Positions 1-64,000 of a DNA stretch of 64,000 bases are shown here, in pieces (the stretch's first letter is position 1; every line of letters begins with the position of its first letter). Under the pieces are notes generated by a model, which saw only the letters and a program-made list of their open reading frames with translations, was not told the origin of the DNA and ran no database searches. This DNA comes from Salinilacihabitans rarus (lineage in GTDB: Archaea; Halobacteriota; Halobacteria; Halobacteriales; Natrialbaceae). The translations under genes and the position numbers were made by a program. The stretch spans positions 3,100,001 through 3,164,000 of the forward strand of contig NZ_CP100762.1 in NCBI RefSeq assembly GCF_024296665.1. The letters are read 5' to 3'.

Positions 1-590
1 CCGAGTCCCTGAGCCGCGACATGGGAATCGAGAAACCCCGGCTGCTGGTCACGCGGATGGGCGTGCCGAACGCGTTCGCGACCGGCCGCCGCGGCGACGG
101 CGTCGTCGTCGTCTCCGAGGAACTCGTCGCCCTCCTCGACCGCGACGAACTGGAGGGGGTCGTCGCCCACGAACTCGCACACATCAAGAACCGCGACGTC
201 CTGCTGATGACCCTCGGGAGTTCCATCGGGATGATGGTCGGCTGGGCGGTCTACTTCGTGTACGCGTTCGCCGGCGACGAGAACCCCGGCGGCTTCCTCG
301 CCGGCTACGCGCTCTCGGTCGTCGCGCAACTGCTCGTGACGGTCTTCGTGATGGCCATCTCGCGGTACCGCGAGTACGTCGCCGACGCCGACGCCCGGCG
401 GGCGATCGGGGGCGGCGAGCCGCTGGCGCGGGCGCTCGAAAAGATCGCCCGCGGCGCCGAGGGCCGCGAGTCCCGCGTCGACGACAGCGTGAGCGCGCTC
501 TGTATCTTCAACGCCGACCGGGGACTGTTGCAGACGCTGTTCGCGACCCACCCGCCGACCGAGAAGCGAATCGAGCGCCTGCGTCGCTGA
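1..590 (+). CDS. htpX: HtpX-type M48 zinc metalloprotease, 5' end outside window
   Basis: Membrane zinc protease of peptidase family M48, expected to degrade misfolded membrane proteins at the cytoplasmic face. The HELAH zinc motif is encoded at 168-182, the EYVADADA stretch supplies the third ligand, and two hydrophobic segments lie between them. The C-terminal HPPTEKRIERL ending is typical of HtpX. The ATG at 21 is not the start: the frame is open to the window edge and the residues before it (ESLSRDMGI) also align with HtpX, so about a third of the usual ~290-residue protein is missing upstream. Confidence 0.92.
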   Translation, partial: ESLSRDMGIEKPRLLVTRMGVPNAFATGRRGDGVVVVSEELVALLDRDELEGVVAHELAHIKNRDVLLMTLGSSIGMMVGWAVYFVYAFAGDENPGGFLAGYALSVVAQLLVTVFVMAISRYREYVADADARRAIGGGEPLARALEKIARGAEGRESRVDDSVSALCIFNADRGLLQTLFATHPPTEKRIERLRR

Positions 591-648
591 TCGGTGCGGC
601 GAGCGCGGGAGGGAAGCGGTTTTGCCCCTCGCCCGCACACCGTTTCCT

Positions 649-1146
649 ATGACGAACGTCCACCCGGGTCAGCGCGTCGCGATGCTCGTCGACGCGCAGA
701 ACCTCTATCACACCGCGCAGAGCATCTACACTCGTAACATCGACTACTCCTCGCTGCTCGAGGAGGGCGTCGGCGACCGCCAGCTAACCCGGGCGATCGC
801 CTACGTCATCCGCGCGGACTCCCCCGAGGAGGAGAGCTTCTTCGACGCGCTGGTCGACATCGGCTTCGAGACCAAGATCAAGGACATCAAGCGCTTCTCG
901 GACGGGACGAAGAAGGCAGACTGGGACGTCGGGATGAGCCTCGACGCGGTCACGCTCGCGAACCACGTCGACACGATCATCCTCTGCACGGGCGACGGCG
1001 ACTTCTCGCGGCTGTGCTCGCACCTGCGCCACGAGGGCGTCCGCGTGGAGGTGATGGCGTTCGGGTCGTCGACCGCGGAGGAACTGATCGAGGCGGCCGA
1101 CGACTTCGTCGACCTCGCCGACCGCCACGAGACGTTCCTGCTCTAG
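649..1146 (+). CDS. NYN domain protein (LabA/DUF88-like, PIN-fold nuclease family)
   Basis: 165-residue protein with the NYN signature: an N-terminal VAMLVDAQNLYH strand with the first catalytic Asp-Asn pair, a central DWDVGMSLDAV segment, and a TGDGDFSRL motif followed by GVRVEVMAFG. These acidic residues form the metal site in PIN-like RNases, so an RNA-processing role is inferred; the substrate is unknown. The ATG at 649 is preferred to an upstream in-frame start because conserved sequence begins right after it and AT-rich sequence lies at 617-625. It ends overlapping the convergent small membrane gene by four bases. Confidence 0.85.
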   Translation: MTNVHPGQRVAMLVDAQNLYHTAQSIYTRNIDYSSLLEEGVGDRQLTRAIAYVIRADSPEEESFFDALVDIGFETKIKDIKRFSDGTKKADWDVGMSLDAVTLANHVDTIILCTGDGDFSRLCSHLRHEGVRVEVMAFGSSTAEELIEAADDFVDLADRHETFLL

Positions 1147-1322
1147 CCGGCGAGCGCCCGGTTCCGGGCGACCCCGACGAACAGCGCCGCGCCGGCGACG
1201 GCGACCGCCGCGAGCGCGAACAGCGAGACCGAGAGTGTCGAGTCGAGGACCGACGGGCTGACGAACGTCACCGCGCCGACCGCGACCAGCGCCAGCCCGA
1301 GCGAGACCTGCGTGACGTCCAT
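1143..1322 (-). CDS. Small two-helix membrane protein
   Basis: A 59-residue protein made almost entirely of two hydrophobic helices (LALVAVGAVTFVSPSVL and VSLFALAAVAVAGAALFVGVA). No family with a known role is recognised. A TATA-like CTATAC lies about 28 bp before the ATG at 1322, which supports that leaderless start over a GTG at 1334. The stop overlaps the stop of the NYN gene on the other strand. Confidence 0.6.
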   Translation of the reverse strand: MDVTQVSLGLALVAVGAVTFVSPSVLDSTLSVSLFALAAVAVAGAALFVGVARNRALAG

Positions 1323-1456
1323 ACTGAGACTCACTAGCGAAGGGGATCGTATAGCTTTCCCTATTCACGCGCCGATGACACGTGGTGGCGTGTCACTATC
1401 GGCGGGCGCGAACGCCGGTCGAAGGGCTTTCGATCCGCCGCCGCCAACGCCGGCCA

Positions 1457-1951
1457 ATGAGCGAGTCAGCCGACGGGAGCGCGGACCTCCCGACCATGCG
1501 GACCATCGCGGACTACCAGTTCGGCGCGGGCGCCGGCGCGGCGCTGTTTCCCCCCGACGAGCGCGCGGCGATCACGATCAAGCGGACGACGTCGGGCCGG
1601 CCCCAGCAGGTCCACGCCGACGACGGCCGGATCGTCTCGTTCGGCACCGACGGCCGGTTCACCCTCGGGCTGGAGGGCGGCCGGCGGCTGGCGGCGGCGC
1701 TCGACCCGCCGGCGTACCGCGTGGTCGTCGACGACGAGAGCGAACCGTTCGTCCGCGACGGCAAGAACGTCTTCGCGAAGTTCGTCCGCGGGGTCGACCC
1801 CGCGGTGCGGCCGGGCGACGAGGTGCTCGTCGTCCACGAGCGCGGCGACCTGCTCGCGGTCGGCCGCGCGGAACTCGACGCGGGCGCGATCGAGGACTTC
1901 GAGACGGGGATGGCGGTGTCGGTCCGGGAGGCCGCGCCCGCCGACGACTGA
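1457..1951 (+). CDS. PUA domain RNA-binding protein
   Basis: 164-residue protein whose C-terminal ~75 residues have the PUA fold pattern (GKNVFAKFVRGVDPAVRPGDEVLVV, then DLLAVGRAEL), as in archaeosine transglycosylases and rRNA/tRNA modification enzymes. No catalytic domain is visible; the N-terminal half (RTIADYQFGAGAGAALFP) resembles the region preceding PUA in TGT-like proteins. It sits just before nac and trmI, an arrangement I recall from other haloarchaea, which points to translation or tRNA modification. The ATG at 1457 begins the conserved sequence; 25 upstream in-frame residues look non-coding. Confidence 0.82.
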   Translation: MSESADGSADLPTMRTIADYQFGAGAGAALFPPDERAAITIKRTTSGRPQQVHADDGRIVSFGTDGRFTLGLEGGRRLAAALDPPAYRVVVDDESEPFVRDGKNVFAKFVRGVDPAVRPGDEVLVVHERGDLLAVGRAELDAGAIEDFETGMAVSVREAAPADD

Positions 1952-1983
1952 CCGCCGTTACCGGATCGCGCGCGAGACCGCAG

Positions 1984-1991
1984 GGTAAAAG
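1984..1991 (+). promoter_or_regulatory. TATA-like box of nac
   Basis: GGTAAAAG lies about 27 bp before the nac ATG, the spacing expected for a leaderless haloarchaeal transcript. Confidence 0.45.
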
Positions 1992-2015
1992 GTCGCGCGT
2001 GGCGACGTACCGGGT

Positions 2016-2396
2016 ATGTTCGGAGGAGGCGGCGGACTCAACCCGCGCAAGATGGAACAGATGATGAAGCAGATGGGGATCGACGTCGACGAGATCGACG
2101 CCGAGGAGGTCGTCATCCGCACCGACGAGCACGACCTCGTCTTCACCGACCCCGACGTGACGAAGATGGACGCCCGGGGTCAGGAGACCTACCAGATCAT
2201 CGGCACGCCCGAGGAGCGCGAACGCGGTGCCGCGAGCGCAGACGAGGGCGCGGCCGACGCCGACGCGGGCGCCGGGGTCGACGAGGGCGACGTCGAACTC
2301 GTCGCGACCCGCACCGGCGCGAGCGAGGCGGAGGCCCGCGAGGCCCTCGAACGACACGACGGCGACCTCGCGGCGGCCGTCGCGGACCTCGAGTGA
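2016..2396 (+). CDS. nac: Nascent polypeptide-associated complex protein
   Basis: 126-residue archaeal NAC subunit, a ribosome-associated chaperone that contacts emerging chains as a homodimer. The N-terminus ([20 protein letters not shown]) is typical, a NAC beta-barrel follows ([20 protein letters not shown]), and the last ~45 residues form a UBA domain ([20 protein letters not shown]). An acidic linker of about 35 residues separates the domains. Its stop overlaps the GTG start of trmI, so the two are probably translationally coupled. Confidence 0.96.
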
Positions 2397-3136
2397 GCGT
2401 GCACGCGCCGGTCTTGCTGGTCCGCGACGACCGGGAGTACCTCGTCCGGCCGGGCGAGGAACTGGGCACCGACCTCGGGGTACTCGAGGTGCCCGCGGAC
2501 GTCGAACCCGGCGACGAACTCGAGACCCACCTCGGCAACGAGTTCCGCGTCCGCCGACTCCGCGGCCCGGACCTCTTTCATCACTTCGAGCGGACGGGCG
2601 CGCCGATGGTGCCCCGCGACGTCGGCCTCGTGATCGGCGAGACCGGCGTCGGCGTCGGCGACCGCGTCCTCGACGCCGGCACGGGAACGGGCGTACTCGC
2701 CGCCTCGATGGCCCGCGCCGGCGCGTCGGTCGTCACCTACGAGCGCGACCCCGAGTTCGCCGACGTCGCCCGCGAGAACATGGCGCTCGGCGGCGTCGCC
2801 GAGGACGTCGACGTCCGGACGGGCGACCTGACCGAGGAACTCGACTCGCTCGCCGCCGGCGACCCGTTCGACGTGCTCACCCTCGACACCGGCGACGCGC
2901 CGGCGGCCGTCGCCCGCGCTTCCGACCTGCTCGTCGACGGCGGCTTCGTCGCCGTCTACAGCCCGTTCGTGGAGACGAGCCGCGAGGTCGTCGAGGCCGC
3001 CCGCGAGGCCGACCTCGCGGACGTGCGCACGCGCGAGACGATCCAACGCGAGATGGACTTCGACGACCGCGGTTCCCGCCCGTCGACGGCGCCCGTCGGT
3101 CACACGGGCTACCTGACGGTCGCGCGCAACGAGTGA
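2393..3136 (+). CDS. trmI: tRNA (adenine-N1)-methyltransferase TrmI
   Basis: 247-residue SAM-dependent enzyme that methylates N1 of adenine in the tRNA T-loop (A58, and A57 in archaea). The N-terminal beta domain ([20 protein letters not shown]) is followed by a Rossmann methyltransferase domain with motif [21 protein letters not shown] and an acidic strand-2 end ([14 protein letters not shown]). The GTG start overlaps the nac stop (GTGA), coupling the genes. NAC-TrmI adjacency fits a translation-quality operon. Confidence 0.93.
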
Positions 3137-3198
3137 GCGGGTCGCGGCGATCGGTCGATTCTCGCTGGCTCCGCCGCGACCGCGCTCGCGTTCCGTTC

Positions 3199-3972
3199 TC
3201 AGTCGCGTTTCCGGGCGCCAAGCGAGAGGCTCTGCACGCCGTACCGCTGGCAGGCGTTCGCCGCTCGCTCGGAGACGAACTCGTAGTCGTCGTTCTCCGC
3301 GACCGCGCCCACGTCGAAGCCCGCCGCCTCGATCAGGTCGGTGTAGCTGTCCACCTGCTCGGCGCCGCCGATGCAGGCCGCCCACAGGTCCGCGTCGTTC
3401 TTGATGCGTTCCGGTAGCCGTTCGTCGCTGACGATATCCGAGAGGGCGAGTCGCCCCCCGGGCCGCAGCACCCGCGCGGCCTCCTCGAAGACCCGATCCT
3501 TCTCGGCGGAGAGGTTGATCACGCCGTTGGAGATCACCGCGTCGAACGACTCGTCCTCGAACGGGAGGTCCTCGACGTACCCCCGACGGAACTCGACGTT
3601 GTGGAAGCCGTTCTCCGCGGCGAGGTCGCGGGCCTTCTCGACTTGCGCCGCGGTCATGTCCACGCCGGCTACCGTCCCGGTCTCGGTCACGTGCAACCCC
3701 GCGACGAACGCGTCCGTCCCCGACCCGCTCCCGAGGTCGAGGACCGCCTCGCCCGGTTCGAGAGCCGCCACGTCGAAGTGATAGCCGACGCCCGCGAACG
3801 AGTCGACCGCTTCGTCCGGGACGGCGTCCAGATCGGCGGGGTCGTAGCCGAGGCGCTCGGCGAGTTCCCGGCCGGTCTCGAAGTGAAAGTCGGCGTCGGC
3901 CGACGTCGCGACGTCGCGGTAGATCGAGGTGACCTCGCGTTCGAGTTCGTCCGTGTCGAGTGATTCGTTCAT
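3199..3972 (-). CDS. Class I SAM methyltransferase, ArsM-like
   Basis: 257-residue methyltransferase with motif I VLDLGSGSGTDAF, a VAGVDMTAAQVEKARDLAAE strand-2/helix region and LRPGGRLALSDIVSDERLPE, a pattern characteristic of arsenite methyltransferases. ArsM enzymes use three or four conserved cysteines; only ACIGG and NACQ cysteines are visible here, so a substrate other than arsenite is possible. The gene is seven bases downstream of the OsmC gene on the same strand, so the two are likely co-transcribed. Confidence 0.75.
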   Translation of the reverse strand: MNESLDTDELEREVTSIYRDVATSADADFHFETGRELAERLGYDPADLDAVPDEAVDSFAGVGYHFDVAALEPGEAVLDLGSGSGTDAFVAGLHVTETGTVAGVDMTAAQVEKARDLAAENGFHNVEFRRGYVEDLPFEDESFDAVISNGVINLSAEKDRVFEEAARVLRPGGRLALSDIVSDERLPERIKNDADLWAACIGGAEQVDSYTDLIEAAGFDVGAVAENDDYEFVSERAANACQRYGVQSLSLGARKRD

Positions 3973-3978
3973 CGGTGC

Positions 3979-4584
3979 TCAGTCGTCGCCCGCCACCTGT
4001 GCGGGCGTGTTGATGCTCATATCGACGTCCTGACCGAGCGAGACGAGCGTGTAGACCGGCGCTCGTCGGGCCCACTCGTCGATCAGTTCCTCGTCGAGGT
4101 CCGGTCCTTCGATCTCGATCTCGGCGGTCAGGTTCTCGAAGACCGAGTCGGCCTCCGCGAGTTCTGCGAGGCTAAAGAGGACCGCCGGGTCGAAATCGGT
4201 CCGCACGCGCGTCTGGAGCCGTTCGATCTCGACCCCGTTGGCGGCGGCGTTGATCGTGATGCCGACGTTGATGCAGGCGGCGAGCGCCGACAGCGCGGCT
4301 TCGACCGGCTCTATCCGGTCGGTCGCGCCGATCCACCCGCCGGCCTCCATCACCTCCTTCCAGCCGCCGTAGGGGATAGTGTACTCGCGGGTCTCGCGGG
4401 CGATCGTCTCGCCGCCGAGCTGGTAGCTGTCGATCTTCGCCAGGCTGTGTGCGGCCGTCCCCTCGTAGGTCGCGGACGCCCCGAGGCCGAGTCGGACCGC
4501 GTCGGGGTCCTCGGCCGCGTGTTCGGCAAACCCCGCGAGCGTTTCGCGGTCGATACCGTGTACGATTTGCTGGTCGTCGGTCAT
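3979..4584 (-). CDS. OsmC/Ohr family protein, single-cysteine
   Basis: 201-residue OsmC-fold protein. OsmC/Ohr proteins reduce organic hydroperoxides with a pair of cysteines. The first is present (LAACINVG, C104). At the second site, usually Cys-Pro-Val, the protein reads RRAPVYTL (about 168-175), so the partner cysteine is replaced by Ala. It may act as a one-cysteine reductase, use another thiol, or bind a ligand. A GGAGGT Shine-Dalgarno-like motif precedes the ATG by nine bases. It heads a two-gene unit with the ArsM-like methyltransferase. Confidence 0.85.
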   Translation of the reverse strand: MTDDQQIVHGIDRETLAGFAEHAAEDPDAVRLGLGASATYEGTAAHSLAKIDSYQLGGETIARETREYTIPYGGWKEVMEAGGWIGATDRIEPVEAALSALAACINVGITINAAANGVEIERLQTRVRTDFDPAVLFSLAELAEADSVFENLTAEIEIEGPDLDEELIDEWARRAPVYTLVSLGQDVDMSINTPAQVAGDD

Positions 4585-4668
4585 TGTCTGTTACCTCCCG
4601 GCCGGAGACGCTACGGAGGCGCCGATATTGTAGCTATTTTGTGACGTCTCGGCGGTTGCTGGCGCTCC

Positions 4669-4681
4669 TGCACTCGGTGCA
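4669..4681. promoter_or_regulatory. 13-bp inverted repeat upstream of the OsmC gene
   Basis: TGCAC-TCG-GTGCA is a perfect 5-bp inverted repeat with a 3-bp centre, about 85 bp before the OsmC start and upstream of a TATA-like CAATATC at about 4624-4630. It could be an operator for the adjacent FilR1-type regulator; no second copy was found by eye. Confidence 0.35.
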
Positions 4682-4778
4682 AACGACGCACCGACTGCCG
4701 TCCCGCTTCCCGGTCGACGCCCCACATCACGGAGAACGCGACGGAGGCCCGCCGGCCGGCGTCTCGTCCCCGGGACCG

Positions 4779-5603
4779 TCACTCGGGGATCTGCCCCGGT
4801 TCGACCGGTCGAGCCTCGGGCGTGTAGCGGTCGTAGACCGACTGCGCCCACTCGCGGACCGCCGGGACGTCGGTATCGATCAGCGCCTGAACCGTTCCGC
4901 TGTCCTGCTCGTAACAGCTGATGGTGACGCGCTCGTCGAGGAGCCCGATTCCGTGTGGCGGGAGGTCCTCGTGTTCCAGCACCGTGAAGTTCTCCCGCTG
5001 GAGCATCTCCGAACTGCGCTCCGGGTACGTAGAGAAGAAGTACGTGTGGCAGTTCGGCCGGTCGATCAGCGTGACGTCTACGCCGTCGTCGACCACCCGA
5101 TACAGGGCGTCGAGACAGGGCTCCATCAGCGCGACCTCGGGGCGAAGGAACCGTAACGTAGTCGTCTCCCGCAGGAGCGACTCGAATCGGTTTACCGGAC
5201 GGTACGGAACGTCGGGTTCGGCGACGGTGACGGTGAGATCCGCCCACGTCTCGATCGGGAACGCGCCGACCTCGTCGGGGAGCCAGTGCCAGACGTCGCG
5301 CAACTTTCGCTCGGTTTCGACCCGTTCGAGCAGCTCCTCTACCCCGGCTGCGATCGCCTCGCCCAGCCGGGTTGCCAGGTACTGGTATCCGTCTTTGCGG
5401 ATCCAGATCCGGTCTTCGAACTCGTCCAGCGTCCGTCGCATCGTGGACGGGGAGACGCCGGTCAACTCGCAGAGTTCGGGGCGGCTTCGCGGACGCTCGG
5501 TCAGTGCGACGAGTGTCGGGATTCGGTGTCTGGACCGCGCGAGATACGCGATATCACCGGTTGGCGAGTCGTCGGGGTAGTGTTCTATGTCATCCGTCCC
5601 CAT
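4779..5603 (-). CDS. HTH transcriptional regulator with FilR1-type C-terminal domain
   Basis: 274-residue regulator. The N-terminal ~85 residues form a winged helix (HRIPTLVALTERPRSRPELC, then ELTGVSPSTMRRTLDEFEDR), and the C-terminal half (FLRPEVALMEPCLDALYRVV, then VDVTLIDRPNCH) matches the FilR1/DUF1724 domain found in methanogen filamentation regulators and many haloarchaeal regulators. The signal is unknown. The ATG at 5603 starts the recognisable protein; 48 further in-frame upstream residues are Arg-rich and unlike this protein. It is upstream of and co-directional with the OsmC/methyltransferase pair. Confidence 0.82.
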   Translation of the reverse strand: MGTDDIEHYPDDSPTGDIAYLARSRHRIPTLVALTERPRSRPELCELTGVSPSTMRRTLDEFEDRIWIRKDGYQYLATRLGEAIAAGVEELLERVETERKLRDVWHWLPDEVGAFPIETWADLTVTVAEPDVPYRPVNRFESLLRETTTLRFLRPEVALMEPCLDALYRVVDDGVDVTLIDRPNCHTYFFSTYPERSSEMLQRENFTVLEHEDLPPHGIGLLDERVTISCYEQDSGTVQALIDTDVPAVREWAQSVYDRYTPEARPVEPGQIPE

Positions 5604-5862
5604 GGTGGGCGTACACAAAGTAGCACGAAAACTGTGGGCCCCTCTCATGCGACGACCGAACGTTACGAGTACCCGAGACTTTCGACCCCGGTGTCTCACG
5701 ACGGGGTCGCCACAGCGTTCCCGCCGAGATCGAAGCGGACTCGGCACGACCGAACTCCGAGGACTCGAAACCGGGGACGACCACGCTCACCCGGCCTCTC
5801 GACCGAGCCGTCGATCACGCCGACGGTCGCGTCGGGGCCCTAGGTGCGCGGGCGGGGACGGC

Positions 5863-6171
5863 TCAGTTGTCGTCCTCGCGCCACTTGTGTTCGCACTCGG
5901 TACAGATGAAAAACCGTGTCTCGGACTCGTCGGCCGAGCGGATCTGTTGCATGTACCAGTAGGCGCGGTCGTTGCCACACTCCGGGCAGTGGGCGTCGGT
6001 CTCGGGCAGCGAGGTCTCGTTCGAGGACTCGATGACCTCGCTGGTCTCCTGACCCTCGGTGACGATGTACTGGGCCGCGTCGCCTTTCGGCTTGCTGGAC
6101 CCGCAACTCCCACAGACCCACTGGCCGTCGTCCGCCTTCATCATCGAACCGCATTCGTCGCAGAACTCCAT
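5863..6171 (-). CDS. tfs: Transcription factor S (TFIIS-like)
   Basis: 102-residue archaeal transcript-cleavage factor that rescues backtracked RNA polymerase. An N-terminal zinc ribbon (C4, C7, C20, C23) resembles RPB9/RPC11, and a C-terminal TFIIS ribbon (C62, C65, C90, C93) carries the Asp-Glu pair at 81-82 in IRSADESETRF that reaches the polymerase active site. The length matches the family. A TATA-like TTTAAG on the minus strand at about 6200-6206 lies ~30 bp before the ATG. Confidence 0.96.
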   Translation of the reverse strand: MEFCDECGSMMKADDGQWVCGSCGSSKPKGDAAQYIVTEGQETSEVIESSNETSLPETDAHCPECGNDRAYWYMQQIRSADESETRFFICTECEHKWREDDN

Positions 6172-6244
6172 CGTTGTCCGGGCTACGCCGTCCGAGCGAC
6201 TTAAACGGCCCGCTTACCGCGCGCCAGGGGCGGCCCCGTCACGA

Positions 6245-6502
6245 CTATCCCTCGCCCTCCGACTGGTAGGGCTCGCCGACGGCCTCCCGTGGCAACGCGT
6301 TGTTGAGTTCCGACTCGAGGTCCGCGGCGCTGTCGAACGCCTCGGCCGGCGTCCCCGCGACGACGTCGCCGAGGTTCACCTCGCCGTCGGCCAGCAGAAC
6401 CGCGACGTCGTCGAGTTCGTCGGCGGCCGCCGCCCGCGAGAGCGGGTAGTCGAGTTCCGAGAGGACGGTTTCGACCCGGCTGAGTTTGACTTCTCGCGCC
6501 AT
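6245..6502 (-). CDS. DUF5789 family protein
   Basis: 85-residue haloarchaeal protein beginning MAREVKLSRVETVLSELDYP, followed by LSRAAAADELDDVAVLLADG and GEVNLGDVV. This matches my knowledge of DUF5789, a small family without a known activity. The ATG at 6502 begins the conserved sequence. No membrane segment or metal-binding cysteine is present. It is separated from tfs by 73 bases and probably transcribed independently. Confidence 0.8.
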   Translation of the reverse strand: MAREVKLSRVETVLSELDYPLSRAAAADELDDVAVLLADGEVNLGDVVAGTPAEAFDSAADLESELNNALPREAVGEPYQSEGEG

Positions 6503-6654
6503 ACCGGCCGTTCGCGCGGCGGCGGCTTGAACTTCTGTCACGATCGACGCGAGTGTCCGTCGGCGGGACACGTCGACTCAGGTGCGGTCGGTTGAGACGC
6601 TTGCCGGGACCGGGGACGCAACGCAAAAGTACCGCATCCTCGAACCCTTCGACG

Positions 6655-7158
6655 ATGACGCTCTCCGAGGAGGCCCGCGACCGACTCGCGGACGTGGTGG
6701 AGCTACAGCCGACGAAGAACGCCGAGTTGCAGGAACGCTGGGGGCTGGAGAGTGGCAGCGAGGTCCACCGCTACCTCGAAAACGAACTCGGGGAGTACTA
6801 CTTCCGCGACGACAACAGTCTGATCCGCGCGACGGCGGAGGCGGCCGACCTCGTCGACGTCGAACCCGGCGTCGTCGACGACGGGGGCGGCGGCGGGCCG
6901 CCCTCCCGGATCCGGGTCCCGGAACTCCACGCGCAGGTAGTCGAGGTGCTCGCCGGCCCGGACGAGCGCTCCCAGAGCGTCGTCTCCGTGCTCCACGACC
7001 TCCGGGAGGCGTTCGACGTCGACCCCGACACCGAGGCGGTCCGGTCGGCGCTGCAGAGCCTGCGCCGCAAGGACGTCGTCGAGGTCGAGTACCGCACCGT
7101 GCCGACGTTCCGACTGGCCGTCGACCGCGCCGACATCGAGGTCGACGTCTCCGACTGA
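6655..7158 (+). CDS. DUF5797 family protein
   Basis: 167-residue haloarchaeal protein with two winged-helix-like segments: LADVVELQPTKNAELQERWG and, after a Gly-rich linker, VLHDLREAFDVDPDTEAVRS with LQSLRRKDVVEVEYR. This fits DUF5797, which I recall as a haloarchaeal family of unknown function; DNA binding is inferred from the helical pattern only. The ATG at 6655 is chosen because upstream in-frame sequence is Arg-rich and non-conserved. It converges with the DUF5787 gene. Confidence 0.78.
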   Translation: MTLSEEARDRLADVVELQPTKNAELQERWGLESGSEVHRYLENELGEYYFRDDNSLIRATAEAADLVDVEPGVVDDGGGGGPPSRIRVPELHAQVVEVLAGPDERSQSVVSVLHDLREAFDVDPDTEAVRSALQSLRRKDVVEVEYRTVPTFRLAVDRADIEVDVSD

Positions 7159-7162
7159 TCCC

Positions 7163-8209
7163 TCACGGTCCCGGCCGCCGTCGCCGCCGTCGCCCGGCGA
7201 GCAACCGCTTGTACCGCTTTCCGGGCCCGCCCTCGATCGGCCAGCCGCGGGTGCGCCACGCGGGCGGTTCGGGCTCGAACTCCGGACAGGAGCCGGCACA
7301 CTCTGCGGCCGTCTGGGCCCGCCCCTTCGCCGCGCAGCGGGGTAGCAACTGCTCTCGCGCGTGGAGTTCGAAGTGACGGCAGTCGGGGCGCATCGTGTCG
7401 ACGAACGACCGCCAGCCCCGCTCGTAGGCGCGTTCCGCGATTTCGCGGCGGGTTGCCGCCTTCTCGGCGGGGTCGACGTACTCGAAGCGGGCCGCGGAGG
7501 CGTCGCGCTCGCCGCCCGCGGGGCGGTCGAGGATGCGGGTTCCGGGCTCGTCGACCGCGAGGCTCCGGGGGTACCACGTGACCTCGCCGTCGAGGGACTC
7601 GGGGTCGAGCGCGAGGATGCCGGCCTCGACCGGCAGGTCCTCGAACAGCGCGGGTTCGACGCGCTCGCCGGTCGCCCGGGTGGCGACCCAGACCTCGTCC
7701 GCCAGCGCCATCGCCACGTCGTGTTCCAGTTGCGAGCCGAGGGCGCGGGCGGCGCTCGCGTCGAGGTCGGGCTTGTTCTCGATGGCGACGATCCGGCGGA
7801 GCCAGTCGGGGTAGGGCCACTTCCGGCGGATCTCGATGCGGTTGCCGCGCCTGCGCCGTTCCAGGACGCCCCGGTCGGCGGCGTCGTGGATCGCCTCGCG
7901 GACGTACCGCCACGGGTAGCCGGGGTCGGGGAGCGCCTCGCGGTAGTAGGCCCACTCGGCGGGGGCGTGTCGGAGGACGTACAGCAGGTCGCCGTTCAGG
8001 CGCTCCTCGCCGAAGCGCGCCCGCTCGCGGAGGCCGTCGGGGTCGCACTCGACGACGAGGGTGTCCCACCGGCGGCGTCTCGTGCCGAGTTGTCGGGCGA
8101 CGAGGACGGCCGCGTCGTCGCGGGTGGCCCTCGCGACGGGCCACTCGCGTTCGGCCCACCGGCACGTCCGCAGTTCGAAGCCGAACTCGGTTTCGGCGTC
8201 CGCGGTCAC
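7163..8209 (-). CDS. DUF5787 family protein, possible PD-(D/E)XK-like fold
   Basis: 348-residue haloarchaeal protein. The N-terminal part contains a winged-helix-like stretch (NGDLLYVLRHAPAEWAYYRE then YVREAIHDAADRGVLERRR). A central RRIVAIENKPDL segment followed by LGSQLEHDVAMALADEVWVA has the spacing of an E-x-K nuclease core with a downstream helix, so a DNase-like fold is inferred. C-terminal Cys residues (RPDCRHFEL, LLPRCAAKG, ECAGSCPEF) resemble a Cys cluster. The GTG at 8209 is the first start before conserved sequence; the frame stays open far upstream only because it is antisense to other coding sequence. Confidence 0.75.
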   Translation of the reverse strand: MTADAETEFGFELRTCRWAEREWPVARATRDDAAVLVARQLGTRRRRWDTLVVECDPDGLRERARFGEERLNGDLLYVLRHAPAEWAYYREALPDPGYPWRYVREAIHDAADRGVLERRRRGNRIEIRRKWPYPDWLRRIVAIENKPDLDASAARALGSQLEHDVAMALADEVWVATRATGERVEPALFEDLPVEAGILALDPESLDGEVTWYPRSLAVDEPGTRILDRPAGGERDASAARFEYVDPAEKAATRREIAERAYERGWRSFVDTMRPDCRHFELHAREQLLPRCAAKGRAQTAAECAGSCPEFEPEPPAWRTRGWPIEGGPGKRYKRLLAGRRRRRRPGP

Positions 8210-8262
8210 GGTCGATCGGTGGCGGTCGACGGGGAAAACGTTGGTTCTTCGGCTTTCGGGGC

Positions 8263-8949
8263 TCAGGCGGGGGCCGCCCGCGGCGACCGCGAGGCGTCGC
8301 TCCCGCTCGCCTCGGCGAACGCGGCGCCGAACATCCGGAAGATGACGACGTTCGCGTAGAAGCCGACGAACGGGACGAGTACGATGCCGACGATGGTCAT
8401 GGACAGGATCGTGGTGGCGATCCCGACGAGGAAGACGACCGCGAGCGGGAGGATCGCCGCCATCAGGTACTCGCCGCTCACCAGGACGGGCCTGAGCGTG
8501 CCGAGGTCGAACGCCGCGCCGATCGAGTCCTCGTGGGCGTAGTTTGCGAGCGCCGCGGGGACGACGTAGTAGATCAGCAGCCCCAGCGGGACGAACGCGA
8601 GCATCGTCAGGACGCCGATGCCGGCGAGGAGACCGCCGCTCTTGCCGCCGATACCGGCGCCGACGCCGAACAGGCCGCCGACGACGAACAGGTACGCGAC
8701 CGTCGGGACGACGGCGTACGCGGCGGCGACGACGGTCCCGACGAGCCCCGTCACGAGGAGGTCGCCCCAGTCGTCGAACTCCGGGGGGTCGTCGTCGCCA
8801 CCCGCCGTCCGTTCGAGCACGCGCACGTAGTAGCCCGTCAGGACGAACGCGGGCAACACGACCGGCGAGAACAGTCCGAGCACGCCGCCGAGGAGTATCC
8901 GTCGGAGCCAGTCGCCGCGGGTCGGGTACGACAGCCCATCCTCTAGCAT
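8263..8949 (-). CDS. DUF4013 family membrane protein
   Basis: 228-residue polytopic membrane protein with about five hydrophobic helices, for example VLGLFSPVVLPAFVLTGYYV, YAVVPTVAYLFVVGGLFGVG and ILPLAVVFLVGIATTILSMT. The opening LEDGLSYPTRGDWLRRILLG, placing a basic amphipathic segment before the first helix, is typical of DUF4013 proteins. Function is unknown. It lies 53 bases upstream of the DUF5787 gene on the same strand and may share its transcript. Confidence 0.85.
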   Translation of the reverse strand: MLEDGLSYPTRGDWLRRILLGGVLGLFSPVVLPAFVLTGYYVRVLERTAGGDDDPPEFDDWGDLLVTGLVGTVVAAAYAVVPTVAYLFVVGGLFGVGAGIGGKSGGLLAGIGVLTMLAFVPLGLLIYYVVPAALANYAHEDSIGAAFDLGTLRPVLVSGEYLMAAILPLAVVFLVGIATTILSMTIVGIVLVPFVGFYANVVIFRMFGAAFAEASGSDASRSPRAAPA

Positions 8950-9057
8950 GGTGAGCGTTCAGAGAAAGTGATCGGTCATAGCCGTTACGACTTCGCAACG
9001 CCGGCGGCGCCGCTCGCGGGGTCGGGGTTCGCGCCGGCCTCCCCGAAATCGCCTCCG

Positions 9058-9501
9058 CTACAGTTCGTCGTCCTCCTCCGCTTCGAGTTCGTCGAGGAAA
9101 TCGTGGGCCTCCTCGAGGATCTCACGCGGGCCGTCCTGCGTGACGGTGTTGACCGCCTGTTCGTAGTCGCGCCACTGGAGGTCGCGGTGCTCGCGCGACA
9201 GTTCCGCACTCGCCTCGTAGGACTTCGCGATGAACAGGTGGACGGTCTTGTGGATCGTCTTCCCGTTCGCCTCGAAGACGTAGTCGTAGTCCTCTCGAAA
9301 GCCGTCGATGAGGCGGAAATCCTCGATACCTGCCTCTTCCTTTACCTCGCGAATCGCCGTCTGCTGTAGCTCTTCGTCCCCTTCGACGCCGCCCTTCGGA
9401 AACTCCCAGTCACCCGGGCGGCTCTTGAGTAGAAGATACTCGCGCCGGCCCCGCGTATCGCGGAAGAGGATCGCGCCTGCGCTCGTAGCTTCGACTGCCA
9501 T
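9058..9501 (-). CDS. Nudix hydrolase, Ap4A pyrophosphatase-like
   Basis: 147-residue Nudix enzyme. The box runs from about 38 to 60 (GGVEGDEELQQTAIREVKEE, then AGI) and matches G-x5-E-x7-REU-x-EE-x-GU. The size and the FPKGG lead-in resemble bis(5'-nucleosyl)-tetraphosphatases, which hydrolyse alarmone dinucleotides; the exact substrate cannot be read from sequence. The C-terminus is strongly acidic. ATG codons at 9501 and 9507 are both possible. Confidence 0.88.
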   Translation of the reverse strand: MAVEATSAGAILFRDTRGRREYLLLKSRPGDWEFPKGGVEGDEELQQTAIREVKEEAGIEDFRLIDGFREDYDYVFEANGKTIHKTVHLFIAKSYEASAELSREHRDLQWRDYEQAVNTVTQDGPREILEEAHDFLDELEAEEDDEL

Positions 9502-9612
9502 TAGCATGAGTAGCGGACGGGCGGTAAAGAGAATATCGGACTGTTCGTATTCCGTGGCGGTATCTCAGCAGGTTTTTAGGCCGCGGCCGCTGACGACTGG
9601 TACGACCCGACC

Positions 9613-9951
9613 ATGACCTTCGTCACCCGTCTCACGCTCCAGAGCGGCGATCGAGCCGCGCTCGACGGCATCGTCGACGACATCAAGCACACGGCCGAGC
9701 GCAAGGGGGCCGCGCTGAAAGGCCCGCACTCGCACCCGCCGGAGAAACTCAGCGTCCCCCAGCACCGCCGACTCCACGCCGACGACGAGCGGATGTTCCC
9801 CTCGTGGGAGTACACCGTCTTCACGCGCGAACTCGAGATCCACGGCCACGACGAGTTCGCTCGTAGGGTCGCCGCCCGCGACTTCCCCGACTCGCTGCAC
9901 GTCGAGGTCGAGGTCGAACAGATCCACGGGATGGGGCGTGGCCGGAACTGA
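9613..9951 (+). CDS. uS10/mL48-family ribosomal protein paralogue
   Basis: 112-residue protein with the uS10 fold pattern: VTRLTLQSGDRAALDGIVDD, KGPHSHPPEKLSVPQ and WEYTVFTRELEIHGHDE. It is more diverged from bacterial and archaeal S10 than the standard archaeal uS10 and lacks that protein's translation-factor neighbourhood, so it is probably the second, paralogous copy known in haloarchaea rather than the ribosomal S10 itself. A TTTTTAG box at about 9570-9576 precedes it. Its role is not established. Confidence 0.8.
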   Translation: MTFVTRLTLQSGDRAALDGIVDDIKHTAERKGAALKGPHSHPPEKLSVPQHRRLHADDERMFPSWEYTVFTRELEIHGHDEFARRVAARDFPDSLHVEVEVEQIHGMGRGRN

Positions 9952-9993
9952 CGGGTCGAAACGGTCTTGTCAGTTCGGCGTACTTGTCGGGGT

Positions 9994-10380
9994 ATGGTCG
10001 ACGCAGACACCTCGCTCGTGCTCTCGCTGCTCGCCGTCGCGGCGCTCGCGTACTTTCTCGCCTCGCTCGTCCCGCGGGTCGACGCGATGGAGCGCAGTTA
10101 CCGGAAGTTCGTCGCGCTGACGACCCTCGGCATCTCCTATCTCGTGTTGCTCGCGGTGTTGCTCACCATCCTCGGCGAGACGTCGGGCGGTGACCCGATC
10201 GGCGCCGCCCTCGCCATCGCGGTCGCCGCGTTCGCCCTGTTCGGCCTGTCGCTGCTCTACGACGTCTTCGACGACTGGGTCCGGCTGTTCGCCGACCCCG
10301 AGTACAACACGTGGGTGGAGGCCTCGCTGGTGTTCGCGGTGCTCGTCTTCCTCGTCGCCGTCTTCCTGCTCGTGCCCTGA
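9994..10380 (+). CDS. Four-helix membrane protein of unknown function
   Basis: 128-residue protein with four predicted membrane helices (LVLSLLAVAALAYFLASLVP, YLVLLAVLLTILG, LAIAVAAFALFGLSLLYDVF, LVFAVLVFLVAVFLLVP). A short charged loop (RVDAMERSYRKF) separates the first two. No family is recognised. The ATG at 9994 is preferred over the upstream in-frame start because the Arg-rich residues before it look non-coding. It is followed 60 bases later by the amidohydrolase gene. Confidence 0.7.
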   Translation: MVDADTSLVLSLLAVAALAYFLASLVPRVDAMERSYRKFVALTTLGISYLVLLAVLLTILGETSGGDPIGAALAIAVAAFALFGLSLLYDVFDDWVRLFADPEYNTWVEASLVFAVLVFLVAVFLLVP

Positions 10381-10440
10381 CCCGGGCCGCCGCCTCGCAC
10401 GGTTCGGCAATTCTTTTAGGCCCGTGGCCGGAGGTCGGGT

Positions 10441-11715
10441 ATGGACGACCGACTCGTCGCGCTGCGGCGGGACCTCCACCGCAGACCGGAACCCGCCTGG
10501 CGCGAGTTCTACACCACCGCGCGGATCGTCGCGGAACTCGACTCCCTCGGGATCGAGGACCTGCAACTGCACGTCGGCCCGGACGCCCTCGCCGGCGACC
10601 ACCGACTCGGCGTCCCCGAGGAGGCCGAACTCGCGCCGTGGTACGAGCGGGCCCGCGAGTACGACGTCGACGACGAGGTCCTCGACGCGCTGGCGGGGGG
10701 GTACACCGGTTCCGTGGCGGTCCTCGACCGCGGCGAGGGGCCGACGGTCGGCCTCCGGGTCGACATCGACGCCCTGCCGCGCGAGGAGGCAGACGACCCC
10801 GAGCACGTCCCCGCCGCGGAGGGCTTTCGCTCCGAACACGAGGGTACGATGCACGCCTGCGGCCACGACGCCCACGCGACGATCGGGGTCGGGGTCCTCC
10901 GGCGGATCGCCGAGAGCGACTTCGAGGGCACGCTGAAGGTGTTCTTCCAGCCCGCCGAGGAGGTCGTCGGCGGCGGCAAGCCGATGGCCGAGAGCGAACA
11001 CGTCGCCGACGTCGACTACCTGCTCGCGCTCCACGTCGGCCTCGACCACCCGACCGGCGAGGTCGTCGCGGGAATCGGCGGCTTCCTCGCCGTCTCTCAC
11101 CTCCGGGCGACGTTCCACGGGGAGTCCGCCCACGCGGGCGGCCGCCCCGAGGAGGGACGGAACGCGATCCAGGCGCTCGCGACCGCGGTGCAGAACTGCT
11201 ACGCGATCCCGCGCCACTCCGACGGCGCGACGCGGATCAACGTCGGCGTCGTCGAGGGCGGCGTCGCCCCCAACATCGTCGCCGAGGAGGCCACCCTCGT
11301 CGCCGAGGTCCGCGGCGAGACGACCGACCTCATGGAGTACATGGACGAGCGCGTCCGCCGAACCCTCCGGACGGCCGCGGAGATGCACGACTGCGAGGTC
11401 GAGATCGAGACCGGCGCGGAGGCGCCGAGCGCGACGAGCGACGCGGAACTCGCCGGGATCGTCGCCGACGTCGCGGGCGAGGTCGACGGGATCGAGACGG
11501 TCCTCGACCGCGACGACCTCGGCGGCAGCGAGGACGCCACCTACCTGATGCGGGCGGTCCAGGAGAACGGGGGCCGCGCCTGCTACGTCGGCGTCGGCAC
11601 CGACCACCCCGGCGGCCACCACACCGCCACGTTCGACGTCGACGAGGCGACCATCGGGCACGGGGTCGCGGTGCTCTCCGGGGCGATCGAACGGATCGCG
11701 GCGGAGCGGCCCTGA
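10441..11715 (+). CDS. M20 family amidohydrolase / aminoacylase
   Basis: 424-residue enzyme of the M20D amidohydrolase group (hippurate hydrolase, IAA-amino acid hydrolase, aminoacylase). The start RLVALRRDLHRRPEPAWRE is characteristic. Metal-site segments are visible: GTMHACGHDAHATIG, FFQPAEEVVGGGKPM and LHVGLDHPTGEV, with HPGGHHTATFDVDE near the C-terminus. It should remove an acyl group from an amino acid or peptide; the substrate is unknown. An insertion around residues 38-80 (LQLHVGPDALAGDHRLGVPE region) enlarges it slightly. Confidence 0.9.
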   Translation: MDDRLVALRRDLHRRPEPAWREFYTTARIVAELDSLGIEDLQLHVGPDALAGDHRLGVPEEAELAPWYERAREYDVDDEVLDALAGGYTGSVAVLDRGEGPTVGLRVDIDALPREEADDPEHVPAAEGFRSEHEGTMHACGHDAHATIGVGVLRRIAESDFEGTLKVFFQPAEEVVGGGKPMAESEHVADVDYLLALHVGLDHPTGEVVAGIGGFLAVSHLRATFHGESAHAGGRPEEGRNAIQALATAVQNCYAIPRHSDGATRINVGVVEGGVAPNIVAEEATLVAEVRGETTDLMEYMDERVRRTLRTAAEMHDCEVEIETGAEAPSATSDAELAGIVADVAGEVDGIETVLDRDDLGGSEDATYLMRAVQENGGRACYVGVGTDHPGGHHTATFDVDEATIGHGVAVLSGAIERIAAERP

Positions 11716-11785
11716 CTCGGCTCCGGCGGCGACGCCCCGTGGGACGTCTCAACATTCAAGTATCGGAGAACGAATGCGTTCGAAA

Positions 11786-12445
11786 ATGGTCGACTACGCG
11801 ACGGTGGTGCTTGGGTTCGCGACGGCCGTCGGGGGCTACAGCGCCGCGCGGTATCTCGGGCGAGTCGAGACGACGCTGCTCGAAGCCAGCGAGCGTTGCG
11901 ACCGCGCCTGGGCGAACGTCGAGGTACTGCTCGAACGCCGCCACGACGAGGTCGGGTCGCTGATCGACCTCGCGGTCGAACACGTCGAGCACGAGCGGGA
12001 GGTCGTCCGGGACCTCCTCGAAGCCCGCGAGCGGGCCATCGAGGCCCAGCACCCGCCGGAGGCCGCGGCGGCGAGCGTCGAGGTGCGGGAGGCGCTGTCG
12101 GACCTCTACGCGCTCGCCGACGAGGTGCCGGAACTGCACTCGACCGACCGGTTCGACGACGTACGCGACGCCATCCGGGAGACCGAGCAGCGACTGGAGA
12201 ACCGCCGCGAGTACTACAACGAGGCCGTCGCGGCGTACAACGTGCGGCTCCGGCGGTTCCCCGAGCGGCTGTTCGCCCGTCGGCACGGCCTCGAACCCCG
12301 CGAGCCGTTCCGGGCGTCGGCGGCCGCCCGCGAGGGGGTCGACGTCCGCGAGCGGTTCGCGCGGCTCGATTCCGCCGCGGTTGGGCGAGCGGACGGCGAC
12401 CGAAACGACGACGCCGACGTCGGCGCCGGCCCCGCCTCGGACTGA
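11786..12445 (+). CDS. LemA family membrane-anchored protein
   Basis: 219-residue LemA protein. A short N-terminal hydrophobic stretch (VVLGFATAVGGYSAARYL) is followed by the long helical LemA core (ANVEVLLERRHDEVGSLIDL; then NRREYYNEAVAAYNVRLRRF). LemA proteins are envelope-associated, and bacterial LemA genes often sit with GIDE or M48-like genes; the function is poorly known. A TATA-like stretch at 11755-11763 supports the ATG at 11786 rather than the one at 11774. Nine bases separate it from the GIDE gene, indicating an operon. Confidence 0.9.
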   Translation: MVDYATVVLGFATAVGGYSAARYLGRVETTLLEASERCDRAWANVEVLLERRHDEVGSLIDLAVEHVEHEREVVRDLLEARERAIEAQHPPEAAAASVEVREALSDLYALADEVPELHSTDRFDDVRDAIRETEQRLENRREYYNEAVAAYNVRLRRFPERLFARRHGLEPREPFRASAAAREGVDVRERFARLDSAAVGRADGDRNDDADVGAGPASD

Positions 12446-12454
12446 GCCGGACCC

Positions 12455-13225
12455 ATGGTACTCGCGCCGTTTTTCTACCTCGTCATGTTGCTCGCCTCCG
12501 TCGCCGGGGTGTTCGTGGGCCTCGACGCCGTCGCCGACGGCTTCGCCCGGTACCGACAGGCGGTGACCATCGCCGACACGCCGCTGTCGACGCTCGACGC
12601 CGTCGCGGTCGGCCCGGCGGCGGTCTCCGGAACCGTCTCGGCCGACGGCTCGCCGCTCTCGCTGCCGGCCGACGGCCGGGAGTGCGTCGCCTACGACCTG
12701 ACGGTCGCCGACGACGGCTACGGTTCGACCCGGACCCCGCTGGAGGAGCGGCGGGCGACGGCGTTCACCCTCGAAACCGACCTCGGACGGGTCGGCGTCT
12801 CGCCGGCGGCCGTCGAGGGAGCCGAGTTCGACTTCACCGACGACCGCCGGGCGGAACGGACCGTCGCGAGCTACGAGGAGCCGTCCGAGCGCGTCGCCGA
12901 CTTCGAGCGCTCCCGGGACCTGCCCGACCGCGGGATGCGCTACGACCGGACGTTCGAACTGGCGTGGATCGAACCGGGCGACGAGTGCTACGCGTTCGGG
13001 CGGATCGACGCCGACGCGGAGTTCGACTCGGGCGACCGCAAGGGGGCCGTCCTCCGCGACGGCGACGTCACGCCGTTCCTCTCGGACAAGCCGCCGGCGC
13101 GGCTCCTGCGCGAGCGCCGGTTCGCGCTCGGGCGGTCCGTCGGCAAGGGACTCGTCCTCGCGACCGTCTCGCTCGCCGCCTTCCTGTGGCTCTCCGGGAT
13201 CGCGCAGCTGTTTCTGGGCGCCTGA
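12455..13225 (+). CDS. GIDE domain membrane protein (MUL1-like)
   Basis: 256-residue protein with an N-terminal helix (FFYLVMLLASVAGVFVGLDA), a soluble domain with the GIDE/BAM pattern (SGTVSADGSPLSLPADGREC, AYDLTVADDGY) and a C-terminal helix (GLVLATVSLAAFLWLSGIAQ). GIDE is the conserved domain of the mitochondrial E3 ligase MUL1; the prokaryotic form lacks the RING finger, so ubiquitin ligase activity is not expected. It follows lemA by nine bases, a pairing also seen in other prokaryotes, and probably acts with LemA at the membrane. Confidence 0.85.
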   Translation: MVLAPFFYLVMLLASVAGVFVGLDAVADGFARYRQAVTIADTPLSTLDAVAVGPAAVSGTVSADGSPLSLPADGRECVAYDLTVADDGYGSTRTPLEERRATAFTLETDLGRVGVSPAAVEGAEFDFTDDRRAERTVASYEEPSERVADFERSRDLPDRGMRYDRTFELAWIEPGDECYAFGRIDADAEFDSGDRKGAVLRDGDVTPFLSDKPPARLLRERRFALGRSVGKGLVLATVSLAAFLWLSGIAQLFLGA

Positions 13226-13227
13226 CG

Positions 13228-14229
13228 TTACGGCTCGTACGCGAACACGCGGTACGCGCCGACGACGAGGCCCCGGGCCCACCGCTGTCCGAGGTAGCCC
13301 GAGCCGAGCGCGACGACGAGCATGCCCCAGAAGAGCCGTACCCCGGGTTCGGAGCCGGCGAGTCGCTCGTAGAGCGATAGCTCGGCGAGCACGGCGAGGA
13401 GCGCGAACAGGAAGAACAGGGCGACGGCCGTCCAGAACCGGAGGTAGCGGTAGCTACCGTGGATCAGCCGGCGGACCCCCGCCGGGAGCGTCGACTCCCA
13501 CGCCGACAGCCGCGCTACCCCCCGCGCCAGCGCGACCAGCGGGAGGACGGCGACGCCGACGGCCAGAAGGGGGAGCGTCCGGAGCGAGAGGTCGAGGTCG
13601 TCGTCGCTCGCGCCCCCGTTCCCGTCCGCGTCGGCGTCCGCAACCGTCGGCGAGTCCCGGACGATCCACTCCGGCGGCCGCGGGGCGGTCTCCGGGTCGA
13701 CCAGCCGCTCCCGACAGTCGGTACAGAAGTCGGCCGCGCTCTCGTCGAGGCGGTGGAGAAACGGCGCCTCCTCCAGGACACAGCCCTCGTGGGTGCTCTC
13801 GAGGCCGAACAGCCGACCGAGCTGTTTGCGCACCTGCTTTGCGACGCGCTCGTCGAAGCGCTCGTCCTCGCCCTCGTCGAACCGGTAGGTCGAGACGACC
13901 GCGACGTCCCCGCCGACGTATCCCAGACCGAACAGGCTCGTCAGGTCGCGGTGTCGCACGGGGACGTCGGTCAGCCCCACCGCGAGGTCGGCCTCGCTCG
14001 CGTCCGCGACCGCTTCGAGGAGGGACCCGGCGTCGTACTGGTCGTCGGCGGCGAACTCGGCCGGCGTCGGCTCCGCTACCTCCGCCGGCGGCGGGCCGCG
14101 TCGCGTCCCGGCGACGGTGCCGACCGTCTCCTCGACCGTCGTGCGGGCGGTCGCGACCGCCCGCGAGGGGACGTCCCCGAGGGCGACGACGTCGACCGTC
14201 GGTCGGCGCTCGGGTGGGAACAGCGCCAT
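13228..14229 (-). CDS. Archaemetzincin-like protein, zinc site lost, with membrane domain
   Basis: 333-residue protein. Residues 10-175 follow the archaemetzincin (M54) order: a strand YDAGSLLEAV, DVAVVSTYRFDEG, then a would-be active site KQLGRLFGLESTHEGCVL and a CTDC knuckle at 169-172 with spacing close to the family x17. In M54 the site reads HExxHxxG; here it is K135-Q-L-G-R139, so all zinc-binding residues are gone while the Gly and structural cysteines remain. The C-terminal half adds three hydrophobic helices. It is convergent with and abuts the GIDE gene. A non-catalytic, membrane-bound partner is inferred. Confidence 0.75.
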   Translation of the reverse strand: MALFPPERRPTVDVVALGDVPSRAVATARTTVEETVGTVAGTRRGPPPAEVAEPTPAEFAADDQYDAGSLLEAVADASEADLAVGLTDVPVRHRDLTSLFGLGYVGGDVAVVSTYRFDEGEDERFDERVAKQVRKQLGRLFGLESTHEGCVLEEAPFLHRLDESAADFCTDCRERLVDPETAPRPPEWIVRDSPTVADADADGNGGASDDDLDLSLRTLPLLAVGVAVLPLVALARGVARLSAWESTLPAGVRRLIHGSYRYLRFWTAVALFFLFALLAVLAELSLYERLAGSEPGVRLFWGMLVVALGSGYLGQRWARGLVVGAYRVFAYEP

Positions 14230-14232
14230 CGC

Positions 14233-15639
14233 CTAGTACTTCGGCTCGGCTCCGGTCGTCTCGTAGACCCGCTCCATCAGGTCGTCGCGCTCGCGCCGCC
14301 AGGCGGCGAGGCCGTCGGGGCTCGACGGATACGCCTCGTAGTGGGCGAGGATCTCGTCGGCGCGGCGCTTCGTCCGGTAGAGGGTCCAGATCGTCCCCCA
14401 GTGGCCGCGGCTCTTCAGCAGCGACTCCAGCTTGAGCTTCCAGCCGACGTCGGTGCTGCCGGAGTACAGCGCCTCGGCGAGTTTGTCGCCGGGCAGCGCC
14501 GCCAGCAGCCCCATCAGGTCGTCGACGTCGACCGCCGTCGAGAGGACGTTGTAGACGTCGAGGGCGGCGTAGCGCGCGCCGAAGTGGTCCATCACGCGCT
14601 CGTTGTACCGCCAGAGGGTCTCCTCGCTCGGGTCGCCCGTCTCCAGGGCCTCGACGGCCTGTTCGGCGGCGTACTTCCCGGCGTAGGCGGCGCCCGCGAT
14701 GCCGCCGCCCGTGGTCGGGTTGACGTGGCCGGCGGCGTCGCCGACGGCGACGAACCCGGGGTGGACCGCCGAGTCGTACGGCCGGCGCGTCGGGAGCGCC
14801 GCGCCGAGTTTGTCCTCGACGCGCGCGCCGCGGAACTCCTCGCGCTCGCGGAGGTCGCGTTTGAGGTCCTCGACGAGTTTCATCGGCTCCTCGGTCATCT
14901 GGAAGCCCAGACCGGCGTTGATCTCGGTCTCGGTGCGCGGGAAGTACCAGAGGTAGCCCGCCGCGCGCTCGGTCGGCTTGAACACGAGCGCGTCGTGCCA
15001 GTCGACCGGCTCCTCGACGTGAACGATCTCGCGGTAGGCCGAGCAGAACTGCGAGTAGTCGACGTTCGTGTCGAACGTCGACGAGGAGAAGTCGACCTTG
15101 TCCTGCAGCAGCGAGAGCGACCCGGCGGCGTCGACCACGAGGTCGGCCTCGTACTCGCGGGGCTCGCCGTTCCGGGTCGCGCGCACGCCGGTGACGCGGC
15201 CGCCGTCGCCCTGGAGTACGTCCTGGACGACGGTGTCGTAGTGGAACTCGGCGCCGGCGGCTCCGGCCCCCTCGATGATCCGCCGGCCGTACTCCCAGCG
15301 GTCGATCACTGCGAGTTCGCCCGGCACCGGAATTTCGAGGACGGTGTCCTCCTGTGGGATCTCGAAGCGGCCGTGATCGACGTCCGTGTTCGTGAACGCG
15401 GGTTCGATCTGTGACTTCGGGATCGCGTCGGGGAAGGCGTCCGCGCCCTTTAGCGCGTCGCCGCAGGCGATGTGCCCGGCTTCCTCCTCGGTCTTTCGTT
15501 CGAGGACGACCACGTCGTACCCCTCGCGGGCGACCGTCGCGGCCGCGTAACAACCTGCCGTCCCTGCGCCGACGACGACCACGTCGGGCGATCGCGTCTC
15601 GCCCGCCGCGGCGCCGGCCGACCGTTCCTGGACGCTCAT
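14233..15639 (-). CDS. Geranylgeranyl reductase family flavoprotein
   Basis: 468-residue FAD enzyme that saturates double bonds of geranylgeranyl chains in archaeal lipids, quinones or related isoprenoids. It has an N-terminal dinucleotide site (VVVVGAGTAGCYAAATVARE), HIACGDAL, the family PxxYxWxFP-like segment ERAAGYLWYFP, and VAVGDAAGHVNPTTGGG near the FAD C-terminal part. The ATG at 15639 has an AT-rich box 29 bp before it. A divergent [2Fe-2S] ferredoxin gene lies 110 bp away and may supply electrons. Three bases separate its stop from the archaemetzincin-like gene, so they may be co-transcribed. Confidence 0.9.
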   Translation of the reverse strand: MSVQERSAGAAAGETRSPDVVVVGAGTAGCYAAATVAREGYDVVVLERKTEEEAGHIACGDALKGADAFPDAIPKSQIEPAFTNTDVDHGRFEIPQEDTVLEIPVPGELAVIDRWEYGRRIIEGAGAAGAEFHYDTVVQDVLQGDGGRVTGVRATRNGEPREYEADLVVDAAGSLSLLQDKVDFSSSTFDTNVDYSQFCSAYREIVHVEEPVDWHDALVFKPTERAAGYLWYFPRTETEINAGLGFQMTEEPMKLVEDLKRDLREREEFRGARVEDKLGAALPTRRPYDSAVHPGFVAVGDAAGHVNPTTGGGIAGAAYAGKYAAEQAVEALETGDPSEETLWRYNERVMDHFGARYAALDVYNVLSTAVDVDDLMGLLAALPGDKLAEALYSGSTDVGWKLKLESLLKSRGHWGTIWTLYRTKRRADEILAHYEAYPSSPDGLAAWRRERDDLMERVYETTGAEPKY

Positions 15640-15661
15640 GACCCGACTGTGTTGGCCGGAG

Positions 15662-15722
15662 TGAGAAAACGTTTTTCTTGCAATCTGTCGTCTTGCCGGG
15701 GCCAAAACGTGGATAAAAAGTA
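15662..15722. promoter_or_regulatory. Divergent promoter region of the reductase and ferredoxin
   Basis: Two AT-rich boxes face apart: AAAACGTTTTTC at about 15665-15676, ~29 bp before the reductase start on the minus strand, and ATAAAAAGTAA at 15713-15723, ~30 bp before the ferredoxin start. Both spacings suit leaderless transcription. Confidence 0.5.
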
Positions 15723-15749
15723 AAGTCGGGGTTGCGCGTAACGACTGCC

Positions 15750-16085
15750 ATGACGGAGTACACGGTCGAGTTCGTCGGCACCGGGGAGAGCATCACGTGC
15801 TCGGACAAGGAGACGATCCTCAGTCGCTGCCTCGAGGAGGGGATCGCACAGGAGTACTCCTGCCGCGTCGGGATGTGTCTGGCGTGTTCGGCGGAGATCG
15901 TCGAGGGCGAGGTCACCCAGCCGGCCGCCCGCGGGCTCACCGCGGCGGAAGCCGAGAACTACGCTCTCACGTGCATGGCCCGCCCACGGTCGGACCTCAA
16001 ACTCGAACGCGGGAAGTACCCACCGAGCATCGAGGCCGACCTCGAGGCCGCGGCCGACGGTGAACCGGCCGCCGCGGACGACTGA
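15750..16085 (+). CDS. Plant-type [2Fe-2S] ferredoxin
   Basis: 111-residue ferredoxin with cluster ligands C38, C43, C46 and C75 in the CxxxxCxxC...C spacing. It lacks the ~25-residue N-terminal insertion of the abundant haloarchaeal ferredoxin, so it is a different isoform. Divergent placement next to a geranylgeranyl reductase suggests it is that enzyme's electron donor; in Methanosarcina a ferredoxin is required for such a reductase. The C-terminus is acidic and alanine-rich. The ATG at 15750 has a TATA-like box ~30 bp upstream. Confidence 0.9.
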   Translation: MTEYTVEFVGTGESITCSDKETILSRCLEEGIAQEYSCRVGMCLACSAEIVEGEVTQPAARGLTAAEAENYALTCMARPRSDLKLERGKYPPSIEADLEAAADGEPAAADD

Positions 16086-16195
16086 GCCGGCGGGACGCTC
16101 TCGGCTCGTTTTCGCGCCGCCGACCGTCGCGAGCGGCGCCGACGCTGGACGGCGGTGACGGACTCCGGTCGCGACCGCGAGCGGGGCCGGGAGGA

Positions 16196-17326
16196 TCAGT
16201 TGACGAAGTCGATGTCGCTTCCCTGTGGCTGGACGGCCTCCCCCTCCGGGCGGCCGTAGATCTGGGGCGACTCGACGCCGGTGACGACGATCATCGTGCG
16301 CATGCTCCCTTCGAGGTTCTCGTTGATCGAGGTCCCCCAGATGATACGCGCGTCGGGGTCGATCCGGTCGTAGATCTCCTCGACGACGCCCTCGGCCTCC
16401 TCGATGGACATGTCGTTGCCGCCGGTGACGTTGACCAGCGCGGAGTTGGCGCCGGAGATGTCGACGTCGAGCAGCGGCGAGCGAAGCGCCGTCTTGACCG
16501 AGTCCTCGGCTTTCGCCTCGGAGTCGGACTCGCCGAGGCCGATCATGGCGACGCCGCCCCGTTCCATGACCGTGCGGACGTCGGCGAAGTCGAGGTTGAC
16601 GAGGCCGGGTTTCGTGATCAGTTCCGTGATGCCTTTCACCGAGCGCATCAGCACCTCGTCGCTGACCTTGAACGCCTGCCGGACGGGGAGTTTGCCGACG
16701 GAGTCGAGCAGGCGGTCGTTCGGGACGACGATCACCGTGTCGGAGACGTCACGCAGCCGTTCGAGGCCGGCCTCGGCGTTCGTCCGGCGGACCTCGCCCT
16801 CCGCGGTAAAGGGCGTCGTGACGATCGAAATCGTCAGCGCGCCGGACTCGCGGGCGGCCTTGGCGACGACGGGCGCGGAGCCGGTGCCGGTGCCGCCGCC
16901 CAGCCCGGCGGTGACGAACACCATGTCCGAGCCCTCGATGGCGTCGTAGATGTCCTGCTGGCTCTCGAGGGCGGCCTCCTCGCCGACCTGCGGGAGCGAG
17001 CCGGCCCCCCGGCCGCCGGTCTTTTGCTCGCCCATCAGGATCTTCGTGTCGGCGTCGATCTCGACGAGGTGCTGGACGTCCGTGTTGGCGGCGACGAGTT
17101 TCGCGCCGTGGATGCCCTCCTCCTGCATCCGGTCGACGGTGTTGCCGCCGGCGCCCCCGCAGCCGACGACCGTGATGTCGGTCTGTAGCTCGTCGAGCAC
17201 GTCGAGCAGTTCGTCGTCGGTCATCGTCCCCGACGGGCCGTCTCCCGCCGGTTCTCCGCCGGCGGGGAACTCCTCGGCCTCCGCGGCCTCGGCCTCGTCG
17301 ATGGCGTCTTCGACAATGGAGTCCAT
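16196..17326 (-). CDS. ftsZ1: Cell division protein FtsZ1
   Basis: 376-residue tubulin-superfamily GTPase forming the division ring. It has the FtsZ glycine loop [15 protein letters not shown], the tubulin signature [13 protein letters not shown], and the T7 region [15 protein letters not shown] needed for GTP hydrolysis in the next subunit. The N-terminus [19 protein letters not shown] is the form seen in haloarchaeal FtsZ1, which organises division with FtsZ2. A GTAATTAC box at 17353-17360 is ~28 bp before the ATG. Confidence 0.95.
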
Positions 17327-17352
17327 TCTTGGCCACAGTTAGAAGATGCAGT

Positions 17353-17360
17353 GTAATTAC
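17353..17360 (-). promoter_or_regulatory. TATA-like box of ftsZ1
   Basis: On the minus strand GTAATTAC lies ~28 bp before the ftsZ1 ATG, consistent with a leaderless transcript. It sits in one of the few AT-rich stretches of the region. Confidence 0.5.
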
Positions 17361-17484
17361 CTTTCCCCCACACGTCAGACGACTGTCTGACGAGAGACGC
17401 CTTCGTTGCGCGTCGAAACCGACGAAACCGGGCGTCGTCGGGGGTCGACGGCTCCGTTACGATCGCTGTCGTGACGGCGACCGA

Positions 17485-18810
17485 TCAGGTCGGGAACCGC
17501 CGCGTCCGCTCGACGGTCACGTCCTCGGGGCGGACGGTGTCGCCGTCGACCGTGACGGCGTCGCCCTCCGCGAGCGCGCCGAACTTCGGCCCGTGCGGGA
17601 CGCCCGCCTCGCGCGCGAGGTCCGGGTCGAACGCCGTCTCCTCGGCGACCACGGCGTCGTCCTCGACCCGGACGGCGTCGTACTTCCCGTCGAGGACCGC
17701 CGCCAGCGCCTCGACGACGTCGTCCAGCGCCCCGCGGTCGGGGAGGGCCGCGCGGTCGCCGACGCGACTCGCCCCGTTGCGCGTCTCGAAGGCGATCGCG
17801 TGCGAGGCGACCGCCGCCCACGTCGCCTCGGCGTCGATCCCCTCGGCGGTCGCGACCAGTTCCTCGGGGAGGTCGACGACCGCGAACGCGTCCGCGTCCG
17901 CGCGGGCCTCGCCGAACCGCACGCCGTCGACGACGGCGCCGAGGTCGGCCTCGACGGCCGCGACGAGGTCGAGCGGCCGGTCGCCGACCTCGCGGAGCCA
18001 CGTCTCGCTTGCGACCCGGTAGCCGAGGTCCTCGACGACGGCCTCGATGTCGGGGTAGTCGCCGTCGACCACCGCGAGGTCGGCCCCGCTGGCCTCGAAG
18101 GCGTACGCGACGACGTCCCGGTTCACCGCGGGGTCGCCCATCGCGTCGAGCGCCCAGTCGGCCGCGACGTGGCCGACGGTCCACGGCGTCTCGCGGACGA
18201 TCCGCCCGAACCGCGGGACGTAGTGGTTGCCGCCGAAGCCGACGATCGTTCGCTCGCGGTGGGTCTCGACGCCGCGCAGGTCGAGGATCGCCCGGGCGAC
18301 GGCCTCGGCGCCCGCGGGGTCGTCCCAGTGTTCGTCGTCGCTGCCGAGTTCGGCGAACAGCGACGGACAGCCGACGTCGGTGGGGCCGTGGTGGGTACAC
18401 TCCATCCCCACGTCGTAGCCCGGCGGCGCGTACTCGTCGAACGCCTCGACCAGCCGGGCCAGCGCGTTCGGGGCCGGTTCGGCCAACGCGGCGTCCTCGC
18501 CGCCGAACTCCGCGGGGCCGAAGTTGCCCGTGAAGTGGCCCGTGAGCAGGGCGCCGGTGTCGCCGGCGTGCCGGGAGGCGAACACCAGCAGGTCGGGGTC
18601 GGCGTCGAACGCTTCCGCGGGCCGTTCGAGGTAGATGTGGCGCGCGTCGAACGAGCGGAGTTCGAAGCCGTCGGTGCGGTAGTAGGTGCCGCCGCCGTCG
18701 CCGTCCGGCCGGGAGGGGTCCTCGCGGCGCTCCCAGTCGGCGAGGTCGCGGAGGGACTCGCAGATGTGGCCCGACACGCGGTCGGCACGGCTTTCGACGA
18801 TCGCGATCAT
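17485..18810 (-). CDS. dtdA: D-aminoacyl-tRNA deacylase (DTD2/GEK1 type)
   Basis: 441-residue enzyme that removes D-amino acids from mischarged tRNA. The N-terminal half is diagnostic: LLVFASRHAGDTGALLTGHF, HGPTDVGCPSLFAELGS, and VGFGGNHYVPRFG with HVAADWALDAMGD. Archaea use this DTD2-type protein instead of bacterial Dtd. The C-terminal ~190 residues are a less conserved haloarchaeal extension. The ATG is directly adjacent to the stop of the upstream exchanger gene, so the three minus-strand genes 17.5-21.2 kb may form one unit. Confidence 0.93.
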   Translation of the reverse strand: MIAIVESRADRVSGHICESLRDLADWERREDPSRPDGDGGGTYYRTDGFELRSFDARHIYLERPAEAFDADPDLLVFASRHAGDTGALLTGHFTGNFGPAEFGGEDAALAEPAPNALARLVEAFDEYAPPGYDVGMECTHHGPTDVGCPSLFAELGSDDEHWDDPAGAEAVARAILDLRGVETHRERTIVGFGGNHYVPRFGRIVRETPWTVGHVAADWALDAMGDPAVNRDVVAYAFEASGADLAVVDGDYPDIEAVVEDLGYRVASETWLREVGDRPLDLVAAVEADLGAVVDGVRFGEARADADAFAVVDLPEELVATAEGIDAEATWAAVASHAIAFETRNGASRVGDRAALPDRGALDDVVEALAAVLDGKYDAVRVEDDAVVAEETAFDPDLAREAGVPHGPKFGALAEGDAVTVDGDTVRPEDVTVERTRRFPT

Positions 18811-20148
18811 TCAATCGGCCTCCGGCGTCGGCGCGCGGCCGATCGCCTGTTGGGCAGTTGCGCCCGCAACCGTCATCAGTTCGGCGATAGCGCGGCGGCG
18901 GTGGACGAACAGGGCCGTCCCGAGCAGGACGTACACGGCCGTGAACGCGAGCAGCGACTGGTGGCTCAGGACCTCCGGGTTCGCCACGGGCAACACGCGC
19001 AACAACAGGAACTCGATGGTGACCTGCGAGCTAAAGAGCGCGAGCAACGCGACCGCCTCGCGGCCGGAGATTTCGAAGTTGACGAGGATCGCCAGCGCGA
19101 AGAACGACTGGGCGGCGGTCAGCCAGATTTCGAGTGCCTGTTTGTACTCGAACTCGAGGACGCCGTACTGGCCGAGGCCGAGCGAGTAGACGACCGCGAG
19201 CGTCCCGATCAGCAGCGTCCACTGGTTGAGTTTCGAGGAGATGAGGGCGTTGAACCCCGCGGTCGACCGCGACTTCAGCACGAGCACCGCGACGACGATG
19301 AGTTCGGGCGACTCGCTGGCCAGCGGCGCGACCCACTGGATCATGAAGAACTTCGGGATGCCGTAGTCGACGCCGAGTCCTTCGAGGCCGTGGGCGAACG
19401 CCTCGACGGCGAGCAGCAACATCACACCGGAGTAGGCGAACAGCCCGATCACGGTCGCGACGCGCTTTGGCCGCGCGTACGTCTGGAGGTACGCCGGCAC
19501 GCCGATGTGCTCCTCTTCGACCTCGACGCCCGCCTTGAGGATAATTGCGATGTAGAGGACGTAGAGGCCGACGAGGACGATCGTGTCCAGAATGTCGATC
19601 CCGCCCATCAGCGGGATGAAGAAGGCCCAGACCGTCGCCATCCCCAGAAAGAGGATCTCGATCGCGATGCCCCGGTCGAGCACCACCGAGTCGGCGAGGA
19701 CGCCGTCGCGGTGGCGGACCGAGACGTCCGCGACCTTCAGCGAACGCCGGAGGGTAAAGAGGGCGATCGCCGACCAGCCGAGGCCGATCAGGATGCGGTT
19801 CGCTCCGGTCATGTTCGCGATGGCGAGGTTGCCGGCCTCGATCCCGCGCTCGGTGCCGGCCTGGGCCCCGGCGGTCCACGCGTAGAGCGCGTCGACGGCG
19901 TACTCGGGGGCGACCGCGAGCACCGCGAGCACCGCGATGGCGAACGACCGCGGGACGTCCTTCTCGGCGGTCTCGGCCGCCCAGGCGAGCAGGAACGCCG
20001 CCCCCAGGATCGCGATACCGGTGAGGAGGACGGTCACGCCCGTCGAGAGCGCCTCGGCCGTCCCGGTCGTCCAGAGGGCTAGCCACGGGACCGTCAACGA
20101 GACGGCGACGACGACGGCGAACAGCGGGTGGCGAAGGCTGCTGGCCAT
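18811..20148 (-). CDS. Sodium:calcium antiporter, long form
   Basis: 445-residue cation exchanger with about ten membrane helices. The two alpha repeats are visible: LAVAPEYAVDALYAWTAGAQ followed by NLAIANMTGANRILIG, and PLASESPELIVVAVLVLKSR. The conserved acidic residues in those repeats bind Na+/Ca2+. A cytoplasmic hydrophilic loop (KAGVEVEEEHIGVPAYLQTY) lies mid-protein. The ATG at 20148 opens the first hydrophobic segment; the far longer open frame upstream is antisense to other sequence. It is immediately upstream of dtdA. Confidence 0.85.
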   Translation of the reverse strand: MASSLRHPLFAVVVAVSLTVPWLALWTTGTAEALSTGVTVLLTGIAILGAAFLLAWAAETAEKDVPRSFAIAVLAVLAVAPEYAVDALYAWTAGAQAGTERGIEAGNLAIANMTGANRILIGLGWSAIALFTLRRSLKVADVSVRHRDGVLADSVVLDRGIAIEILFLGMATVWAFFIPLMGGIDILDTIVLVGLYVLYIAIILKAGVEVEEEHIGVPAYLQTYARPKRVATVIGLFAYSGVMLLLAVEAFAHGLEGLGVDYGIPKFFMIQWVAPLASESPELIVVAVLVLKSRSTAGFNALISSKLNQWTLLIGTLAVVYSLGLGQYGVLEFEYKQALEIWLTAAQSFFALAILVNFEISGREAVALLALFSSQVTIEFLLLRVLPVANPEVLSHQSLLAFTAVYVLLGTALFVHRRRAIAELMTVAGATAQQAIGRAPTPEAD

Positions 20149-20243
20149 ACGTCCCCTCAGCGCCACGGCCGGCCTATGGCTTTCGCTTGCCGACGGCCGG
20201 ACTTGGGGGCCGGGTGGGACGCCGAGACCGCCGCACACGCCGG

Positions 20244-21188
20244 TCAGGGGAACAGCAGGTAGACGAAGACCGCGTAGCCGCCGACGAGGATCGCGCCGTC
20301 GCGCCGCGACAGTTCGCGGCCCCATCGCATCATCGCGACGAGGACGAGGGTGAACGCGACCATCGCGGGCAGTTCGAACCGGACGGTGCTCGGCGAGACG
20401 GAGATGGGGACGATCAGCGCGACGAGCCCCAGCACCGCGAGGACGTTGTAGATGTTCGAGCCGACGACGTTGCCGACGGCGAACGACGTCTCGCCGCGGA
20501 GCGCGCCGACGGCCGAGGCCGCGAGTTCGGGCAGCGAGGTGCCGAGCGCGAGGACGGTGAGGCCGACGAACAGTTCGGAGAAGCCCATCCCGAGCAACAG
20601 CCCCGTCCCCCCGCGGACGAGCCACCGGGAGCCGATCACGAGCGCGACCAGCCCCGCGAGCACGAGCGCCACGTCCCGGGCGGAGGCGCCGTCGCCCGCC
20701 TCGGGGTGGTCCGGGAGCGGTGCGGGGTTCGCGTTGAGCGAGTAGACGAGGTAGGCGGTGAACGCCGAGAGGACGAGCAGGAACACGGCCCCTTCGAGGC
20801 GGCCGATCCGGCCGTCCACGGCGAACCCGAGCAACAGCAGCGCCGCGAGCACCATGAACGGGACGTGCCGGCGCATGGCGGCGTCGCTGATCGACAGCGG
20901 CCGGATCAGCGCGGAGAGGCCGAGGACGAGCCCCACGTTCGCGACGTTCGAGCCGACGATCGCGCCGAGGCCGACGTCGGTCGAGACGTCGAGCGCGCCG
21001 ATCGTCGCGACGAACAGTTCGGGGGCGGTCGTCGCGAACGCGATGACGGTCACGCCCACGGTCGCGGCCCGCAGGCCGATGCCGATCGCGAGGCGACCCG
21101 CACCGGCGACGAGCAACTCGGCGCCGCCGTAGAGCGCGACGACGCCCCCGGCCAGCAACAGGAGGTGCAGGGCGACGTCGGGGAGCAT
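20244..21188 (-). CDS. Sodium/calcium exchanger, YrbG/CaxA type
   Basis: 314-residue exchanger with ten predicted helices and two clear alpha repeats: FATTAPELFVATIGAL with GAIVGSNVANVGLVLGLSAL, and LGTSLPELAASAVGALRG with GNVVGSNIYNVLAVLGLVAL. The GSN and PEL motifs are the ion-binding elements of the Methanocaldococcus NCX family. It is a different subfamily from the neighbouring 445-residue exchanger, so the pair is not a recent duplication. The ATG at 21188 precedes the first helix. Confidence 0.93.
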   Translation of the reverse strand: MLPDVALHLLLLAGGVVALYGGAELLVAGAGRLAIGIGLRAATVGVTVIAFATTAPELFVATIGALDVSTDVGLGAIVGSNVANVGLVLGLSALIRPLSISDAAMRRHVPFMVLAALLLLGFAVDGRIGRLEGAVFLLVLSAFTAYLVYSLNANPAPLPDHPEAGDGASARDVALVLAGLVALVIGSRWLVRGGTGLLLGMGFSELFVGLTVLALGTSLPELAASAVGALRGETSFAVGNVVGSNIYNVLAVLGLVALIVPISVSPSTVRFELPAMVAFTLVLVAMMRWGRELSRRDGAILVGGYAVFVYLLFP

Positions 21189-21295
21189 GCTGGGGGATAC
21201 TCACGACCGGGGCATAAGGCGTGCGAAACGTCCGGGCGGGTGCGAAACCCTGCCGCGGTCACACTGGTTATGGTCGCGCCCTCCCGAGTGCGGGT

Positions 21296-22096
21296 ATGCA
21301 GGTCTACGGACTCGTCGGCAACCCGGTCGGCCACTCGCTGTCGCCGCCGATGCACGAGGCGGCGTACGACGAACTGGGCCTCGACGCCCGCTACGTCACC
21401 TTCGAACCCGACCCCGACGCCCTCGCTGCCGCCCTCCGCGGCGCCGACGCGCTCGGGATTCGAGGGCTGAACGTCACCATCCCGTTCAAGCGCGACGCCC
21501 TCGAACTGGTGGAACCGGACGCCCTCGCCGCCCGCATCGGCGCGGTGAACACGGTCGACCTCTCGGGGGCCGAGGCGACCGGCCACAACACCGACGCCGC
21601 CGGCGCGATCCGCGCGCTGCGGGACCACGACGTCGCGCTCGACGGCGCGGACGCGGTCGTCGTCGGCGCCGGCGGCGCCGGGCGGGCCGTCGCGTTCGGC
21701 CTGTCCGACGCCGGGGCCTCGGTCTCGGTCGCCAACCGGACCGTCGTGACGGCCCGCGACCTCGCCGACGAGGTGCCGGGCGCGGCGGGCCACGACCTCG
21801 TGGCGCTGCCGGACCTGCTCGCGGACGCCGACGTGCTGGTCAACGCGACCAGCGTCGGGATGGAGGAGGACGCCTCGCCGGTGCCCGCCGAGGCGCTACA
21901 CGGCGACCTCGCGGTGCTGGACGCGGTCTACCGGCCGCTGGAGACGCGGCTGCTCCGGGACGCCCGCGAGGCGGGCGCGCGGACGGTCGACGGCGCGTGG
22001 ATGCTGCTCTACCAGGGCGTCGAGGCGTTCGAGCGGTGGACGGGCGAGCGAGCGCCGGTCGACGTGATGAACGAGACGCTCCGTTCGCGGCTGTGA
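21296..22096 (+). CDS. aroE: Shikimate dehydrogenase
   Basis: 266-residue NADP-dependent enzyme reducing 3-dehydroshikimate to shikimate in aromatic amino acid synthesis. Substrate-binding motif GNPVGHSLSPPMHEAAYDEL, RGLNVTIPFK with the catalytic Lys, NTDAAGAIRAL, and the nucleotide site VVGAGGAGRAVAFGLSDAGA are all in order, ending in GVEAFERWTGERAPV. The chorismate pathway link fits the pab genes 1 kb downstream. The ATG at 21296 starts the MQVYGLVGNP segment common to the family. Confidence 0.96.
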   Translation: MQVYGLVGNPVGHSLSPPMHEAAYDELGLDARYVTFEPDPDALAAALRGADALGIRGLNVTIPFKRDALELVEPDALAARIGAVNTVDLSGAEATGHNTDAAGAIRALRDHDVALDGADAVVVGAGGAGRAVAFGLSDAGASVSVANRTVVTARDLADEVPGAAGHDLVALPDLLADADVLVNATSVGMEEDASPVPAEALHGDLAVLDAVYRPLETRLLRDAREAGARTVDGAWMLLYQGVEAFERWTGERAPVDVMNETLRSRL

Positions 22097-22184
22097 GGGC
22101 CTAACACGGCCGCGAGCGTGCTCGCGGTGGGGTCTTATCCGGTATCGGACGACTTTAAGTGTAGGTGGGATCAATGATTGACCA

Positions 22185-22985
22185 ATGGCGATCATCCAGA
22201 AACTGAAGTCGATGCTCGGACTAGACGACTCGGGTGCGAATCGCGACCGACCGCGCGACGTTGGCGTGACGGTCGAGCGAGAGCGCGAGCAGAGCCCCGA
22301 CTCGTCGAACGGCGCGAGCGGCGAGACGGTCGTTCCGAGCAGCGTCACGGAAGCCGAGAGCGAGCAAGCGGACGAGACGGAAACCGAGACCGAGGAGGAG
22401 GCCGAACCCGAGACCGAGGAGGAGGCCGAACCCGAGACCGAGGAGGAGGCCGAACCCGAGACCGAGGAGGAGACGGAAACCGAGACCGAGGAGGAGGCCG
22501 AACCCGAGGTCGAGGAAGAAGCCGAAGCCGAGACGGAACCTGAGGTCGAGGAAGAGACCGAACCCGAAGTCGAGGAGGAGGCCGAACCCGAGGTCGAGGA
22601 GGAGACGGAACCTGAGGTCGAGGAAGAAGCCGAGGCCGAGGTCGAGGAGGAGACGGAAACCGAGACCGAACCCGAAGTCGAGGAAGAGACCGAACCCGAA
22701 GTCGAGGAGGAGACGGAAGCCGACGCGTCCGCGGAAGACGCGGCGGCCGACGAGGAGGCCGACGAATCCGCGACGGCCGACGACGCGGAACCCGAGGACG
22801 AACCCGAACCCGTCCCCGTCGACGAACTCAAGGGGATCGGGCCGGCCTACGCCGACCGGCTGACCGACGCCGGCATCGAGACGGTGAGCGACCTCGCGGC
22901 GGCCGACGCGGACGAACTCGCCGGGGACACGGACATCTCCGAGAAGCGCGTCCAGGGCTGGATCGACCGCGCGAAGTCCCAGTAA
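22185..22985 (+). CDS. Helix-hairpin-helix protein with long acidic repeat
   Basis: 266-residue protein in three parts: a short N-terminal segment ([20 protein letters not shown]), an almost pure Glu/Thr/Ala/Pro/Val low-complexity region from about 58 to 180, and a C-terminal helix-hairpin-helix domain ([20 protein letters not shown], then [20 protein letters not shown]). The HhH domain is the kind found in DNA-binding and ribosomal-type proteins. The middle is encoded by tandem 24-bp units and probably forms a disordered acidic stalk; its length may vary between strains. Confidence 0.8.
22386..22457 (+). repeat. Tandem 24-bp coding repeat, three perfect copies
   Basis: Three contiguous identical 24-bp units (22386-22409, 22410-22433, 22434-22457) encode ETEEEAEP. 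Degenerate copies continue to about 22720, with Val replacing Thr in many. The repeats keep the frame and code for the acidic stalk of the HhH protein. Confidence 0.9.
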
Positions 22986-23044
22986 GCGGCCGCGCTTCTC
23001 CGGGAACCGCAAGAGCGTTAGCCCGCCGTATCTTCCGTCGCGAC

Positions 23045-24568
23045 ATGACCGACCCGCGCGTCGTCACGACCCCGTCCGCGTTCCGCCGCGTCGCCGCCGA
23101 CGCCGCGGACGGCGCACGCGTCCCCGTCGAGGTTCGGGTTACCGTCCCCGACCCCTTCCTCGCCTACCGCCGGGCCCGCGACGGCCCCGGCGGCGCCTTC
23201 CTCGAGACGACCGGCGGCCAGTCGGGGTGGGGCTACTTCGGCGTCGACCCCGTCGACCGGCTGACGGTCGGCCCCGACGCGGTCGCCCGCGGCGACGAGG
23301 CGTCGCCGACGCTCGCCGCGCTGGAGGGGTTGCTCGCGGGCGAACCCCTCGCCCGCGGCGACTGCGACGTCCCCTGTCCCTGCGGCGCCGTCGGCTGGCT
23401 CTCCTACGATATCGCCCGCGAACTCGAGACCCTGCCCGGCGACGCCGCGGACGACCGCGGCCTGCCCCGTCTGGAGGTCCGCGTCTACGACCGCCTCGCG
23501 GCGTGGGAGGCGCCGGCCGACGGCGACGTCACGCTCCGGATCGCCGCGTGTCCGCGCGTCCCCGCCGACGCCGACCTCGATTCGATCTACGAGCGCGGCC
23601 GCGAGCGGGCGCTCGCGCTCGCACGGGCGGCCCTGACCGGCGACCCCGCCGTCGGCGACCCACCCGTCGCGGCGACCGAGGCGACCTTCCGGAGCGAGTG
23701 CGGCCGGGCGGCGTTCGCCGACCGCGTCCGCCGGGTCAAAGAGTACGTCCGCGCTGGCGACACCTTCCAGACGAACGTCTCCCAGCGACTGGTCGCGCCC
23801 GCGGCGGTCCACCCGGTCGACGCCTACGACGCCCTCCGGCGGGTGAACCCGGCGCCGTACTCCTGTCTGCTCGAGTTCCGCGCGGCCGACATCGTGAGCG
23901 CGAGCCCCGAACTGCTGCTCGAACGCGACGGCGCGTTCGTCCGCACCGAACCCATCGCCGGCACCCGCCCCCGCGGCGAGACGCCCGAGGAGGACGCGGA
24001 TCTGGAGGCCGACCTGCGTTCCGACGGGAAGGAGCGCGCCGAGCACGCGATGCTGGTCGACCTCGAACGCAACGACCTCGGGAAGGTCTGCGAGTTCGGC
24101 TCCGTCGAGGTCGCGGAGTACCGGCGGGTCGACCGCTACTCGGCGGTGATGCACCTCGTCTCGGAGGTGACCGGCCGCCTGCGCGCGGACGCGACGCTCG
24201 CAGACGCCATCGCGGCGGTCTTCCCCGGCGGGACGATCACCGGCGCGCCCAAACCGCGGACGATGGAGATCGTCGACGAACTCGAAGCGACCCGTCGGGG
24301 GCCGTACACCGGCAGCGTCGGCCTCTTCGGCTTCGACGGCCGGGCGACGCTGAACATCGTCATCCGGACGCTCGTGCGCCACGCCGCGGAGTACCACCTC
24401 CGGGTCGGCGCGGGAATCGTCCACGACTCCGACCCCGACCGCGAGTACGACGAGACGCTCGCGAAGGGCCGCGCGCTGCTCGACGCCGTCGACGCGGCCC
24501 TCGGCGAGCGGGCGGCGATGGCGCTGGCGGCCGACGGCGGCGAGTCGGGAGGTGTCGCGGATGAGTGA
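23045..24568 (+). CDS. pabB: Aminodeoxychorismate synthase component I (TrpE/PabB family)
   Basis: 507-residue chorismate-utilising enzyme. Conserved segments are [85 protein letters not shown] and [17 protein letters not shown]. It is called PabB from its operon with a glutamine amidotransferase and a class IV aminotransferase. The PIAGTRPRG motif carries Ala where many PabB proteins have a catalytic Lys, the anthranilate-synthase pattern, so TrpE activity cannot be excluded. Its stop overlaps pabA. Confidence 0.85.
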
Positions 24569-25211
24569 GACGCGGATCCTCGTCGTGGACAACTACGACT
24601 CGTTCGCGTACAACCTCGTCCAGTACGTGGGCGAGGTCGCCGACGAGGTGGTCGTCCGACGCAACGACGAGGTCGACGTCGCGGACGTGCGCGCCCTCGA
24701 CCCGACCGGCGTCGTCGTCTCGCCGGGCCCCGGCACCCCCGAGGAGGCGGGGGTCTCGATCCCGCTGTTCGCCGAGACCGCGTATCCGATCCTCGGGGTC
24801 TGCCTCGGCCACCAGGCGCTCTGTGCGGCCGCGGGCGCGTCGGTCGTCCGCGCCCCGGAGGTCGTCCACGGCAAGCCCTCGACCGTCGTCCACGACGGTG
24901 AGGGGATCTTCGCGGGGCTGCCGGAGCGCTTCCGGGTGGGCCGGTACCACTCGCTCGCGGTCGCGCGGGAAACCCTCCCCGACGTCCTGTGCGAGACCGC
25001 CAGCACGGCCGACGGGCGCGGCGTCCCGATGGCGGTCCGCCACCGCGAGAAGCCCCACGTCGGCGTGCAGTTCCACCCGGAGAGCATCCTGACGCGGGAG
25101 GCCGCGGAACCGAACCGGGGCGAGAGCATCTCGCTCGACGTCGGAAAGACGATGATCCGGAACTTCTGTTCGTTCGCGGCGCGTCCGGCCGCGATCGAGG
25201 GCGGGGGGTGA
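24561..25211 (+). CDS. pabA: Glutamine amidotransferase, aminodeoxychorismate synthase component II
   Basis: 216-residue class I glutamine amidotransferase supplying ammonia to PabB. It contains [28 protein letters not shown], the nucleophile loop GVCLGHQAL and the catalytic His/Glu segment GVQFHPESI. The ATG at 24561 lies inside the end of pabB (8-bp overlap), so translation is coupled. Like PabB, it could equally serve anthranilate synthase; the neighbouring aminotransferase favours the folate-type assignment. Confidence 0.9.
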
Positions 25212-25215
25212 TCCG

Positions 25216-26085
25216 GTGGCCGACGACCGCCTGTACCACGTCGACGGCGACCTCGTCCCGGCGAGCGAGGCGACGGTGCGCGTCGACGACCGCGGCTTCC
25301 GGTACGGCGACGCCGCCTTCGAGACCCTGCGGGCCTACGGCGGCGAGGTCTTCGCGTGGGAGGCCCACGCCGACCGCCTCGACCGGACCTGCGAGGCGCT
25401 CTCGCTCGACCACGGCCTCTCGCGGGCGGACCTCCGCGACCGCATCGACGAGACGCTGGCGGCCAACGACCTCCGGGACGCCTACGTCAGGCTGTCGATC
25501 ACCCGCGGCGTCCAGCCCGGCAAACTCGCCCCCCGGCCCGAGGTCGACCCGACGGTCGTCGTCTACACGAACCCGCTCCCGCGCGGCGGCCGCGCGGGCG
25601 AGGCCGTCTGGGACGGGCCGGCGACCCTCGAAACCGTCGAGACGCGCCGAATTCCCGACGCCGCGGTCCCGTCGGCGGCGAAGACGCACAACTACCTCAA
25701 CGGCATCCTCGCACGGGCGGAACTCGGGGACGCCGACGAGGCGCTGCTGTGTGACCTCGACGGCTCCGTCGCGGAGGGGGCGACGAGCAACGTCTTCTTC
25801 GTCCGCGAGGACGGCCTGCACACGCCGACGACCGACGGCCCGGTCCTCCCGGGGATCACGCGCGACATCGTCCTCGAACTGGCGGCCGAGGCGGACGTGC
25901 CGACCCACGAAGGGCGGTACGACCCCGCGGACGTCCGCGGGGCCGAGGAGGTCTTCCTGACGAACACCACCTGGGAGGTCCGACCCGTCGCGGCCGTCGA
26001 CGGGGTCGCCGTCGAGCGTGGCCCCGTGACGGACCTGCTGGCGCGGCTGTACGACGAGCGCGTCGAGGCGGCGTGTTATCGGTAG
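25216..26085 (+). CDS. pabC: Class IV aminotransferase, probable aminodeoxychorismate lyase
   Basis: 289-residue PLP enzyme of fold type IV. FRYGDAAFETLRAYGG, the PLP-lysine segment AAKTHNYLNGILARAEL, and EGATSNVFFVRED are in family order. In this operon it most likely converts aminodeoxychorismate to p-aminobenzoate; branched-chain or D-amino acid aminotransferase activity is the alternative within the same family. The GTG start at 25216 lies five bases after the pabA stop, completing a three-gene operon. Confidence 0.85.
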   Translation: MADDRLYHVDGDLVPASEATVRVDDRGFRYGDAAFETLRAYGGEVFAWEAHADRLDRTCEALSLDHGLSRADLRDRIDETLAANDLRDAYVRLSITRGVQPGKLAPRPEVDPTVVVYTNPLPRGGRAGEAVWDGPATLETVETRRIPDAAVPSAAKTHNYLNGILARAELGDADEALLCDLDGSVAEGATSNVFFVREDGLHTPTTDGPVLPGITRDIVLELAAEADVPTHEGRYDPADVRGAEEVFLTNTTWEVRPVAAVDGVAVERGPVTDLLARLYDERVEAACYR

Positions 26086-26103
26086 TCAGGACCCCCGGCG
26101 GCG

Positions 26104-27492
26104 CTACGGTTCACGTCGGTCGGCGGCTGCGGACGACGGCCCCCGATCGATCGGGCCCCCGCCTGCGCCGTCGACGACGAGCGGTTCGCCGGCGTCGCCG
26201 CTCCGGCGCTCGACGACGACGTACTGCACCTCGACGTCGATCGGTTCGTCGACGTCGGCGGCGATCTCCCGGTGGAGGCGGTCGGCGAGTCCGGGCTCCG
26301 GGCCGGGTTCGGGCGCGGCGACGGTGACGACGACGCGGTCGACCGACCGCAGGGGGTAGTCGTCGTCGAGTTCCACCGCCACGAGTTCGAGGGTGACCCC
26401 CTCGTAACGGGGTTCCTCGAGGACCGCGGCGGCGTCCTCCTCGGCGGTCGACTCGATCCCGGTCGTCTGGAAGTCGAGCAGGGTGACGCCGGCCAGCGGC
26501 GCCGCGAGCGCGAGCAACGCGACGCCGAAGACCGCGGCGTACGCGTACGTCGGCCGGCGGGTCGGCGACACCTCGAACAGCCCCTGCGGGCGGTAGCCGG
26601 CGATCCACAGCGTCGCCAGCGCGGTGAAGTTGATCGACAGCAGGTTCACGACCACGAGGATGGCGGCGCCGACCGCCGCGCCGTACATCCCCCACGCGAC
26701 CGTGATCCCGACCGCGGCCGAGGGCGGGATGAGCGCGGCGGCGATCATCACGCCGACGATGGCCTCCGAGAAGCCCCGCGTGAGGCTGAGGATGCCGGCG
26801 ATCCCGGCGCCCAGCGCGACCGCGAGCGAGAACAGGTTCGGCGAGACCCGCTCCTCGAGTTCGGTGGCGACGACGATGTCGACGCCCCCGGGTTCGAGGC
26901 CGGCGAACCGGGCGAGAGTGGCGAGGCCGACCGAGGCGACGATGACGGTCGCGACCCCGACGATCTGGTAGGCGAAGCCGGTCGTCCTGAGGGCGGCGTC
27001 GCCGGTGACGATGCCGACGCTGGCGGCCAGCGCCGGCCCGAGCAGCGGCGCGATCACCATCGCGCCGATCACGACCGCCGGCGAGTCCGCGAGCAGTCCC
27101 GCGGTGGCGACGACGGCGCTGATGAGCAACATCACCGCGAAGATGGGGAACGCGGGCGTGAGTTCGTCGGCCTTGGTGCGGAGCACCTGCCGCGAGGTGC
27201 GTACGCCTCGCCGGCCGCCGAGAGTGTACCGGTCCCGGAGCGCGGAGAACCGGTCGGAGATGACCGTCTCGGCGTCGATCACGATCACGCTGGCCTCGTC
27301 GCTTATGCCGGCCTGCCGGAGCCGATCGAGCACCGGTTCGACCGCCCGCGCCGGGAGGGGAAACCGGACGACTGCGGTGTACCCCCGGTCGCTTGTCACG
27401 TCGCTGACGACGTACTCGACGCCCTCGTCCTCGAGGACGTCGAGGACGACCCGTCGCTTCCCCTCGGGAACCATGATTTCGAGGTAGCGCAT
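26104..27492 (-). CDS. DUF389/TIGR00341 family membrane protein
   Basis: 462-residue protein beginning with a small alpha/beta domain (MRYLEIMVPEGKRRVVLDVL, then VIVIDAETVISDRFSALRDR) and continuing with the DUF389 membrane region of about eight helices (VVIGAMVIAPLLGPALAASV; IVGVMIAAALIPPSAAVGIT; GAAILVVVNLLSINFTALAT). The C-terminal ~110 residues are soluble. Function is unknown; transport or sensing is guessed from the fold in related proteins. The ATG at 27492 begins the conserved MRYLEI segment. Confidence 0.88.
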   Translation of the reverse strand: MRYLEIMVPEGKRRVVLDVLEDEGVEYVVSDVTSDRGYTAVVRFPLPARAVEPVLDRLRQAGISDEASVIVIDAETVISDRFSALRDRYTLGGRRGVRTSRQVLRTKADELTPAFPIFAVMLLISAVVATAGLLADSPAVVIGAMVIAPLLGPALAASVGIVTGDAALRTTGFAYQIVGVATVIVASVGLATLARFAGLEPGGVDIVVATELEERVSPNLFSLAVALGAGIAGILSLTRGFSEAIVGVMIAAALIPPSAAVGITVAWGMYGAAVGAAILVVVNLLSINFTALATLWIAGYRPQGLFEVSPTRRPTYAYAAVFGVALLALAAPLAGVTLLDFQTTGIESTAEEDAAAVLEEPRYEGVTLELVAVELDDDYPLRSVDRVVVTVAAPEPGPEPGLADRLHREIAADVDEPIDVEVQYVVVERRSGDAGEPLVVDGAGGGPIDRGPSSAAADRREP

Positions 27493-27603
27493 CGGCGAAC
27501 GGTCCACCCCGCGGCGGATACGTCTGGGGCAGTCGCTCGCGTGTCGGCGGGCGCTTGCGACGGACGGCAGAACGGTCTTTCCCGCCCTCTGCCCAGCCCG
27601 CGT

Positions 27604-28158
27604 ATGGCCGACAGCGACGGCGACGACACGTGGCTGGGCGTCCGCGAGCGCGCGCGGCCGCTCGTCCGGGCGGGAGTCGTCCTCGGGATCGGACTCGGCG
27701 GCTTCGTCGACGGCATCGTCCTCCACCAGATCCTCCAGTGGCACCACATGCTCTCGGCGTGGACCGATCCGACGGTCCTCGGCGACCTCCGGCTGAACGT
27801 GCTGGCCGACGGTCTCTTCCACGCCGCGACGTACCTCTTCACCGTCGCCGGCGTCGTCCTGCTCTGGCGGGCGTGGCGCCGCCCCGACGTCCCACCCTCG
27901 GGGCGGATACTGCTGGGATCGACGGTCGCCGGCTGGGGCGTCTTCAACCTCGTCGAGGGAGTCGTGAACCACCACCTGCTGGGCGTCCACCACGTCTGGC
28001 CCGCGGGGCCGGGCAGCGTCTTCCTCTGGGACGTCGGGTTCCTGCTCTCGGGCGTCGCCTTCCTCCTCGGCGGGTACGCCGTCGTCAGGAGCGACGACGC
28101 GGCCGCGCCGGCCCGCGGCGACCCCGCCCGCGCGTCGGGGGCGAACGTCGACGAGTGA
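27604..28158 (+). CDS. DUF2243 family membrane protein
   Basis: 184-residue protein with four membrane helices and clustered histidines: GLGGFVDGIVLHQILQWHHM, FNLVEGVVNHHLLGVHHVWP. This His-rich pattern is the DUF2243 signature, and the conserved His residues could bind a metal or haem; function is unknown. The ATG at 27604 is divergent from the DUF389 gene, 111 bp away, so the intergenic region holds two promoters. Confidence 0.85.
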   Translation: MADSDGDDTWLGVRERARPLVRAGVVLGIGLGGFVDGIVLHQILQWHHMLSAWTDPTVLGDLRLNVLADGLFHAATYLFTVAGVVLLWRAWRRPDVPPSGRILLGSTVAGWGVFNLVEGVVNHHLLGVHHVWPAGPGSVFLWDVGFLLSGVAFLLGGYAVVRSDDAAAPARGDPARASGANVDE

Positions 28159-28167
28159 CCGCCCCGC

Positions 28168-29223
28168 TCAGGCGGTCCCGACCGGGTCGAGGAGTTCGCG
28201 CTCGACGCCGTCGAGTTCGAGGGCGAACTCGGGGCCGAACGCGGTCGACGGCGTCCGAAAGCCGGCGTCGACGTCGTCGTCCAGCACGCGCCACGCGGCC
28301 GACACCGCCGCGTCCGCGGTGAGCGCGTACGGGTCGGGCGTGTGCAACCGCGCGGCGACCCGTCTGTCGCCGTCGGTGACCGCGCCCCAGACGACGGCCG
28401 ATCCGCGCTCGCGTTCCTCCTCGTCCGGCCCGTCGACGCGGGCCTCGACGAGCCGTTCGAGGGCGCGTTTCACCGGCGTCGAGCCGAGCAGCCAGCCGAG
28501 GGCGTCGGCGGCGGACAGCGCGCGGATCGCCCGCCGGGAGGCGGCGGCGTAGACGGCGACGTTCTCGATCCCCGTGCTGTGGTACGCGGTGACGACGTCG
28601 CCCCACGGGATCGTGACCGCCGGCGTCGGGCCGCGTCCGAAGTCGATCTCGCGGACGTCGTAGGCCGCCGGCACGCGGACGAGTCGGCCGTTTCGCCGGA
28701 CCACCCCGCCGGTCCCGAGGTGTTCGACCGCCGTGAGCGCCGTTCCCCGCGAGAGCGAGCCCGAACCGGCGATTCCCAGCGCGAGGTCGTCCGCCGTCGG
28801 CAGCCGCTCGGCGAGGAAGGCGGCCAGACAGTCCGAGGGGACGACGTCGAAGCCGACGCCGGGCAGCAGCGTCACGCCGGCCTCCCGGGCGTCCGCGTCG
28901 CGGTCCGCGAGCCGATCGAACACCCGGAACTCGCCGGTGAGGTCGAGGTAGTCGGTGCCCGTTTCGAGGCAGGCGTCGACCATCGGGTCGCTGGTGTCGA
29001 CGAACGGCCCCGCACAGTGGACGACGGCGTCGAACTCGCCGACGTGTTCGGCGGCCGCGTCGAGGTCGAACGCCCGCCCCTCGACGCCGAGGGCGTCGGC
29101 CTGCGCGGCGACGCGGTTCCGGTCCCGGCCGGCGACGACCGGCGAGCCGCCCCGCGAAACGGCCTCGCGGGCGATCAGTCGGCCGGTGTAGCCGTACGAC
29201 CCGTAGACGAGGAGGGTGTCCAT
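28168..29223 (-). CDS. Saccharopine-dehydrogenase-like oxidoreductase
   Basis: 351-residue protein with an N-terminal Rossmann fold (LLVYGSYGYTGRLIAREAVS, then VVAGRDRNRVAAQADAL) and the FDAVVHCAGPFVDTSDPMVD segment typical of the saccharopine dehydrogenase/trans-acting enoyl reductase family. A true lysine-pathway role is unlikely without neighbours, so the substrate is open. The ATG at 29223 starts the nucleotide-binding strand. It converges with the DUF2243 gene, ten bases apart. Confidence 0.8.
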   Translation of the reverse strand: MDTLLVYGSYGYTGRLIAREAVSRGGSPVVAGRDRNRVAAQADALGVEGRAFDLDAAAEHVGEFDAVVHCAGPFVDTSDPMVDACLETGTDYLDLTGEFRVFDRLADRDADAREAGVTLLPGVGFDVVPSDCLAAFLAERLPTADDLALGIAGSGSLSRGTALTAVEHLGTGGVVRRNGRLVRVPAAYDVREIDFGRGPTPAVTIPWGDVVTAYHSTGIENVAVYAAASRRAIRALSAADALGWLLGSTPVKRALERLVEARVDGPDEEERERGSAVVWGAVTDGDRRVAARLHTPDPYALTADAAVSAAWRVLDDDVDAGFRTPSTAFGPEFALELDGVERELLDPVGTA

Positions 29224-29254
29224 GGTCGTCGTTGGGGTCGCCGACGGGTTAATC

Positions 29255-29620
29255 TTACAGCGCCGCCGGCGCGACGAGGTCGCGTTCCTGATCGTACTCG
29301 AGGAGGCCGGCACGGGTCAGCCGCGGCAGGTGGTCGTGGTACAGCGAGATGTAGACGTCGGCGACGCGCTCGGCGGATATCTCCGCGACCCGCCGGTCGG
29401 TCTCCAGTCGGGCGACCTCCTCGGCGGCGTCCGGCAGCGTCAGTTCCTGGTCGTACTGGTACATCACCGCGAGCAGGTGTCGGCGCCGGTGGTGGCCCAG
29501 CAGCCGGAACGTCCGATCGATCGTCTCGGCACCCTCCTCGCGGCGGTCGAGCCAGTCGAGGACCGTCCTGACGAAGTCGGCGGCGTCGAACTCGGCGTCG
29601 GAGTCGGGCGTGGCAGTCAT
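29255..29620 (-). CDS. DUF7344-type winged-helix protein
   Basis: 121-residue haloarchaeal protein with the pattern RTFRLLGHHRRRHLLAVMYQ, ELTLPDAAEEVARLETDRRV and DVYISLYHDHLPRLTRAGLL-EYDQERD. This is a winged-helix domain (DUF7344) common in haloarchaeal regulators; DNA targets are unknown. It lies 31 bases upstream of the oxidoreductase gene on the same strand, so they may be co-transcribed. Confidence 0.75.
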   Translation of the reverse strand: MTATPDSDAEFDAADFVRTVLDWLDRREEGAETIDRTFRLLGHHRRRHLLAVMYQYDQELTLPDAAEEVARLETDRRVAEISAERVADVYISLYHDHLPRLTRAGLLEYDQERDLVAPAAL

Positions 29621-29782
29621 CGTGTGTGGGACGTTGGCTCGCGGACGCGAAGCCGCTCTCGTCCTCCGCGCCCGTTCGAGCGCTCCTACGGGGTACTCGT
29701 CTCGGCGGTAAATATTCGTATCGAATCCGTTTCAGGTCGTCCACCGCGGCGTGACCGTCGCGTTCGCCGACCGGTCGCTGGC

Positions 29783-30079
29783 TCACCCGCTCTCGACCGT
29801 GAACGTCGGCTCCGAGACGGCCTCGCTCTTGCAGGCGGGACAGCGCGACGGCAGGTTCAGCAGGTCGTCGAACTCGTCGAAGCCGCAGTCGCGACAGGTC
29901 GGCGGCGCGACGAGCAGTCGCTCGCCGTTGCCTTCGACCGAGCGGGCGACGTGTTCGACGTGGCGGACGACCGCGTTCGGCGTCAGGTCGAACCGATCGG
30001 CGAGCGCGCTGGGCGTCGCGGGTGCCTCGCGGAGGGCGTCGGCGAGTCGCTTGCGGGTCGTCGCGTCGGCTTCGCGCAT
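29783..30079 (-). CDS. HTH regulator fused to a zinc ribbon (COG3357-like)
   Basis: 98-residue protein. An N-terminal helix-turn-helix (RKRLADALREAPATPSALAD, then RFDLTPNAVVRHVEHVARS) precedes a Cys-rich ribbon: CRDCGFDEFDDLLNLPSRCP then CKSE. This matches predicted archaeal transcriptional regulators of COG3357. The ATG at 30079 begins the conserved protein; residues in the open frame before it are antisense to the nucleotidyltransferase. It is divergent from that gene, 97 bp away. Confidence 0.82.
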   Translation of the reverse strand: MREADATTRKRLADALREAPATPSALADRFDLTPNAVVRHVEHVARSVEGNGERLLVAPPTCRDCGFDEFDDLLNLPSRCPACKSEAVSEPTFTVESG

Positions 30080-30176
30080 GCCCGAGCGAACGGCCGCCGG
30101 GCGTTTATACTGTCCGGGGGCGACCGCGACCCCCGAAAGGGCAAGAGACTTACAGCCCGCAGGAGAACTCCGCCCC

Positions 30177-31151
30177 ATGAAGGCCGTGGTTCTCGCCGGC
30201 GGATACGCGACCCGGTTGTGGCCCATCACCAAACACCGGCCCAAGATGTTCCTTCCCATCGGAAACTCGACGGTCGTCGACCGCATCTTCGCCGAACTCG
30301 AGGCCGACGAGCGAATCGACGAGGTGTTCGTCAGCACGAACGAGCGGTTCGCGCCGGAGTTCGAGGCCCACCTCGCAGAGAACGCGTTCGAGAAGCCGAC
30401 GCTGTCGGTCGAGGAGACGACCGCCGAAGACGAGAAGTTCGGCGTCGTCGGCGCGCTCGCCCAGCTAGTCGAGCGCGAGGGGGTCGACGACGACCTGCTC
30501 GTGATCGCCGGCGACAACCTCATGAGCTTCGCCGTGTCGGACTTCCTCGACTACTTCGAGGCGACGGGAACGCCGACGCTCGCCGCGTACGACGTCGGCT
30601 CGCGGGAGAAGGCCAAATCGTACGGGCTGGTCGAACTCGACGGGAATCGCGTCGTCGACTTCCAGGAGAAACCCGACGACCCCAAGAGCACGCTCGTCTC
30701 GATCGCCTGCTACGCGTTCCCGAGCGAGCACCTCTCGTTGCTCCCGACGTACCTCGAAGACGGCAACAACCCGGACGAACCCGGTTGGTTCGTCCAGTGG
30801 CTCCAGGACCGCGAGCCGACCCACGCCTACACGTTCGAGGGCGCCTGGTTCGACATCGGCACCCCCGAGAGCTACCTCGACGCCGTCGGCTGGCACTTAG
30901 ACGGCGACTCGCTCGTCGCCGAGAGCGCCACCCTCGACGGCGCGTCCATCGGCGAGAACGTCCACGTCATGGAGGGGGCGACCATCGAGGAGAGCAACCT
31001 CGATCACGCCGTCATCTTCCCCGACGCCACCGTCCGGAACGGCGACATCCGCCGGTCGATCATCGACGAGGGGACCCACCTCGAGAACCTCGACCTCGCG
31101 GGCGCGCTCATCGGCGCGCACACGACGATCAGAAACGGCACGCCCGAGTGA
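30177..31151 (+). CDS. Sugar-phosphate nucleotidyltransferase
   Basis: 324-residue NDP-sugar pyrophosphorylase. The N-terminal nucleotidyltransferase domain opens with MKAVVLAGGYATRLWPITKH and RPKMFLPIG, with IAGDNLMSF as the metal-binding region and FQEKP as the sugar-binding motif. The last ~70 residues contain hexapeptide beta-helix turns (ATLDGASIGENVHVMEGATI; DLAGALIGAHTTIRNG). It makes a nucleotide sugar for glycoprotein or polysaccharide synthesis; sugar specificity cannot be read. The ATG at 30177 is exact for the family. Confidence 0.93.
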   Translation: MKAVVLAGGYATRLWPITKHRPKMFLPIGNSTVVDRIFAELEADERIDEVFVSTNERFAPEFEAHLAENAFEKPTLSVEETTAEDEKFGVVGALAQLVEREGVDDDLLVIAGDNLMSFAVSDFLDYFEATGTPTLAAYDVGSREKAKSYGLVELDGNRVVDFQEKPDDPKSTLVSIACYAFPSEHLSLLPTYLEDGNNPDEPGWFVQWLQDREPTHAYTFEGAWFDIGTPESYLDAVGWHLDGDSLVAESATLDGASIGENVHVMEGATIEESNLDHAVIFPDATVRNGDIRRSIIDEGTHLENLDLAGALIGAHTTIRNGTPE

Positions 31152-31181
31152 TCGTGACCGTCGTCGCTCGTGACACCGCTG

Positions 31182-31187
31182 TATAAA
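31182..31187 (+). promoter_or_regulatory. TATA box of the 31.2-kb hypothetical gene
   Basis: TATAAA at 31182-31187 lies about 30 bp before the GTG at 31215, favouring leaderless translation from that GTG over the ATG at 31230. Confidence 0.5.
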
Positions 31188-31214
31188 CAACTCTATCAGT
31201 CCGCGGTGTGACGT

Positions 31215-31919
31215 GTGGCGACGACGGATATGCCAAGCGCACAGGAGGTCCTCGATAGATACGCCGACGGGACGCCGTACGAGTCGCTCGCGGCCGCGTT
31301 CCGCGAGTTCGAGCGCCCGCCCGGCGACGACCCCGTGTTGCTCGTCGCGGAGGCGGCGGCGGCGACCACCGGCCAGAACTACGTCACCGGCGTCCGCCCG
31401 ACCGTCGAGCGGTTCCGCGAGGCGTTCGTCGAGACCGGCCGCGCGACGACCCTCGAAGCGCTCGCCGCCCTCTCGGTCGAGGACGAGACACTGGTCGAGG
31501 CGTTCGGGGCCCAGCGCAAGCGCCGCGTCCTGCTCGAAGTCGCCCGCGCGCTCGCGGCCCGGTCCGAGACGGGCCTCGACGCGCTGCGGGCGTGGGCCGT
31601 CGGGGCCGACCCCTACCGGTACGAGGCAGACCCCATCGGCTCCATCTCGGGCGTCGGCCCCTCGACGTTCCAGTTCCTGCGCCAGCAGGCGGGCGTCGAC
31701 GCGGCGACGCCGGACCCGACGCTCACGTCGCTCGTCGAGCGCGTCGACGACGAGGTAGAGGGTCTCGACCTCGATACGAGCGAGAGCCTGCGGACGATCG
31801 CCTCCTGTGAACTGCTGTCGCTGGTCACGAGCTACCGGATCCTCGAAATCGACCGGATCGCGTGGTGGACGTTCACCGACGAGGACGAGCGCGAGGCGGA
31901 GATGGCGCTTGGGCGCTGA
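31215..31919 (+). CDS. Uncharacterised protein with HhH-glycosylase-like segment
   Basis: 234-residue soluble, helical protein. I do not recognise a named family. The segment PIGSISGVGPSTFQFLRQQA resembles the helix-hairpin-helix motif of DNA glycosylases, although the catalytic Lys/Asp of those enzymes is not evident. Long amphipathic helices (TLEALAALSVEDETLVEAFG; RKRRVLLEVARALAARSETG) precede it. GTG at 31215 is chosen because of the TATAAA ~30 bp upstream; the ATG at 31230 is an alternative. It stands alone between transcription units. Confidence 0.7.
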   Translation: MATTDMPSAQEVLDRYADGTPYESLAAAFREFERPPGDDPVLLVAEAAAATTGQNYVTGVRPTVERFREAFVETGRATTLEALAALSVEDETLVEAFGAQRKRRVLLEVARALAARSETGLDALRAWAVGADPYRYEADPIGSISGVGPSTFQFLRQQAGVDAATPDPTLTSLVERVDDEVEGLDLDTSESLRTIASCELLSLVTSYRILEIDRIAWWTFTDEDEREAEMALGR

Positions 31920-32207
31920 CTCGCGGCGCGGATCGGCCGACGCCCGGCCCGTCGGGACCGGAGACGCCCTCGAAGGTCGGTCTGGCGAGCGCGCGGAAAC
32001 GTTCCTTCCGACGGCCCGGGACCGGATGGACGCGAACTCGTGGATCGGCAACGAGACCGTGATCGTCTTCTTCGTCGTGCTGGCGCTCACCGACCTGCTG
32101 AGGAGCGTTCCGCTCTCACGCGGACCGGACTGGGCCCCGGGGACACCAGCCCGGTTTCCGTTCGAAGCCGCTCGATCGCCCCGGTCGCCGTCGTCGCGCC
32201 CGGTCGC
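31920..32207. other. Intergenic stretch of 288 bp
   Basis: No gene is supported. A plus-strand ATG at 32026 opens a hydrophobic stretch (NETVIVFFVVLALTDLLRSV) but its frame runs on into sequence antisense to dph6, so a small membrane protein or remnant is possible but unproven. Confidence 0.4.
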
Positions 32208-32936
32208 TCACGCCAGCCGAGCGTCCGTGATCCGCAGTCGTCCCCTCGTGCCGTCCCACTCGGTCTCGTACTCCAGATCGATCCGCCGGTCCATCTGCGG
32301 GCCGTCGACCACCAGCGTCTCGAACTCCCCGCCCTCCCCCAGCAGGTGGACGCCGTACTCCTCGTGCAGGTCTTCGAGGTCGGCCAGCGCCGCCTCGTCG
32401 ATCGTCCGGCCGAGCCACGACTCGTCGAGGCCGTAGGCGGCGACCTGCACGATCACGATCTCGAAACCGGCCTCTAGCATCGCCGTCGCGAGTTCCCGGG
32501 GGTCCTCCCGCCAGAGCGGCGCGAACAGGTCACAGCCGAGACGCTCGCACATCCCCTCGATGCGGCCCGTCTGGTACTCGCTCTCGACGGCCCCCGCGAT
32601 GACGCCGGCGACCCCGCCGTCGAGTTCGGCGTCGAGGTCCCGAAGCGCGGCCTCAAGCGGTTCGAGTTCGGCGTCGCCCTGTGCGCCCGAGTCGGTCGCG
32701 GCGTCGGCGTCGAAGTCCTCGGGTTCGACGTCGACGAGCGGGATGCCGACGCTCTCGGCCGCCAGCGCCGTCAGGTCGGTCGCCGGGACGTGGTACATGT
32801 AGGAGTCACCCGCCGGGTGGACGGTGACGAGTCGGCGGACGTCGAGGCCACGCTCTACGGCGCGGTAGAGCGCCCACGCGGAGTCCTTGCCGCCGGAGAA
32901 CAGCGAGACCCACGCGCCGTCGTCGCTCGCGGTCAT
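32208..32936 (-). CDS. dph6: Diphthine--ammonia ligase
   Basis: 242-residue ATP-pyrophosphatase-type enzyme catalysing the last step of diphthamide formation on elongation factor 2. The PP-loop SLFSGGKDSAWALYRAVERG is at residues 11-30, and GVIAGAVESEYQTGRIEGMC, LFAPLWREDPREL and LGEGGEFETLVVDGP are diagnostic. Length is normal for archaeal Dph6. The ATG at 32936 immediately precedes the loop; DUF373 lies 30 bases upstream on the same strand. Confidence 0.93.
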   Translation of the reverse strand: MTASDDGAWVSLFSGGKDSAWALYRAVERGLDVRRLVTVHPAGDSYMYHVPATDLTALAAESVGIPLVDVEPEDFDADAATDSGAQGDAELEPLEAALRDLDAELDGGVAGVIAGAVESEYQTGRIEGMCERLGCDLFAPLWREDPRELATAMLEAGFEIVIVQVAAYGLDESWLGRTIDEAALADLEDLHEEYGVHLLGEGGEFETLVVDGPQMDRRIDLEYETEWDGTRGRLRITDARLA

Positions 32937-32966
32937 GCTCGACCCTTCGGAGCCGCGGGTAAATCG

Positions 32967-34214
32967 TTACTGGTCGCGGCCGGACTGCGGGTCGTCGCCG
33001 TCGCCGGTTCGCGGCCCGCCGTCGGTGCGCTCGGGGTCGGCCCGCCGCTCGCGGTCGCGCCGGGCGCGCTCGCTCCCCTCGAACTCGGGTTCGTCGAGGC
33101 TCGCGCCGCTGAACGAGGCGGCGATCCGGACGCCGACGACGCTCAGGAAGATCGCCCCGAGGACGTACATCGCGAGGCGCTCGCCCGGGTTCAGGGTGAA
33201 CGCGTCGAACGAGCGCCAGCCGAAGTTGAGCCCCGGGACGATCAGCGGCCCGATGACGTCCTGCGTCTCGAGGAAGTACGCCGAGAACCCCCGGACGACG
33301 AGGCCGACCGAGACGACGACGAACGGGAGGTTGAGGTACGAACTCCGGATCTCCTCCTCGCGGATGAGTTCGTCGAGGAGGCGGCCGGCGCTGGCGGTGA
33401 GCGCGGCGGTCGTCAGCCACGGGATCCCCTCGAAGGCGAACTGCATCGCCGGGACGACCACCCCCTGCGGGTCGTCGAGGCTCGACGCGCCGAGCGCGCC
33501 GAAGAACAGTCCGACGAGGGTCAGCCCCACGGCGACGACGTAGGTGACGACCGACACCTGACCGGTGTAGAGCGACTCGCGGGCCCGCCGGGCGAGCGCG
33601 GTGACCACGTCGTCGACGTTGAACCCCTTGTAGAGCAGGAAGACGCCGATGACGGTCGTGATCGCGGCGGCGCCTTCCGCGGCGCCAAACCGCATCGCGA
33701 GCATCGGGAAGACCAGCAGCGCGAGGCCGATGGGGACGAGTACGGTCTGGCGGAGTTCCTCGTCGGCGAGGAACTGCTTGAGCAGGTAGTACGTCGACTC
33801 GATGTCCCGGGCCTGCCGGACGACGACGCGGTCGACGGCGTCGACGCGGACGCGGCTCTCGACGATGGGGACCAGCCGCTCGTCCTCGGCGCTGTCGATG
33901 ACGACCACGGCCGAGTCGGGGTCGTACTCGGCGATCAGTTCGTCGAGCTGGTGGGCGACGGCGCGGTCCGCCGAGACCATCGAGTCCCGGTCGCCGGAGA
34001 CGACCGCGACGACGGTCTCCTCGTCGTCGTCGCGCAGGCTCTGGGCGACTCGCAGCGATTCGAGCAGCGAGTTCACCCCCGAGTCCTCGGGGTCGGCGAG
34101 GCCGACGTCGGTCACGAGCGCGCGGACTGCCTCCCAGCCGACGATCGGCGAGCGCAGGCCGGTCTTGCGGCCCACGTCGTCGGTCCGGTCGAGGCAGACG
34201 ACCAGCGTTGTCAC
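32967..34214 (-). CDS. DUF373 family membrane protein
   Basis: 415-residue archaeal protein. The N-terminal ~145 residues form a soluble alpha/beta domain (TTLVVCLDRTDDVGRKTGLR; VVAVVSGDRDSMVSADRAVA), followed by about six membrane helices (VLVPIGLALLVFPMLAMRFG; VVTYVVAVGLTLVGLFFGAL; LPFVVVSVGLVVRGFSAYFL) and an acidic, disordered tail. This is the DUF373 architecture, widespread in archaea and of unknown role. Its position just upstream of dph6 suggests co-transcription. Confidence 0.88.
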   Translation of the reverse strand: MTTLVVCLDRTDDVGRKTGLRSPIVGWEAVRALVTDVGLADPEDSGVNSLLESLRVAQSLRDDDEETVVAVVSGDRDSMVSADRAVAHQLDELIAEYDPDSAVVVIDSAEDERLVPIVESRVRVDAVDRVVVRQARDIESTYYLLKQFLADEELRQTVLVPIGLALLVFPMLAMRFGAAEGAAAITTVIGVFLLYKGFNVDDVVTALARRARESLYTGQVSVVTYVVAVGLTLVGLFFGALGASSLDDPQGVVVPAMQFAFEGIPWLTTAALTASAGRLLDELIREEEIRSSYLNLPFVVVSVGLVVRGFSAYFLETQDVIGPLIVPGLNFGWRSFDAFTLNPGERLAMYVLGAIFLSVVGVRIAASFSGASLDEPEFEGSERARRDRERRADPERTDGGPRTGDGDDPQSGRDQ

Positions 34215-34305
34215 GGTGTCCGATGCATTCCGCGCGACGATAAAACCACTTACTCGTTCAGGGCGACCCGCGTCGCCCGCAAGCGACGCCTTCGGCCGGT
34301 CGCCG

Positions 34306-35301
34306 TCAGGTCCGCAGTCGGAGCCCCCGCTCGTGTGCGAGGCCGGCCAGCCCGGCCCCGAAGGCGTAGGCCACCCGCCGGGCGGCGACGCCCACGCGCG
34401 CCATCAGCGGCCGCTCGGGCTCGAACTCCTCGACGGTCACCTCGTCGACGCCGAGGCGGTCGGCGACCGCCGCCTCGACGTCCTCGCGCGTGCCGAGTTC
34501 GTCGACCAGCCCGAGGTCGTGGGCCTCCTCGCCGAGGTAGACCCGCGCCTCGGTGTCGCGGACGAACGCGGGGTCCAGGTCGCGGCCCTCGCTGACCCGG
34601 TCGACGAAGGCGTCGTACCAGTCGTCGACCAGTCCCTGCAGGTAGGCGCGCTCGTCCTCGTCCATCTCCTTCAGCGGGAGGCCGGCGTCCTTGTACTCGC
34701 CGGCGGTGAACCCCTCGTAGGAGAGACCGATCCTCTCGGCGAGGTCGCTCGCGTTCACCCGCGAGGCGATGACGCCGATCGAGCCGACGACGCTCGCGTC
34801 CCGCGCCCAGAGTTCGTCACAGCCGCTCGCGATCCAGTAGCCGCCGCTGGCACAGCGGTCCGTCGCGTACGCGACCGTCGGTCCCTCGAACCGCTCGGCC
34901 GCGAGTTTGATGTCGTCGCTGGGGACGACCTCGCCGCCGGGCGTGTTGAGTTTGACGAGCAGGGCGTCGACGCTGTCGTCCTCGTTCGCCCGGTCGATCT
35001 GTTCGACGATGTCGTCGGCGGGGGTCCCCCGGGGGCTGGAGGGCAGCGGCCCGCCCCCGCCGTCGCGGGTGATCGGCCCCTCGACGGCCACCTCGGCGAC
35101 GTCGTAGTCGGGAAAGAGCGACTCGGCGACGCCGCCGGACAGCCGGACCCCGAGCAGGACGACCCCGAGCGCGACGAGGACGCCGAGGAGGTCCGCGAGC
35201 GTCTCCACGTAGACGACGAACAGCGCGACGGCGGCGGCGGCAAACAGCGCGGTCCCGACCGCGACGACCGCGAGGCGGCCGAGACTGCGGCTATCGACCA
35301 T
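34306..35301 (-). CDS. sppA: Signal peptide peptidase SppA (S49 family)
   Basis: 331-residue membrane serine protease that clears signal peptides. Two N-terminal hydrophobic segments (VVAVGTALFAAAAVALFVVY; LVALGVVLLGVRLSGGV) anchor it, and the S49 domain follows. The catalytic Ser (ASGGYW, S152) and Lys (GEYKDAG, K204) are 52 residues apart, the spacing of the Bacillus SppA dyad. The ATG at 35301 is preferred to a GTG nine bases upstream. It stands divergent from nothing close; the gap to DUF373 is 91 bp. Confidence 0.92.
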   Translation of the reverse strand: MVDSRSLGRLAVVAVGTALFAAAAVALFVVYVETLADLLGVLVALGVVLLGVRLSGGVAESLFPDYDVAEVAVEGPITRDGGGGPLPSSPRGTPADDIVEQIDRANEDDSVDALLVKLNTPGGEVVPSDDIKLAAERFEGPTVAYATDRCASGGYWIASGCDELWARDASVVGSIGVIASRVNASDLAERIGLSYEGFTAGEYKDAGLPLKEMDEDERAYLQGLVDDWYDAFVDRVSEGRDLDPAFVRDTEARVYLGEEAHDLGLVDELGTREDVEAAVADRLGVDEVTVEEFEPERPLMARVGVAARRVAYAFGAGLAGLAHERGLRLRT

Positions 35302-35427
35302 CGGTGACACCTCGGTGCATGGCTCTTCGTGCGCGCGCTCGCCTGTTAATAGCTCCGGCGTCGGCCAGCGGGGGCTACTCGCGTAAAACGAGAGAATCGC
35401 GACCGCGGTCGCGGTAGACGAATCGAC

Positions 35428-36309
35428 TCAGAGCAGGCCGGTCTTCTGGAGCTTCATCAGGTCCTCGGTGTCGAGGGTCTCGCCTTCCTTGAACTTCTGG
35501 TAGATCTCCTCGGCCTCGGCCTTGGCCTCCTCTTTCTTCTTGTCGCGGGCGGACTTGCGCTGCTTTTCCTCCTGCTTGTCCATCTCGCGCAGGCGCTTCT
35601 GGACGCGGACGAAGTCCTCGTGGTGGCGGTCCGCGGCCTCCTGGGCCTCGACGAACTTCTCGTGCATCTCGTCGGCCTCGTCGCGGATGTCGTCGGCCTC
35701 GCGATAGGCCTCGATCATCTTGTTGTGGTGCTCCTGGGCCTCGTCGGCCAGCGTCGTCACCTTCTGGTGGTGTGTCGACGCCTCGGCGCGGACCTCCTCG
35801 GCCTCCTCGACGAGCTCTTCGAGGTCGTCGTTTTGCTCGAGTTTCTCCTTTCGGTCGGCGTACTCCTCGCGTTTGGCCTCGATCTTCTCGATGAGTTCGC
35901 GCTCCTCCTCGCTCGAGAGGACCTCCGTCTGCTGTTTGAACTCGAGCTGTTCGATCTCCTCTTCGAGCTCTTCGAGGTCCTTGCCCTCGTCGAGCTCCAT
36001 GTCCGACTTGAGCTGCTCGACCTTGTCGAACAGCTCGTTGGCCTCCGCGTTGAGCTCGTTGCGCTTCTGTTTGTGCTCCTGGACCTGCTCGTTGAGCTCG
36101 TCGCGCTTCTCGCGGTGCTCCTGGGCCTCGTCGACCTTCTCGCGCGTCTTCGCGTTGAGTTCGTCGCGCTTCGACGCGCGTTCAGAAGCCATCTGGTTCA
36201 GCTCGTTGCGTCGGTCTCGCAGTTGACCGGCCTTCTTGATGAGCTGTCCCTTGGATTTGTTCTCGAGTTCGTCGTCCGTGAGTTCGATGTTCTTCGATTC
36301 GTCTACCAT
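35428..36309 (-). CDS. Coiled-coil protein, COG1340/DUF7121
   Basis: 293-residue protein that is nearly all coiled coil, with heptad-like charged repeats (RDRRNELNQMASERASKRDE; KRDELNEQVQEHKQKRNELN; VRAEASTHHQKVTTLADEAQ). It belongs to the archaeal COG1340 coiled-coil proteins; a structural or RNA/ribosome-associated role has been proposed for the eukaryotic relative BFR1 but is not shown here. The end (GETLDTEDLMKLQKTGLL) is typical. It uses lysine much more than neighbouring proteins, likely for coil packing. Confidence 0.9.
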   Translation of the reverse strand: MVDESKNIELTDDELENKSKGQLIKKAGQLRDRRNELNQMASERASKRDELNAKTREKVDEAQEHREKRDELNEQVQEHKQKRNELNAEANELFDKVEQLKSDMELDEGKDLEELEEEIEQLEFKQQTEVLSSEEERELIEKIEAKREEYADRKEKLEQNDDLEELVEEAEEVRAEASTHHQKVTTLADEAQEHHNKMIEAYREADDIRDEADEMHEKFVEAQEAADRHHEDFVRVQKRLREMDKQEEKQRKSARDKKKEEAKAEAEEIYQKFKEGETLDTEDLMKLQKTGLL

Positions 36310-36454
36310 GTGTTACTCAAACCTCTGTGCCATACCGCACCGCAGAGCGTCCGCTCGCGACCTGCGAAACCTCGGTGAATAAGATTCCCTGTCATCGATC
36401 GTCGAGCGATACGCGCCCCGGTGGCGTTCTGGTACCGGCTACTACTGCCGCCCA

Positions 36455-36466
36455 CAATTTAAATGT
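36455..36466 (-). promoter_or_regulatory. AT-rich palindrome upstream of the coiled-coil gene
   Basis: ATTTAAAT within ACAATTTAAATG is a strong TATA candidate. If it serves the minus-strand coiled-coil gene, the transcript would have a leader of about 120 bases, long for a haloarchaeon. A nearer box (CTTATTC, about 36378-36384) is the alternative. Confidence 0.35.
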
Positions 36467-36511
36467 ACCGGTGTTCGTAATCGTGGAAACCGTTAGCAGG
36501 CGCCTCCGTCG

Positions 36512-36534
36512 CTCGTGTGAGGGAGTCACACGAG
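36512..36534. terminator. Perfect 9-bp stem-loop after the GH2-like gene
   Basis: CTCGTGTGA and TCACACGAG flank a 5-base loop (GGGAG), 13 bp downstream of the minus-strand stop of the GH2-like gene. It could end that transcript or bind a regulator; no U-run follows on the minus strand. Confidence 0.4.
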
Positions 36535-36546
36535 TCCGCCGCGGAG

Positions 36547-38364
36547 TTATAAACGATACCGGTTACGGACCGTCCGATCGCCGACGTCGACCGTCACCTC
36601 GACCCGGTCTGCGTCCCGCGGAATCTCGACCGCGCCGGCGCTTGCGCGCCCGTGGACGTCGACCGCGACGGTCTCGGCGCCCTCGTTCCCGCCGGCCCGC
36701 CAGTCCACCGTCGCCTCGACCTCCCGCGGCCCGTCGTTGAGGAGGGTGAGCCCGACGGTTCCGGGCGCGGGCGGCGCGTCCAGCACCGCCTGCACCGGCT
36801 CGTAGGCGGCCGCGACCGCCGCGGCCGACGGCTTCTCGGAGCCGTCGGCCGCGAGGACGCCCGGGCCACCGTCGGGCGACCCGTCCCGCAGCGCCGGCCC
36901 GACGACGGCCCCGCTCCCGTGCCGGCGCAGCCCCTCGACGACGGTCTTCAGCGTCGACGCCTGGTAGCGCCGGGAGGCCGCCGCGTCGCCGGCCCGCCGT
37001 TCGAACACCGCCGGATCGACGCCCGGCACGGCCCCGGGGTCGGCGTCGTCGTGCGACAGCGACGGCGCCTCGAGGCCGCCGACGACCGTCCCCAGCGCGG
37101 GATAGCGTTCGAGCAGCCAGTCGACGTCGGCGGCGTCGAGGTAGCGCCAGCCCAGCGACAGGTGGGTCGCGTCGGCGCCGGTCCCCGGCGGGCCGGCGAC
37201 CGGCACCGCGGCGATGCCGTCGGGGACGCGCGCCGCGATCGCGTCGGCGTCGCCCCGCTCGTCCTCGGCGCGCCACGCCCGGTACCGGAACTTGAGCTTC
37301 GAGAGGAGACCACCCCCGAGCGGCGTCTCGAAGGGGTCGACGAGGTCGCTGGCGACGCCGACCGCCGCCAGACTCGGGTGTGACCGGTACTCGTCGACGA
37401 GCGCGTCGACCAGTTCGCGGCCGCGGTCGGCGTCGCGGCCACCGCCGGCGGGCAGGTCCTGCCAGACGAGCACGCCGGCCTCGTCGCAGGCCGCGTACAG
37501 TTCGCGGGACGGGACGTGACCGCGGACGCGAAGGAGGGTCGCGTTCGCCTCGACGGCGCGGCGGACGTCCTCGCGGGGGTCGCCGCCCGGAAGCCGGGCG
37601 AACCCGCGCGCGCGGATCCGGCGGCCGTTGACGCGGAAGCCGTCCGCGTCGCGCTCGATCGTCCGCAACCCGACGATCCGCTCGATCGCCTCCTCGCCGA
37701 GTTTCGCCCGGATCGCGTACCGGTGTTGCGGGCCGTACCCTCGCGGCCACCACAGCGACGGGTCTCGCACGTCGAGGCGCTTCGAGACCGTCGTCCGCTC
37801 GCCGGCGGCCGCCGACACGGGGATCCGGTCCATCGACGCGCCGCCGCGGAACCCCTCGGGGCGCATCGACAGCGTCACCGTGTCGTCGATCCCCTCGCCC
37901 GCGTCGACGGTGACGTCGACGTCGACGACCGCGCCGTCGTCGGTCAGCCGCGGGGTCGCCGCGAGGGATTCGAGGAACGTCGGCGGCCGAACGTCGAGGT
38001 CGACCTCCCAGCGGGCGCCGGGGTCGGCGGCGGCCCCGTCGTCTTCGGGTGCGACGACCAGTTCGTTCCCCCCCGCCGGGTCGAACTCGAACCGCGCGGG
38101 GACGAACCCCGGGTCGTGCTCGCCGCGATCGACCCCGTTGATCCAGACTCGTGCGCGCCCGTACCCGCCGCGAAGCCGGATGAACGCCCGTTCGTCGGCG
38201 CGCGCACGCGGATCGCCGAACGTCACCCGGTACGCGATCGGATCGTCGGCCGCCGCGAACTCCGACGCTCGACCGGGAGCGGACACCGGAACCCACTCCT
38301 CGACCGTCGGCGGGTCGTCGTCGCCGCTCGCCGCGACGACGCCGCCGGTCCACTTGCCAGCCAT
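36547..38364 (-). CDS. Glycoside hydrolase family 2-like protein, acid/base motif missing
   Basis: 605-residue protein with GH2 architecture: an N-terminal sugar-binding-like jelly roll (LRGGYGRARVWINGVDRGEH), an immunoglobulin-like middle, and a TIM-barrel start (FRVNGRRIRARGFARLPGGD, ELYAACDEAGVLVWQDLPAG). In active GH2 enzymes the acid/base site reads Asn-Glu after the HPS-type strand; here HPSLAAVGVASDLVD has Ser339-Asp340 instead. A candidate nucleophile Glu remains (VVGGLEAPSL). It may bind or weakly cleave a glycan. The ATG at 38364 begins a typical start. Confidence 0.78.
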   Translation of the reverse strand: MAGKWTGGVVAASGDDDPPTVEEWVPVSAPGRASEFAAADDPIAYRVTFGDPRARADERAFIRLRGGYGRARVWINGVDRGEHDPGFVPARFEFDPAGGNELVVAPEDDGAAADPGARWEVDLDVRPPTFLESLAATPRLTDDGAVVDVDVTVDAGEGIDDTVTLSMRPEGFRGGASMDRIPVSAAAGERTTVSKRLDVRDPSLWWPRGYGPQHRYAIRAKLGEEAIERIVGLRTIERDADGFRVNGRRIRARGFARLPGGDPREDVRRAVEANATLLRVRGHVPSRELYAACDEAGVLVWQDLPAGGGRDADRGRELVDALVDEYRSHPSLAAVGVASDLVDPFETPLGGGLLSKLKFRYRAWRAEDERGDADAIAARVPDGIAAVPVAGPPGTGADATHLSLGWRYLDAADVDWLLERYPALGTVVGGLEAPSLSHDDADPGAVPGVDPAVFERRAGDAAASRRYQASTLKTVVEGLRRHGSGAVVGPALRDGSPDGGPGVLAADGSEKPSAAAVAAAYEPVQAVLDAPPAPGTVGLTLLNDGPREVEATVDWRAGGNEGAETVAVDVHGRASAGAVEIPRDADRVEVTVDVGDRTVRNRYRL

Positions 38365-38506
38365 TACCGCGGAAGAGCGAACCCCGGGCTGATAGGTGTT
38401 CCGACGTTCGTGAATCTTTCGGCCGTCGTCACGTCGCCCGTCGCTACTTTCACTTTCACTCTCCTGTTGGCGTAGCTTGAGGGGCGTCCCCGTCGAATCC
38501 GAAGCC

Positions 38507-38659
38507 GTGCTCGACCAGTTATCGTCCACCTGCGAGGTCTGCGACGCGGCGCTCGGCGAGGAGCGACTGATCCTCTCGATGACGACCGACGCCGGCACCC
38601 GGCGCGCCTACGAGTGTTCCTGCGGGGCCGTCGTCGTCACCGTCGTCGGCCCTAGATGA
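38507..38659 (+). CDS. Small Cys4 zinc-ribbon protein
   Basis: About 50 residues with C9/C12 (CEVC) and C37/C39 (CSC) spaced by 24 residues, a probable zinc-binding micro-protein. The GTG at 38507 is tentative; a TTG at 38477 extends the frame by ten residues. It is divergent from the GH2-like gene and overlaps the 3' end of cetZ by eight bases on the opposite strand. No family name is recalled. Confidence 0.6.
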   Translation: MLDQLSSTCEVCDAALGEERLILSMTTDAGTRRAYECSCGAVVVTVVGPR

Positions 38660-39734
38660 GGTCTTCGAGGCGGTCGTCTACTAGCTGTTCGGCCGGGTCC
38701 TCCTGTGGCTCGTCCGCGCTCTCGCGGGCCTCGCGGGCCCGTTGCATGAACTCCTCGATCCGCTCGGAGCGCTCGGCGCCGCCGAGCAGGACGAGCGCGG
38801 CAAGCCGGTCGCTCTCGAGCGGGAAGTCGCCGCCACGGACCTGCATGCTCTCGGTCTCGTCTTCGAGCCAGCGTCGCGCGCGCTCGACGCCCTTGCGCGG
38901 GATCACCTCGGGGTCGCCGGCGATCACGAGCAGGGCGGCCTCGGCCGTCGTCGCCTCGGGGAGACTCGTCCCGGTGAACAGCGCGTTCCGCGCGACGGTC
39001 GTCGTCGTCCGGATGTTCTCGCCGCCGTCCTCGCTCGCGACCGCGCTGGCGTAGCCGAGGGCCGCGACGCCGCCGCCCCGGAGGGTGTTGATCACCTCGC
39101 TGGAGTCGACCACGCTCTCGGCGACGCCCTCGACGGCCTCGCCGGCGGCGAACAGCAGGCCGACCCGGCGGGCGATCTTCTCGTTGATCCGCTCGAAGGC
39201 GCCCTCGACGCTCTCGCCCTGTTCGTGCCACGCGTCGTTGTCGATCAACAGCGTCGCGTCGGCCTCCCGGACGACCGTCTTCAGCGAGCGGCCGGCGTTG
39301 GCCTGATAGAGCGCGCCCTCGTTCCGTCCCGGCAGGATGCCGAGCGCGTAGACCGGCACGTCGTACACCCGCTGGAGGTTGTGGACCACCACCGGCGCGC
39401 CGCCGCTGCCGGTCCCGCCGCCGAGACCCGCGACGACGAATATCGCCTCCGCGCGGGAGGTGACGTGCCCGTCGAGCGCGTCGAGTATCTCGTCGATGTC
39501 GGCCTGTGCGACCTCGGTCCCCAGTTCGTTGTCCGCGCCGACGCCGTGACCGTTCACCCGATCCTGCCCGATCAGGAGGGTGTCGACGAACTCGATCGAG
39601 CGGAGGTCGGCCTCGGCGGAGTTGATCGCGAGCGCGCCCTGTACCGCGTCGAAGCCCATCTCCGCGTCGAAGCGAGCGAGTCGTTCGGTTACTTTGCCGC
39701 CGGCCTGTCCCACACCGATCAGGGCGACCTTCAT
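38652..39734 (-). CDS. cetZ: CetZ-type tubulin-like protein
   Basis: 360-residue archaeal tubulin-superfamily GTPase of the CetZ group, which controls haloarchaeal cell shape and motility. The start MKVALIGVGQAGGKVTERLA differs from the FtsZ pattern and is the CetZ form; the signature loop is [13 protein letters not shown]. It lacks the N-terminal extension of FtsZ1. Which CetZ paralogue it is cannot be fixed without a tree. The ATG at 39734 is preceded by a purine-rich GAGAGGGGG stretch that could act as a ribosome binding site. Confidence 0.9.
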   Translation of the reverse strand: MKVALIGVGQAGGKVTERLARFDAEMGFDAVQGALAINSAEADLRSIEFVDTLLIGQDRVNGHGVGADNELGTEVAQADIDEILDALDGHVTSRAEAIFVVAGLGGGTGSGGAPVVVHNLQRVYDVPVYALGILPGRNEGALYQANAGRSLKTVVREADATLLIDNDAWHEQGESVEGAFERINEKIARRVGLLFAAGEAVEGVAESVVDSSEVINTLRGGGVAALGYASAVASEDGGENIRTTTTVARNALFTGTSLPEATTAEAALLVIAGDPEVIPRKGVERARRWLEDETESMQVRGGDFPLESDRLAALVLLGGAERSERIEEFMQRAREARESADEPQEDPAEQLVDDRLEDLI

Positions 39735-39779
39735 ACGCCCCCTCTCTCCCGGGGTTGTGTTGAATCTTGTGAACGTCAG

Positions 39780-39785
39780 TTTAAG
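39780..39785. promoter_or_regulatory. TTTAAG box between cetZ and the DUF5791 region
   Basis: TTTAAG (CTTAAA on the minus strand) lies 30 bp before a GTG at 39810 on the plus strand and about 48 bp before the cetZ ATG on the minus strand, so it may serve either direction. Confidence 0.4.
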
Positions 39786-39809
39786 TTGGATAACGCGGCC
39801 AGACCGTCC

Positions 39810-40100
39810 GTGCGAACGCCAGTCGAACGGCGCTCGTCCGGCGAGACCGAGACGCCGTGTTCGTGTACCGCATCGTTCGCGGGCGAGACGCTCGTCCTCG
39901 ACGCCGCCGACTGCGACGGGACCCTCGCGTCGGCGCCCGACTGCCGCGAGACGGTCGTGGCGCGACTCGCCGCCCGCGCCGGACCGGTCGCGGCCGTCGC
40001 CGCCGAATCCGGGCTGGCGGTCGTCGCCGAGGCGGTCGACGGCTACGGCGCGCTCGCCCCGAAGGCAACCCCTTTCAGGCCGACGCCCGTCCCCCCGGGT
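39810..40100 (+). other. Cys-rich module open in frame into DUF5791
   Basis: From GTG 39810 the frame has no stop and runs into the DUF5791 gene. The 97 residues are protein-like: ETPCSCTASFAGETLVLDAA, DCDGTLASAPDCRETVVARL. The cysteine pattern resembles the N-terminal module of haloarchaeal type II/IV secretion ATPases. It could be an N-terminal extension, a fragment of such a gene, or chance openness in GC-rich DNA. A TTTAAG box 30 bp upstream supports expression; a second box (CCTTTCAGG, ~40071-40079) before the DUF5791 ATG supports a separate start there. Confidence 0.45.
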
Positions 40101-40526
40101 ATGTTCTACGAGCAGCGAACGACGGCGCCCGACTCGCCGGCGGACCTCCGCGCGGAGTACGAGACGGACCTCGCGGGCGTTCTCGACCGGGTCGACCTCT
40201 CGGAGGCGGTCGCGACGACCGGGATCGAGCGCGAGCGCCTCGAAGCGCTCCGCGACGGCGACTCGCCGTCCCTCTCGCTGGCGGAGGCCGCCGCGATCCT
40301 GGCGCTCGACGAGGGCGAACCCGACGCCGAGACGATCGAGACGATGGCGACCGAGCACCTGCTGCTCGGGATGTCGACCGCGGTGCTCGACGTCGAGACC
40401 GTCGAGAGCGAACTCGACATCGACCTCGACGCCAAGGAGGTCCAGCAGAAGATCGAACGCCGCGCCCCGATGTCGTTCGCGGAGTTCGTCCACGTCCAGT
40501 ACGTGATCGCCGACCGGATGTCCTAG
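40101..40526 (+). CDS. DUF5791 family protein
   Basis: 141-residue haloarchaeal protein beginning MFYEQRTTAPDSPADLRAEY, then a HTH-like helix pair (LSEAVATTGIERERLEALRD, SPSLSLAEAAAILALDEGEP) and a C-terminal KIERRAPMSFAEFVHVQYVI. It matches DUF5791, of unknown function. The ATG at 40101 is chosen because conserved sequence starts there and a CCTTTCAGG box lies ~25 bp upstream; the frame is open further upstream into a separate Cys-rich module. Confidence 0.8.
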   Translation: MFYEQRTTAPDSPADLRAEYETDLAGVLDRVDLSEAVATTGIERERLEALRDGDSPSLSLAEAAAILALDEGEPDAETIETMATEHLLLGMSTAVLDVETVESELDIDLDAKEVQQKIERRAPMSFAEFVHVQYVIADRMS

Positions 40527-40602
40527 GGGCGGAACGCCGGCCGTCCGCTCGCCCGACACCGGACGGCGGTGCGATTATGTCCCCGGCGTCCCGAGGTGGC
40601 GT

Positions 40603-41502
40603 ATGCGCGTCGCGATCCTCGGCTGTGGCTACGTCGGCCTCGAACTCGGCCGGCAACTCGCGGAGCGAGGCCACGAGGCGATCGGCGTCCGCCGATCGGA
40701 CGAGGGCATCGAGCGAATCGACGCGGCCGGCTTCGCGGCCGTGCGCGCGGACGTAACCGCCCCGGAGGACCTGACGGCGGTCCCCGACGTCGACGCGGTG
40801 GTCTTCGCCGCGAGCAGCGGCGGCCGGGGCGCGGCGGCCGCCCGCGAGGTGTACGTCGAGGGGCTCGACGCCGCCGTCGAGGCGTTCGGCGAGCGCGAGA
40901 CGCCCCCGGATCGGCTCGTCTACACCTCCTCGACGGGCGTCCACGGCGACCACGGCGGCGACTGGGTCGACGAGGGGACGCCGATCGAACCGACCACGGA
41001 GAAGACCGAGGTCCTCGCGGCGGCCGAGCGGCTCGCCCTCGATCGTCCGCCCGAGTACGGCTTCGAGGGGACGGTCGCCCGCTACGCCGGGCTGTACGGC
41101 CCCGACCGGTACCGCCTCGACCGCTACCTCGACGGGCCGGTGACGGAGGGCTACCTCAACATGGTCCACCGCGACGACGCCGCCGGCGCGGTCCGGTTCC
41201 TGCTGGAGGAGGACCTCGCCCGCGGCGAGGTCGTGCAGGTGGTCGACGACGAACCCGTCTCGAAGTGGGCGTTCGCCGACTGGCTCGCCGACGAGTGCGG
41301 CGTCGAGCGCCCGCCCAAGCGGACGAAGGCGGAGCGACTGGCGGCGGGCGACCTCTCGGCGGCCGCGCGGCGGCGGCTCCTGACGAGCAAGCGCTGTTCG
41401 AACGGGAAACTCCGCTCGCTGGGCTACGAGTTCGCCCATCCCACGTTCCGGGAGGGGTACCGCGCCGCGGTCGAGACGTACCGGCGAGGCGAGACGCCCT
41501 AG
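40603..41502 (+). CDS. NAD-dependent epimerase/dehydratase (extended SDR)
   Basis: 299-residue Rossmann protein: GCGYVGLELGRQLAERGHEA nucleotide site, VDAVVFAASSG, YTSSTGVHGDHGGDWVDEGT as the Ser-containing strand, and VARYAGLYGPDR. The usual Tyr-x-x-x-Lys of SDR enzymes is replaced by TEKTEVLAA, as in YeeZ-like members, so oxidoreductase activity is not certain. The ATG at 40603 begins the nucleotide-binding strand. Confidence 0.82.
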   Translation: MRVAILGCGYVGLELGRQLAERGHEAIGVRRSDEGIERIDAAGFAAVRADVTAPEDLTAVPDVDAVVFAASSGGRGAAAAREVYVEGLDAAVEAFGERETPPDRLVYTSSTGVHGDHGGDWVDEGTPIEPTTEKTEVLAAAERLALDRPPEYGFEGTVARYAGLYGPDRYRLDRYLDGPVTEGYLNMVHRDDAAGAVRFLLEEDLARGEVVQVVDDEPVSKWAFADWLADECGVERPPKRTKAERLAAGDLSAAARRRLLTSKRCSNGKLRSLGYEFAHPTFREGYRAAVETYRRGETP

Positions 41503-41594
41503 ACCGGCGTCTCGCTCGCTGTCGCCGCTATCGACGACCCGCGGCTGGTGACAATCATGAGAAGGTTCATGGTCGTTCGATTTGAGTGTCGCGT

Positions 41595-42770
41595 ATGAGC
41601 TACCGGGGCGACGGGGCGGCCGGCGAACCGGTCGTCGCTGCGGTCGCCGACTCGCTGGAGGCCGTCGACCCGCTGGTCCTCTCGCTGCTCGTCCTCGGCG
41701 TCGTCGCGCTCGTCGTCGGCGGCTGGTGGGTCGTCCGCTGGTTCCGGCGGCCGCCGGGGGTGCGACTCCAGCGGGTCCTCGCGAAACAGGAGGCGGTGAC
41801 GGTGCTGATGCACCCGAACCCCGACCCCGACGCGATGGCGTGTGCGATGGGAGTCGCCGCGATCGCCGACGCCGTCGACACGGAGACGACGCTCCAGTAC
41901 CCCGGCGAGATCCGCCACCAGGAGAACCGCGCGTTCCGGACGGTCCTCGACCTCGACCTCGAGCACATCGAGTCGGCGGGCGACCTCGCCTCCGAGACCG
42001 TCGTCCTCGTCGATCACAACACTCCGCGGGGGTTCACCGGCGGCCAGACGATCGAGCCGCTGGCCGTCGTCGACCACCACCCCGGCAACGGCGCCGGCAC
42101 GGCGTTCACCGACGTCCGCACCGACTACGGCGCGGCCTCGACGGTCGTCGTCGAGTACCTCGAGGAGATCGGGGCGACGGTGGCCCCCGAGGAGGAGGGC
42201 GACGACGAGTTCGTCGTCTCGCCGGAACTCGCGACCGGTCTCCTCTACGGGATCCAGTCCGATACGAACCACCTGACGAAGGGCTGTTCGGCCGCCGACT
42301 TCGACGCCTGCGCGTACCTCTTCCCCGGGATCGACGAGGACCTCCTCGACCGGATCGCCAACCCGCAGGTCAGCGACGACGTCCTGCAGGTGAAAGCGGA
42401 CGCGATCACCGACAAGCGCGTCGAGGGCTCGTTCGCCATCTGCGACGTCGGCGAGGTCGAGAACGTCGACGCCATCCCGCAGGCGGCGGACGAACTCATG
42501 CACCTCGAGGGGGTGACGGCGGTCGTCGTCTACGGCGAGAACGACGGGACGATGCACCTCTCGGGACGGTCCCGGGACGACCGCGTCCACATGGGCGAGG
42601 CGCTCAGCCACGCCGTCGGCGACATCCCGATGGCGAACGCCGGCGGCCACGCCCGGATGGGCGGCGGTCAGCTCTCGGTCGACCACATGAACGGCATCGG
42701 CCCCTCCGACGGGATCAGCAAGGCCGAGTTCGAGGAACGGATCTTCTCCGCGATGGCCGGCGAACGCTAG
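41595..42770 (+). CDS. DHH/DHHA1 family phosphoesterase, membrane-anchored
   Basis: 391-residue RecJ-like phosphoesterase. An N-terminal helix (LVLSLLVLGVVALVVGGWWV) precedes metal-site motifs VLMHPNPDPDAMACAMG, VLVDHNTPRG and VDHHPGN, with QSDTNHLTK, and the DHHA1 part ends in NAGGHARMGGGQL. These are the four motifs of DHH enzymes that cleave cyclic dinucleotides, nanoRNA or single-stranded DNA; the substrate is open. The ATG at 41595 places the helix at the start. It overlaps the end of a short antisense frame at 42767. Confidence 0.9.
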   Translation: MSYRGDGAAGEPVVAAVADSLEAVDPLVLSLLVLGVVALVVGGWWVVRWFRRPPGVRLQRVLAKQEAVTVLMHPNPDPDAMACAMGVAAIADAVDTETTLQYPGEIRHQENRAFRTVLDLDLEHIESAGDLASETVVLVDHNTPRGFTGGQTIEPLAVVDHHPGNGAGTAFTDVRTDYGAASTVVVEYLEEIGATVAPEEEGDDEFVVSPELATGLLYGIQSDTNHLTKGCSAADFDACAYLFPGIDEDLLDRIANPQVSDDVLQVKADAITDKRVEGSFAICDVGEVENVDAIPQAADELMHLEGVTAVVVYGENDGTMHLSGRSRDDRVHMGEALSHAVGDIPMANAGGHARMGGGQLSVDHMNGIGPSDGISKAEFEERIFSAMAGER

Positions 42771-42865
42771 CGACGGTCGCGGCCGCGGACGAACGCGGCG
42801 AGGGCCGCCGCGTTGGCCGTCTCGCCGCGGTCGTCGAGTCGCGCGAGGAGGGCGCCGTAGCTCAC
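42767..42865 (-). CDS. Possible 32-residue protein
   Basis: GTG at 42865 opens MSYGALLARLDDRGETANAA-LAAFVRGRDRR, ending on a stop that shares CTAG with the DHH gene stop. A haloarchaeal-type box (ACCGTTTTGCC, ~42890-42900) is ~28 bp upstream. Alone this is weak support; it could be chance. Confidence 0.3.
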   Translation of the reverse strand: MSYGALLARLDDRGETANAAALAAFVRGRDRR

Positions 42866-42979
42866 ACGCACGTTCCCACGGGCGACGGCAAAACGGTTGT
42901 CGACGCGCCACAGGGATCCCCGGTCGGCGGTCGGGACGCTGGGCCGGCTGGAGCCGGGAAAAGGAGGCGTTTCGGTCGG

Positions 42980-43150
42980 CTACCGGATCTCCTTCCACTC
43001 CCGACCGCAGTCGGGGCAGGTCCGGATCGTCGCGATGGAGTCGGGATCGTTCGTCGTCTTCAGCGGCTTCTCGCACTCGGCGCAGGTTACCCGTTCGTAG
43101 GTGTCCTTCTCGAGTTCGCCTTCGCGAAGCGCCTTCCGGATGGAGTTCAT
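42980..43150 (-). CDS. HVO_0758-type zinc-finger micro-protein
   Basis: 56-residue protein with C23/C26 and C45/C48 (CAEC and CPDC) spaced for one zinc site. The start NSIRKALREGELEKDTYERV matches the HVO_0758 family of haloarchaeal zinc-finger proteins as I recall it. Such micro-proteins are often regulators or interaction adaptors. It converges with the DHH phosphoesterase side and is read divergently from the MFS gene. Confidence 0.85.
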   Translation of the reverse strand: MNSIRKALREGELEKDTYERVTCAECEKPLKTTNDPDSIATIRTCPDCGREWKEIR

Positions 43151-43270
43151 GTTCGCCCTTTACGGAGGTGGAGGTGAAAAAGACAGGGGGCCGTTCTCGA
43201 TGTCGTGTCGGCGAGCGGACAATGCTTCGATTCGAAAGGGTTGAAACGACGGTGACCCTACCACCCGAGG

Positions 43271-44485
43271 ATGACGCAGCGAGCCGACGACGGCGGGCTA
43301 CCGGGGCGCGCGGAGGTGTTCGGCTCGCTGTGCGTGCTGGTCTTTCTGGTCAACCTCGGCCGGGTGATCTACGCGCCGCTGCTGGAGCCGTTCCGGACGA
43401 CGTTCGGCGCGACGCCGGGTCAACTCGGGCTGCTGGCGACGCTCGCGTGGGTCGGGAGCGCGGCGCCGCGGTTCCCCACGGGCTACCTCCTGACGAAGGT
43501 TCCGCGCCACTGGGTCGTCCTCTCGACGGGGCTCGTACTCGCCGGCGGGTCGGCCTTCGCGGCGGCCGCGAACTCGCTGTCGACGCTGTACGTCGGCGCG
43601 GTGCTCATGGGGCTGGCCAGCGGCGTCTACTACGTCGCCGCGAGCCCGCTGATCAGCGAACTCTACCCCCGGCGGGTCGGCTGGGCGATCGGCGTCAACG
43701 GCACCGCGAGTCAGGTGGCGGCGGTCGCCGCCCCCGTACTCGTCGGCCTCGTGCTCGCGGTCCCCTACTGGCCGATCGCCGCGTGGCGCGTGATCTTCCT
43801 GCTGATCGGCGTCGCGGCGTTCGGTTCGGCGCTGCTCTTTGCGGCCGCGGCGCGGCGGGCGACGCTCCCGTCGGCGGGGACGGCCGACCGCAACCTGCTC
43901 GTGGCGCTTCGCGCCCAGTGGCGGCTCATCCTGACCGGCATCGCCATCGTCGGACTGACCGGCATGGTCTGGAACGGCGTGTTCAACCTCTTTGGCACCT
44001 ACCTCGTCGAGACGAAGGGCTTCTCCGAGGCCACCTCGCGTGACCTGCTGACGGTCACGTTCGCGACGGGCGTTCCCGCGTTCTGGCTCTCGGGTCGGCT
44101 GGCCGACCGCGTCCCGTTCGTTCCGCTGCTGTTTGCCATCCTCGCGGGCTTCGTCGTCACGCTCGTCGCGCTGGTGTTCGCGCAGGGGTTCGTCGCCGTC
44201 GCGGCCGTCGCCGCTGTCATGGGCTACGTGATCCACAGCCTCTTTCCGGTCACCGATACCTTCCTGCTCGCGTCGTTTCCCGACGAACACCGCGGGAGCG
44301 CCTACGCGCTGTTCAGCGGCACGATGATGCCGATTCAGGCCGCCGGGAGCGTCCTCGTCGGCGTCCTCGTCGACGTCGGCTTCGCGTTCGACGCCGTCTT
44401 CCTCGGGCTGGCGGTCGCCAACGGCGCGCTGGTCGCCGGGCTGGCGCTGCTCTACGTCGGCGGTCGGCTCCCGGACGGCCGCTGA
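43271..44485 (+). CDS. MFS transporter
   Basis: 404-residue major facilitator superfamily carrier with twelve predicted helices. Helix 2-3 loop (GSAAPRFPTGYLLTKVPRHW) has the usual basic motif A position, and the second half repeats it (SGRLADRVPFVPLLFAILAG). Substrate is not indicated by sequence or by neighbours. The ATG at 43271 has a TGAAAGGG stretch upstream. A glycosyltransferase gene follows after 97 bases. Confidence 0.9.
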   Translation: MTQRADDGGLPGRAEVFGSLCVLVFLVNLGRVIYAPLLEPFRTTFGATPGQLGLLATLAWVGSAAPRFPTGYLLTKVPRHWVVLSTGLVLAGGSAFAAAANSLSTLYVGAVLMGLASGVYYVAASPLISELYPRRVGWAIGVNGTASQVAAVAAPVLVGLVLAVPYWPIAAWRVIFLLIGVAAFGSALLFAAAARRATLPSAGTADRNLLVALRAQWRLILTGIAIVGLTGMVWNGVFNLFGTYLVETKGFSEATSRDLLTVTFATGVPAFWLSGRLADRVPFVPLLFAILAGFVVTLVALVFAQGFVAVAAVAAVMGYVIHSLFPVTDTFLLASFPDEHRGSAYALFSGTMMPIQAAGSVLVGVLVDVGFAFDAVFLGLAVANGALVAGLALLYVGGRLPDGR

Positions 44486-44582
44486 TGCCGATTCCGCGAC
44501 GCCGCCGGCTCCGGCGCGGGGGTGCGGGGCGCGTCTCGCCGGAGCCGTGGCCGTTTTGACGGTTCGGCCGAACACACCACCG

Positions 44583-45704
44583 ATGGAGTACACCCAGGAG
44601 CGGATCGCGACGCTCCACGACTTCGGCGGCGACCCCGGCCGTCTCGACCGGCTGGCGGCGCCGCTGCGCGAGACCGCGGTCGTCGTCCCGATGACCGCTC
44701 GCGAGCACGACAGCCCCGCCGCCGCGGGCGTCCTCGCGGAACTCGAACGGCTCGACGTCGCCGCCGTCGTCGTCCCCGTCCGCGCCGCCCCCGACCGGAT
44801 CGGGCCGGTCCGGGAGTGGCTCGCGTCGTTCGACCTCCCGCTGTCGGTCCTGTGGTGTAACGCGCCCGCCGTCGAGGCCCGCTTCCGCGAAGCGGGGCTG
44901 CCGAACGGCGCCGGCAAGGGACGGGACGTCTGGCTCGCGCTCGGCCCCGCCGCCGACGCCGCCGAGTACGTCGTCGTCCACGACGCCGACGCGAAGGGGT
45001 ACGAGGCCGAGGCCGTCGCCCGCCTGCTGGCCCCGCTCGCGGCCGGCTACGCGTTCTCGAAGGGCTACTACGCCCGCGTCGAGGACGGCCGCCTCTACGG
45101 TCGCCTGTTCCGACTGCTGTACGCGCCGCTGCTGGAGGCGCTCGCGGACGCCCACGACGCGCCGGTCGTCGACTACCTCGGGGCGTTCCGCTACGCGCTG
45201 GCCGGCGAGTTCGGGGTGACCGCCCCCCTCGCGCGACGCCTCCGTCCGCCGCCGGCGTGGGGCATCGAGGTCGGCACCCTCGGCGACGCCTTCGACCACG
45301 CCGGCTTCGAGGGGACCGCGCAGGTCGACCTCGGCCGCCACGAGCACGACCACCGCGCGGTCGCGGGCGAGTCGGGGCTGGAGGGGATGAGCCGCGAGGT
45401 CGCCGCCGAACTCCTGCGGGTCCTCGAAGAGCGCGGGGTCGCCCCCGACTACGGGACGCTCCCCGACCGGTACCGCGGGGCCGGCGAGGCGCTCGTCGAC
45501 CGGTACGCGGCCGACGCCGCGTTCAACGGCCTCGCGTACGACCCCGCGGGCGAGCGCGAGCAGGTCGCCCGCTACGCGGCGTCGATCCGCCCGCCGGGCG
45601 AGGACTCCCGGCTGCCGCGGTGGGTCGACGCGCCGGTCGCACCCGGCGAGGTCCTCGACGCGGCCAGACCGTGGCGCCGCGCCGGGACGGGCGCACAAGA
45701 CTAA
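44583..45704 (+). CDS. GT81-like glycosyltransferase, glucosyl-3-phosphoglycerate synthase type
   Basis: 373-residue glycosyltransferase. TAVVVPMTAREHDSPAAAGV and VVHDADAKGYEAEAVARLLA, with the metal-binding DAD, plus FSKGYYARVEDGRLYGRLFR and DLGRHEHDHRA match glucosyl-3-phosphoglycerate synthases, which use NDP-glucose and 3-phosphoglycerate on the way to the compatible solute glucosylglycerate. No phosphatase gene for the next step is adjacent. The ATG at 44583 (MEYTQERIATLHDFGG) is the family start. Confidence 0.8.
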   Translation: MEYTQERIATLHDFGGDPGRLDRLAAPLRETAVVVPMTAREHDSPAAAGVLAELERLDVAAVVVPVRAAPDRIGPVREWLASFDLPLSVLWCNAPAVEARFREAGLPNGAGKGRDVWLALGPAADAAEYVVVHDADAKGYEAEAVARLLAPLAAGYAFSKGYYARVEDGRLYGRLFRLLYAPLLEALADAHDAPVVDYLGAFRYALAGEFGVTAPLARRLRPPPAWGIEVGTLGDAFDHAGFEGTAQVDLGRHEHDHRAVAGESGLEGMSREVAAELLRVLEERGVAPDYGTLPDRYRGAGEALVDRYAADAAFNGLAYDPAGEREQVARYAASIRPPGEDSRLPRWVDAPVAPGEVLDAARPWRRAGTGAQD

Positions 45705-45730
45705 TCTAGACACCGACCGTTGTCGACCGT

Positions 45731-46237
45731 ATGGACGCGACCGCGGACGAACTCGCCGGCGTGGTCGACCTCTTCGGCGGCCTCACGCCGACGGAACTCG
45801 AGCGCGCGCTCTCGGAGGTGGCGTTTCGCGCCGACGGGCAGTCGGTCGACGCCGAGGCCGCGACGGCGGCGGTCGAGGCCGCCCTCGACTCGTTCGCGCT
45901 CGTCAGGTACGAGACCGAGGCCGTCGCGGCGGACGAACCGCTGCTTGTCGCCGGACCGACGGCGTTCCCGTCGATCCCCGAGCACGCCGAGGACCTGCCG
46001 CACATCCTCGACGTCGACCGGCGGCGCCTCGACCGCGAGGCCCTCGGCGAGGCCGCCCGCGAGCGGTTCGTCGACGCCGTCGAGGCGGCCCTCGACGCGG
46101 GCGACGTGGACCGCGCGCGGACGCTGCTGGACGCGAGCTACGACCTCGAGGCGTGGGCGCCGCTGGACCTCGCCGCGGAGCGCGAACGGCTGGAACGCGG
46201 GCTGGGCGCCGACGACGGCGCGGAGGGCGTCGCGTGA
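45731..46237 (+). CDS. DUF7109-like protein upstream of the Nudix gene
   Basis: 168-residue soluble protein (ELAGVVDLFGGLTPTELERA; YETEAVAADEPLLVAGPTAF). It resembles a haloarchaeal DUF (DUF7109) that I recall as found next to CoA-pyrophosphatase-like Nudix genes. The leading domain looks like a small winged helix; function is unknown. The Nudix gene starts two bases after its stop, so they are co-transcribed. Confidence 0.7.
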   Translation: MDATADELAGVVDLFGGLTPTELERALSEVAFRADGQSVDAEAATAAVEAALDSFALVRYETEAVAADEPLLVAGPTAFPSIPEHAEDLPHILDVDRRRLDREALGEAARERFVDAVEAALDAGDVDRARTLLDASYDLEAWAPLDLAAERERLERGLGADDGAEGVA

Positions 46238-46238
46238 C

Positions 46239-46826
46239 ATGGCACGGCTGAACCTCGATCCGGTGGCGGCGCACGTCCCCGCCGAGATCGACGATCAGGA
46301 GTACGACGCGGCCGTGATCGCCCCGGTCATCGACCGCGACGGCGAGGACTACCTGCTGTTTACCCGCCGGGCCGACCACCTCGGCGAGCATCCCGGCCAG
46401 ATGAGCTTTCCGGGCGGCGGCGCCGAGCGACGGGACGAGACCATCCTCGATACGGCGCTTCGCGAGGCCCACGAGGAGATCGGACTGGCGGCCCACGAGG
46501 CCGAAGTGGTGGGCCGACTCGACGACATCCGGACGGTCACGGAGTACGCCGTCACGCCGTTCGTCGCGCGGGTGCCCGACCGCGAGTACGAACCCGACGA
46601 GCGCGAGGTCGCCGAGATCGTCCCCCTGCCGCTGTCGGGGCTGCTCGACCCCGCCAACTACGAGTACGACGAGCGCGACCACCCCTACTACGGCGAGGTC
46701 GTCATCCACTACTTCCGCGTCGACGGCTACACCGTCTGGGGGGCGACCGGCCGGATCCTCGTCCAGTTGCTCGAACTCGCCACCGACTTCGAGGCGCCCG
46801 CCCGGATCGATCGCTCGCGCTACTAG
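46239..46826 (+). CDS. CoA pyrophosphatase-like Nudix hydrolase
   Basis: 195-residue Nudix enzyme. A Nudix box is present at about 59-83 (GGGAERRDETILDTALREAH, then EEIGL), and the preceding FTRRADHLGEHPGQMSFPGG matches the extra CoA-type motif of NudL/NUDT7 proteins, which hydrolyse CoA or acyl-CoA. The ATG at 46239 follows the DUF7109 stop by two bases. Confidence 0.85.
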   Translation: MARLNLDPVAAHVPAEIDDQEYDAAVIAPVIDRDGEDYLLFTRRADHLGEHPGQMSFPGGGAERRDETILDTALREAHEEIGLAAHEAEVVGRLDDIRTVTEYAVTPFVARVPDREYEPDEREVAEIVPLPLSGLLDPANYEYDERDHPYYGEVVIHYFRVDGYTVWGATGRILVQLLELATDFEAPARIDRSRY

Positions 46827-46843
46827 TTGCACCGAACGTCACC

Positions 46844-46850
46844 TTTTTAC
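46844..46850 (+). promoter_or_regulatory. TATA-like box before a 13-codon mini-ORF
   Basis: TTTTTAC at 46844-46850 is ~29 bp before the ATG at 46876, the leaderless spacing. Confidence 0.45.
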
Positions 46851-46875
46851 TCGCGCTCGCCGGAGGGGGGAGTAC

Positions 46876-46917
46876 ATGGTCGCGCAGACGATGGATCGAG
46901 TTCCGCACCGTTTCTAG
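46876..46917 (+). CDS. 13-residue leaderless mini-ORF
   Basis: ATG to TAG encodes MVAQTMDRVPHRF, directly upstream of the DUF7388-like gene. A TTTTTAC box lies ~29 bp before the ATG and a GGAGGGGGG tract just before it. It could be a regulatory leader peptide or a false start; too short to support by composition. Confidence 0.35.
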   Translation: MVAQTMDRVPHRF

Positions 46918-46947
46918 AGCACTCTTCGTCGCGCGAGGTGGGATCAG

Positions 46948-47730
46948 ATGCTGACCGGCGAGAGCGCGGTCTGCCGCGCCGGCCTCGACGCCGTCGCCGT
47001 CAAACCCGCCGAGTGTGACGTCTCGAACGCGTCGAACGTCCCCGTCGACACGGTCGCCGTCGACTACGAGGGACGCGAACACCTCCCCGACCGCCGGACC
47101 CTCGCCGCGCTCGCCCGCGACTCCGAGGTACTGGTGACGACGCCCGTCCGCGCGGACGGCTTCGACCCCCTCGGGGACGACTCGCTGCTGGCCACCCTCC
47201 CCGAGGGGGTCGGCCGCGTGCTGGTGGCGGGCCACCCCGCCTACCTCACCGAGGCCGAGCGCGAGCGCGCCGTGGCGCCACGCCTCGGCGCCGCCCTCGA
47301 AACGGCTCCCGAAGCGTGGGTCGGCACCGAGAGCGTCGAGCGGATCGCGATGGCGACCGGCGCGACGCAGTACGACCTGCTCTCGCGCTCGACCGAGCGC
47401 GAACTCCGGGCGATCCGCGCCGCTGGCTTCGACGGCGACGTCGCCGTCTACGCCCCCACCGTCCTCACCGACGACGAGGACACGGTGCTGGATGCCGTCG
47501 GCGCCTACGTCGCCCGGCGTCGCCCGGTCGCCGACGCGTTGCCCGACGGCGCGCCGACCGATTCGAGCGCGGCGGGCCGTGCCCGCGAGGTGCTGCTGGC
47601 GGCCGCGAGCGACTACGCGCTCGTCGGCACCGCCCGCGAGGTCCGCGAGCGCGTCGACGTGCTCCGGGCGGCCGGCGCGACGACGGTCGTCGGCTACCCC
47701 GCCCGCGGCCTCGGGTCGTTTCTCGACTAA
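46948..47730 (+). CDS. Uncharacterised protein (DUF7388-like)
   Basis: 260-residue soluble protein. It is assigned to the haloarchaeal DUF7388 group from memory. VDTVAVDYEGREHLPDRRTL, VGRVLVAGHPAYLTEAERER and a C-terminal LVGTAREVRERVDVLRAAGA with TTVVGYPARG recall the luciferase-like monooxygenase fold, but no cofactor site is evident. An AGGTGG Shine-Dalgarno-like motif sits eight bases before the ATG. It is the first full gene after the mini-ORF and precedes the creatininase-family gene by 49 bases. Confidence 0.7.
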   Translation: MLTGESAVCRAGLDAVAVKPAECDVSNASNVPVDTVAVDYEGREHLPDRRTLAALARDSEVLVTTPVRADGFDPLGDDSLLATLPEGVGRVLVAGHPAYLTEAERERAVAPRLGAALETAPEAWVGTESVERIAMATGATQYDLLSRSTERELRAIRAAGFDGDVAVYAPTVLTDDEDTVLDAVGAYVARRRPVADALPDGAPTDSSAAGRAREVLLAAASDYALVGTAREVRERVDVLRAAGATTVVGYPARGLGSFLD

Positions 47731-47779
47731 CCGAACGGAACCACCCAACGGTAAGTGCCCTCCGCGACGAGGGGACCCC

Positions 47780-48547
47780 ATGCCACCGCTCGCCGAGCAC
47801 ACCACCGAGACGGCCGCCGACGCCCTCGAAGCGGCCGAGGTGGCGGTGTTGCCGACCGGAAGCACCGAACAGCACGGGCCGGCGCTCGCGCTGGGGATGG
47901 ACCACCTCGCCGCGCGGGCGTTCGCCCGGACGGCCGCCGACCGCGAGGACGCGGTCGTCCTCCCGACGGTCCCCGTCGGCGTCAGCGCCCACCACCGCCA
48001 GTTCGACGGGACGCTGTACGTCGCCGAGGAGACGTTCGAGCGCTACGTCCGCGAGACGCTCGCGAGCCTCGCCGAGCACGGCGTCCGGAAGGCCGTCGTC
48101 GTCAACGGCCACGGCGGCAACTCGGGCGCGCTGCGCCGGGCCGCCCGTCGGCTGCGCGCGGAGCGGACCGCGTTCGCGCCGCCGTGGAACTGGTGGGAGA
48201 GCGTCGACGACCTCGCCGACGAACTGTTCGACGAGAACGGCGGCCACGCCGACGCGATGGAGTCGAGTCTCCTCTGGCACCTCCGCGAGGACCTCGTCCG
48301 GGCCGACCGCCTCGAGGCCGCCGCGGCCGGCGCGGGCGACGGCTGGGGCGAGTCCGTCCACGGCGCGCCGGTCGGCTTCGACACCATCGACTTCTCCGAG
48401 TCGGGCGCGGTCGGAAAACCCACGCAGGCCGACCCCGAGAAAGGCGAGCGGCTGTTCGAGGCCGCCAGCGAGGAACTGCACGCGCTGCTCGACTGGCTCG
48501 CCGAGCGGCCGCTGTCGGAGTGCTGGCCGCGGGAGGGGCGCCGATGA
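47780..48547 (+). CDS. Creatininase family amidohydrolase
   Basis: 255-residue metal-dependent hydrolase. VLPTGSTEQHGPALALGMDH, VNGHGGNSGALRR and GHADAMESSLLWHL are creatininase-family metal and substrate segments. In archaea one branch is ArfB, a deformylase in riboflavin and F420 synthesis; another is of unknown substrate. Creatinine itself is unlikely. Its stop overlaps the start of the FAD oxidoreductase, so the two are translationally coupled. Confidence 0.85.
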   Translation: MPPLAEHTTETAADALEAAEVAVLPTGSTEQHGPALALGMDHLAARAFARTAADREDAVVLPTVPVGVSAHHRQFDGTLYVAEETFERYVRETLASLAEHGVRKAVVVNGHGGNSGALRRAARRLRAERTAFAPPWNWWESVDDLADELFDENGGHADAMESSLLWHLREDLVRADRLEAAAAGAGDGWGESVHGAPVGFDTIDFSESGAVGKPTQADPEKGERLFEAASEELHALLDWLAERPLSECWPREGRR

Positions 48548-49734
48548 CGGGCGGGGAAGGCGACGCCGAACCCGAACTCGCCGTCGGCGCCGACGCCTTC
48601 GTCGACCGCGGCGCGGGTCTGGAGGTGGCCGTCGTCGGGGCGGGCGCCGTCGGCGCGACGGCGGCCTACGACCTCGCCCGGCAGGGCGCCGACGTGACGC
48701 TGTACGACCGCGGCGGCGTCGCCAGCGGCGCGAGCGGCCGCGCGGCCGGGGTCTGCTACGCCGCCTTCGCCGAGCGGCCCGACGCCGACCTCGCGGCCGA
48801 CGCCATCGAACGCTTCCGGGCGTTCTCCGGGGACGACACCTTCCCGTTCGTCGAGTGCCCGTACGTCTGGCTGGCCCGCGAGGGCGACGACGAGCGCGCG
48901 GCCGCGATCCGCGAGGGGATCGAGGGGATGCAAGCGCGCGGCGTGATCGCGGTCGAGGCCGACGGCGACGCGCTCGCCGAGCGCTTCCCGGCGCTGCGGA
49001 CGGACGACGTCGCCGTCGCCGGGATCGCCGGCGCGGCCGGCTACACCGACCCCGGGCGGTACGTCGCCTGCCTCGCCGCGGCCGCGGACGGCGCGGGCGC
49101 GACGGTCGAGACGGAGACGCCCGTCGCGGTGCGGACGGACCCGCCGCGGGTGGTGCCGGCGGGCGGCGCGGAGCGCGAGGTCGACGCCGTCGTCGTCGCC
49201 GCGGGCGCACACACCGGGCGCGTGCTCGCCGACGCCGACGTGCCGATCCCCGTGAAACCCTACCGGGTGCAGGCGCTGGTCGCCGACGCGGACCTCGACG
49301 AGCCGACGTGTTACGACGCCACCGGCGGCTTCTACGTCCGGCCTCACCCCGAGGGCGTCCTCGCTGGCGACGGCACCGAGGAGGTCGAATCTGACCCGGA
49401 CGAGTACGACCGCGACGCCGACCCCGGCTTCGCCGCGGACCTGCGCGAGCGCGTCGAGGCCCGATTCCCGGACCTCGACCTCGACGTGAACCGCGCGTGG
49501 GCGGGGCTCTGTACGGCGACGCCGGACCGGGACCCGCTGGTCGGCGCGGTGCGGGAGGGAGTGTACGTGGCGACGGGGTTCCAGGGCCACGGCTTCATGC
49601 GCGCGCCGGCGATCGGCGAGCGGGTCGCCGACGAGGTACTCGGCGGGGAGGGGATCGACGCGTTCGACCCGACGCGCTTTACGGGCGACGAGGAGTTCGA
49701 GATCGTAGAGGGGATGGCGGTCGACCGCGACTGA
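48544..49734 (+). CDS. FAD-dependent amine/D-amino acid oxidoreductase
   Basis: 396-residue DAO-family flavoprotein: VAVVGAGAVGATAAYDLARQ binds FAD, VVVAAGAHTGRVLAD and GFYVRPHPEGVLAGDGTEE follow, and VYVATGFQGHGFMRAPAIGE is the C-terminal flavin region. Members oxidise glycine, sarcosine, D-amino acids or thiamine precursors. The ATG at 48544 overlaps the creatininase-family stop (ATGA), suggesting they act on related substrates. Confidence 0.87.
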   Translation: MTGGEGDAEPELAVGADAFVDRGAGLEVAVVGAGAVGATAAYDLARQGADVTLYDRGGVASGASGRAAGVCYAAFAERPDADLAADAIERFRAFSGDDTFPFVECPYVWLAREGDDERAAAIREGIEGMQARGVIAVEADGDALAERFPALRTDDVAVAGIAGAAGYTDPGRYVACLAAAADGAGATVETETPVAVRTDPPRVVPAGGAEREVDAVVVAAGAHTGRVLADADVPIPVKPYRVQALVADADLDEPTCYDATGGFYVRPHPEGVLAGDGTEEVESDPDEYDRDADPGFAADLRERVEARFPDLDLDVNRAWAGLCTATPDRDPLVGAVREGVYVATGFQGHGFMRAPAIGERVADEVLGGEGIDAFDPTRFTGDEEFEIVEGMAVDRD

Positions 49735-50154
49735 TCAGTCCTCGACGGTCACTTCCTCGCGCTCGGCGCCGTCGCCGGACCCCTCTTTCGGGATCTCGAT
49801 CCGGAGCGCGCCGGTCTCGGTGAGACGGGCCGTGCCGGCGTCAGCGTCGACGATCGCGTCGGCCGGCAACTCGGCCTCGCCGTCGAGTGACATCGAGCGG
49901 CCGGGAAAGCGCATCGCGTACCCCTCCCGGAACTCGCGGAAGCGGTCGATGCGGACCTTGACGGTGCCGTCGACGTACCGGACCTGGAGGTCGTCGGTTT
50001 CGGCGCCCGGCGCGTCGAAGACGACGAGGTAGGAATCCTCGCCTTCGAGGACGTCGACGGGCAGCGATCGCTGGCGCTGTACCTGACTGCTGGCGCGGCC
50101 GATCTGTCGGTACAGGGTGTTTCCGACGGAGTCGGTCAGCCGACCGAGGTTCAC
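49735..50154 (-). CDS. hsp20: Small heat-shock protein, Hsp20 family
   Basis: 139-residue alpha-crystallin-type chaperone. The ACD begins at LPVDVLEGEDSYLVVFDAPG and ends with LRIEIPKE, a C-terminal I-x-I-like motif. Like many haloarchaeal sHsps, the N-terminal arm is short and the tail is acidic. It converges with the FAD oxidoreductase gene end to end. A T-rich stretch (ATATTGTTTTTGACTAAAAG, ~50245) upstream may hold its promoter. Confidence 0.87.
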   Translation of the reverse strand: MNLGRLTDSVGNTLYRQIGRASSQVQRQRSLPVDVLEGEDSYLVVFDAPGAETDDLQVRYVDGTVKVRIDRFREFREGYAMRFPGRSMSLDGEAELPADAIVDADAGTARLTETGALRIEIPKEGSGDGAEREEVTVED

Positions 50155-50326
50155 GGGGAGCCACCTCCGGCGTGGACGGTCGGGAGGGCGGGCCGAGAGC
50201 GAACGATGGACATGCCGTGAACGTGGCTACGACGCGCCGCTTCATATTGTTTTTGACTAAAAGAAAATAAACGTCGGACGACAGACGCCGCCCTCGCCCG
50301 CATCGCCGGCCACCGTCGCGCCCGCC

Positions 50327-50485
50327 TCAGAGTTCGATCGGTTCGAGGCAGTCGGTGCCGCCACAGACCGGACACGAGAGGTCCGAGACGTCGTGGTCCT
50401 CGGGGACGTCGTAGGTGTAGTGGTTCTCGAACATGTCGAGGTAGCAGTCGTCGGCGGTGCACTTGACCTCCTTCGTCGGTGGCAT
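50327..50485 (-). CDS. DUF7559-like zinc-finger micro-protein
   Basis: 52-residue protein MPPTKEVKCTADDCYLDMFE with cysteines at 9, 14, 38, 41 and 46 (CPVCGGTDC). It matches a haloarchaeal small family recalled as DUF7559. A zinc-binding role is inferred. The ATG at 50485 is preferred because upstream in-frame residues are Arg-rich. It is divergent from the radical SAM gene, 130 bp away. Confidence 0.75.
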   Translation of the reverse strand: MPPTKEVKCTADDCYLDMFENHYTYDVPEDHDVSDLSCPVCGGTDCLEPIEL

Positions 50486-50615
50486 GGTCGCCCGTAACGC
50501 GACGAGGACTATCAACGCACGGGTTCCGGCGGCCCTCGTGTCGGACCGAACCGACCGGCACGGACGGCGCGGGCGGGTAGTCACCGTTTTACGCCTCCGG
50601 GGGTTACCTCGGCCC

Positions 50616-52343
50616 ATGACCGACCCCGAGACGCTGTCCGTGACGCTCGTCGACGGCTACGTCGACGAGCCAGCCCACTTCGGGGTCCCGCCGTACGTCT
50701 CGACGTACCCCCGCTACACCGCCGGCGCGCTCGTCGACGCGGGGGTCCCCCGCGAGCGGATCACCTACCACACCATCGACGCCCTGCGGGACGACCCCGA
50801 CCGCTGGCGCGACGTCGAGGAGGCCGACCTCGTGGTCTATCTCGGGGGGATGACCGTCCCCGGCAAGTACGTCGGCGGGACGCCGGCCGAACCCGACGAG
50901 GTCCGCAAACTCGCCTGGACCGCCCGCGGGACGAGCCTGATGGGCGGCCCCGTCAAGTTCGGCGTCGGCGAGGAGAACGCCGGCGCCGTCGAGACCGAGC
51001 GACAGGACCTCGACTTCGACTTCGTCGCCAAGGGCGACGTCGAGGCCGCCGCCTTCGACCTCGTCGAGAGCGGTCTCGAAGGGTTCAACGACCGGATGCG
51101 CGACGTCCCCGAGGTGACCCGGTGGGCCCGGCAGGGCGCGTTCGTCGTCGAGCAACACCCCAACCACCCCGACTACCTCATCTGCGAACTGGAGACCTCG
51201 CGGGGCTGTGCCTACCGGTGTTCGTTCTGCACGGAACCGCTGTACGGCAACCCGTCGTTTCGCCCGCCCGAGAGCGTCGTCGACGAGGTCGACGCCCTCT
51301 CCGATCACGGCGTCGAGCACTTCCGGATCGGCCGGCAGGCCGACATCCTCGCGTACGGCGGCGACGGCGAGGCGCCCAACCCCGACGCCCTCCGGGAACT
51401 GTACGGCGGCATCCGCGAGGTGGCGCCGGACCTCCGGACGCTCCACCTCGACAACGTGAACCCGATCACGGTGGTGAACTGGCCCGAGAAAGCGCGGGAC
51501 GGAATCCGGATCATCGCCGAGCACAACACGCCCGGCGACACCGCCGCCTTCGGCCTCGAATCCGCCGACCCCGTCGTTCAGGAGGCGAACAACCTCAACG
51601 TCTCCGCCGAGGAGTGCTTCGAGGCCGTCCGGATCGTCAACGAGGAGGCCGGCTGGCGCCCCGGCGGCGACCCGGAGACGGCCCCGAACTTCGGCGAGGA
51701 CGCCCCGAACCGCCTCCCCAAACTCCTGCCCGGCATCAACCTGCTGCACGGGCTGAAAGACGAGCGCGAGGAGACCTACGAGCGCAACCTCGACTTCCTC
51801 CGGCGGGTCTACGACGAGGGGTACATGCTCCGGCGGGTCAACATTCGGCAGGTGATGGCGTTCGCCGGCACGGAGATGTCAGACACCGGCGCGCGGATCG
51901 CCCGCGAGCACAAGAAACTGTTCAAACGGTACAAGAAGCGGGTCCGCGAGGAGATCGACAACCCGATGCTCGAACGCGTCGCCCCGCCGGGGACCGTCCT
52001 GCCGGAGGTCCACCTCGAGTACCACGAGGACGGCCGAACGTTCGGCCGCCAGCTCGGCACCTACCCGCTGCTGGTGGCGATCCCCGGCGAGCACCCCCTC
52101 GGCGAGACGCTGGACGTGGCCGTCGTCGACCACGGCTACCGCTCGGTCACGGGCGTCCCCTACCCGCTCGACCTCAACGCCGCCTCGATGGACGAACTCA
52201 CCGCCGTCCCGGGGATCGGCAGGCGTCGCGCGGGCGACGTCGTCGTCAACCGCCCACACGAGTCGGTCGCCGACGTCGGCGTCGACGCCGAGATCGACCT
52301 CTCCCGGGTCGCGACCGTCCGCCCGCCCGCGCCGGCGGAGTGA
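50616..52343 (+). CDS. Radical SAM protein with C-terminal HhH
   Basis: 575-residue enzyme. An N-terminal B12-binding-like region (LVDGYVDEPAHFGVPPYVST; EEADLVVYLGGMTVPGKYVG) precedes the radical SAM core with cluster ligands C198, C202, C205 (RGCAYRCSFC). A C-terminal helix-hairpin-helix (LNAASMDELTAVPGIGRRRA, then GDVV) is an unusual addition to this architecture and suggests nucleic-acid contact. Reaction and substrate are not known. The ATG at 50616 opens conserved sequence; the open frame upstream is non-coding. Confidence 0.88.
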   Translation: MTDPETLSVTLVDGYVDEPAHFGVPPYVSTYPRYTAGALVDAGVPRERITYHTIDALRDDPDRWRDVEEADLVVYLGGMTVPGKYVGGTPAEPDEVRKLAWTARGTSLMGGPVKFGVGEENAGAVETERQDLDFDFVAKGDVEAAAFDLVESGLEGFNDRMRDVPEVTRWARQGAFVVEQHPNHPDYLICELETSRGCAYRCSFCTEPLYGNPSFRPPESVVDEVDALSDHGVEHFRIGRQADILAYGGDGEAPNPDALRELYGGIREVAPDLRTLHLDNVNPITVVNWPEKARDGIRIIAEHNTPGDTAAFGLESADPVVQEANNLNVSAEECFEAVRIVNEEAGWRPGGDPETAPNFGEDAPNRLPKLLPGINLLHGLKDEREETYERNLDFLRRVYDEGYMLRRVNIRQVMAFAGTEMSDTGARIAREHKKLFKRYKKRVREEIDNPMLERVAPPGTVLPEVHLEYHEDGRTFGRQLGTYPLLVAIPGEHPLGETLDVAVVDHGYRSVTGVPYPLDLNAASMDELTAVPGIGRRRAGDVVVNRPHESVADVGVDAEIDLSRVATVRPPAPAE

Positions 52344-52433
52344 CGGCGACGGCCGCGCCGAACGCCGCAAGTGCTGGTTACGGTCGGTAGTTCTATTATG
52401 GATGGGACGCAGATGCTACCTGAGGGTCTACCT

Positions 52434-52841
52434 GTGGAAATCTCTGAAAAACTCCTGTGTCTGTTCAGCACGGACGTATCGGAAGAGGACGGACGGTACG
52501 TGATCGAGATCCCGCGCCGGGAAGTCGAGACCGGCGACATCGATCCCGGCGAGGTCTACCGCGTCGCGCTCATCTCCCGCGATCGGTCGGAGGACGGGTC
52601 CGACTCGGCCGGATCGCGCCGTTCGGGTCCGCCGTCCGAACCCCAACCGCCGGTCGACGTCGGCGAGACGCGCTACGTCGAGATCGAGGACATCGGCAAG
52701 CAGGGCGACGGCATCGCTCGCGTCGAACGCGGCTACGTCATCATCGTCCCCGGCGCCGAGGTCGGCGAACGCGTCAAGATCGAGGTCACCGAGGTCAAGT
52801 CGAACTTCGCCGTCGGCGAGATCATCGAAGAGACCTTCTGA
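52434..52841 (+). CDS. TRAM domain protein
   Basis: 135-residue protein whose C-terminal ~60 residues form a TRAM domain (TRYVEIEDIGKQGDGIARVE, RGYVIIVPGAEVGERVKIEV, then KSNFAVGEII), an RNA-binding fold and archaeal cold-shock-type RNA chaperone. The N-terminus reads VEISEKLLCLFSTDV, the standard haloarchaeal start. GTG at 52434 has a TGAGGG motif seven bases upstream and is chosen over ATGs at 52398 and 52413. Confidence 0.85.
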   Translation: MEISEKLLCLFSTDVSEEDGRYVIEIPRREVETGDIDPGEVYRVALISRDRSEDGSDSAGSRRSGPPSEPQPPVDVGETRYVEIEDIGKQGDGIARVERGYVIIVPGAEVGERVKIEVTEVKSNFAVGEIIEETF

Positions 52842-53054
52842 CCACCATTTCGACGCGGGGCCGACGACACCGGTCCCGCACGCGACACTCCCGAACCGCC
52901 GATCGCGCGTTCGTGACGGCGGGCGAGCGCGCCGTAATGTCGAATCGCCGACGTCCCGGGATCGTCTCGCAGGCCGCTGGTCTCTTCGCTGCTGGAGCCC
53001 CACCGTCCGGGAACGAGCGACACACAGAAGGGACGGGAGATCAGAGTTTTCTAC

Positions 53055-53459
53055 ATGAGCGAGCGTGAATCCACTACCGAGTCGTTCGTCGTAACCGCGC
53101 GGTCGGCGGGGCTGGCCGCCGGGATCGGTGCGATCGTGCTGGCCTCGACGGCCGTGTTCACGATCACCGGCGGGATGGGGCTGCACAACGTCCTCGTGGG
53201 GTCCGTGATCGCCACCGTCGCCTCGGTGCTCGCGTTCCGGACCGATCAGGGTTCGCCGAGCATCGCCCTCGCGGCGGTGCTGGTCGTGGTCGGGCTGTGG
53301 ACGGCCGCCTCGCCGTTCGTCTTCGGGATCACCCGCGAACTGGTGCTCTGGCTCAACGGGGCCGCCGGCGGGCTGGTGGCGCTGCTGGCCGTCGCGAGCA
53401 TCTACGGCATCCTGCGGCCGTCGACGGAGACGCGCTCGTCGGGCGCGACGGGAGCGTAA
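53055..53459 (+). CDS. SPW repeat membrane protein
   Basis: 134-residue four-helix membrane protein (LAAGIGAIVLASTAVFTITG; VLVGSVIATVASVLAF) ending with an SPW-type repeat (SIALAAVLVVVGLWTAASPF, VLWLNGAAGGLVALLAVASI). Function is unknown. A TATA-like box is not obvious in the 213 bp before it. It is followed eight bases after its stop by the convergent YkgJ-type gene. Confidence 0.82.
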   Translation: MSERESTTESFVVTARSAGLAAGIGAIVLASTAVFTITGGMGLHNVLVGSVIATVASVLAFRTDQGSPSIALAAVLVVVGLWTAASPFVFGITRELVLWLNGAAGGLVALLAVASIYGILRPSTETRSSGATGA

Positions 53460-53467
53460 CCCGACAG

Positions 53468-54190
53468 CTACTCGCGGTTCTCGACCGGCGTCCCGTCCGG
53501 CCGTTTGGCCCCCTCGGAGTCGTGGACGACGACCTCGCCCGGGCCCGGTTCGGCGGGCCGGTAGTTGTCCCGGACGCCGATCGCCTCTTCGAGTTCGCGG
53601 ATCGCCCGCCGTTTTAGCGTCCGCGCCAGTTCTTCCGCGTCCGCACGCGAGATGTCCCGGCCGAGGCCCTCACACTCGTGGGCGCGGACGACGCCCTCCT
53701 CGTCGCCGGCTTCGCCGGCTTCCCGTTGCGCCGGGAGCACAACGCTGTCGACGGCCTCGCCCATCGGCTGGCTCGTCCCCTCCAGGACGACGCTGAACGG
53801 GTACGTCCGGCAGATCAGCGGCCGGTCTTCGTGGGCGACGCAGGCGCCGGTGCCGTTCTCCTCCTCGTAGAAGACGCAGTCGCCGCAGGCGTCGGTCCGG
53901 AGGGCCCACTCGAACGTCTCGCCCTCGGGGTCGCCGTCGTCGGTCTCCCGGAGGCCGTACGGCATCGGCCGGGCGACGTCGCGCCAGTCGTACTTTCCGT
54001 CGCCACCCTCGCTCCCGCCCAGTTCGCGCACCTCGTCCGGGAAGACGGTCGCGGTGTGCTCGTCCTCGCCGTGGCCCGTACAGCAGGCGCCACAGCGCGT
54101 GCACTCGAAGCCGATCGACTCGATCGCGTCGGCGAGGTCGGCCACCGAGAGGTCGCGGGCGCGTTCGAGGTCGGTTTCGAGGGAGTTCAC
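53468..54190 (-). CDS. YkgJ family cysteine-cluster protein
   Basis: 240-residue protein with the YkgJ pattern: FECTRCGACCTGHG, DACGDCVFYEEENGTGACVA, RPLICRTYPF. These cysteines likely bind an Fe-S cluster or zinc; activity is unknown. The GTG at 54190 is the first start before conserved sequence (NSLETDLERARDLSVADLAD). The MBL-fold gene lies 29 bases upstream on the same strand. Confidence 0.85.
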   Translation of the reverse strand: MNSLETDLERARDLSVADLADAIESIGFECTRCGACCTGHGEDEHTATVFPDEVRELGGSEGGDGKYDWRDVARPMPYGLRETDDGDPEGETFEWALRTDACGDCVFYEEENGTGACVAHEDRPLICRTYPFSVVLEGTSQPMGEAVDSVVLPAQREAGEAGDEEGVVRAHECEGLGRDISRADAEELARTLKRRAIRELEEAIGVRDNYRPAEPGPGEVVVHDSEGAKRPDGTPVENRE

Positions 54191-54219
54191 GTCCTCACGT
54201 TCGTGCGGAGGGGGAAAAG

Positions 54220-55014
54220 TCAGTCGCCGGCGGGCCGCGCCCGCTCTCGTTTGCCGTCCCACGCGAGTCGGCCCTCGACGGCGAGCTTTTCGAGGTGCGC
54301 GACGACCGTCGCCCGGGCGAGGTCCGCGACGCCGGTCAGGTCCTTCCCGTAGGCCGCGTCGAGCACCTCGTCGAGGTGTCGGGCGCCGGCGTCGACGGCC
54401 GCGAGCACCCGGCGCTCCCGTTCGAGGCGGTGTGCGATCAGGCGTTCGAGCGTCGCCCGGGGGTCGTCGACCACGGGGCCGTGGCCGGGGAGCAGCCGCG
54501 GCGGGTCCCTCGCGTGCAGCCGTCGGAGGGTGCTCAGGTACGCGCGCATATCGCCCTCGGGGGCGCCGACGACGACGCTCCCCTCGCGGACGGCGCAGTC
54601 GCCACAGCAGACGGGGCCGTCGTCGCCGGCGACGACCGCGACGTGGTCGGGGGCGTGGCCGGGCGCGTCGACGACGCGTGCGTCGCCGTCGCCGAGGGGG
54701 ATGGTCGTCCCCGGCAGGAACGTCCGGTCGGGGTCGGCGCCGGTCGCCTCGCGGAAGCGGTCGGTCCGGCCGTAGCGCGCCCAGACGGTCGCGTCCGTCC
54801 CGTCGGCGTAGGCGGCGACCGCGTCGACGTGGTCCGGGTGGGCGTGGGTGACGAGGACGTGTTCGACGCCGCGGTCTGCGACCAGCCGGTCGAGGGCGTC
54901 GGTTCGGCCCGCGGGGTCGACCAGCAGCGCGGGGTCGCGCCCGAGGACGTAGGCGTTCGTCCGGCCGCCGGGCGCGCGGGTGGCCGTCGGAACCGGGCGG
55001 CGGGTGACCTCCAT
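54220..55014 (-). CDS. MBL-fold metallohydrolase, LACTB2-like
   Basis: 264-residue metallo-beta-lactamase-fold hydrolase. The metal motif HAHPDH is at 57-62, with APGHAPDHV and LPGHGPVVDDP supplying further ligands. The C-terminal winged-helix-like tail (YGKDLTGVADLARATVVAHL, LEKLAVEGRL) matches LACTB2/glyoxalase-II-like enzymes; an endoribonuclease or thioesterase role is possible. It lies in a same-strand pair with the YkgJ gene. Confidence 0.85.
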   Translation of the reverse strand: MEVTRRPVPTATRAPGGRTNAYVLGRDPALLVDPAGRTDALDRLVADRGVEHVLVTHAHPDHVDAVAAYADGTDATVWARYGRTDRFREATGADPDRTFLPGTTIPLGDGDARVVDAPGHAPDHVAVVAGDDGPVCCGDCAVREGSVVVGAPEGDMRAYLSTLRRLHARDPPRLLPGHGPVVDDPRATLERLIAHRLERERRVLAAVDAGARHLDEVLDAAYGKDLTGVADLARATVVAHLEKLAVEGRLAWDGKRERARPAGD

Positions 55015-55073
55015 GGGGTCGGCGTCGACGTCGGGGGAGAAGTGTGCGTCGGTCCGCGCCGGGGCGAGGAGCG

Positions 55074-55355
55074 TCAGATCTTGAGGTAGTAGACCTGCTT
55101 GCGGGCGTCGCGGAAGCTGTACCGGGAGTCGACGAGGTCGACGTCCTCGAGGCGGTTCAGGGCGTAGCGGACGGTCCGGTCGGGCAGCAGCGACTCCTCG
55201 GCGAGTTGGCCCTGCGAGAGCGGCGAGTCCGATTCGAGGACCTTGGCGACGAGCTTCGCGCTGGGCGGCAGTTCGCGGAGGCGGTCGCGGTACTCGGTCT
55301 CGGACAGGGTCTCCTCGCTGGCTCCGGCGCGGTCGTCAGCGGTACTCATGCTCAT
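55074..55355 (-). CDS. Winged-helix regulator (MarR-like)
   Basis: 93-residue protein with one winged helix (SAKLVAKVLESDSPLSQGQL, AEESLLPDRTVRYALNRLED, VDLVDSRYS). No sensor domain is present. The ATG at 55355 or 55349 is possible. TATA-like CATATA and GCTTTACC stretches lie 25-45 bp upstream. It is divergent from the PPOX gene, 134 bp away. Confidence 0.75.
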   Translation of the reverse strand: MSMSTADDRAGASEETLSETEYRDRLRELPPSAKLVAKVLESDSPLSQGQLAEESLLPDRTVRYALNRLEDVDLVDSRYSFRDARKQVYYLKI

Positions 55356-55489
55356 GCCGAACTCACGGCAACGGGCAGTGGTAAAGCTTCCCTATATGTA
55401 GATACGAACAATCCATTTTGTATAATGTGTATAAGGGGCACGATCGCCGGTTCCCGAGTCCCTTTGTCCGCCGGCGGTAACCGCGTTCC

Positions 55490-55894
55490 ATGGAGGAGAT
55501 TCCCGCCGCGTTCGACGACCTGTTCGAGCGAGAGACGTTCGCACACTTCGCGACGGTCATGCCCGACGGCACGCCGCAGGTGACGCCGGTCTGGATCGAC
55601 GCCGACGAGGAGGGGAACGTCCTCGTCAACACCGCGCGCAACCGCCGGAAGGAGAAGAACGTCCGCGAGAACCCGAAGGTGGGGCTCTCGATCACCGACC
55701 CCGACGACCCCTACCGGTACGTCTCGATCCGCGGGGCCGTCGTCGAGGTGACGACCGACGGCGCGGTCGAGCACATCGACCGGTTGGCCCGGCGGTACAT
55801 GGGCGTCGACGAGTATCCCCACCACGGGACGGAGGCGGGAGAGCGGGTGATCGTCCGGATCAGGCCCGACCGGGTCGTCACGAGTTCGGGCTGA
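55490..55894 (+). CDS. PPOX-class F420-dependent oxidoreductase
   Basis: 134-residue split-barrel flavin/F420-binding protein: FAHFATVMPDGTPQVTPVWI, NVLVNTARNRRKEKNVRENP and RYVSIRGAVVEVT are typical of the TIGR03618 F420-dependent PPOX group. Substrate is not known. The ATG at 55490 is four codons before the conserved helix. It ends two bases before the convergent zinc-ribbon gene. Confidence 0.88.
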   Translation: MEEIPAAFDDLFERETFAHFATVMPDGTPQVTPVWIDADEEGNVLVNTARNRRKEKNVRENPKVGLSITDPDDPYRYVSIRGAVVEVTTDGAVEHIDRLARRYMGVDEYPHHGTEAGERVIVRIRPDRVVTSSG

Positions 55895-55896
55895 CG

Positions 55897-56034
55897 TCAG
55901 TACCGACCCGGCTCCCGGTACGTGCCCATCAGCCCGTGACACTCCGGGCAGTGGACCAAGAGGAGGTCGGCCGACTCGTGGCGGACCAGTTCGTCCGTCG
56001 CGAGGGTCGTTCCGCACCGTTTACAGGTCGGCAT
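55897..56034 (-). CDS. 45-residue zinc-ribbon protein
   Basis: MPTCKRCGTTLATDELVRHE followed by SADLLLVHCPECHGLMGTYR gives a Cys4 ribbon (C4, C7, C29, C32). It is too short for most gene finders but has clear coding pattern and clean start and stop. A zinc-binding adaptor role is inferred. It converges with the PPOX gene. Confidence 0.8.
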   Translation of the reverse strand: MPTCKRCGTTLATDELVRHESADLLLVHCPECHGLMGTYREPGRY

Positions 56035-56141
56035 ACCCTGTCCTACGTTAGCGCGGCACAAAAGGCGTTCTCCCGGCCCCGCACGCCGGCCCCGGCGAAA
56101 CCGTGACCCGGGGTCGATCCGTCATCGCGTTTCCAGTATCG

Positions 56142-56147
56142 TTTTAT
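56142..56147 (+). promoter_or_regulatory. TATA-like box of the 56.2-kb methyltransferase
   Basis: TTTTAT lies about 33 bp before the GTG at 56175, supporting that start. Confidence 0.4.
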
Positions 56148-56174
56148 CCCACCGCGCGAGTAGTTGCGCTCAGT

Positions 56175-56882
56175 GTGAAAGGACAGGAGTGGTACCAGGC
56201 CGACGACGTCGCCGCAGCGTACGACGACAAGCGCTTCTCGAAGGGCGGTCAGTTGATCGACCGCCGCGAGAAGGGAGCCGTCCTCGACGCGATCACGCCG
56301 GTGGAGGGCCGGAACGTCCTCGAAATCGCCTGTGGCACCGGGCGGTTCACCGTCATGCTCGCCGACCGCGGGGCGGACGTCGTCGGACTCGACATCTCGG
56401 CCGCGATGTTACAGCAGGGACGCGAGAAGGCGCGGGCGGCCGGCGTCTCAGACCACCTCGAGTTCCTCCGGGGCGACGCCGGCCGGCTTCCGTTCCCCGA
56501 CGATCACTTCGACACGGTCGTCGCGATGCGCTTTTTCCACCTCGCGGACGACCCGGAGGCGTTCCTGCGCGAGATGCGCCGCGTCGCCCGCGAGCAGATC
56601 GTCTTCGACACCTTCAACCGGTTCTCGGCGCGCAGCGTCTACAACTGGGCGCTCCCGATGGGCTCGCGGCTCTACTCGAAGAGCGAAGTCGCCGTTTTGC
56701 TGGCGAAGACGGACCTGACGCTGGTCGACGTCGAGGACGACTTTCTCGTCCCCTACGGCCTCTACCGGTCGATCCCGAACGCGCTCGCGTCGCCGATCCG
56801 GGCCGTCGACGAGGCCGTCGGGAGCCTCCCGGTGGCCGACCACTTCGCGTCGGTCTCGTACTGGAACGCGCGCGTACGGTGA
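56175..56882 (+). CDS. Class I SAM-dependent methyltransferase
   Basis: 235-residue methyltransferase with motif I VLEIACGTGRFTVMLADRGA, DVVGLDISAAMLQQGREKAR and LPFPDDHFDTVVAMRFFHLA, the pattern of UbiE/COQ5 or small-molecule methyltransferases. GTG at 56175 is preferred because it has a TTTTAT box ~33 bp upstream and the conserved KGQEWYQADDVAAAYDDKR follows. A glycosyltransferase gene follows 78 bases downstream; a functional link is not evident. Confidence 0.85.
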   Translation: MKGQEWYQADDVAAAYDDKRFSKGGQLIDRREKGAVLDAITPVEGRNVLEIACGTGRFTVMLADRGADVVGLDISAAMLQQGREKARAAGVSDHLEFLRGDAGRLPFPDDHFDTVVAMRFFHLADDPEAFLREMRRVAREQIVFDTFNRFSARSVYNWALPMGSRLYSKSEVAVLLAKTDLTLVDVEDDFLVPYGLYRSIPNALASPIRAVDEAVGSLPVADHFASVSYWNARVR

Positions 56883-56960
56883 GTGATACGTGTCCCCGAC
56901 GTCTCCCGCTCGGCGAGAATCCGACCGAATTTTATCCGTCGGGTTGCTCTCCCTACCAGT

Positions 56961-57854
56961 ATGAAGCTCTCGGTAGTCGTCTCGACGTTGAACGACCGAG
57001 AGCGCCTGCTGCCGTGTCTGGACGCCCTCGCCGCCCGGACGCCCGGTGACGTCGAGGTCGTCGTCGTCAACGGTCCCTCCTCCGACGGGACCACGGGCGC
57101 GGTCCGGAACCGCGACGACGTCGACGTCCTCGTCGAGATCTCCGAGCGCAACCCGGCGGTCTCGCGCAACGCCGGCATCGAGGTCGCCGACGGCGACGTC
57201 GTCGCCTTCCTCGGCGACGAGCGGGCCGTCTCCGACTCGTGGTACGAGGGCCTGCGGGCCGCCTTCGAGGGCGGCGCCGACGTCGTCACGGGTCCGGTCT
57301 CCGGCGGCGCAGGCGCCGTCGGCAAGGCCGCCAGCCGGGTCGCCCGGCGGTCGGTGACGTACTTCGACGGCGCCAACGTCGCGTTCGACCGCACCGTCCT
57401 CGAGGCGCTCGACGGCTTCGACGAGTACCTCCGCGCGGAGAGCGCGCGCGACTGCGCCGACCGCGTCGCCGCCCTCGGCTTCCGGGTGACCTGGAGCGCC
57501 GAGATGGCCGTCAGGAGCGACGTCGGCACCGACGGCGGGCGGAGCGGCGACTGGGGGGACCGCTACCGGTCGCTCGCCTACCGCCTCGGGAAGAACTACG
57601 GCCCGCGGCCGTCGGTGGCCGGCCGGATCGTCGCGAGCGCGGTCCGGGACGGGCTTGCCGGCGCGCGCGGGGTCGCCGTCGGCGAGGCGACGCCGACCGA
57701 CTGGTTCGGCGACGGCGTCACGGTCGTCCGAAACGCCGCTCGCGGCCTGCGCGACGGCGTCCTCGCGCGCTACGACGACCGCTCGGGCAGGCGCAACCCC
57801 TACGGCATCTCGACGCGCCACGACCGGGCCGTCCGGGTGTACGACCGTCGCTGA
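56961..57854 (+). CDS. Family 2 glycosyltransferase
   Basis: 297-residue GT2 enzyme: LSVVVSTLNDRERLLPCLDA, VEVVVVNGPSSDGTTGAV and VSRNAGIEVADGDVVAFLGD give the nucleotide-sugar site, with YFDGANVAFDRTVLEALDGF in the acceptor region. Unusually the acidic metal motif reads GDE rather than DxD. The C-terminus has no membrane helix. It probably adds sugar to an envelope acceptor. The ATG at 56961 begins the GT2 fold. Confidence 0.85.
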   Translation: MKLSVVVSTLNDRERLLPCLDALAARTPGDVEVVVVNGPSSDGTTGAVRNRDDVDVLVEISERNPAVSRNAGIEVADGDVVAFLGDERAVSDSWYEGLRAAFEGGADVVTGPVSGGAGAVGKAASRVARRSVTYFDGANVAFDRTVLEALDGFDEYLRAESARDCADRVAALGFRVTWSAEMAVRSDVGTDGGRSGDWGDRYRSLAYRLGKNYGPRPSVAGRIVASAVRDGLAGARGVAVGEATPTDWFGDGVTVVRNAARGLRDGVLARYDDRSGRRNPYGISTRHDRAVRVYDRR

Positions 57855-57910
57855 CCGGTTGGCGACGAACATCGACGCGTTCACGACCCCCGGTCCCGAT
57901 CCGTCCGACG

Positions 57911-58063
57911 ATGGAGGAGCCACACCTGCTCGCGGGGCTGACGGCGGGCTACGCGCTCTCGCTTGCCGTCGTCTACCGCTTCGACGAGCCGCTCCTGTGG
58001 CTCGGGTGGGCGGTCGCGGCCGTCGTCGCCAGCGGCGCGGCGCTCGCGTGGCTGAACCGGTAA
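57911..58063 (+). CDS. 50-residue two-helix membrane protein
   Basis: MEEPHLLAGLTAGYALSLAV, then a charged turn YRFDEP and a second helix (LLWLGWAVAAVVASGAALAW). No family is recognised. The ATG at 57911 is the first start; its stop is one base from the convergent amidohydrolase stop. Confidence 0.6.
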   Translation: MEEPHLLAGLTAGYALSLAVVYRFDEPLLWLGWAVAAVVASGAALAWLNR

Positions 58064-58064
58064 G

Positions 58065-58913
58065 TCAGCCGGCGTCGGGGGCGAGCGCCTCGATCACGCG
58101 GCAGGCGTTCTTCGAGAACGCGCGGCGGAGTTTGTCCTCGGAGACTTCGAGCGTGAGAAGTTCCATGACCCCGACGTTCGGGTGTGTGGCGGGCGCGCCG
58201 CTGCCGAAGAGGACGCGGTCGGGGTGTTCGAGCAGCGCCCGTTCGAGCAGGTCGCGGTAGCGGACGAAACTGGTGTCGAGGTAACAGTCGTCGTGTGCTT
58301 CGAGGAGGTCGATCATCTCGCCCATCAGCGGGCGGTTCAGCGGGTGGCCGCCGAAGTGGGCGACCACGACGGGGAACGAGCGGCCGAGGAGGGTCTCCGC
58401 GAGGGTCTCGGGCGGGGCGTCGACGCCGCCGTGGACGATCACGGGCAGGCCGACGTCCTCGAGGCGTTCGAGCACGTCCTCGTCGGGGTAGCCGTCGACG
58501 CCGGGGTCGATGACGAAGCCGTGAAAGCGGTCGTCGTAGGCGTACTGCTCGACGTCGTCGGGGGTCGTGTGGTATTCCTTGCGGCGGCGGACGGCGTTCC
58601 GGAGGCGGCCCGCGGGGTCGGTGCCGGCCGCCCGCGAGCCGTTGATGCGCGCGAACGCGACGAACGGCCGGTCGACGCTGAGACGGGCGACGCCGTTGTT
58701 GGCGGCGACGTAGCTCGTCTCGGGTGCGGGTTCCGGGAAGACGACCGCCCTGACGATGCCCGCCTGCTGCAGTTCGCGCTCGAGGCGGTCGGCCGAAATC
58801 GCCCGGCCGTGGACCCCCACCCGCTCGTCGGGCGTCAGCCGGGCGTGGACGTCGACGACGCGAAACCCGTGTTCCAGCACCAGCATCCACGGGCCAGTTT
58901 CTTGCGAATCCAT
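58065..58913 (-). CDS. Amidohydrolase-fold metal-dependent hydrolase
   Basis: 282-residue TIM-barrel protein of the amidohydrolase superfamily: [64 protein letters not shown] and [17 protein letters not shown]. The first HxH metal motif appears as V-H-A-R, so metal binding may be altered; the later His residues remain. The reaction is unknown. It is read away from the thermosome gene, sharing a 139-bp intergenic region. Confidence 0.82.
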
Positions 58914-59010
58914 ATTTCTGTACCGGCTCTCGACCGGCGCGAGCGCGCGCCTCGCGTGGCGACGGTTCACACGACCAATCGCCAGAGGGAGCCGAGGTAC
59001 ACCAGTAACT

Positions 59011-59019
59011 TTTATATAG
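59011..59019 (+). promoter_or_regulatory. TATA box of the thermosome gene
   Basis: TTTATATAG at 59011-59019 is the clearest TATA box in the window, ~35-40 bp before the ATG, giving a short leader. Strong boxes are usual for haloarchaeal chaperonin genes. Confidence 0.7.
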
Positions 59020-59052
59020 AAGTGCTGGTGATACCTGTAATGAGGATCGACT

Positions 59053-60630
59053 ATGGCACAACAGCGACGCATGGGCGGACAGCCCCTATTCATCCTGAGC
59101 GAGGACAGCCAGCGAACGCAGGGCCGCGACGCACAGTCGTCGAACATCATGGCCGGCAAGGCGGTCGCCGAGGCCGTACGCACGACGCTCGGCCCGCGTG
59201 GCATGGACAAGATGCTCGTCGGCTCCGGCGGCGACGTCGTCATCACCAACGACGGCGCCACCATCCTCGACGAGATGGACATCGAGCACCCGGCCGCGCA
59301 GATGATCGTCGAGGTCGCCGAGTCCCAGGAGGACGAGGTCGGCGACGGCACGACCACCGCGGCCGTGATCGCGGGTAACCTGCTGGCGGAAGCCGAGGAC
59401 CTCCTCGAACAGGACGTCCACGCGACGACGATCGTCGAGGGCTACCACGAGGCCGCCCGCATCGCGCTGGAGGCCGTCGAGGAGCAGGTACTCGACGTCG
59501 ACGTCGACGACGACCTCCTCGAACAGGTCGCCGCCTCGAGCATGACCGGCAAGGGCACCGGCGGACTCACCCCCGAGCGGCTGGCCGAGACGGTCGTCGA
59601 GGCGATCCGGCACGTCGAGACCGACGACGACGTCGAGCGCGAGAACGTCGCCGTCCACACGCAGGTCGGCGCCTCCTCGTCGGCGACCGAACTCGTCCCG
59701 GGCATCGTCCTCGACGAGGAGCCCGCACACGACGAGATGCCGAGCGAGGTCGAGGACGCCGACATCGCCGTCCTCGACGTCGAACTCGGCGTCCGCACCG
59801 GCGAGGTCGACGCCGAGTACTCGATCGACTCGATCGACCAGCTCAACGCCGCCCTCGACGCCGAGGAACAGGAACTGCGCGGCTACGCCGAGACGATCGC
59901 CGACTCCGGCGTCGACGTCCTCTTTACGACCGACGACGTCGACGACCGCGTCGCCTCCTTCCTCGCCAAGGAGGGCATCCTCACGTTCGAGGACCTCGGC
60001 AACACGGACGCCCGCAAGATCGCCTCCGCGACGGGCGCGAGGCGCGTCGGCGCGCTCGACGACCTCGCAGAGGACGACTTCGGCCACGCCGACCGTATCC
60101 GCACCGAGCGCTTCGGCGACGACGAACTCGCGTTCGTCGAGGGCGGCGCGGCCGCCGAGGCCGTCACCGTCTTCGTCCGCGGCGGCACCGACCACGTCGT
60201 CGACGAACTCGAACGCGCGATCGAGGACGCGCTCCACGTCGTCGCGACCGCGCTCGACTCCGGCGAGGTCGTCCCCGGCGCCGGCGCGACCGAGATCGGC
60301 ATCGCCGACAAGGTCCGCTCGGAGGCCGCCGGCATCGAGGGCCGCAAGCAACTCGCGGTCAACGCCTTCGCGGACGCGCTCGACGTCGTCCCGCGCACGC
60401 TGGCCGCCAACACCGGTCAGGACCCGATCGACGCCCTCGTGGACCTCCGTGCCGACCACGAGTCCGGCGGTCGCGCCGGACTGGTCACCGACGGCGAGGA
60501 GGTCACGATCGGCGACCCCGTCGAGTACGGCGTCGTCGACCCCGCGGACGTCAAACGCGAGGCGGTCGAGAGCGCCACCGAGGCCGCGACGATGATCGTC
60601 CGCATCGACGACGTCATCGCCGCCGAGTAA
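59053..60630 (+). CDS. ths: Thermosome subunit (group II chaperonin)
   Basis: 525-residue ATP-dependent chaperonin. TCP-1 signatures are [40 protein letters not shown] and [34 protein letters not shown] lies in the second equatorial part. It lacks the Gly-Met-rich C-terminal tail present in some haloarchaeal subunits, ending IDDVIAAE, so it is a tail-less paralogue. Expected to form double-ring complexes, possibly with other subunits elsewhere. A strong TATA box precedes it and a T-run follows. Confidence 0.97.
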
Positions 60631-60636
60631 CCCCGT

Positions 60637-60655
60637 CGAACCCGCCCGTTTTTTC
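60637..60655 (+). terminator. T-run terminator after the thermosome gene
   Basis: GC-rich sequence followed by a run of six T, 19 bp after the stop codon, fits an archaeal oligo-T terminator. Confidence 0.6.
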
Positions 60656-60778
60656 GAGCGCCACACGCCGACAGCGGCGGCGCTCGCGCCCGCGCGTCTC
60701 ACGGCGTGAGACGCCGGTCACCGCCTACCGGACGTCTCCACGGGTGACTATAGCACCCGCGGCGACCGCCGGACGGGT

Positions 60779-61054
60779 ATGGAACCAGCCGACAGCCCCG
60801 CCGCGACGGCGGCCGACCTCGACGCGAACGCGCTCGCCCGATTCCGCGGCGACGTACTGCGCCCCGGCGACGACGGCCACGACGAGGCGCGAGCGATCTG
60901 GAACGGCATGATCGACCACCGCCCGGCCGTGATCCTCCGGGCGACCGGCACCGCCGACGTCTTTGCCGACCTGGGGCGGCCGCGACGCCCATCGCGGACT
61001 TCAGCGGCGCGCGCTGCTTCGTCGCCATACCGGAGCCGTCCACACGTGACATAA
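60779..61054 (+). pseudogene. Truncated FAD-binding oxidoreductase gene
   Basis: The first ~58 residues (ALARFRGDVLRPGDDGHDEA, then RAIWNGMIDHRPAVILRATG, TADV) match the start of haloarchaeal FAD-linked oxidoreductases (PCMH/BBE type). After this the frame becomes Arg/Ser-rich and stops at 61054; the rest of the ~460-residue enzyme is missing. Another frame at 60986-61050 has a protein-like stretch (PIADFSGARCFVAIPEPS), so the junction may join two remnants. GC content drops right after it. Confidence 0.75.
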
Positions 61055-61186
61055 AAGCGGTTTTTCTCCCTACAGAAAGCACTTACATTCCGACACGACA
61101 TAAACAGAGCCGTTGTACGCTGTACGAACGAAATGCGTTGTACCGACAACCGTGGAATTATCCGTGGTGTGGTGAACTGACCAATT
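61055..61186. other. AT-richer junction, promoter of the HIT gene
   Basis: No gene is seen in this 132-bp stretch. ATTAT at 61157-61161 lies ~29 bp before the HIT-gene ATG and is a likely TATA box. The repeated word GTTGTAC occurs near 61112 and 61138. Confidence 0.45.
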
Positions 61187-61618
61187 ATGACAGATTGCGT
61201 ATTTTGCTCAATCGTCGCTGAGGATTCGCCTGCATATCGACTGTACGAGGACGAGCATTCGCTTGCCTTCCTCGATATTGAACCTGCGACTCGGGGGCAT
61301 ACGCTCGTTGTTCCCAAGACCCACTACGAAACCACAACCGACATGCCGGAATCTCTCGCCGGACGGGTATTCGAAACCGTTCACCACGTTTCAGATGCGC
61401 TCGAATCGGCCTACCAACTCGATGGCTTCGCGCTCGTTCAGGAGAACGGCGTCACGGCGAATCAAGACGTACCCGTACCCCATGCCCACATTCACATTAT
61501 TCCTCGATATGGAGACGATGATGCTCTTGACCTGGGATGGAGTGGCGAACACGTTGAAGAGACGACCCAACAGGAGGTTGCCGCCACGGTTCGGGATGAA
61601 TTGGCTTCGGATGCGTGA
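61187..61618 (+). CDS. HIT family hydrolase
   Basis: 143-residue HIT protein with the histidine triad HAHIHIIPR (H99, H101, H103) and CVFCSIV near the N-terminus, which forms a zinc site with later residues in some members. HIT enzymes hydrolyse nucleotidyl-amino acids, AMP-lysine or AMP-NH2. Codon use is more AT-rich than upstream genes. The ATG at 61187 has a leaderless-type promoter. Confidence 0.93.
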   Translation: MTDCVFCSIVAEDSPAYRLYEDEHSLAFLDIEPATRGHTLVVPKTHYETTTDMPESLAGRVFETVHHVSDALESAYQLDGFALVQENGVTANQDVPVPHAHIHIIPRYGDDDALDLGWSGEHVEETTQQEVAATVRDELASDA

Positions 61619-61734
61619 CCGATTCGCGCTGTGTATGCAGCACGAGTGCCGAACCATATCACATAGTGAGGGTTTCAACGAGGCCATCCGGACGCATTCG
61701 TAGACAGGGGGTGTGAACGCACGAGTAGCGCTGT

Positions 61735-62532
61735 TTATACTGAAAGTTCGGTGGGTTCGATTCCCCTCTCCTCGAACCAACCGGCAACATGGGGAATGCG
61801 GTCGATGAGTGCCTCCGGCGTGTGCGAATCGGTTCCAACGGTAACGGAGACGTTGTACTCTTGGAGGATGTCCAGAAACGATGGGGATGGGTGGTACTCC
61901 CCGTAGTCGTCGAGGATTCGCCCGGCGTTCAGTTCGGTGATCGTCCGCGACCGTTCGAGGGCCTCGGCGACCTGCCGGTAGTGCGACTCGGTTGCGAACC
62001 CTTGGAGTGCGGGGTTGCGCTCGATAAGGTCGAGATGGGCCGCGATCTCGAACAACTCGGAATCGACCAATCCGACGACTTTCTCGAAGTACTCATCGAC
62101 CAGTGCGGCGCGTTCTGTTTCGGGTTTTTCGGCGAAGTAGGACTCGTAGTGGACGTTGACGTTTTCGAGGTTGTGGACGCTCCCGATGGCGTACTGGAAG
62201 TTCGCCTCGCCGAGAAAGGCGTCGATGGCGTCCTCGTCGCGGGGGTCATAGTCGATCTCGACGGCGTCGTAGATTTCGATATCGTACGTCTCGCGCAACC
62301 GTTCGATTGCCGACCGACGTCGTTCGTAGGTCAAATCGAAGGTGAACCCGATGTCGTTGCGAACCTCGATCATCGCGTCGCGCTCGGAAATGATGCAGTG
62401 GTCCGAGATACCGATTCCCGAGAGGCCAGCCTCGCTGGCCGCCTCCACCATCTGACGGAGTAAGCGACCGTCAGAGTACATCGAATGGGCATGATAGTCG
62501 TGATCGATCACGGACGTATCGGAGTTTAGCAC
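61735..62532 (-). CDS. PHP-domain phosphoesterase
   Basis: 265-residue PHP protein: DYHAHSMYSDG (metal site 1), GIGISDHCIIS, DAVEIDYDPR, IGSVHNLENV, AAHLDLIERN and GTDSHTPEALID. This order matches histidinol-phosphatase-like PHP enzymes; the true substrate is open. The GTG at 62532 is used; a second GTG at 62511 lies at a 14-bp palindrome and may be the leaderless start. It is transcribed opposite to the HIT gene, 116 bp from it. Confidence 0.88.
   Translation of the reverse strand: MLNSDTSVIDHDYHAHSMYSDGRLLRQMVEAASEAGLSGIGISDHCIISERDAMIEVRNDIGFTFDLTYERRRSAIERLRETYDIEIYDAVEIDYDPRDEDAIDAFLGEANFQYAIGSVHNLENVNVHYESYFAEKPETERAALVDEYFEKVVGLVDSELFEIAAHLDLIERNPALQGFATESHYRQVAEALERSRTITELNAGRILDDYGEYHPSPSFLDILQEYNVSVTVGTDSHTPEALIDRIPHVAGWFEERGIEPTELSV
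62499..62512. promoter_or_regulatory. 14-bp perfect palindrome at the PHP gene start
   Basis: CGTGATCGATCACG spans the second possible GTG start of the PHP gene. It is coding (VIDH), so it may be incidental, but a self-operator is possible. Confidence 0.25.
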
Positions 62533-62830
62533 ATCCTGTTAACTAGTTGTTCCCTCACCTGTACTTACCGATTACTAACCCTCGCAGGTCGCCTCACAGT
62601 CTGTGCCACATTCACGCTTTCTATTCAGCAGATCTCGACCGAACTACCGAACTGTTGGCAGGAGGGGTATGCTGAATACAGAGGGTTGATGCAGCGAGAT
62701 ACCTCTATTTATTCCACGCCATCCGTGTAGAATCATCCGAACAGTCGATAGGCCGCCACACTGTGTTCTTCGTTCGGCCTCTCCCCTTCAAAAGGCTTAT
62801 ACTCAACCAGAATACGTCTCGTACATATCG
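62533..62830. other. AT-richer intergenic stretch with degenerate repeat
   Basis: No gene is supported in 298 bp. It holds repeat copy 62671-62699 and a TTATA box at 62797-62801, 33 bp before the lipoprotein gene. Confidence 0.5.
62671..62699 (+). repeat. Degenerate 29-bp repeat, copy 1
   Basis: Shares GCTGAATACAGAGG and ATGCAGC with copy 2 at 63459-63487, 24 of 29 positions identical. It could be the end of a former mobile element. Confidence 0.5.
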
Positions 62831-63301
62831 ATGGAGTCACTGACTCGACGCCGCCTTCTTGCTGGCGGGACGCTTTCCATCCTGCCGATCTCGGGGTGTT
62901 CTACCGCTGGAACGGAACCCGAGGGCAGCCAGACGAACCAGGCGCCACCTCTTGAGCGAATCCTGCTCCGATCGGACACGACCGAACCGGAGCAAGTCCA
63001 TCTTACGCTCGTCTACTTCCCTGCCGACGAACCAAAGCGGCGACCGGTGTGGACATCATACACGCTCCCCGCTTCGGGAGACGTTATCGAGATCACTGAT
63101 GTGGACGGACGTCCGGGCATCTATAGTCTCACTGCTCACGCCAGAAACCACGGGAACTACGAGGTCGTCTCGTTCGACTCGTACAGCGACGCTATCGGTG
63201 ATGAGCCGGTCCAGCTCGAAGTGGTCGTGAAAGCGTCCGGCGATGTCTGGGCCAATGTCAACCGAGCAGGCCAGGAGATCGCATTATCGGACTCCTCGTA
63301 G
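62831..63301 (+). CDS. Tat-exported lipoprotein of unknown function
   Basis: 156-residue protein with a twin-arginine signal (LTRRRLLAGG, R6-R8) and lipobox ISGC (C23), so it is likely exported folded and lipid-anchored. The mature part (VHLTLVYFPADEPKRRPVWT; VDGRPGIYSLTAHARNHGNY) looks like one beta-sandwich domain; no family is recognised. TTATA at 62797-62801 is its probable promoter. Confidence 0.8.
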   Translation: MESLTRRRLLAGGTLSILPISGCSTAGTEPEGSQTNQAPPLERILLRSDTTEPEQVHLTLVYFPADEPKRRPVWTSYTLPASGDVIEITDVDGRPGIYSLTAHARNHGNYEVVSFDSYSDAIGDEPVQLEVVVKASGDVWANVNRAGQEIALSDSS

Positions 63302-63606
63302 CACGGTACTAAAGACCATGACGGAAAAAGGACGGTATTTCGCCGCCCGGTACTGAACGATTCGATTCGTCGCTAGCTGACGGGCCTCAGTACTCGAGAC
63401 GCACCCTGTAAGCAGCACTGGTGCCCTCGACCTATCCAAGGGCTGTCAGAAACGCCCTGCTGAATACAGAGGATAAATGCAGCACGAGGATTGTTCGGGT
63501 CAAGCACTCAGAAGAAAACGGGCGGCGAGTAACACTGCAAATTGACCCTGGAATAATCGATTGTCCCGCCGAAGGAGAGTGGTACGGAGAACGACGACGC
63601 CGACGG
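63302..63606. other. AT-richer intergenic stretch of 305 bp
   Basis: No gene is supported. A plus-strand frame from 63421 (MPSTYPRAVRNALLNTEDKC) is open to 63660 but overlaps the repeat copy and the minus-strand membrane gene; it is judged spurious. Confidence 0.4.
63459..63487 (+). repeat. Degenerate 29-bp repeat, copy 2
   Basis: Partner of the copy at 62671-62699, about 790 bp away in the same orientation. Direct orientation flanking the lipoprotein gene resembles the footprint of an excised or inserted segment. Confidence 0.5.
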
Positions 63607-63909
63607 TTACCCCCCAATAATAAACTCAAGATCAACGAAGGGTGCAGCGACCAGAATTAGTAATACGAGAATCCCCGCGAAGCGGAGTACGCCCGCCGAC
63701 TGTCGCCGGCTCTCGGGGAGGGACTCGGCGATTCCGGACAGCGCAGTTCCGACGACGATAAATAGTAACCACCGGGTTGCGCCAGCGTCACCGACGCTCC
63801 AGGCATACACGAACATGCACAAGAGGGTGAGCGACACGCCGAATTGAAAGAGTGCGAGGGGGCGACCTTGTGGCTCGTTGAACAGCACTTCGGTGATATA
63901 GGAGAGCAT
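63607..63909 (-). CDS. Small membrane protein with three to four helices
   Basis: 100-residue protein beginning LSYITEVLFNEPQGRPLALF, with hydrophobic stretches FGVSLTLLCMFVYAWSVG, ATRWLLFIVVGTALSGIAES and FAGILVLLILVAAPFVDLEF. Family unknown. The ATG at 63909 is preferred to a TTG at 63930. The 91 bases after it to the window end hold no supported gene. Confidence 0.7.
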   Translation of the reverse strand: MLSYITEVLFNEPQGRPLALFQFGVSLTLLCMFVYAWSVGDAGATRWLLFIVVGTALSGIAESLPESRRQSAGVLRFAGILVLLILVAAPFVDLEFIIGG

Positions 63910-64000
63910 AAGCGATGCGTTCCTGCTCAAGATACAAAATGATGTCTCGACGCACTCCTGGTAGAACGTCTGTCTCCCGGGCTTCGCGACTCGTCCGCCG

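Follow-up and report, generated by a model that had tools for sequence, protein, structure and literature searches.

A gene in the 64,000-nucleotide window of Salinilacihabitans rarus DNA analysed here encodes a 333-residue, membrane-anchored pseudo-archaemetzincin (13228..14229, minus strand; hereafter pseudo-M54), a protein that belongs to the M54 family by fold and homology. It has lost the catalytic zinc site of that family and lies beside genes for LemA and GIDE, an association that recurs across the haloarchaea that carry it. Catalytic loss together with this near-constant adjacency suggests that an old protease has been reused as a binding part. On balance, we think that one clade of haloarchaeal LemA-GIDE systems probably has a dead, membrane-tethered archaemetzincin as its third subunit, which would bind clients instead of cutting them. 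Both the form with a membrane part and the near-obligate triad seem to be new, and pseudo-archaemetzincin, LemA and GIDE together apparently constitute an undescribed haloarchaeal module.

In the window, LemA (219 residues; 11786..12445, plus strand) consists of one N-terminal membrane segment and a helical domain and matches Pfam LemA (PF04011) with an E-value of 2e-34 and 119 bits, against a cut-off of 26.2. The GIDE/BAM-domain protein that follows (256 residues; 12455..13225, plus strand) has a beta-rich domain lying between one membrane helix at the N-terminus and another at the C-terminus. It has no Pfam match itself, 5 of 12 close orthologues match PF12483 (best 4e-6), and a Foldseek search of its model against the PDB returned no significant match. 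The pseudo-M54 gene runs convergently, its 3' end 2 nt from that of GIDE, and both the coordinates and the end-to-end arrangement given in the initial annotation were right. On the far side, a geranylgeranyl-reductase-family (GGR) gene (14233..15705, minus strand) ends 3 nt upstream of the pseudo-M54 start, a neighbourhood found in three related genomes only; beyond it lie a 2Fe-2S ferredoxin (15732-16085, plus strand) and an FtsZ-like gene named from its own sequence (16196-17326, minus strand). An M20-family amidohydrolase (10441..11715, plus strand) forms the other edge of an insertion interval common to relatives.

The archaemetzincin homology first proposed for this protein is borne out by database searches. 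Pfam PF07998 (M54) matches it above the model cut-off (E 1.9e-9), phmmer links it to the AmzA structures of Methanopyrus kandleri and Archaeoglobus fulgidus in the PDB (E about 5e-9), and NCBIfam archmetzin reports it at E 1.9e-18, its 67 bits falling under the 145-bit cut-off. In an AlphaFold2 model built from 20 orthologues the M54 domain has pLDDT mostly above 85, and the complete M54 fold (residues 10-177), sheet and backing helix included, is kept with high model confidence. Structural comparison with AmzA, set beforehand as a test, gave A. fulgidus and M. kandleri AmzA as the top Foldseek matches (E 1.4e-11 to 1.6e-9; TM-score by target length 0.80-0.87). The fold, the order of elements and knuckle cysteines C2, C3 and C4 are common to pseudo-M54 and the AmzA structures 2X7M, 3ZVS, 4AXQ and 3LMC. 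Unlike AmzA, pseudo-M54 has no HExxHxxGxxH, has often lost the Met-turn, often has the first knuckle cysteine replaced, with His-x2-Cys there, and carries both C-terminal membrane helices and the linkage to LemA-GIDE.

The fingerprint of A. fulgidus AmzA (AfAmzA) is HEXXHXXGXXHCX4CXMX17CXXC (PMC3427221). Against it the window protein has K-Q-R at the H1-E-H2 positions and S at H3; the lost motif, K135-Q-L-G-R139 in place of H-E-x-G-H, maps from its residue numbers to 13813..13827 on the minus strand. That motif, C150 and C169-x-x-C172 are exactly as initially described. Across 21 pseudo-M54 domains from 20 proteins, one of which has a tandem copy, the H-E-H-H set is kept in none: H1 is present once, the glutamate in four Haloarcula-type proteins, H2 in three domains and H3 in 0 of 21. 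Loss of the zinc site is therefore family-wide, and a search for orthologues with an intact HExxH (392 genomes; 21 domains) found none. Judged by this motif, pseudo-M54 would not be an active M54 zinc protease. Even canonical AfAmzA was inactive on the substrates tried (PMC3427221).

The knuckle (H147-x2-C150 ... C169-x2-C172; 13714..13791, minus strand), by contrast with the catalytic site, is kept, and is predicted to bind zinc. C2, C3 and C4, which are C150, C169 and C172 in the window protein, are present in 21 of 21 domains. Seven domains keep the original cysteine as first ligand; in most of the others a His or Cys placed two or three residues ahead of C2, in a His-x2-Cys or Cys-x2-Cys arrangement, could supply it. 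The least degenerate pseudo-M54, in genome G307 (L045:6707-7576), reads KQVGH, has all four knuckle cysteines and lies nearest canonical AmzA in the tree, making it a possible intermediate. Halosimplex pelagicum (L083:6803-8380) has tandem pseudo-M54 domains in one 525-aa protein, and in both copies the catalytic site is gone and the four knuckle cysteines are kept. The family shows clearly how an archaeal zinc protease has become a pseudo-enzyme, and in G307 a less degenerate member can still be seen.

A low-confidence linker (residues 187-222) joins the M54 fold to the C-terminal part (216-330). The three membrane helices of the initial annotation correspond to three long helices in the model of the window protein (216-245, 250-291 and 297-330), and only the last two, a membrane hairpin, are constant across the family; the first is clearly hydrophobic in about one third of members. 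Other M54 matches in the order end near the knuckle, like canonical AmzA, and no case of an intact catalytic site together with a membrane part was seen in 392 Halobacteriales genomes. On its M54-domain side the hairpin tends to be bordered by basic residues, with a similar tendency for the soluble domains of LemA and GIDE, a charge pattern that suggests that all three soluble domains face the cytosol.

Full-length pseudo-M54 occurs in 18 of 392 Halobacteriales genomes and in two named species, Halorientalis persicus and Halosimplex pelagicum. None was found outside Halobacteriales in a phylum sample of 197 genomes, some of them of the same order. A contig search with the single window protein gave no match, and one with a GIDE alignment gave eight named loci. 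No match to the module came from a plasmid collection, and the idea of a plasmid-borne module was dropped. A reading as a defence system was likewise abandoned, none of the three proteins matching the PADLOC anti-phage defence models.

The partnership with LemA and GIDE was strongly supported by a scan of haloarchaea for the gene triplet: pseudo-M54 abuts the pair in 19 of 20 genomes, 17 times convergently and twice co-directionally. A distinct GIDE subfamily, scoring 269 to 393 bits in 17 genomes (next best 119 bits), is present in 17 of the 18 sampled pseudo-M54 carriers and in none of 374 other genomes (Fisher p 7e-29, a descriptive value since species are not independent). The three genes are adjacent in all 17 of those genomes, as well as in H. 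persicus and H. pelagicum. In the convergent triads measured, the 3' ends of pseudo-M54 and GIDE range from an 18-nt overlap to a 70-nt gap; in G169 and G087, pseudo-M54, LemA and GIDE follow in that order on one strand. That the genes stay neighbours despite inversion points to a functional bond, and the mostly convergent orientation implies that in most genomes they do not form a single operon. Pairwise distances among LemA, GIDE and pseudo-M54 correlate at 0.59-0.86 (Mantel 0/2000), with shared species history left in. One genome, G300 (L046), has a full-length pseudo-M54 with no adjoining LemA-GIDE and no GIDE of the same clade anywhere in the genome, an orphan possibly left after partner loss.

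LemA is itself rare, found in 13 of 146 Halobacteriales genomes. At nine LemA loci without pseudo-M54, from other Halobacteriales, GIDE lies beside LemA in eight; LemA-GIDE pairs thus occur in other haloarchaea without pseudo-M54, which is confined to one GIDE subfamily. In G301 (L096:3946-9820), LemA lies within a run of five GIDE paralogues, and neither M54 nor M48 is present there.

In a tree with 26 canonical AmzA sequences, pseudo-M54 occupies one side of a branch with support 95/96, and several terminal branches of this tree are long. Its dN/dS is 0.34-0.61 in eight of nine pairs, compared with 0.10 to 0.38 for LemA and GIDE; the ninth pair, at 1.14, is very close and has few substitutions. 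Between G169 and G087, canonical AmzA is 91% identical with an omega of 0.14, and pseudo-M54 69% identical with 0.35. Pseudo-M54 is thus mostly under purifying selection, retained but fast-changing, and its faster evolution is as compatible with relaxed constraint as with a binding surface that changes. Local decay of the window gene is ruled out, the site being lost in all orthologues and dN/dS mostly below 1.

NCBIfam already names a non-proteolytic archaemetzincin-like family, NF033824 (Myxo_non_zincin, named for myxobacteria), so the kind is known. Fifteen of the 20 pseudo-M54 members match this model at E <= 0.001. The window protein scores 36.8 bits, short of the 250-bit equivalog cut-off, and the archaeal model scores it higher. 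With 174 positions, NF033824 has no membrane part, unlike pseudo-M54. No curated model covers the pseudo-M54 family, and the window protein is under both NCBIfam archaemetzincin cut-offs. Among open-licence papers we found none joining archaemetzincin with LemA or GIDE, and a search for literature on LemA with M48, HtpX or GIDE returned nothing relevant.

The membrane complex with LemA and GIDE proposed in the initial annotation is plausible. In our working model, pseudo-M54 would be tethered to the membrane with its M54 domain in the cytosol, as a binding or scaffold subunit of a LemA-GIDE assembly. At the membrane, the former substrate cleft would hold either a client, protein or peptide, or a partner protease; what it holds would then be passed to the assembly, or the assembly itself regulated. 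More tentatively, and with less conviction than for the binding role as such, it is possible that the fast-evolving pseudo-archaemetzincin is the specificity subunit of a LemA-GIDE membrane machine, the part that recognises clients. The role of LemA has been described as unknown (PMC3905215) and the conserved function of the GIDE/BAM domain as an open question (PMC4457424); the eukaryotic RING is absent from the prokaryotic BAM/GIDE sequences examined (PMC4457424). A near-obligate third partner with a recognisable protease fold and without its catalytic residues makes the system testable: the prediction is that a stable complex forms in the membrane and that the cleft binds clients without catalysis. 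If true, a client-recognising subunit would offer a first way into what LemA and prokaryotic GIDE/BAM proteins do at the molecular level.

Pseudo-M54 might instead be a regulatory decoy that binds the substrates or a partner of the genome's canonical AmzA, or of another protease such as M48/HtpX, and at the membrane either holds that protease back or activates it. There is precedent in the magnetosome, where the degenerate protease MamO activates MamE and binds metal (PMC4794232) in the same system as the LemA protein MamQ (PMC3905215). The likeness, which also gives the binding model above a precedent, is one of arrangement only, a pseudo-protease of the membrane occurring together with a LemA protein: MamO has a trypsin-like serine-protease fold and is not homologous to M54. 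A potential target is at hand, as at least one further M54 match accompanies pseudo-M54 in 18 of 18 sampled carriers, and that of the window's genome, encoded elsewhere, is a canonical archaemetzincin with intact HEIGH. However, an M54 match of any kind is found in 387 of 392 haloarchaeal genomes, so co-occurrence with AmzA is uninformative here; no linkage of pseudo-M54 to AmzA genes was seen, and an M48 of the tested kind lies beside one triad locus only. We regard the decoy as unlikely.

Less probable still is an adaptor in which only the zinc-stabilised C-terminal subdomain and the hairpin matter, positioning LemA and GIDE while the cleft stays empty. Such an adaptor would account for the pattern of conservation, in which invariance in the alignment is limited to the knuckle cysteines and some glycines and the former cleft residues vary widely, but would have no need of the entire M54 fold, which is kept. 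Pseudo-enzymes at times regain chemistry, and this general precedent is what speaks for a redeployed enzyme with another metal or catalytic set in the old cleft; we give that idea very little credence, there being no family-wide conserved polar residue at the former catalytic positions in the 21 domains. A decaying gene hitch-hiking beside LemA-GIDE would explain a dN/dS above that of its neighbours, but is hardly tenable and is refuted as a general account: every carrier has an open frame, eight of nine pairs have an omega below 1, the cysteines have long been kept, and adjacency has held through inversion in 19 of 20 genomes.

The further idea of the initial annotation, that the pseudo-protease replaces an M48-type protease often found with LemA/GIDE, is not supported. 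None of the nine LemA loci without a triad has an M48 within the 10-15 kb examined, and in Natrialba swarupiae an intact M48 directly adjoins the LemA-GIDE-pseudo-M54 triad; no other triad locus has an M48 of the tested kind as a neighbour. The premise of an M48 companion therefore fails in haloarchaea, and replacement is rejected as a general rule. It stays only as a local synteny observation: in five triad-less relatives (L149-L152, L155) the M20-GGR interval holds an intact M48-type HExxH gene for a membrane protease, G112 has two M48-type genes in tandem, and Pfam M48 was confirmed for G344 and G112. The window has no M48 in its M20-GGR interval, and other M48 homologues lie elsewhere in the genome. 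Replacement of M48 is thus at most a local accident of the module's landing site. Near the start of the window, positions 9-584 give a weak M48-like match (33-36% identity) within a 360-aa open frame.
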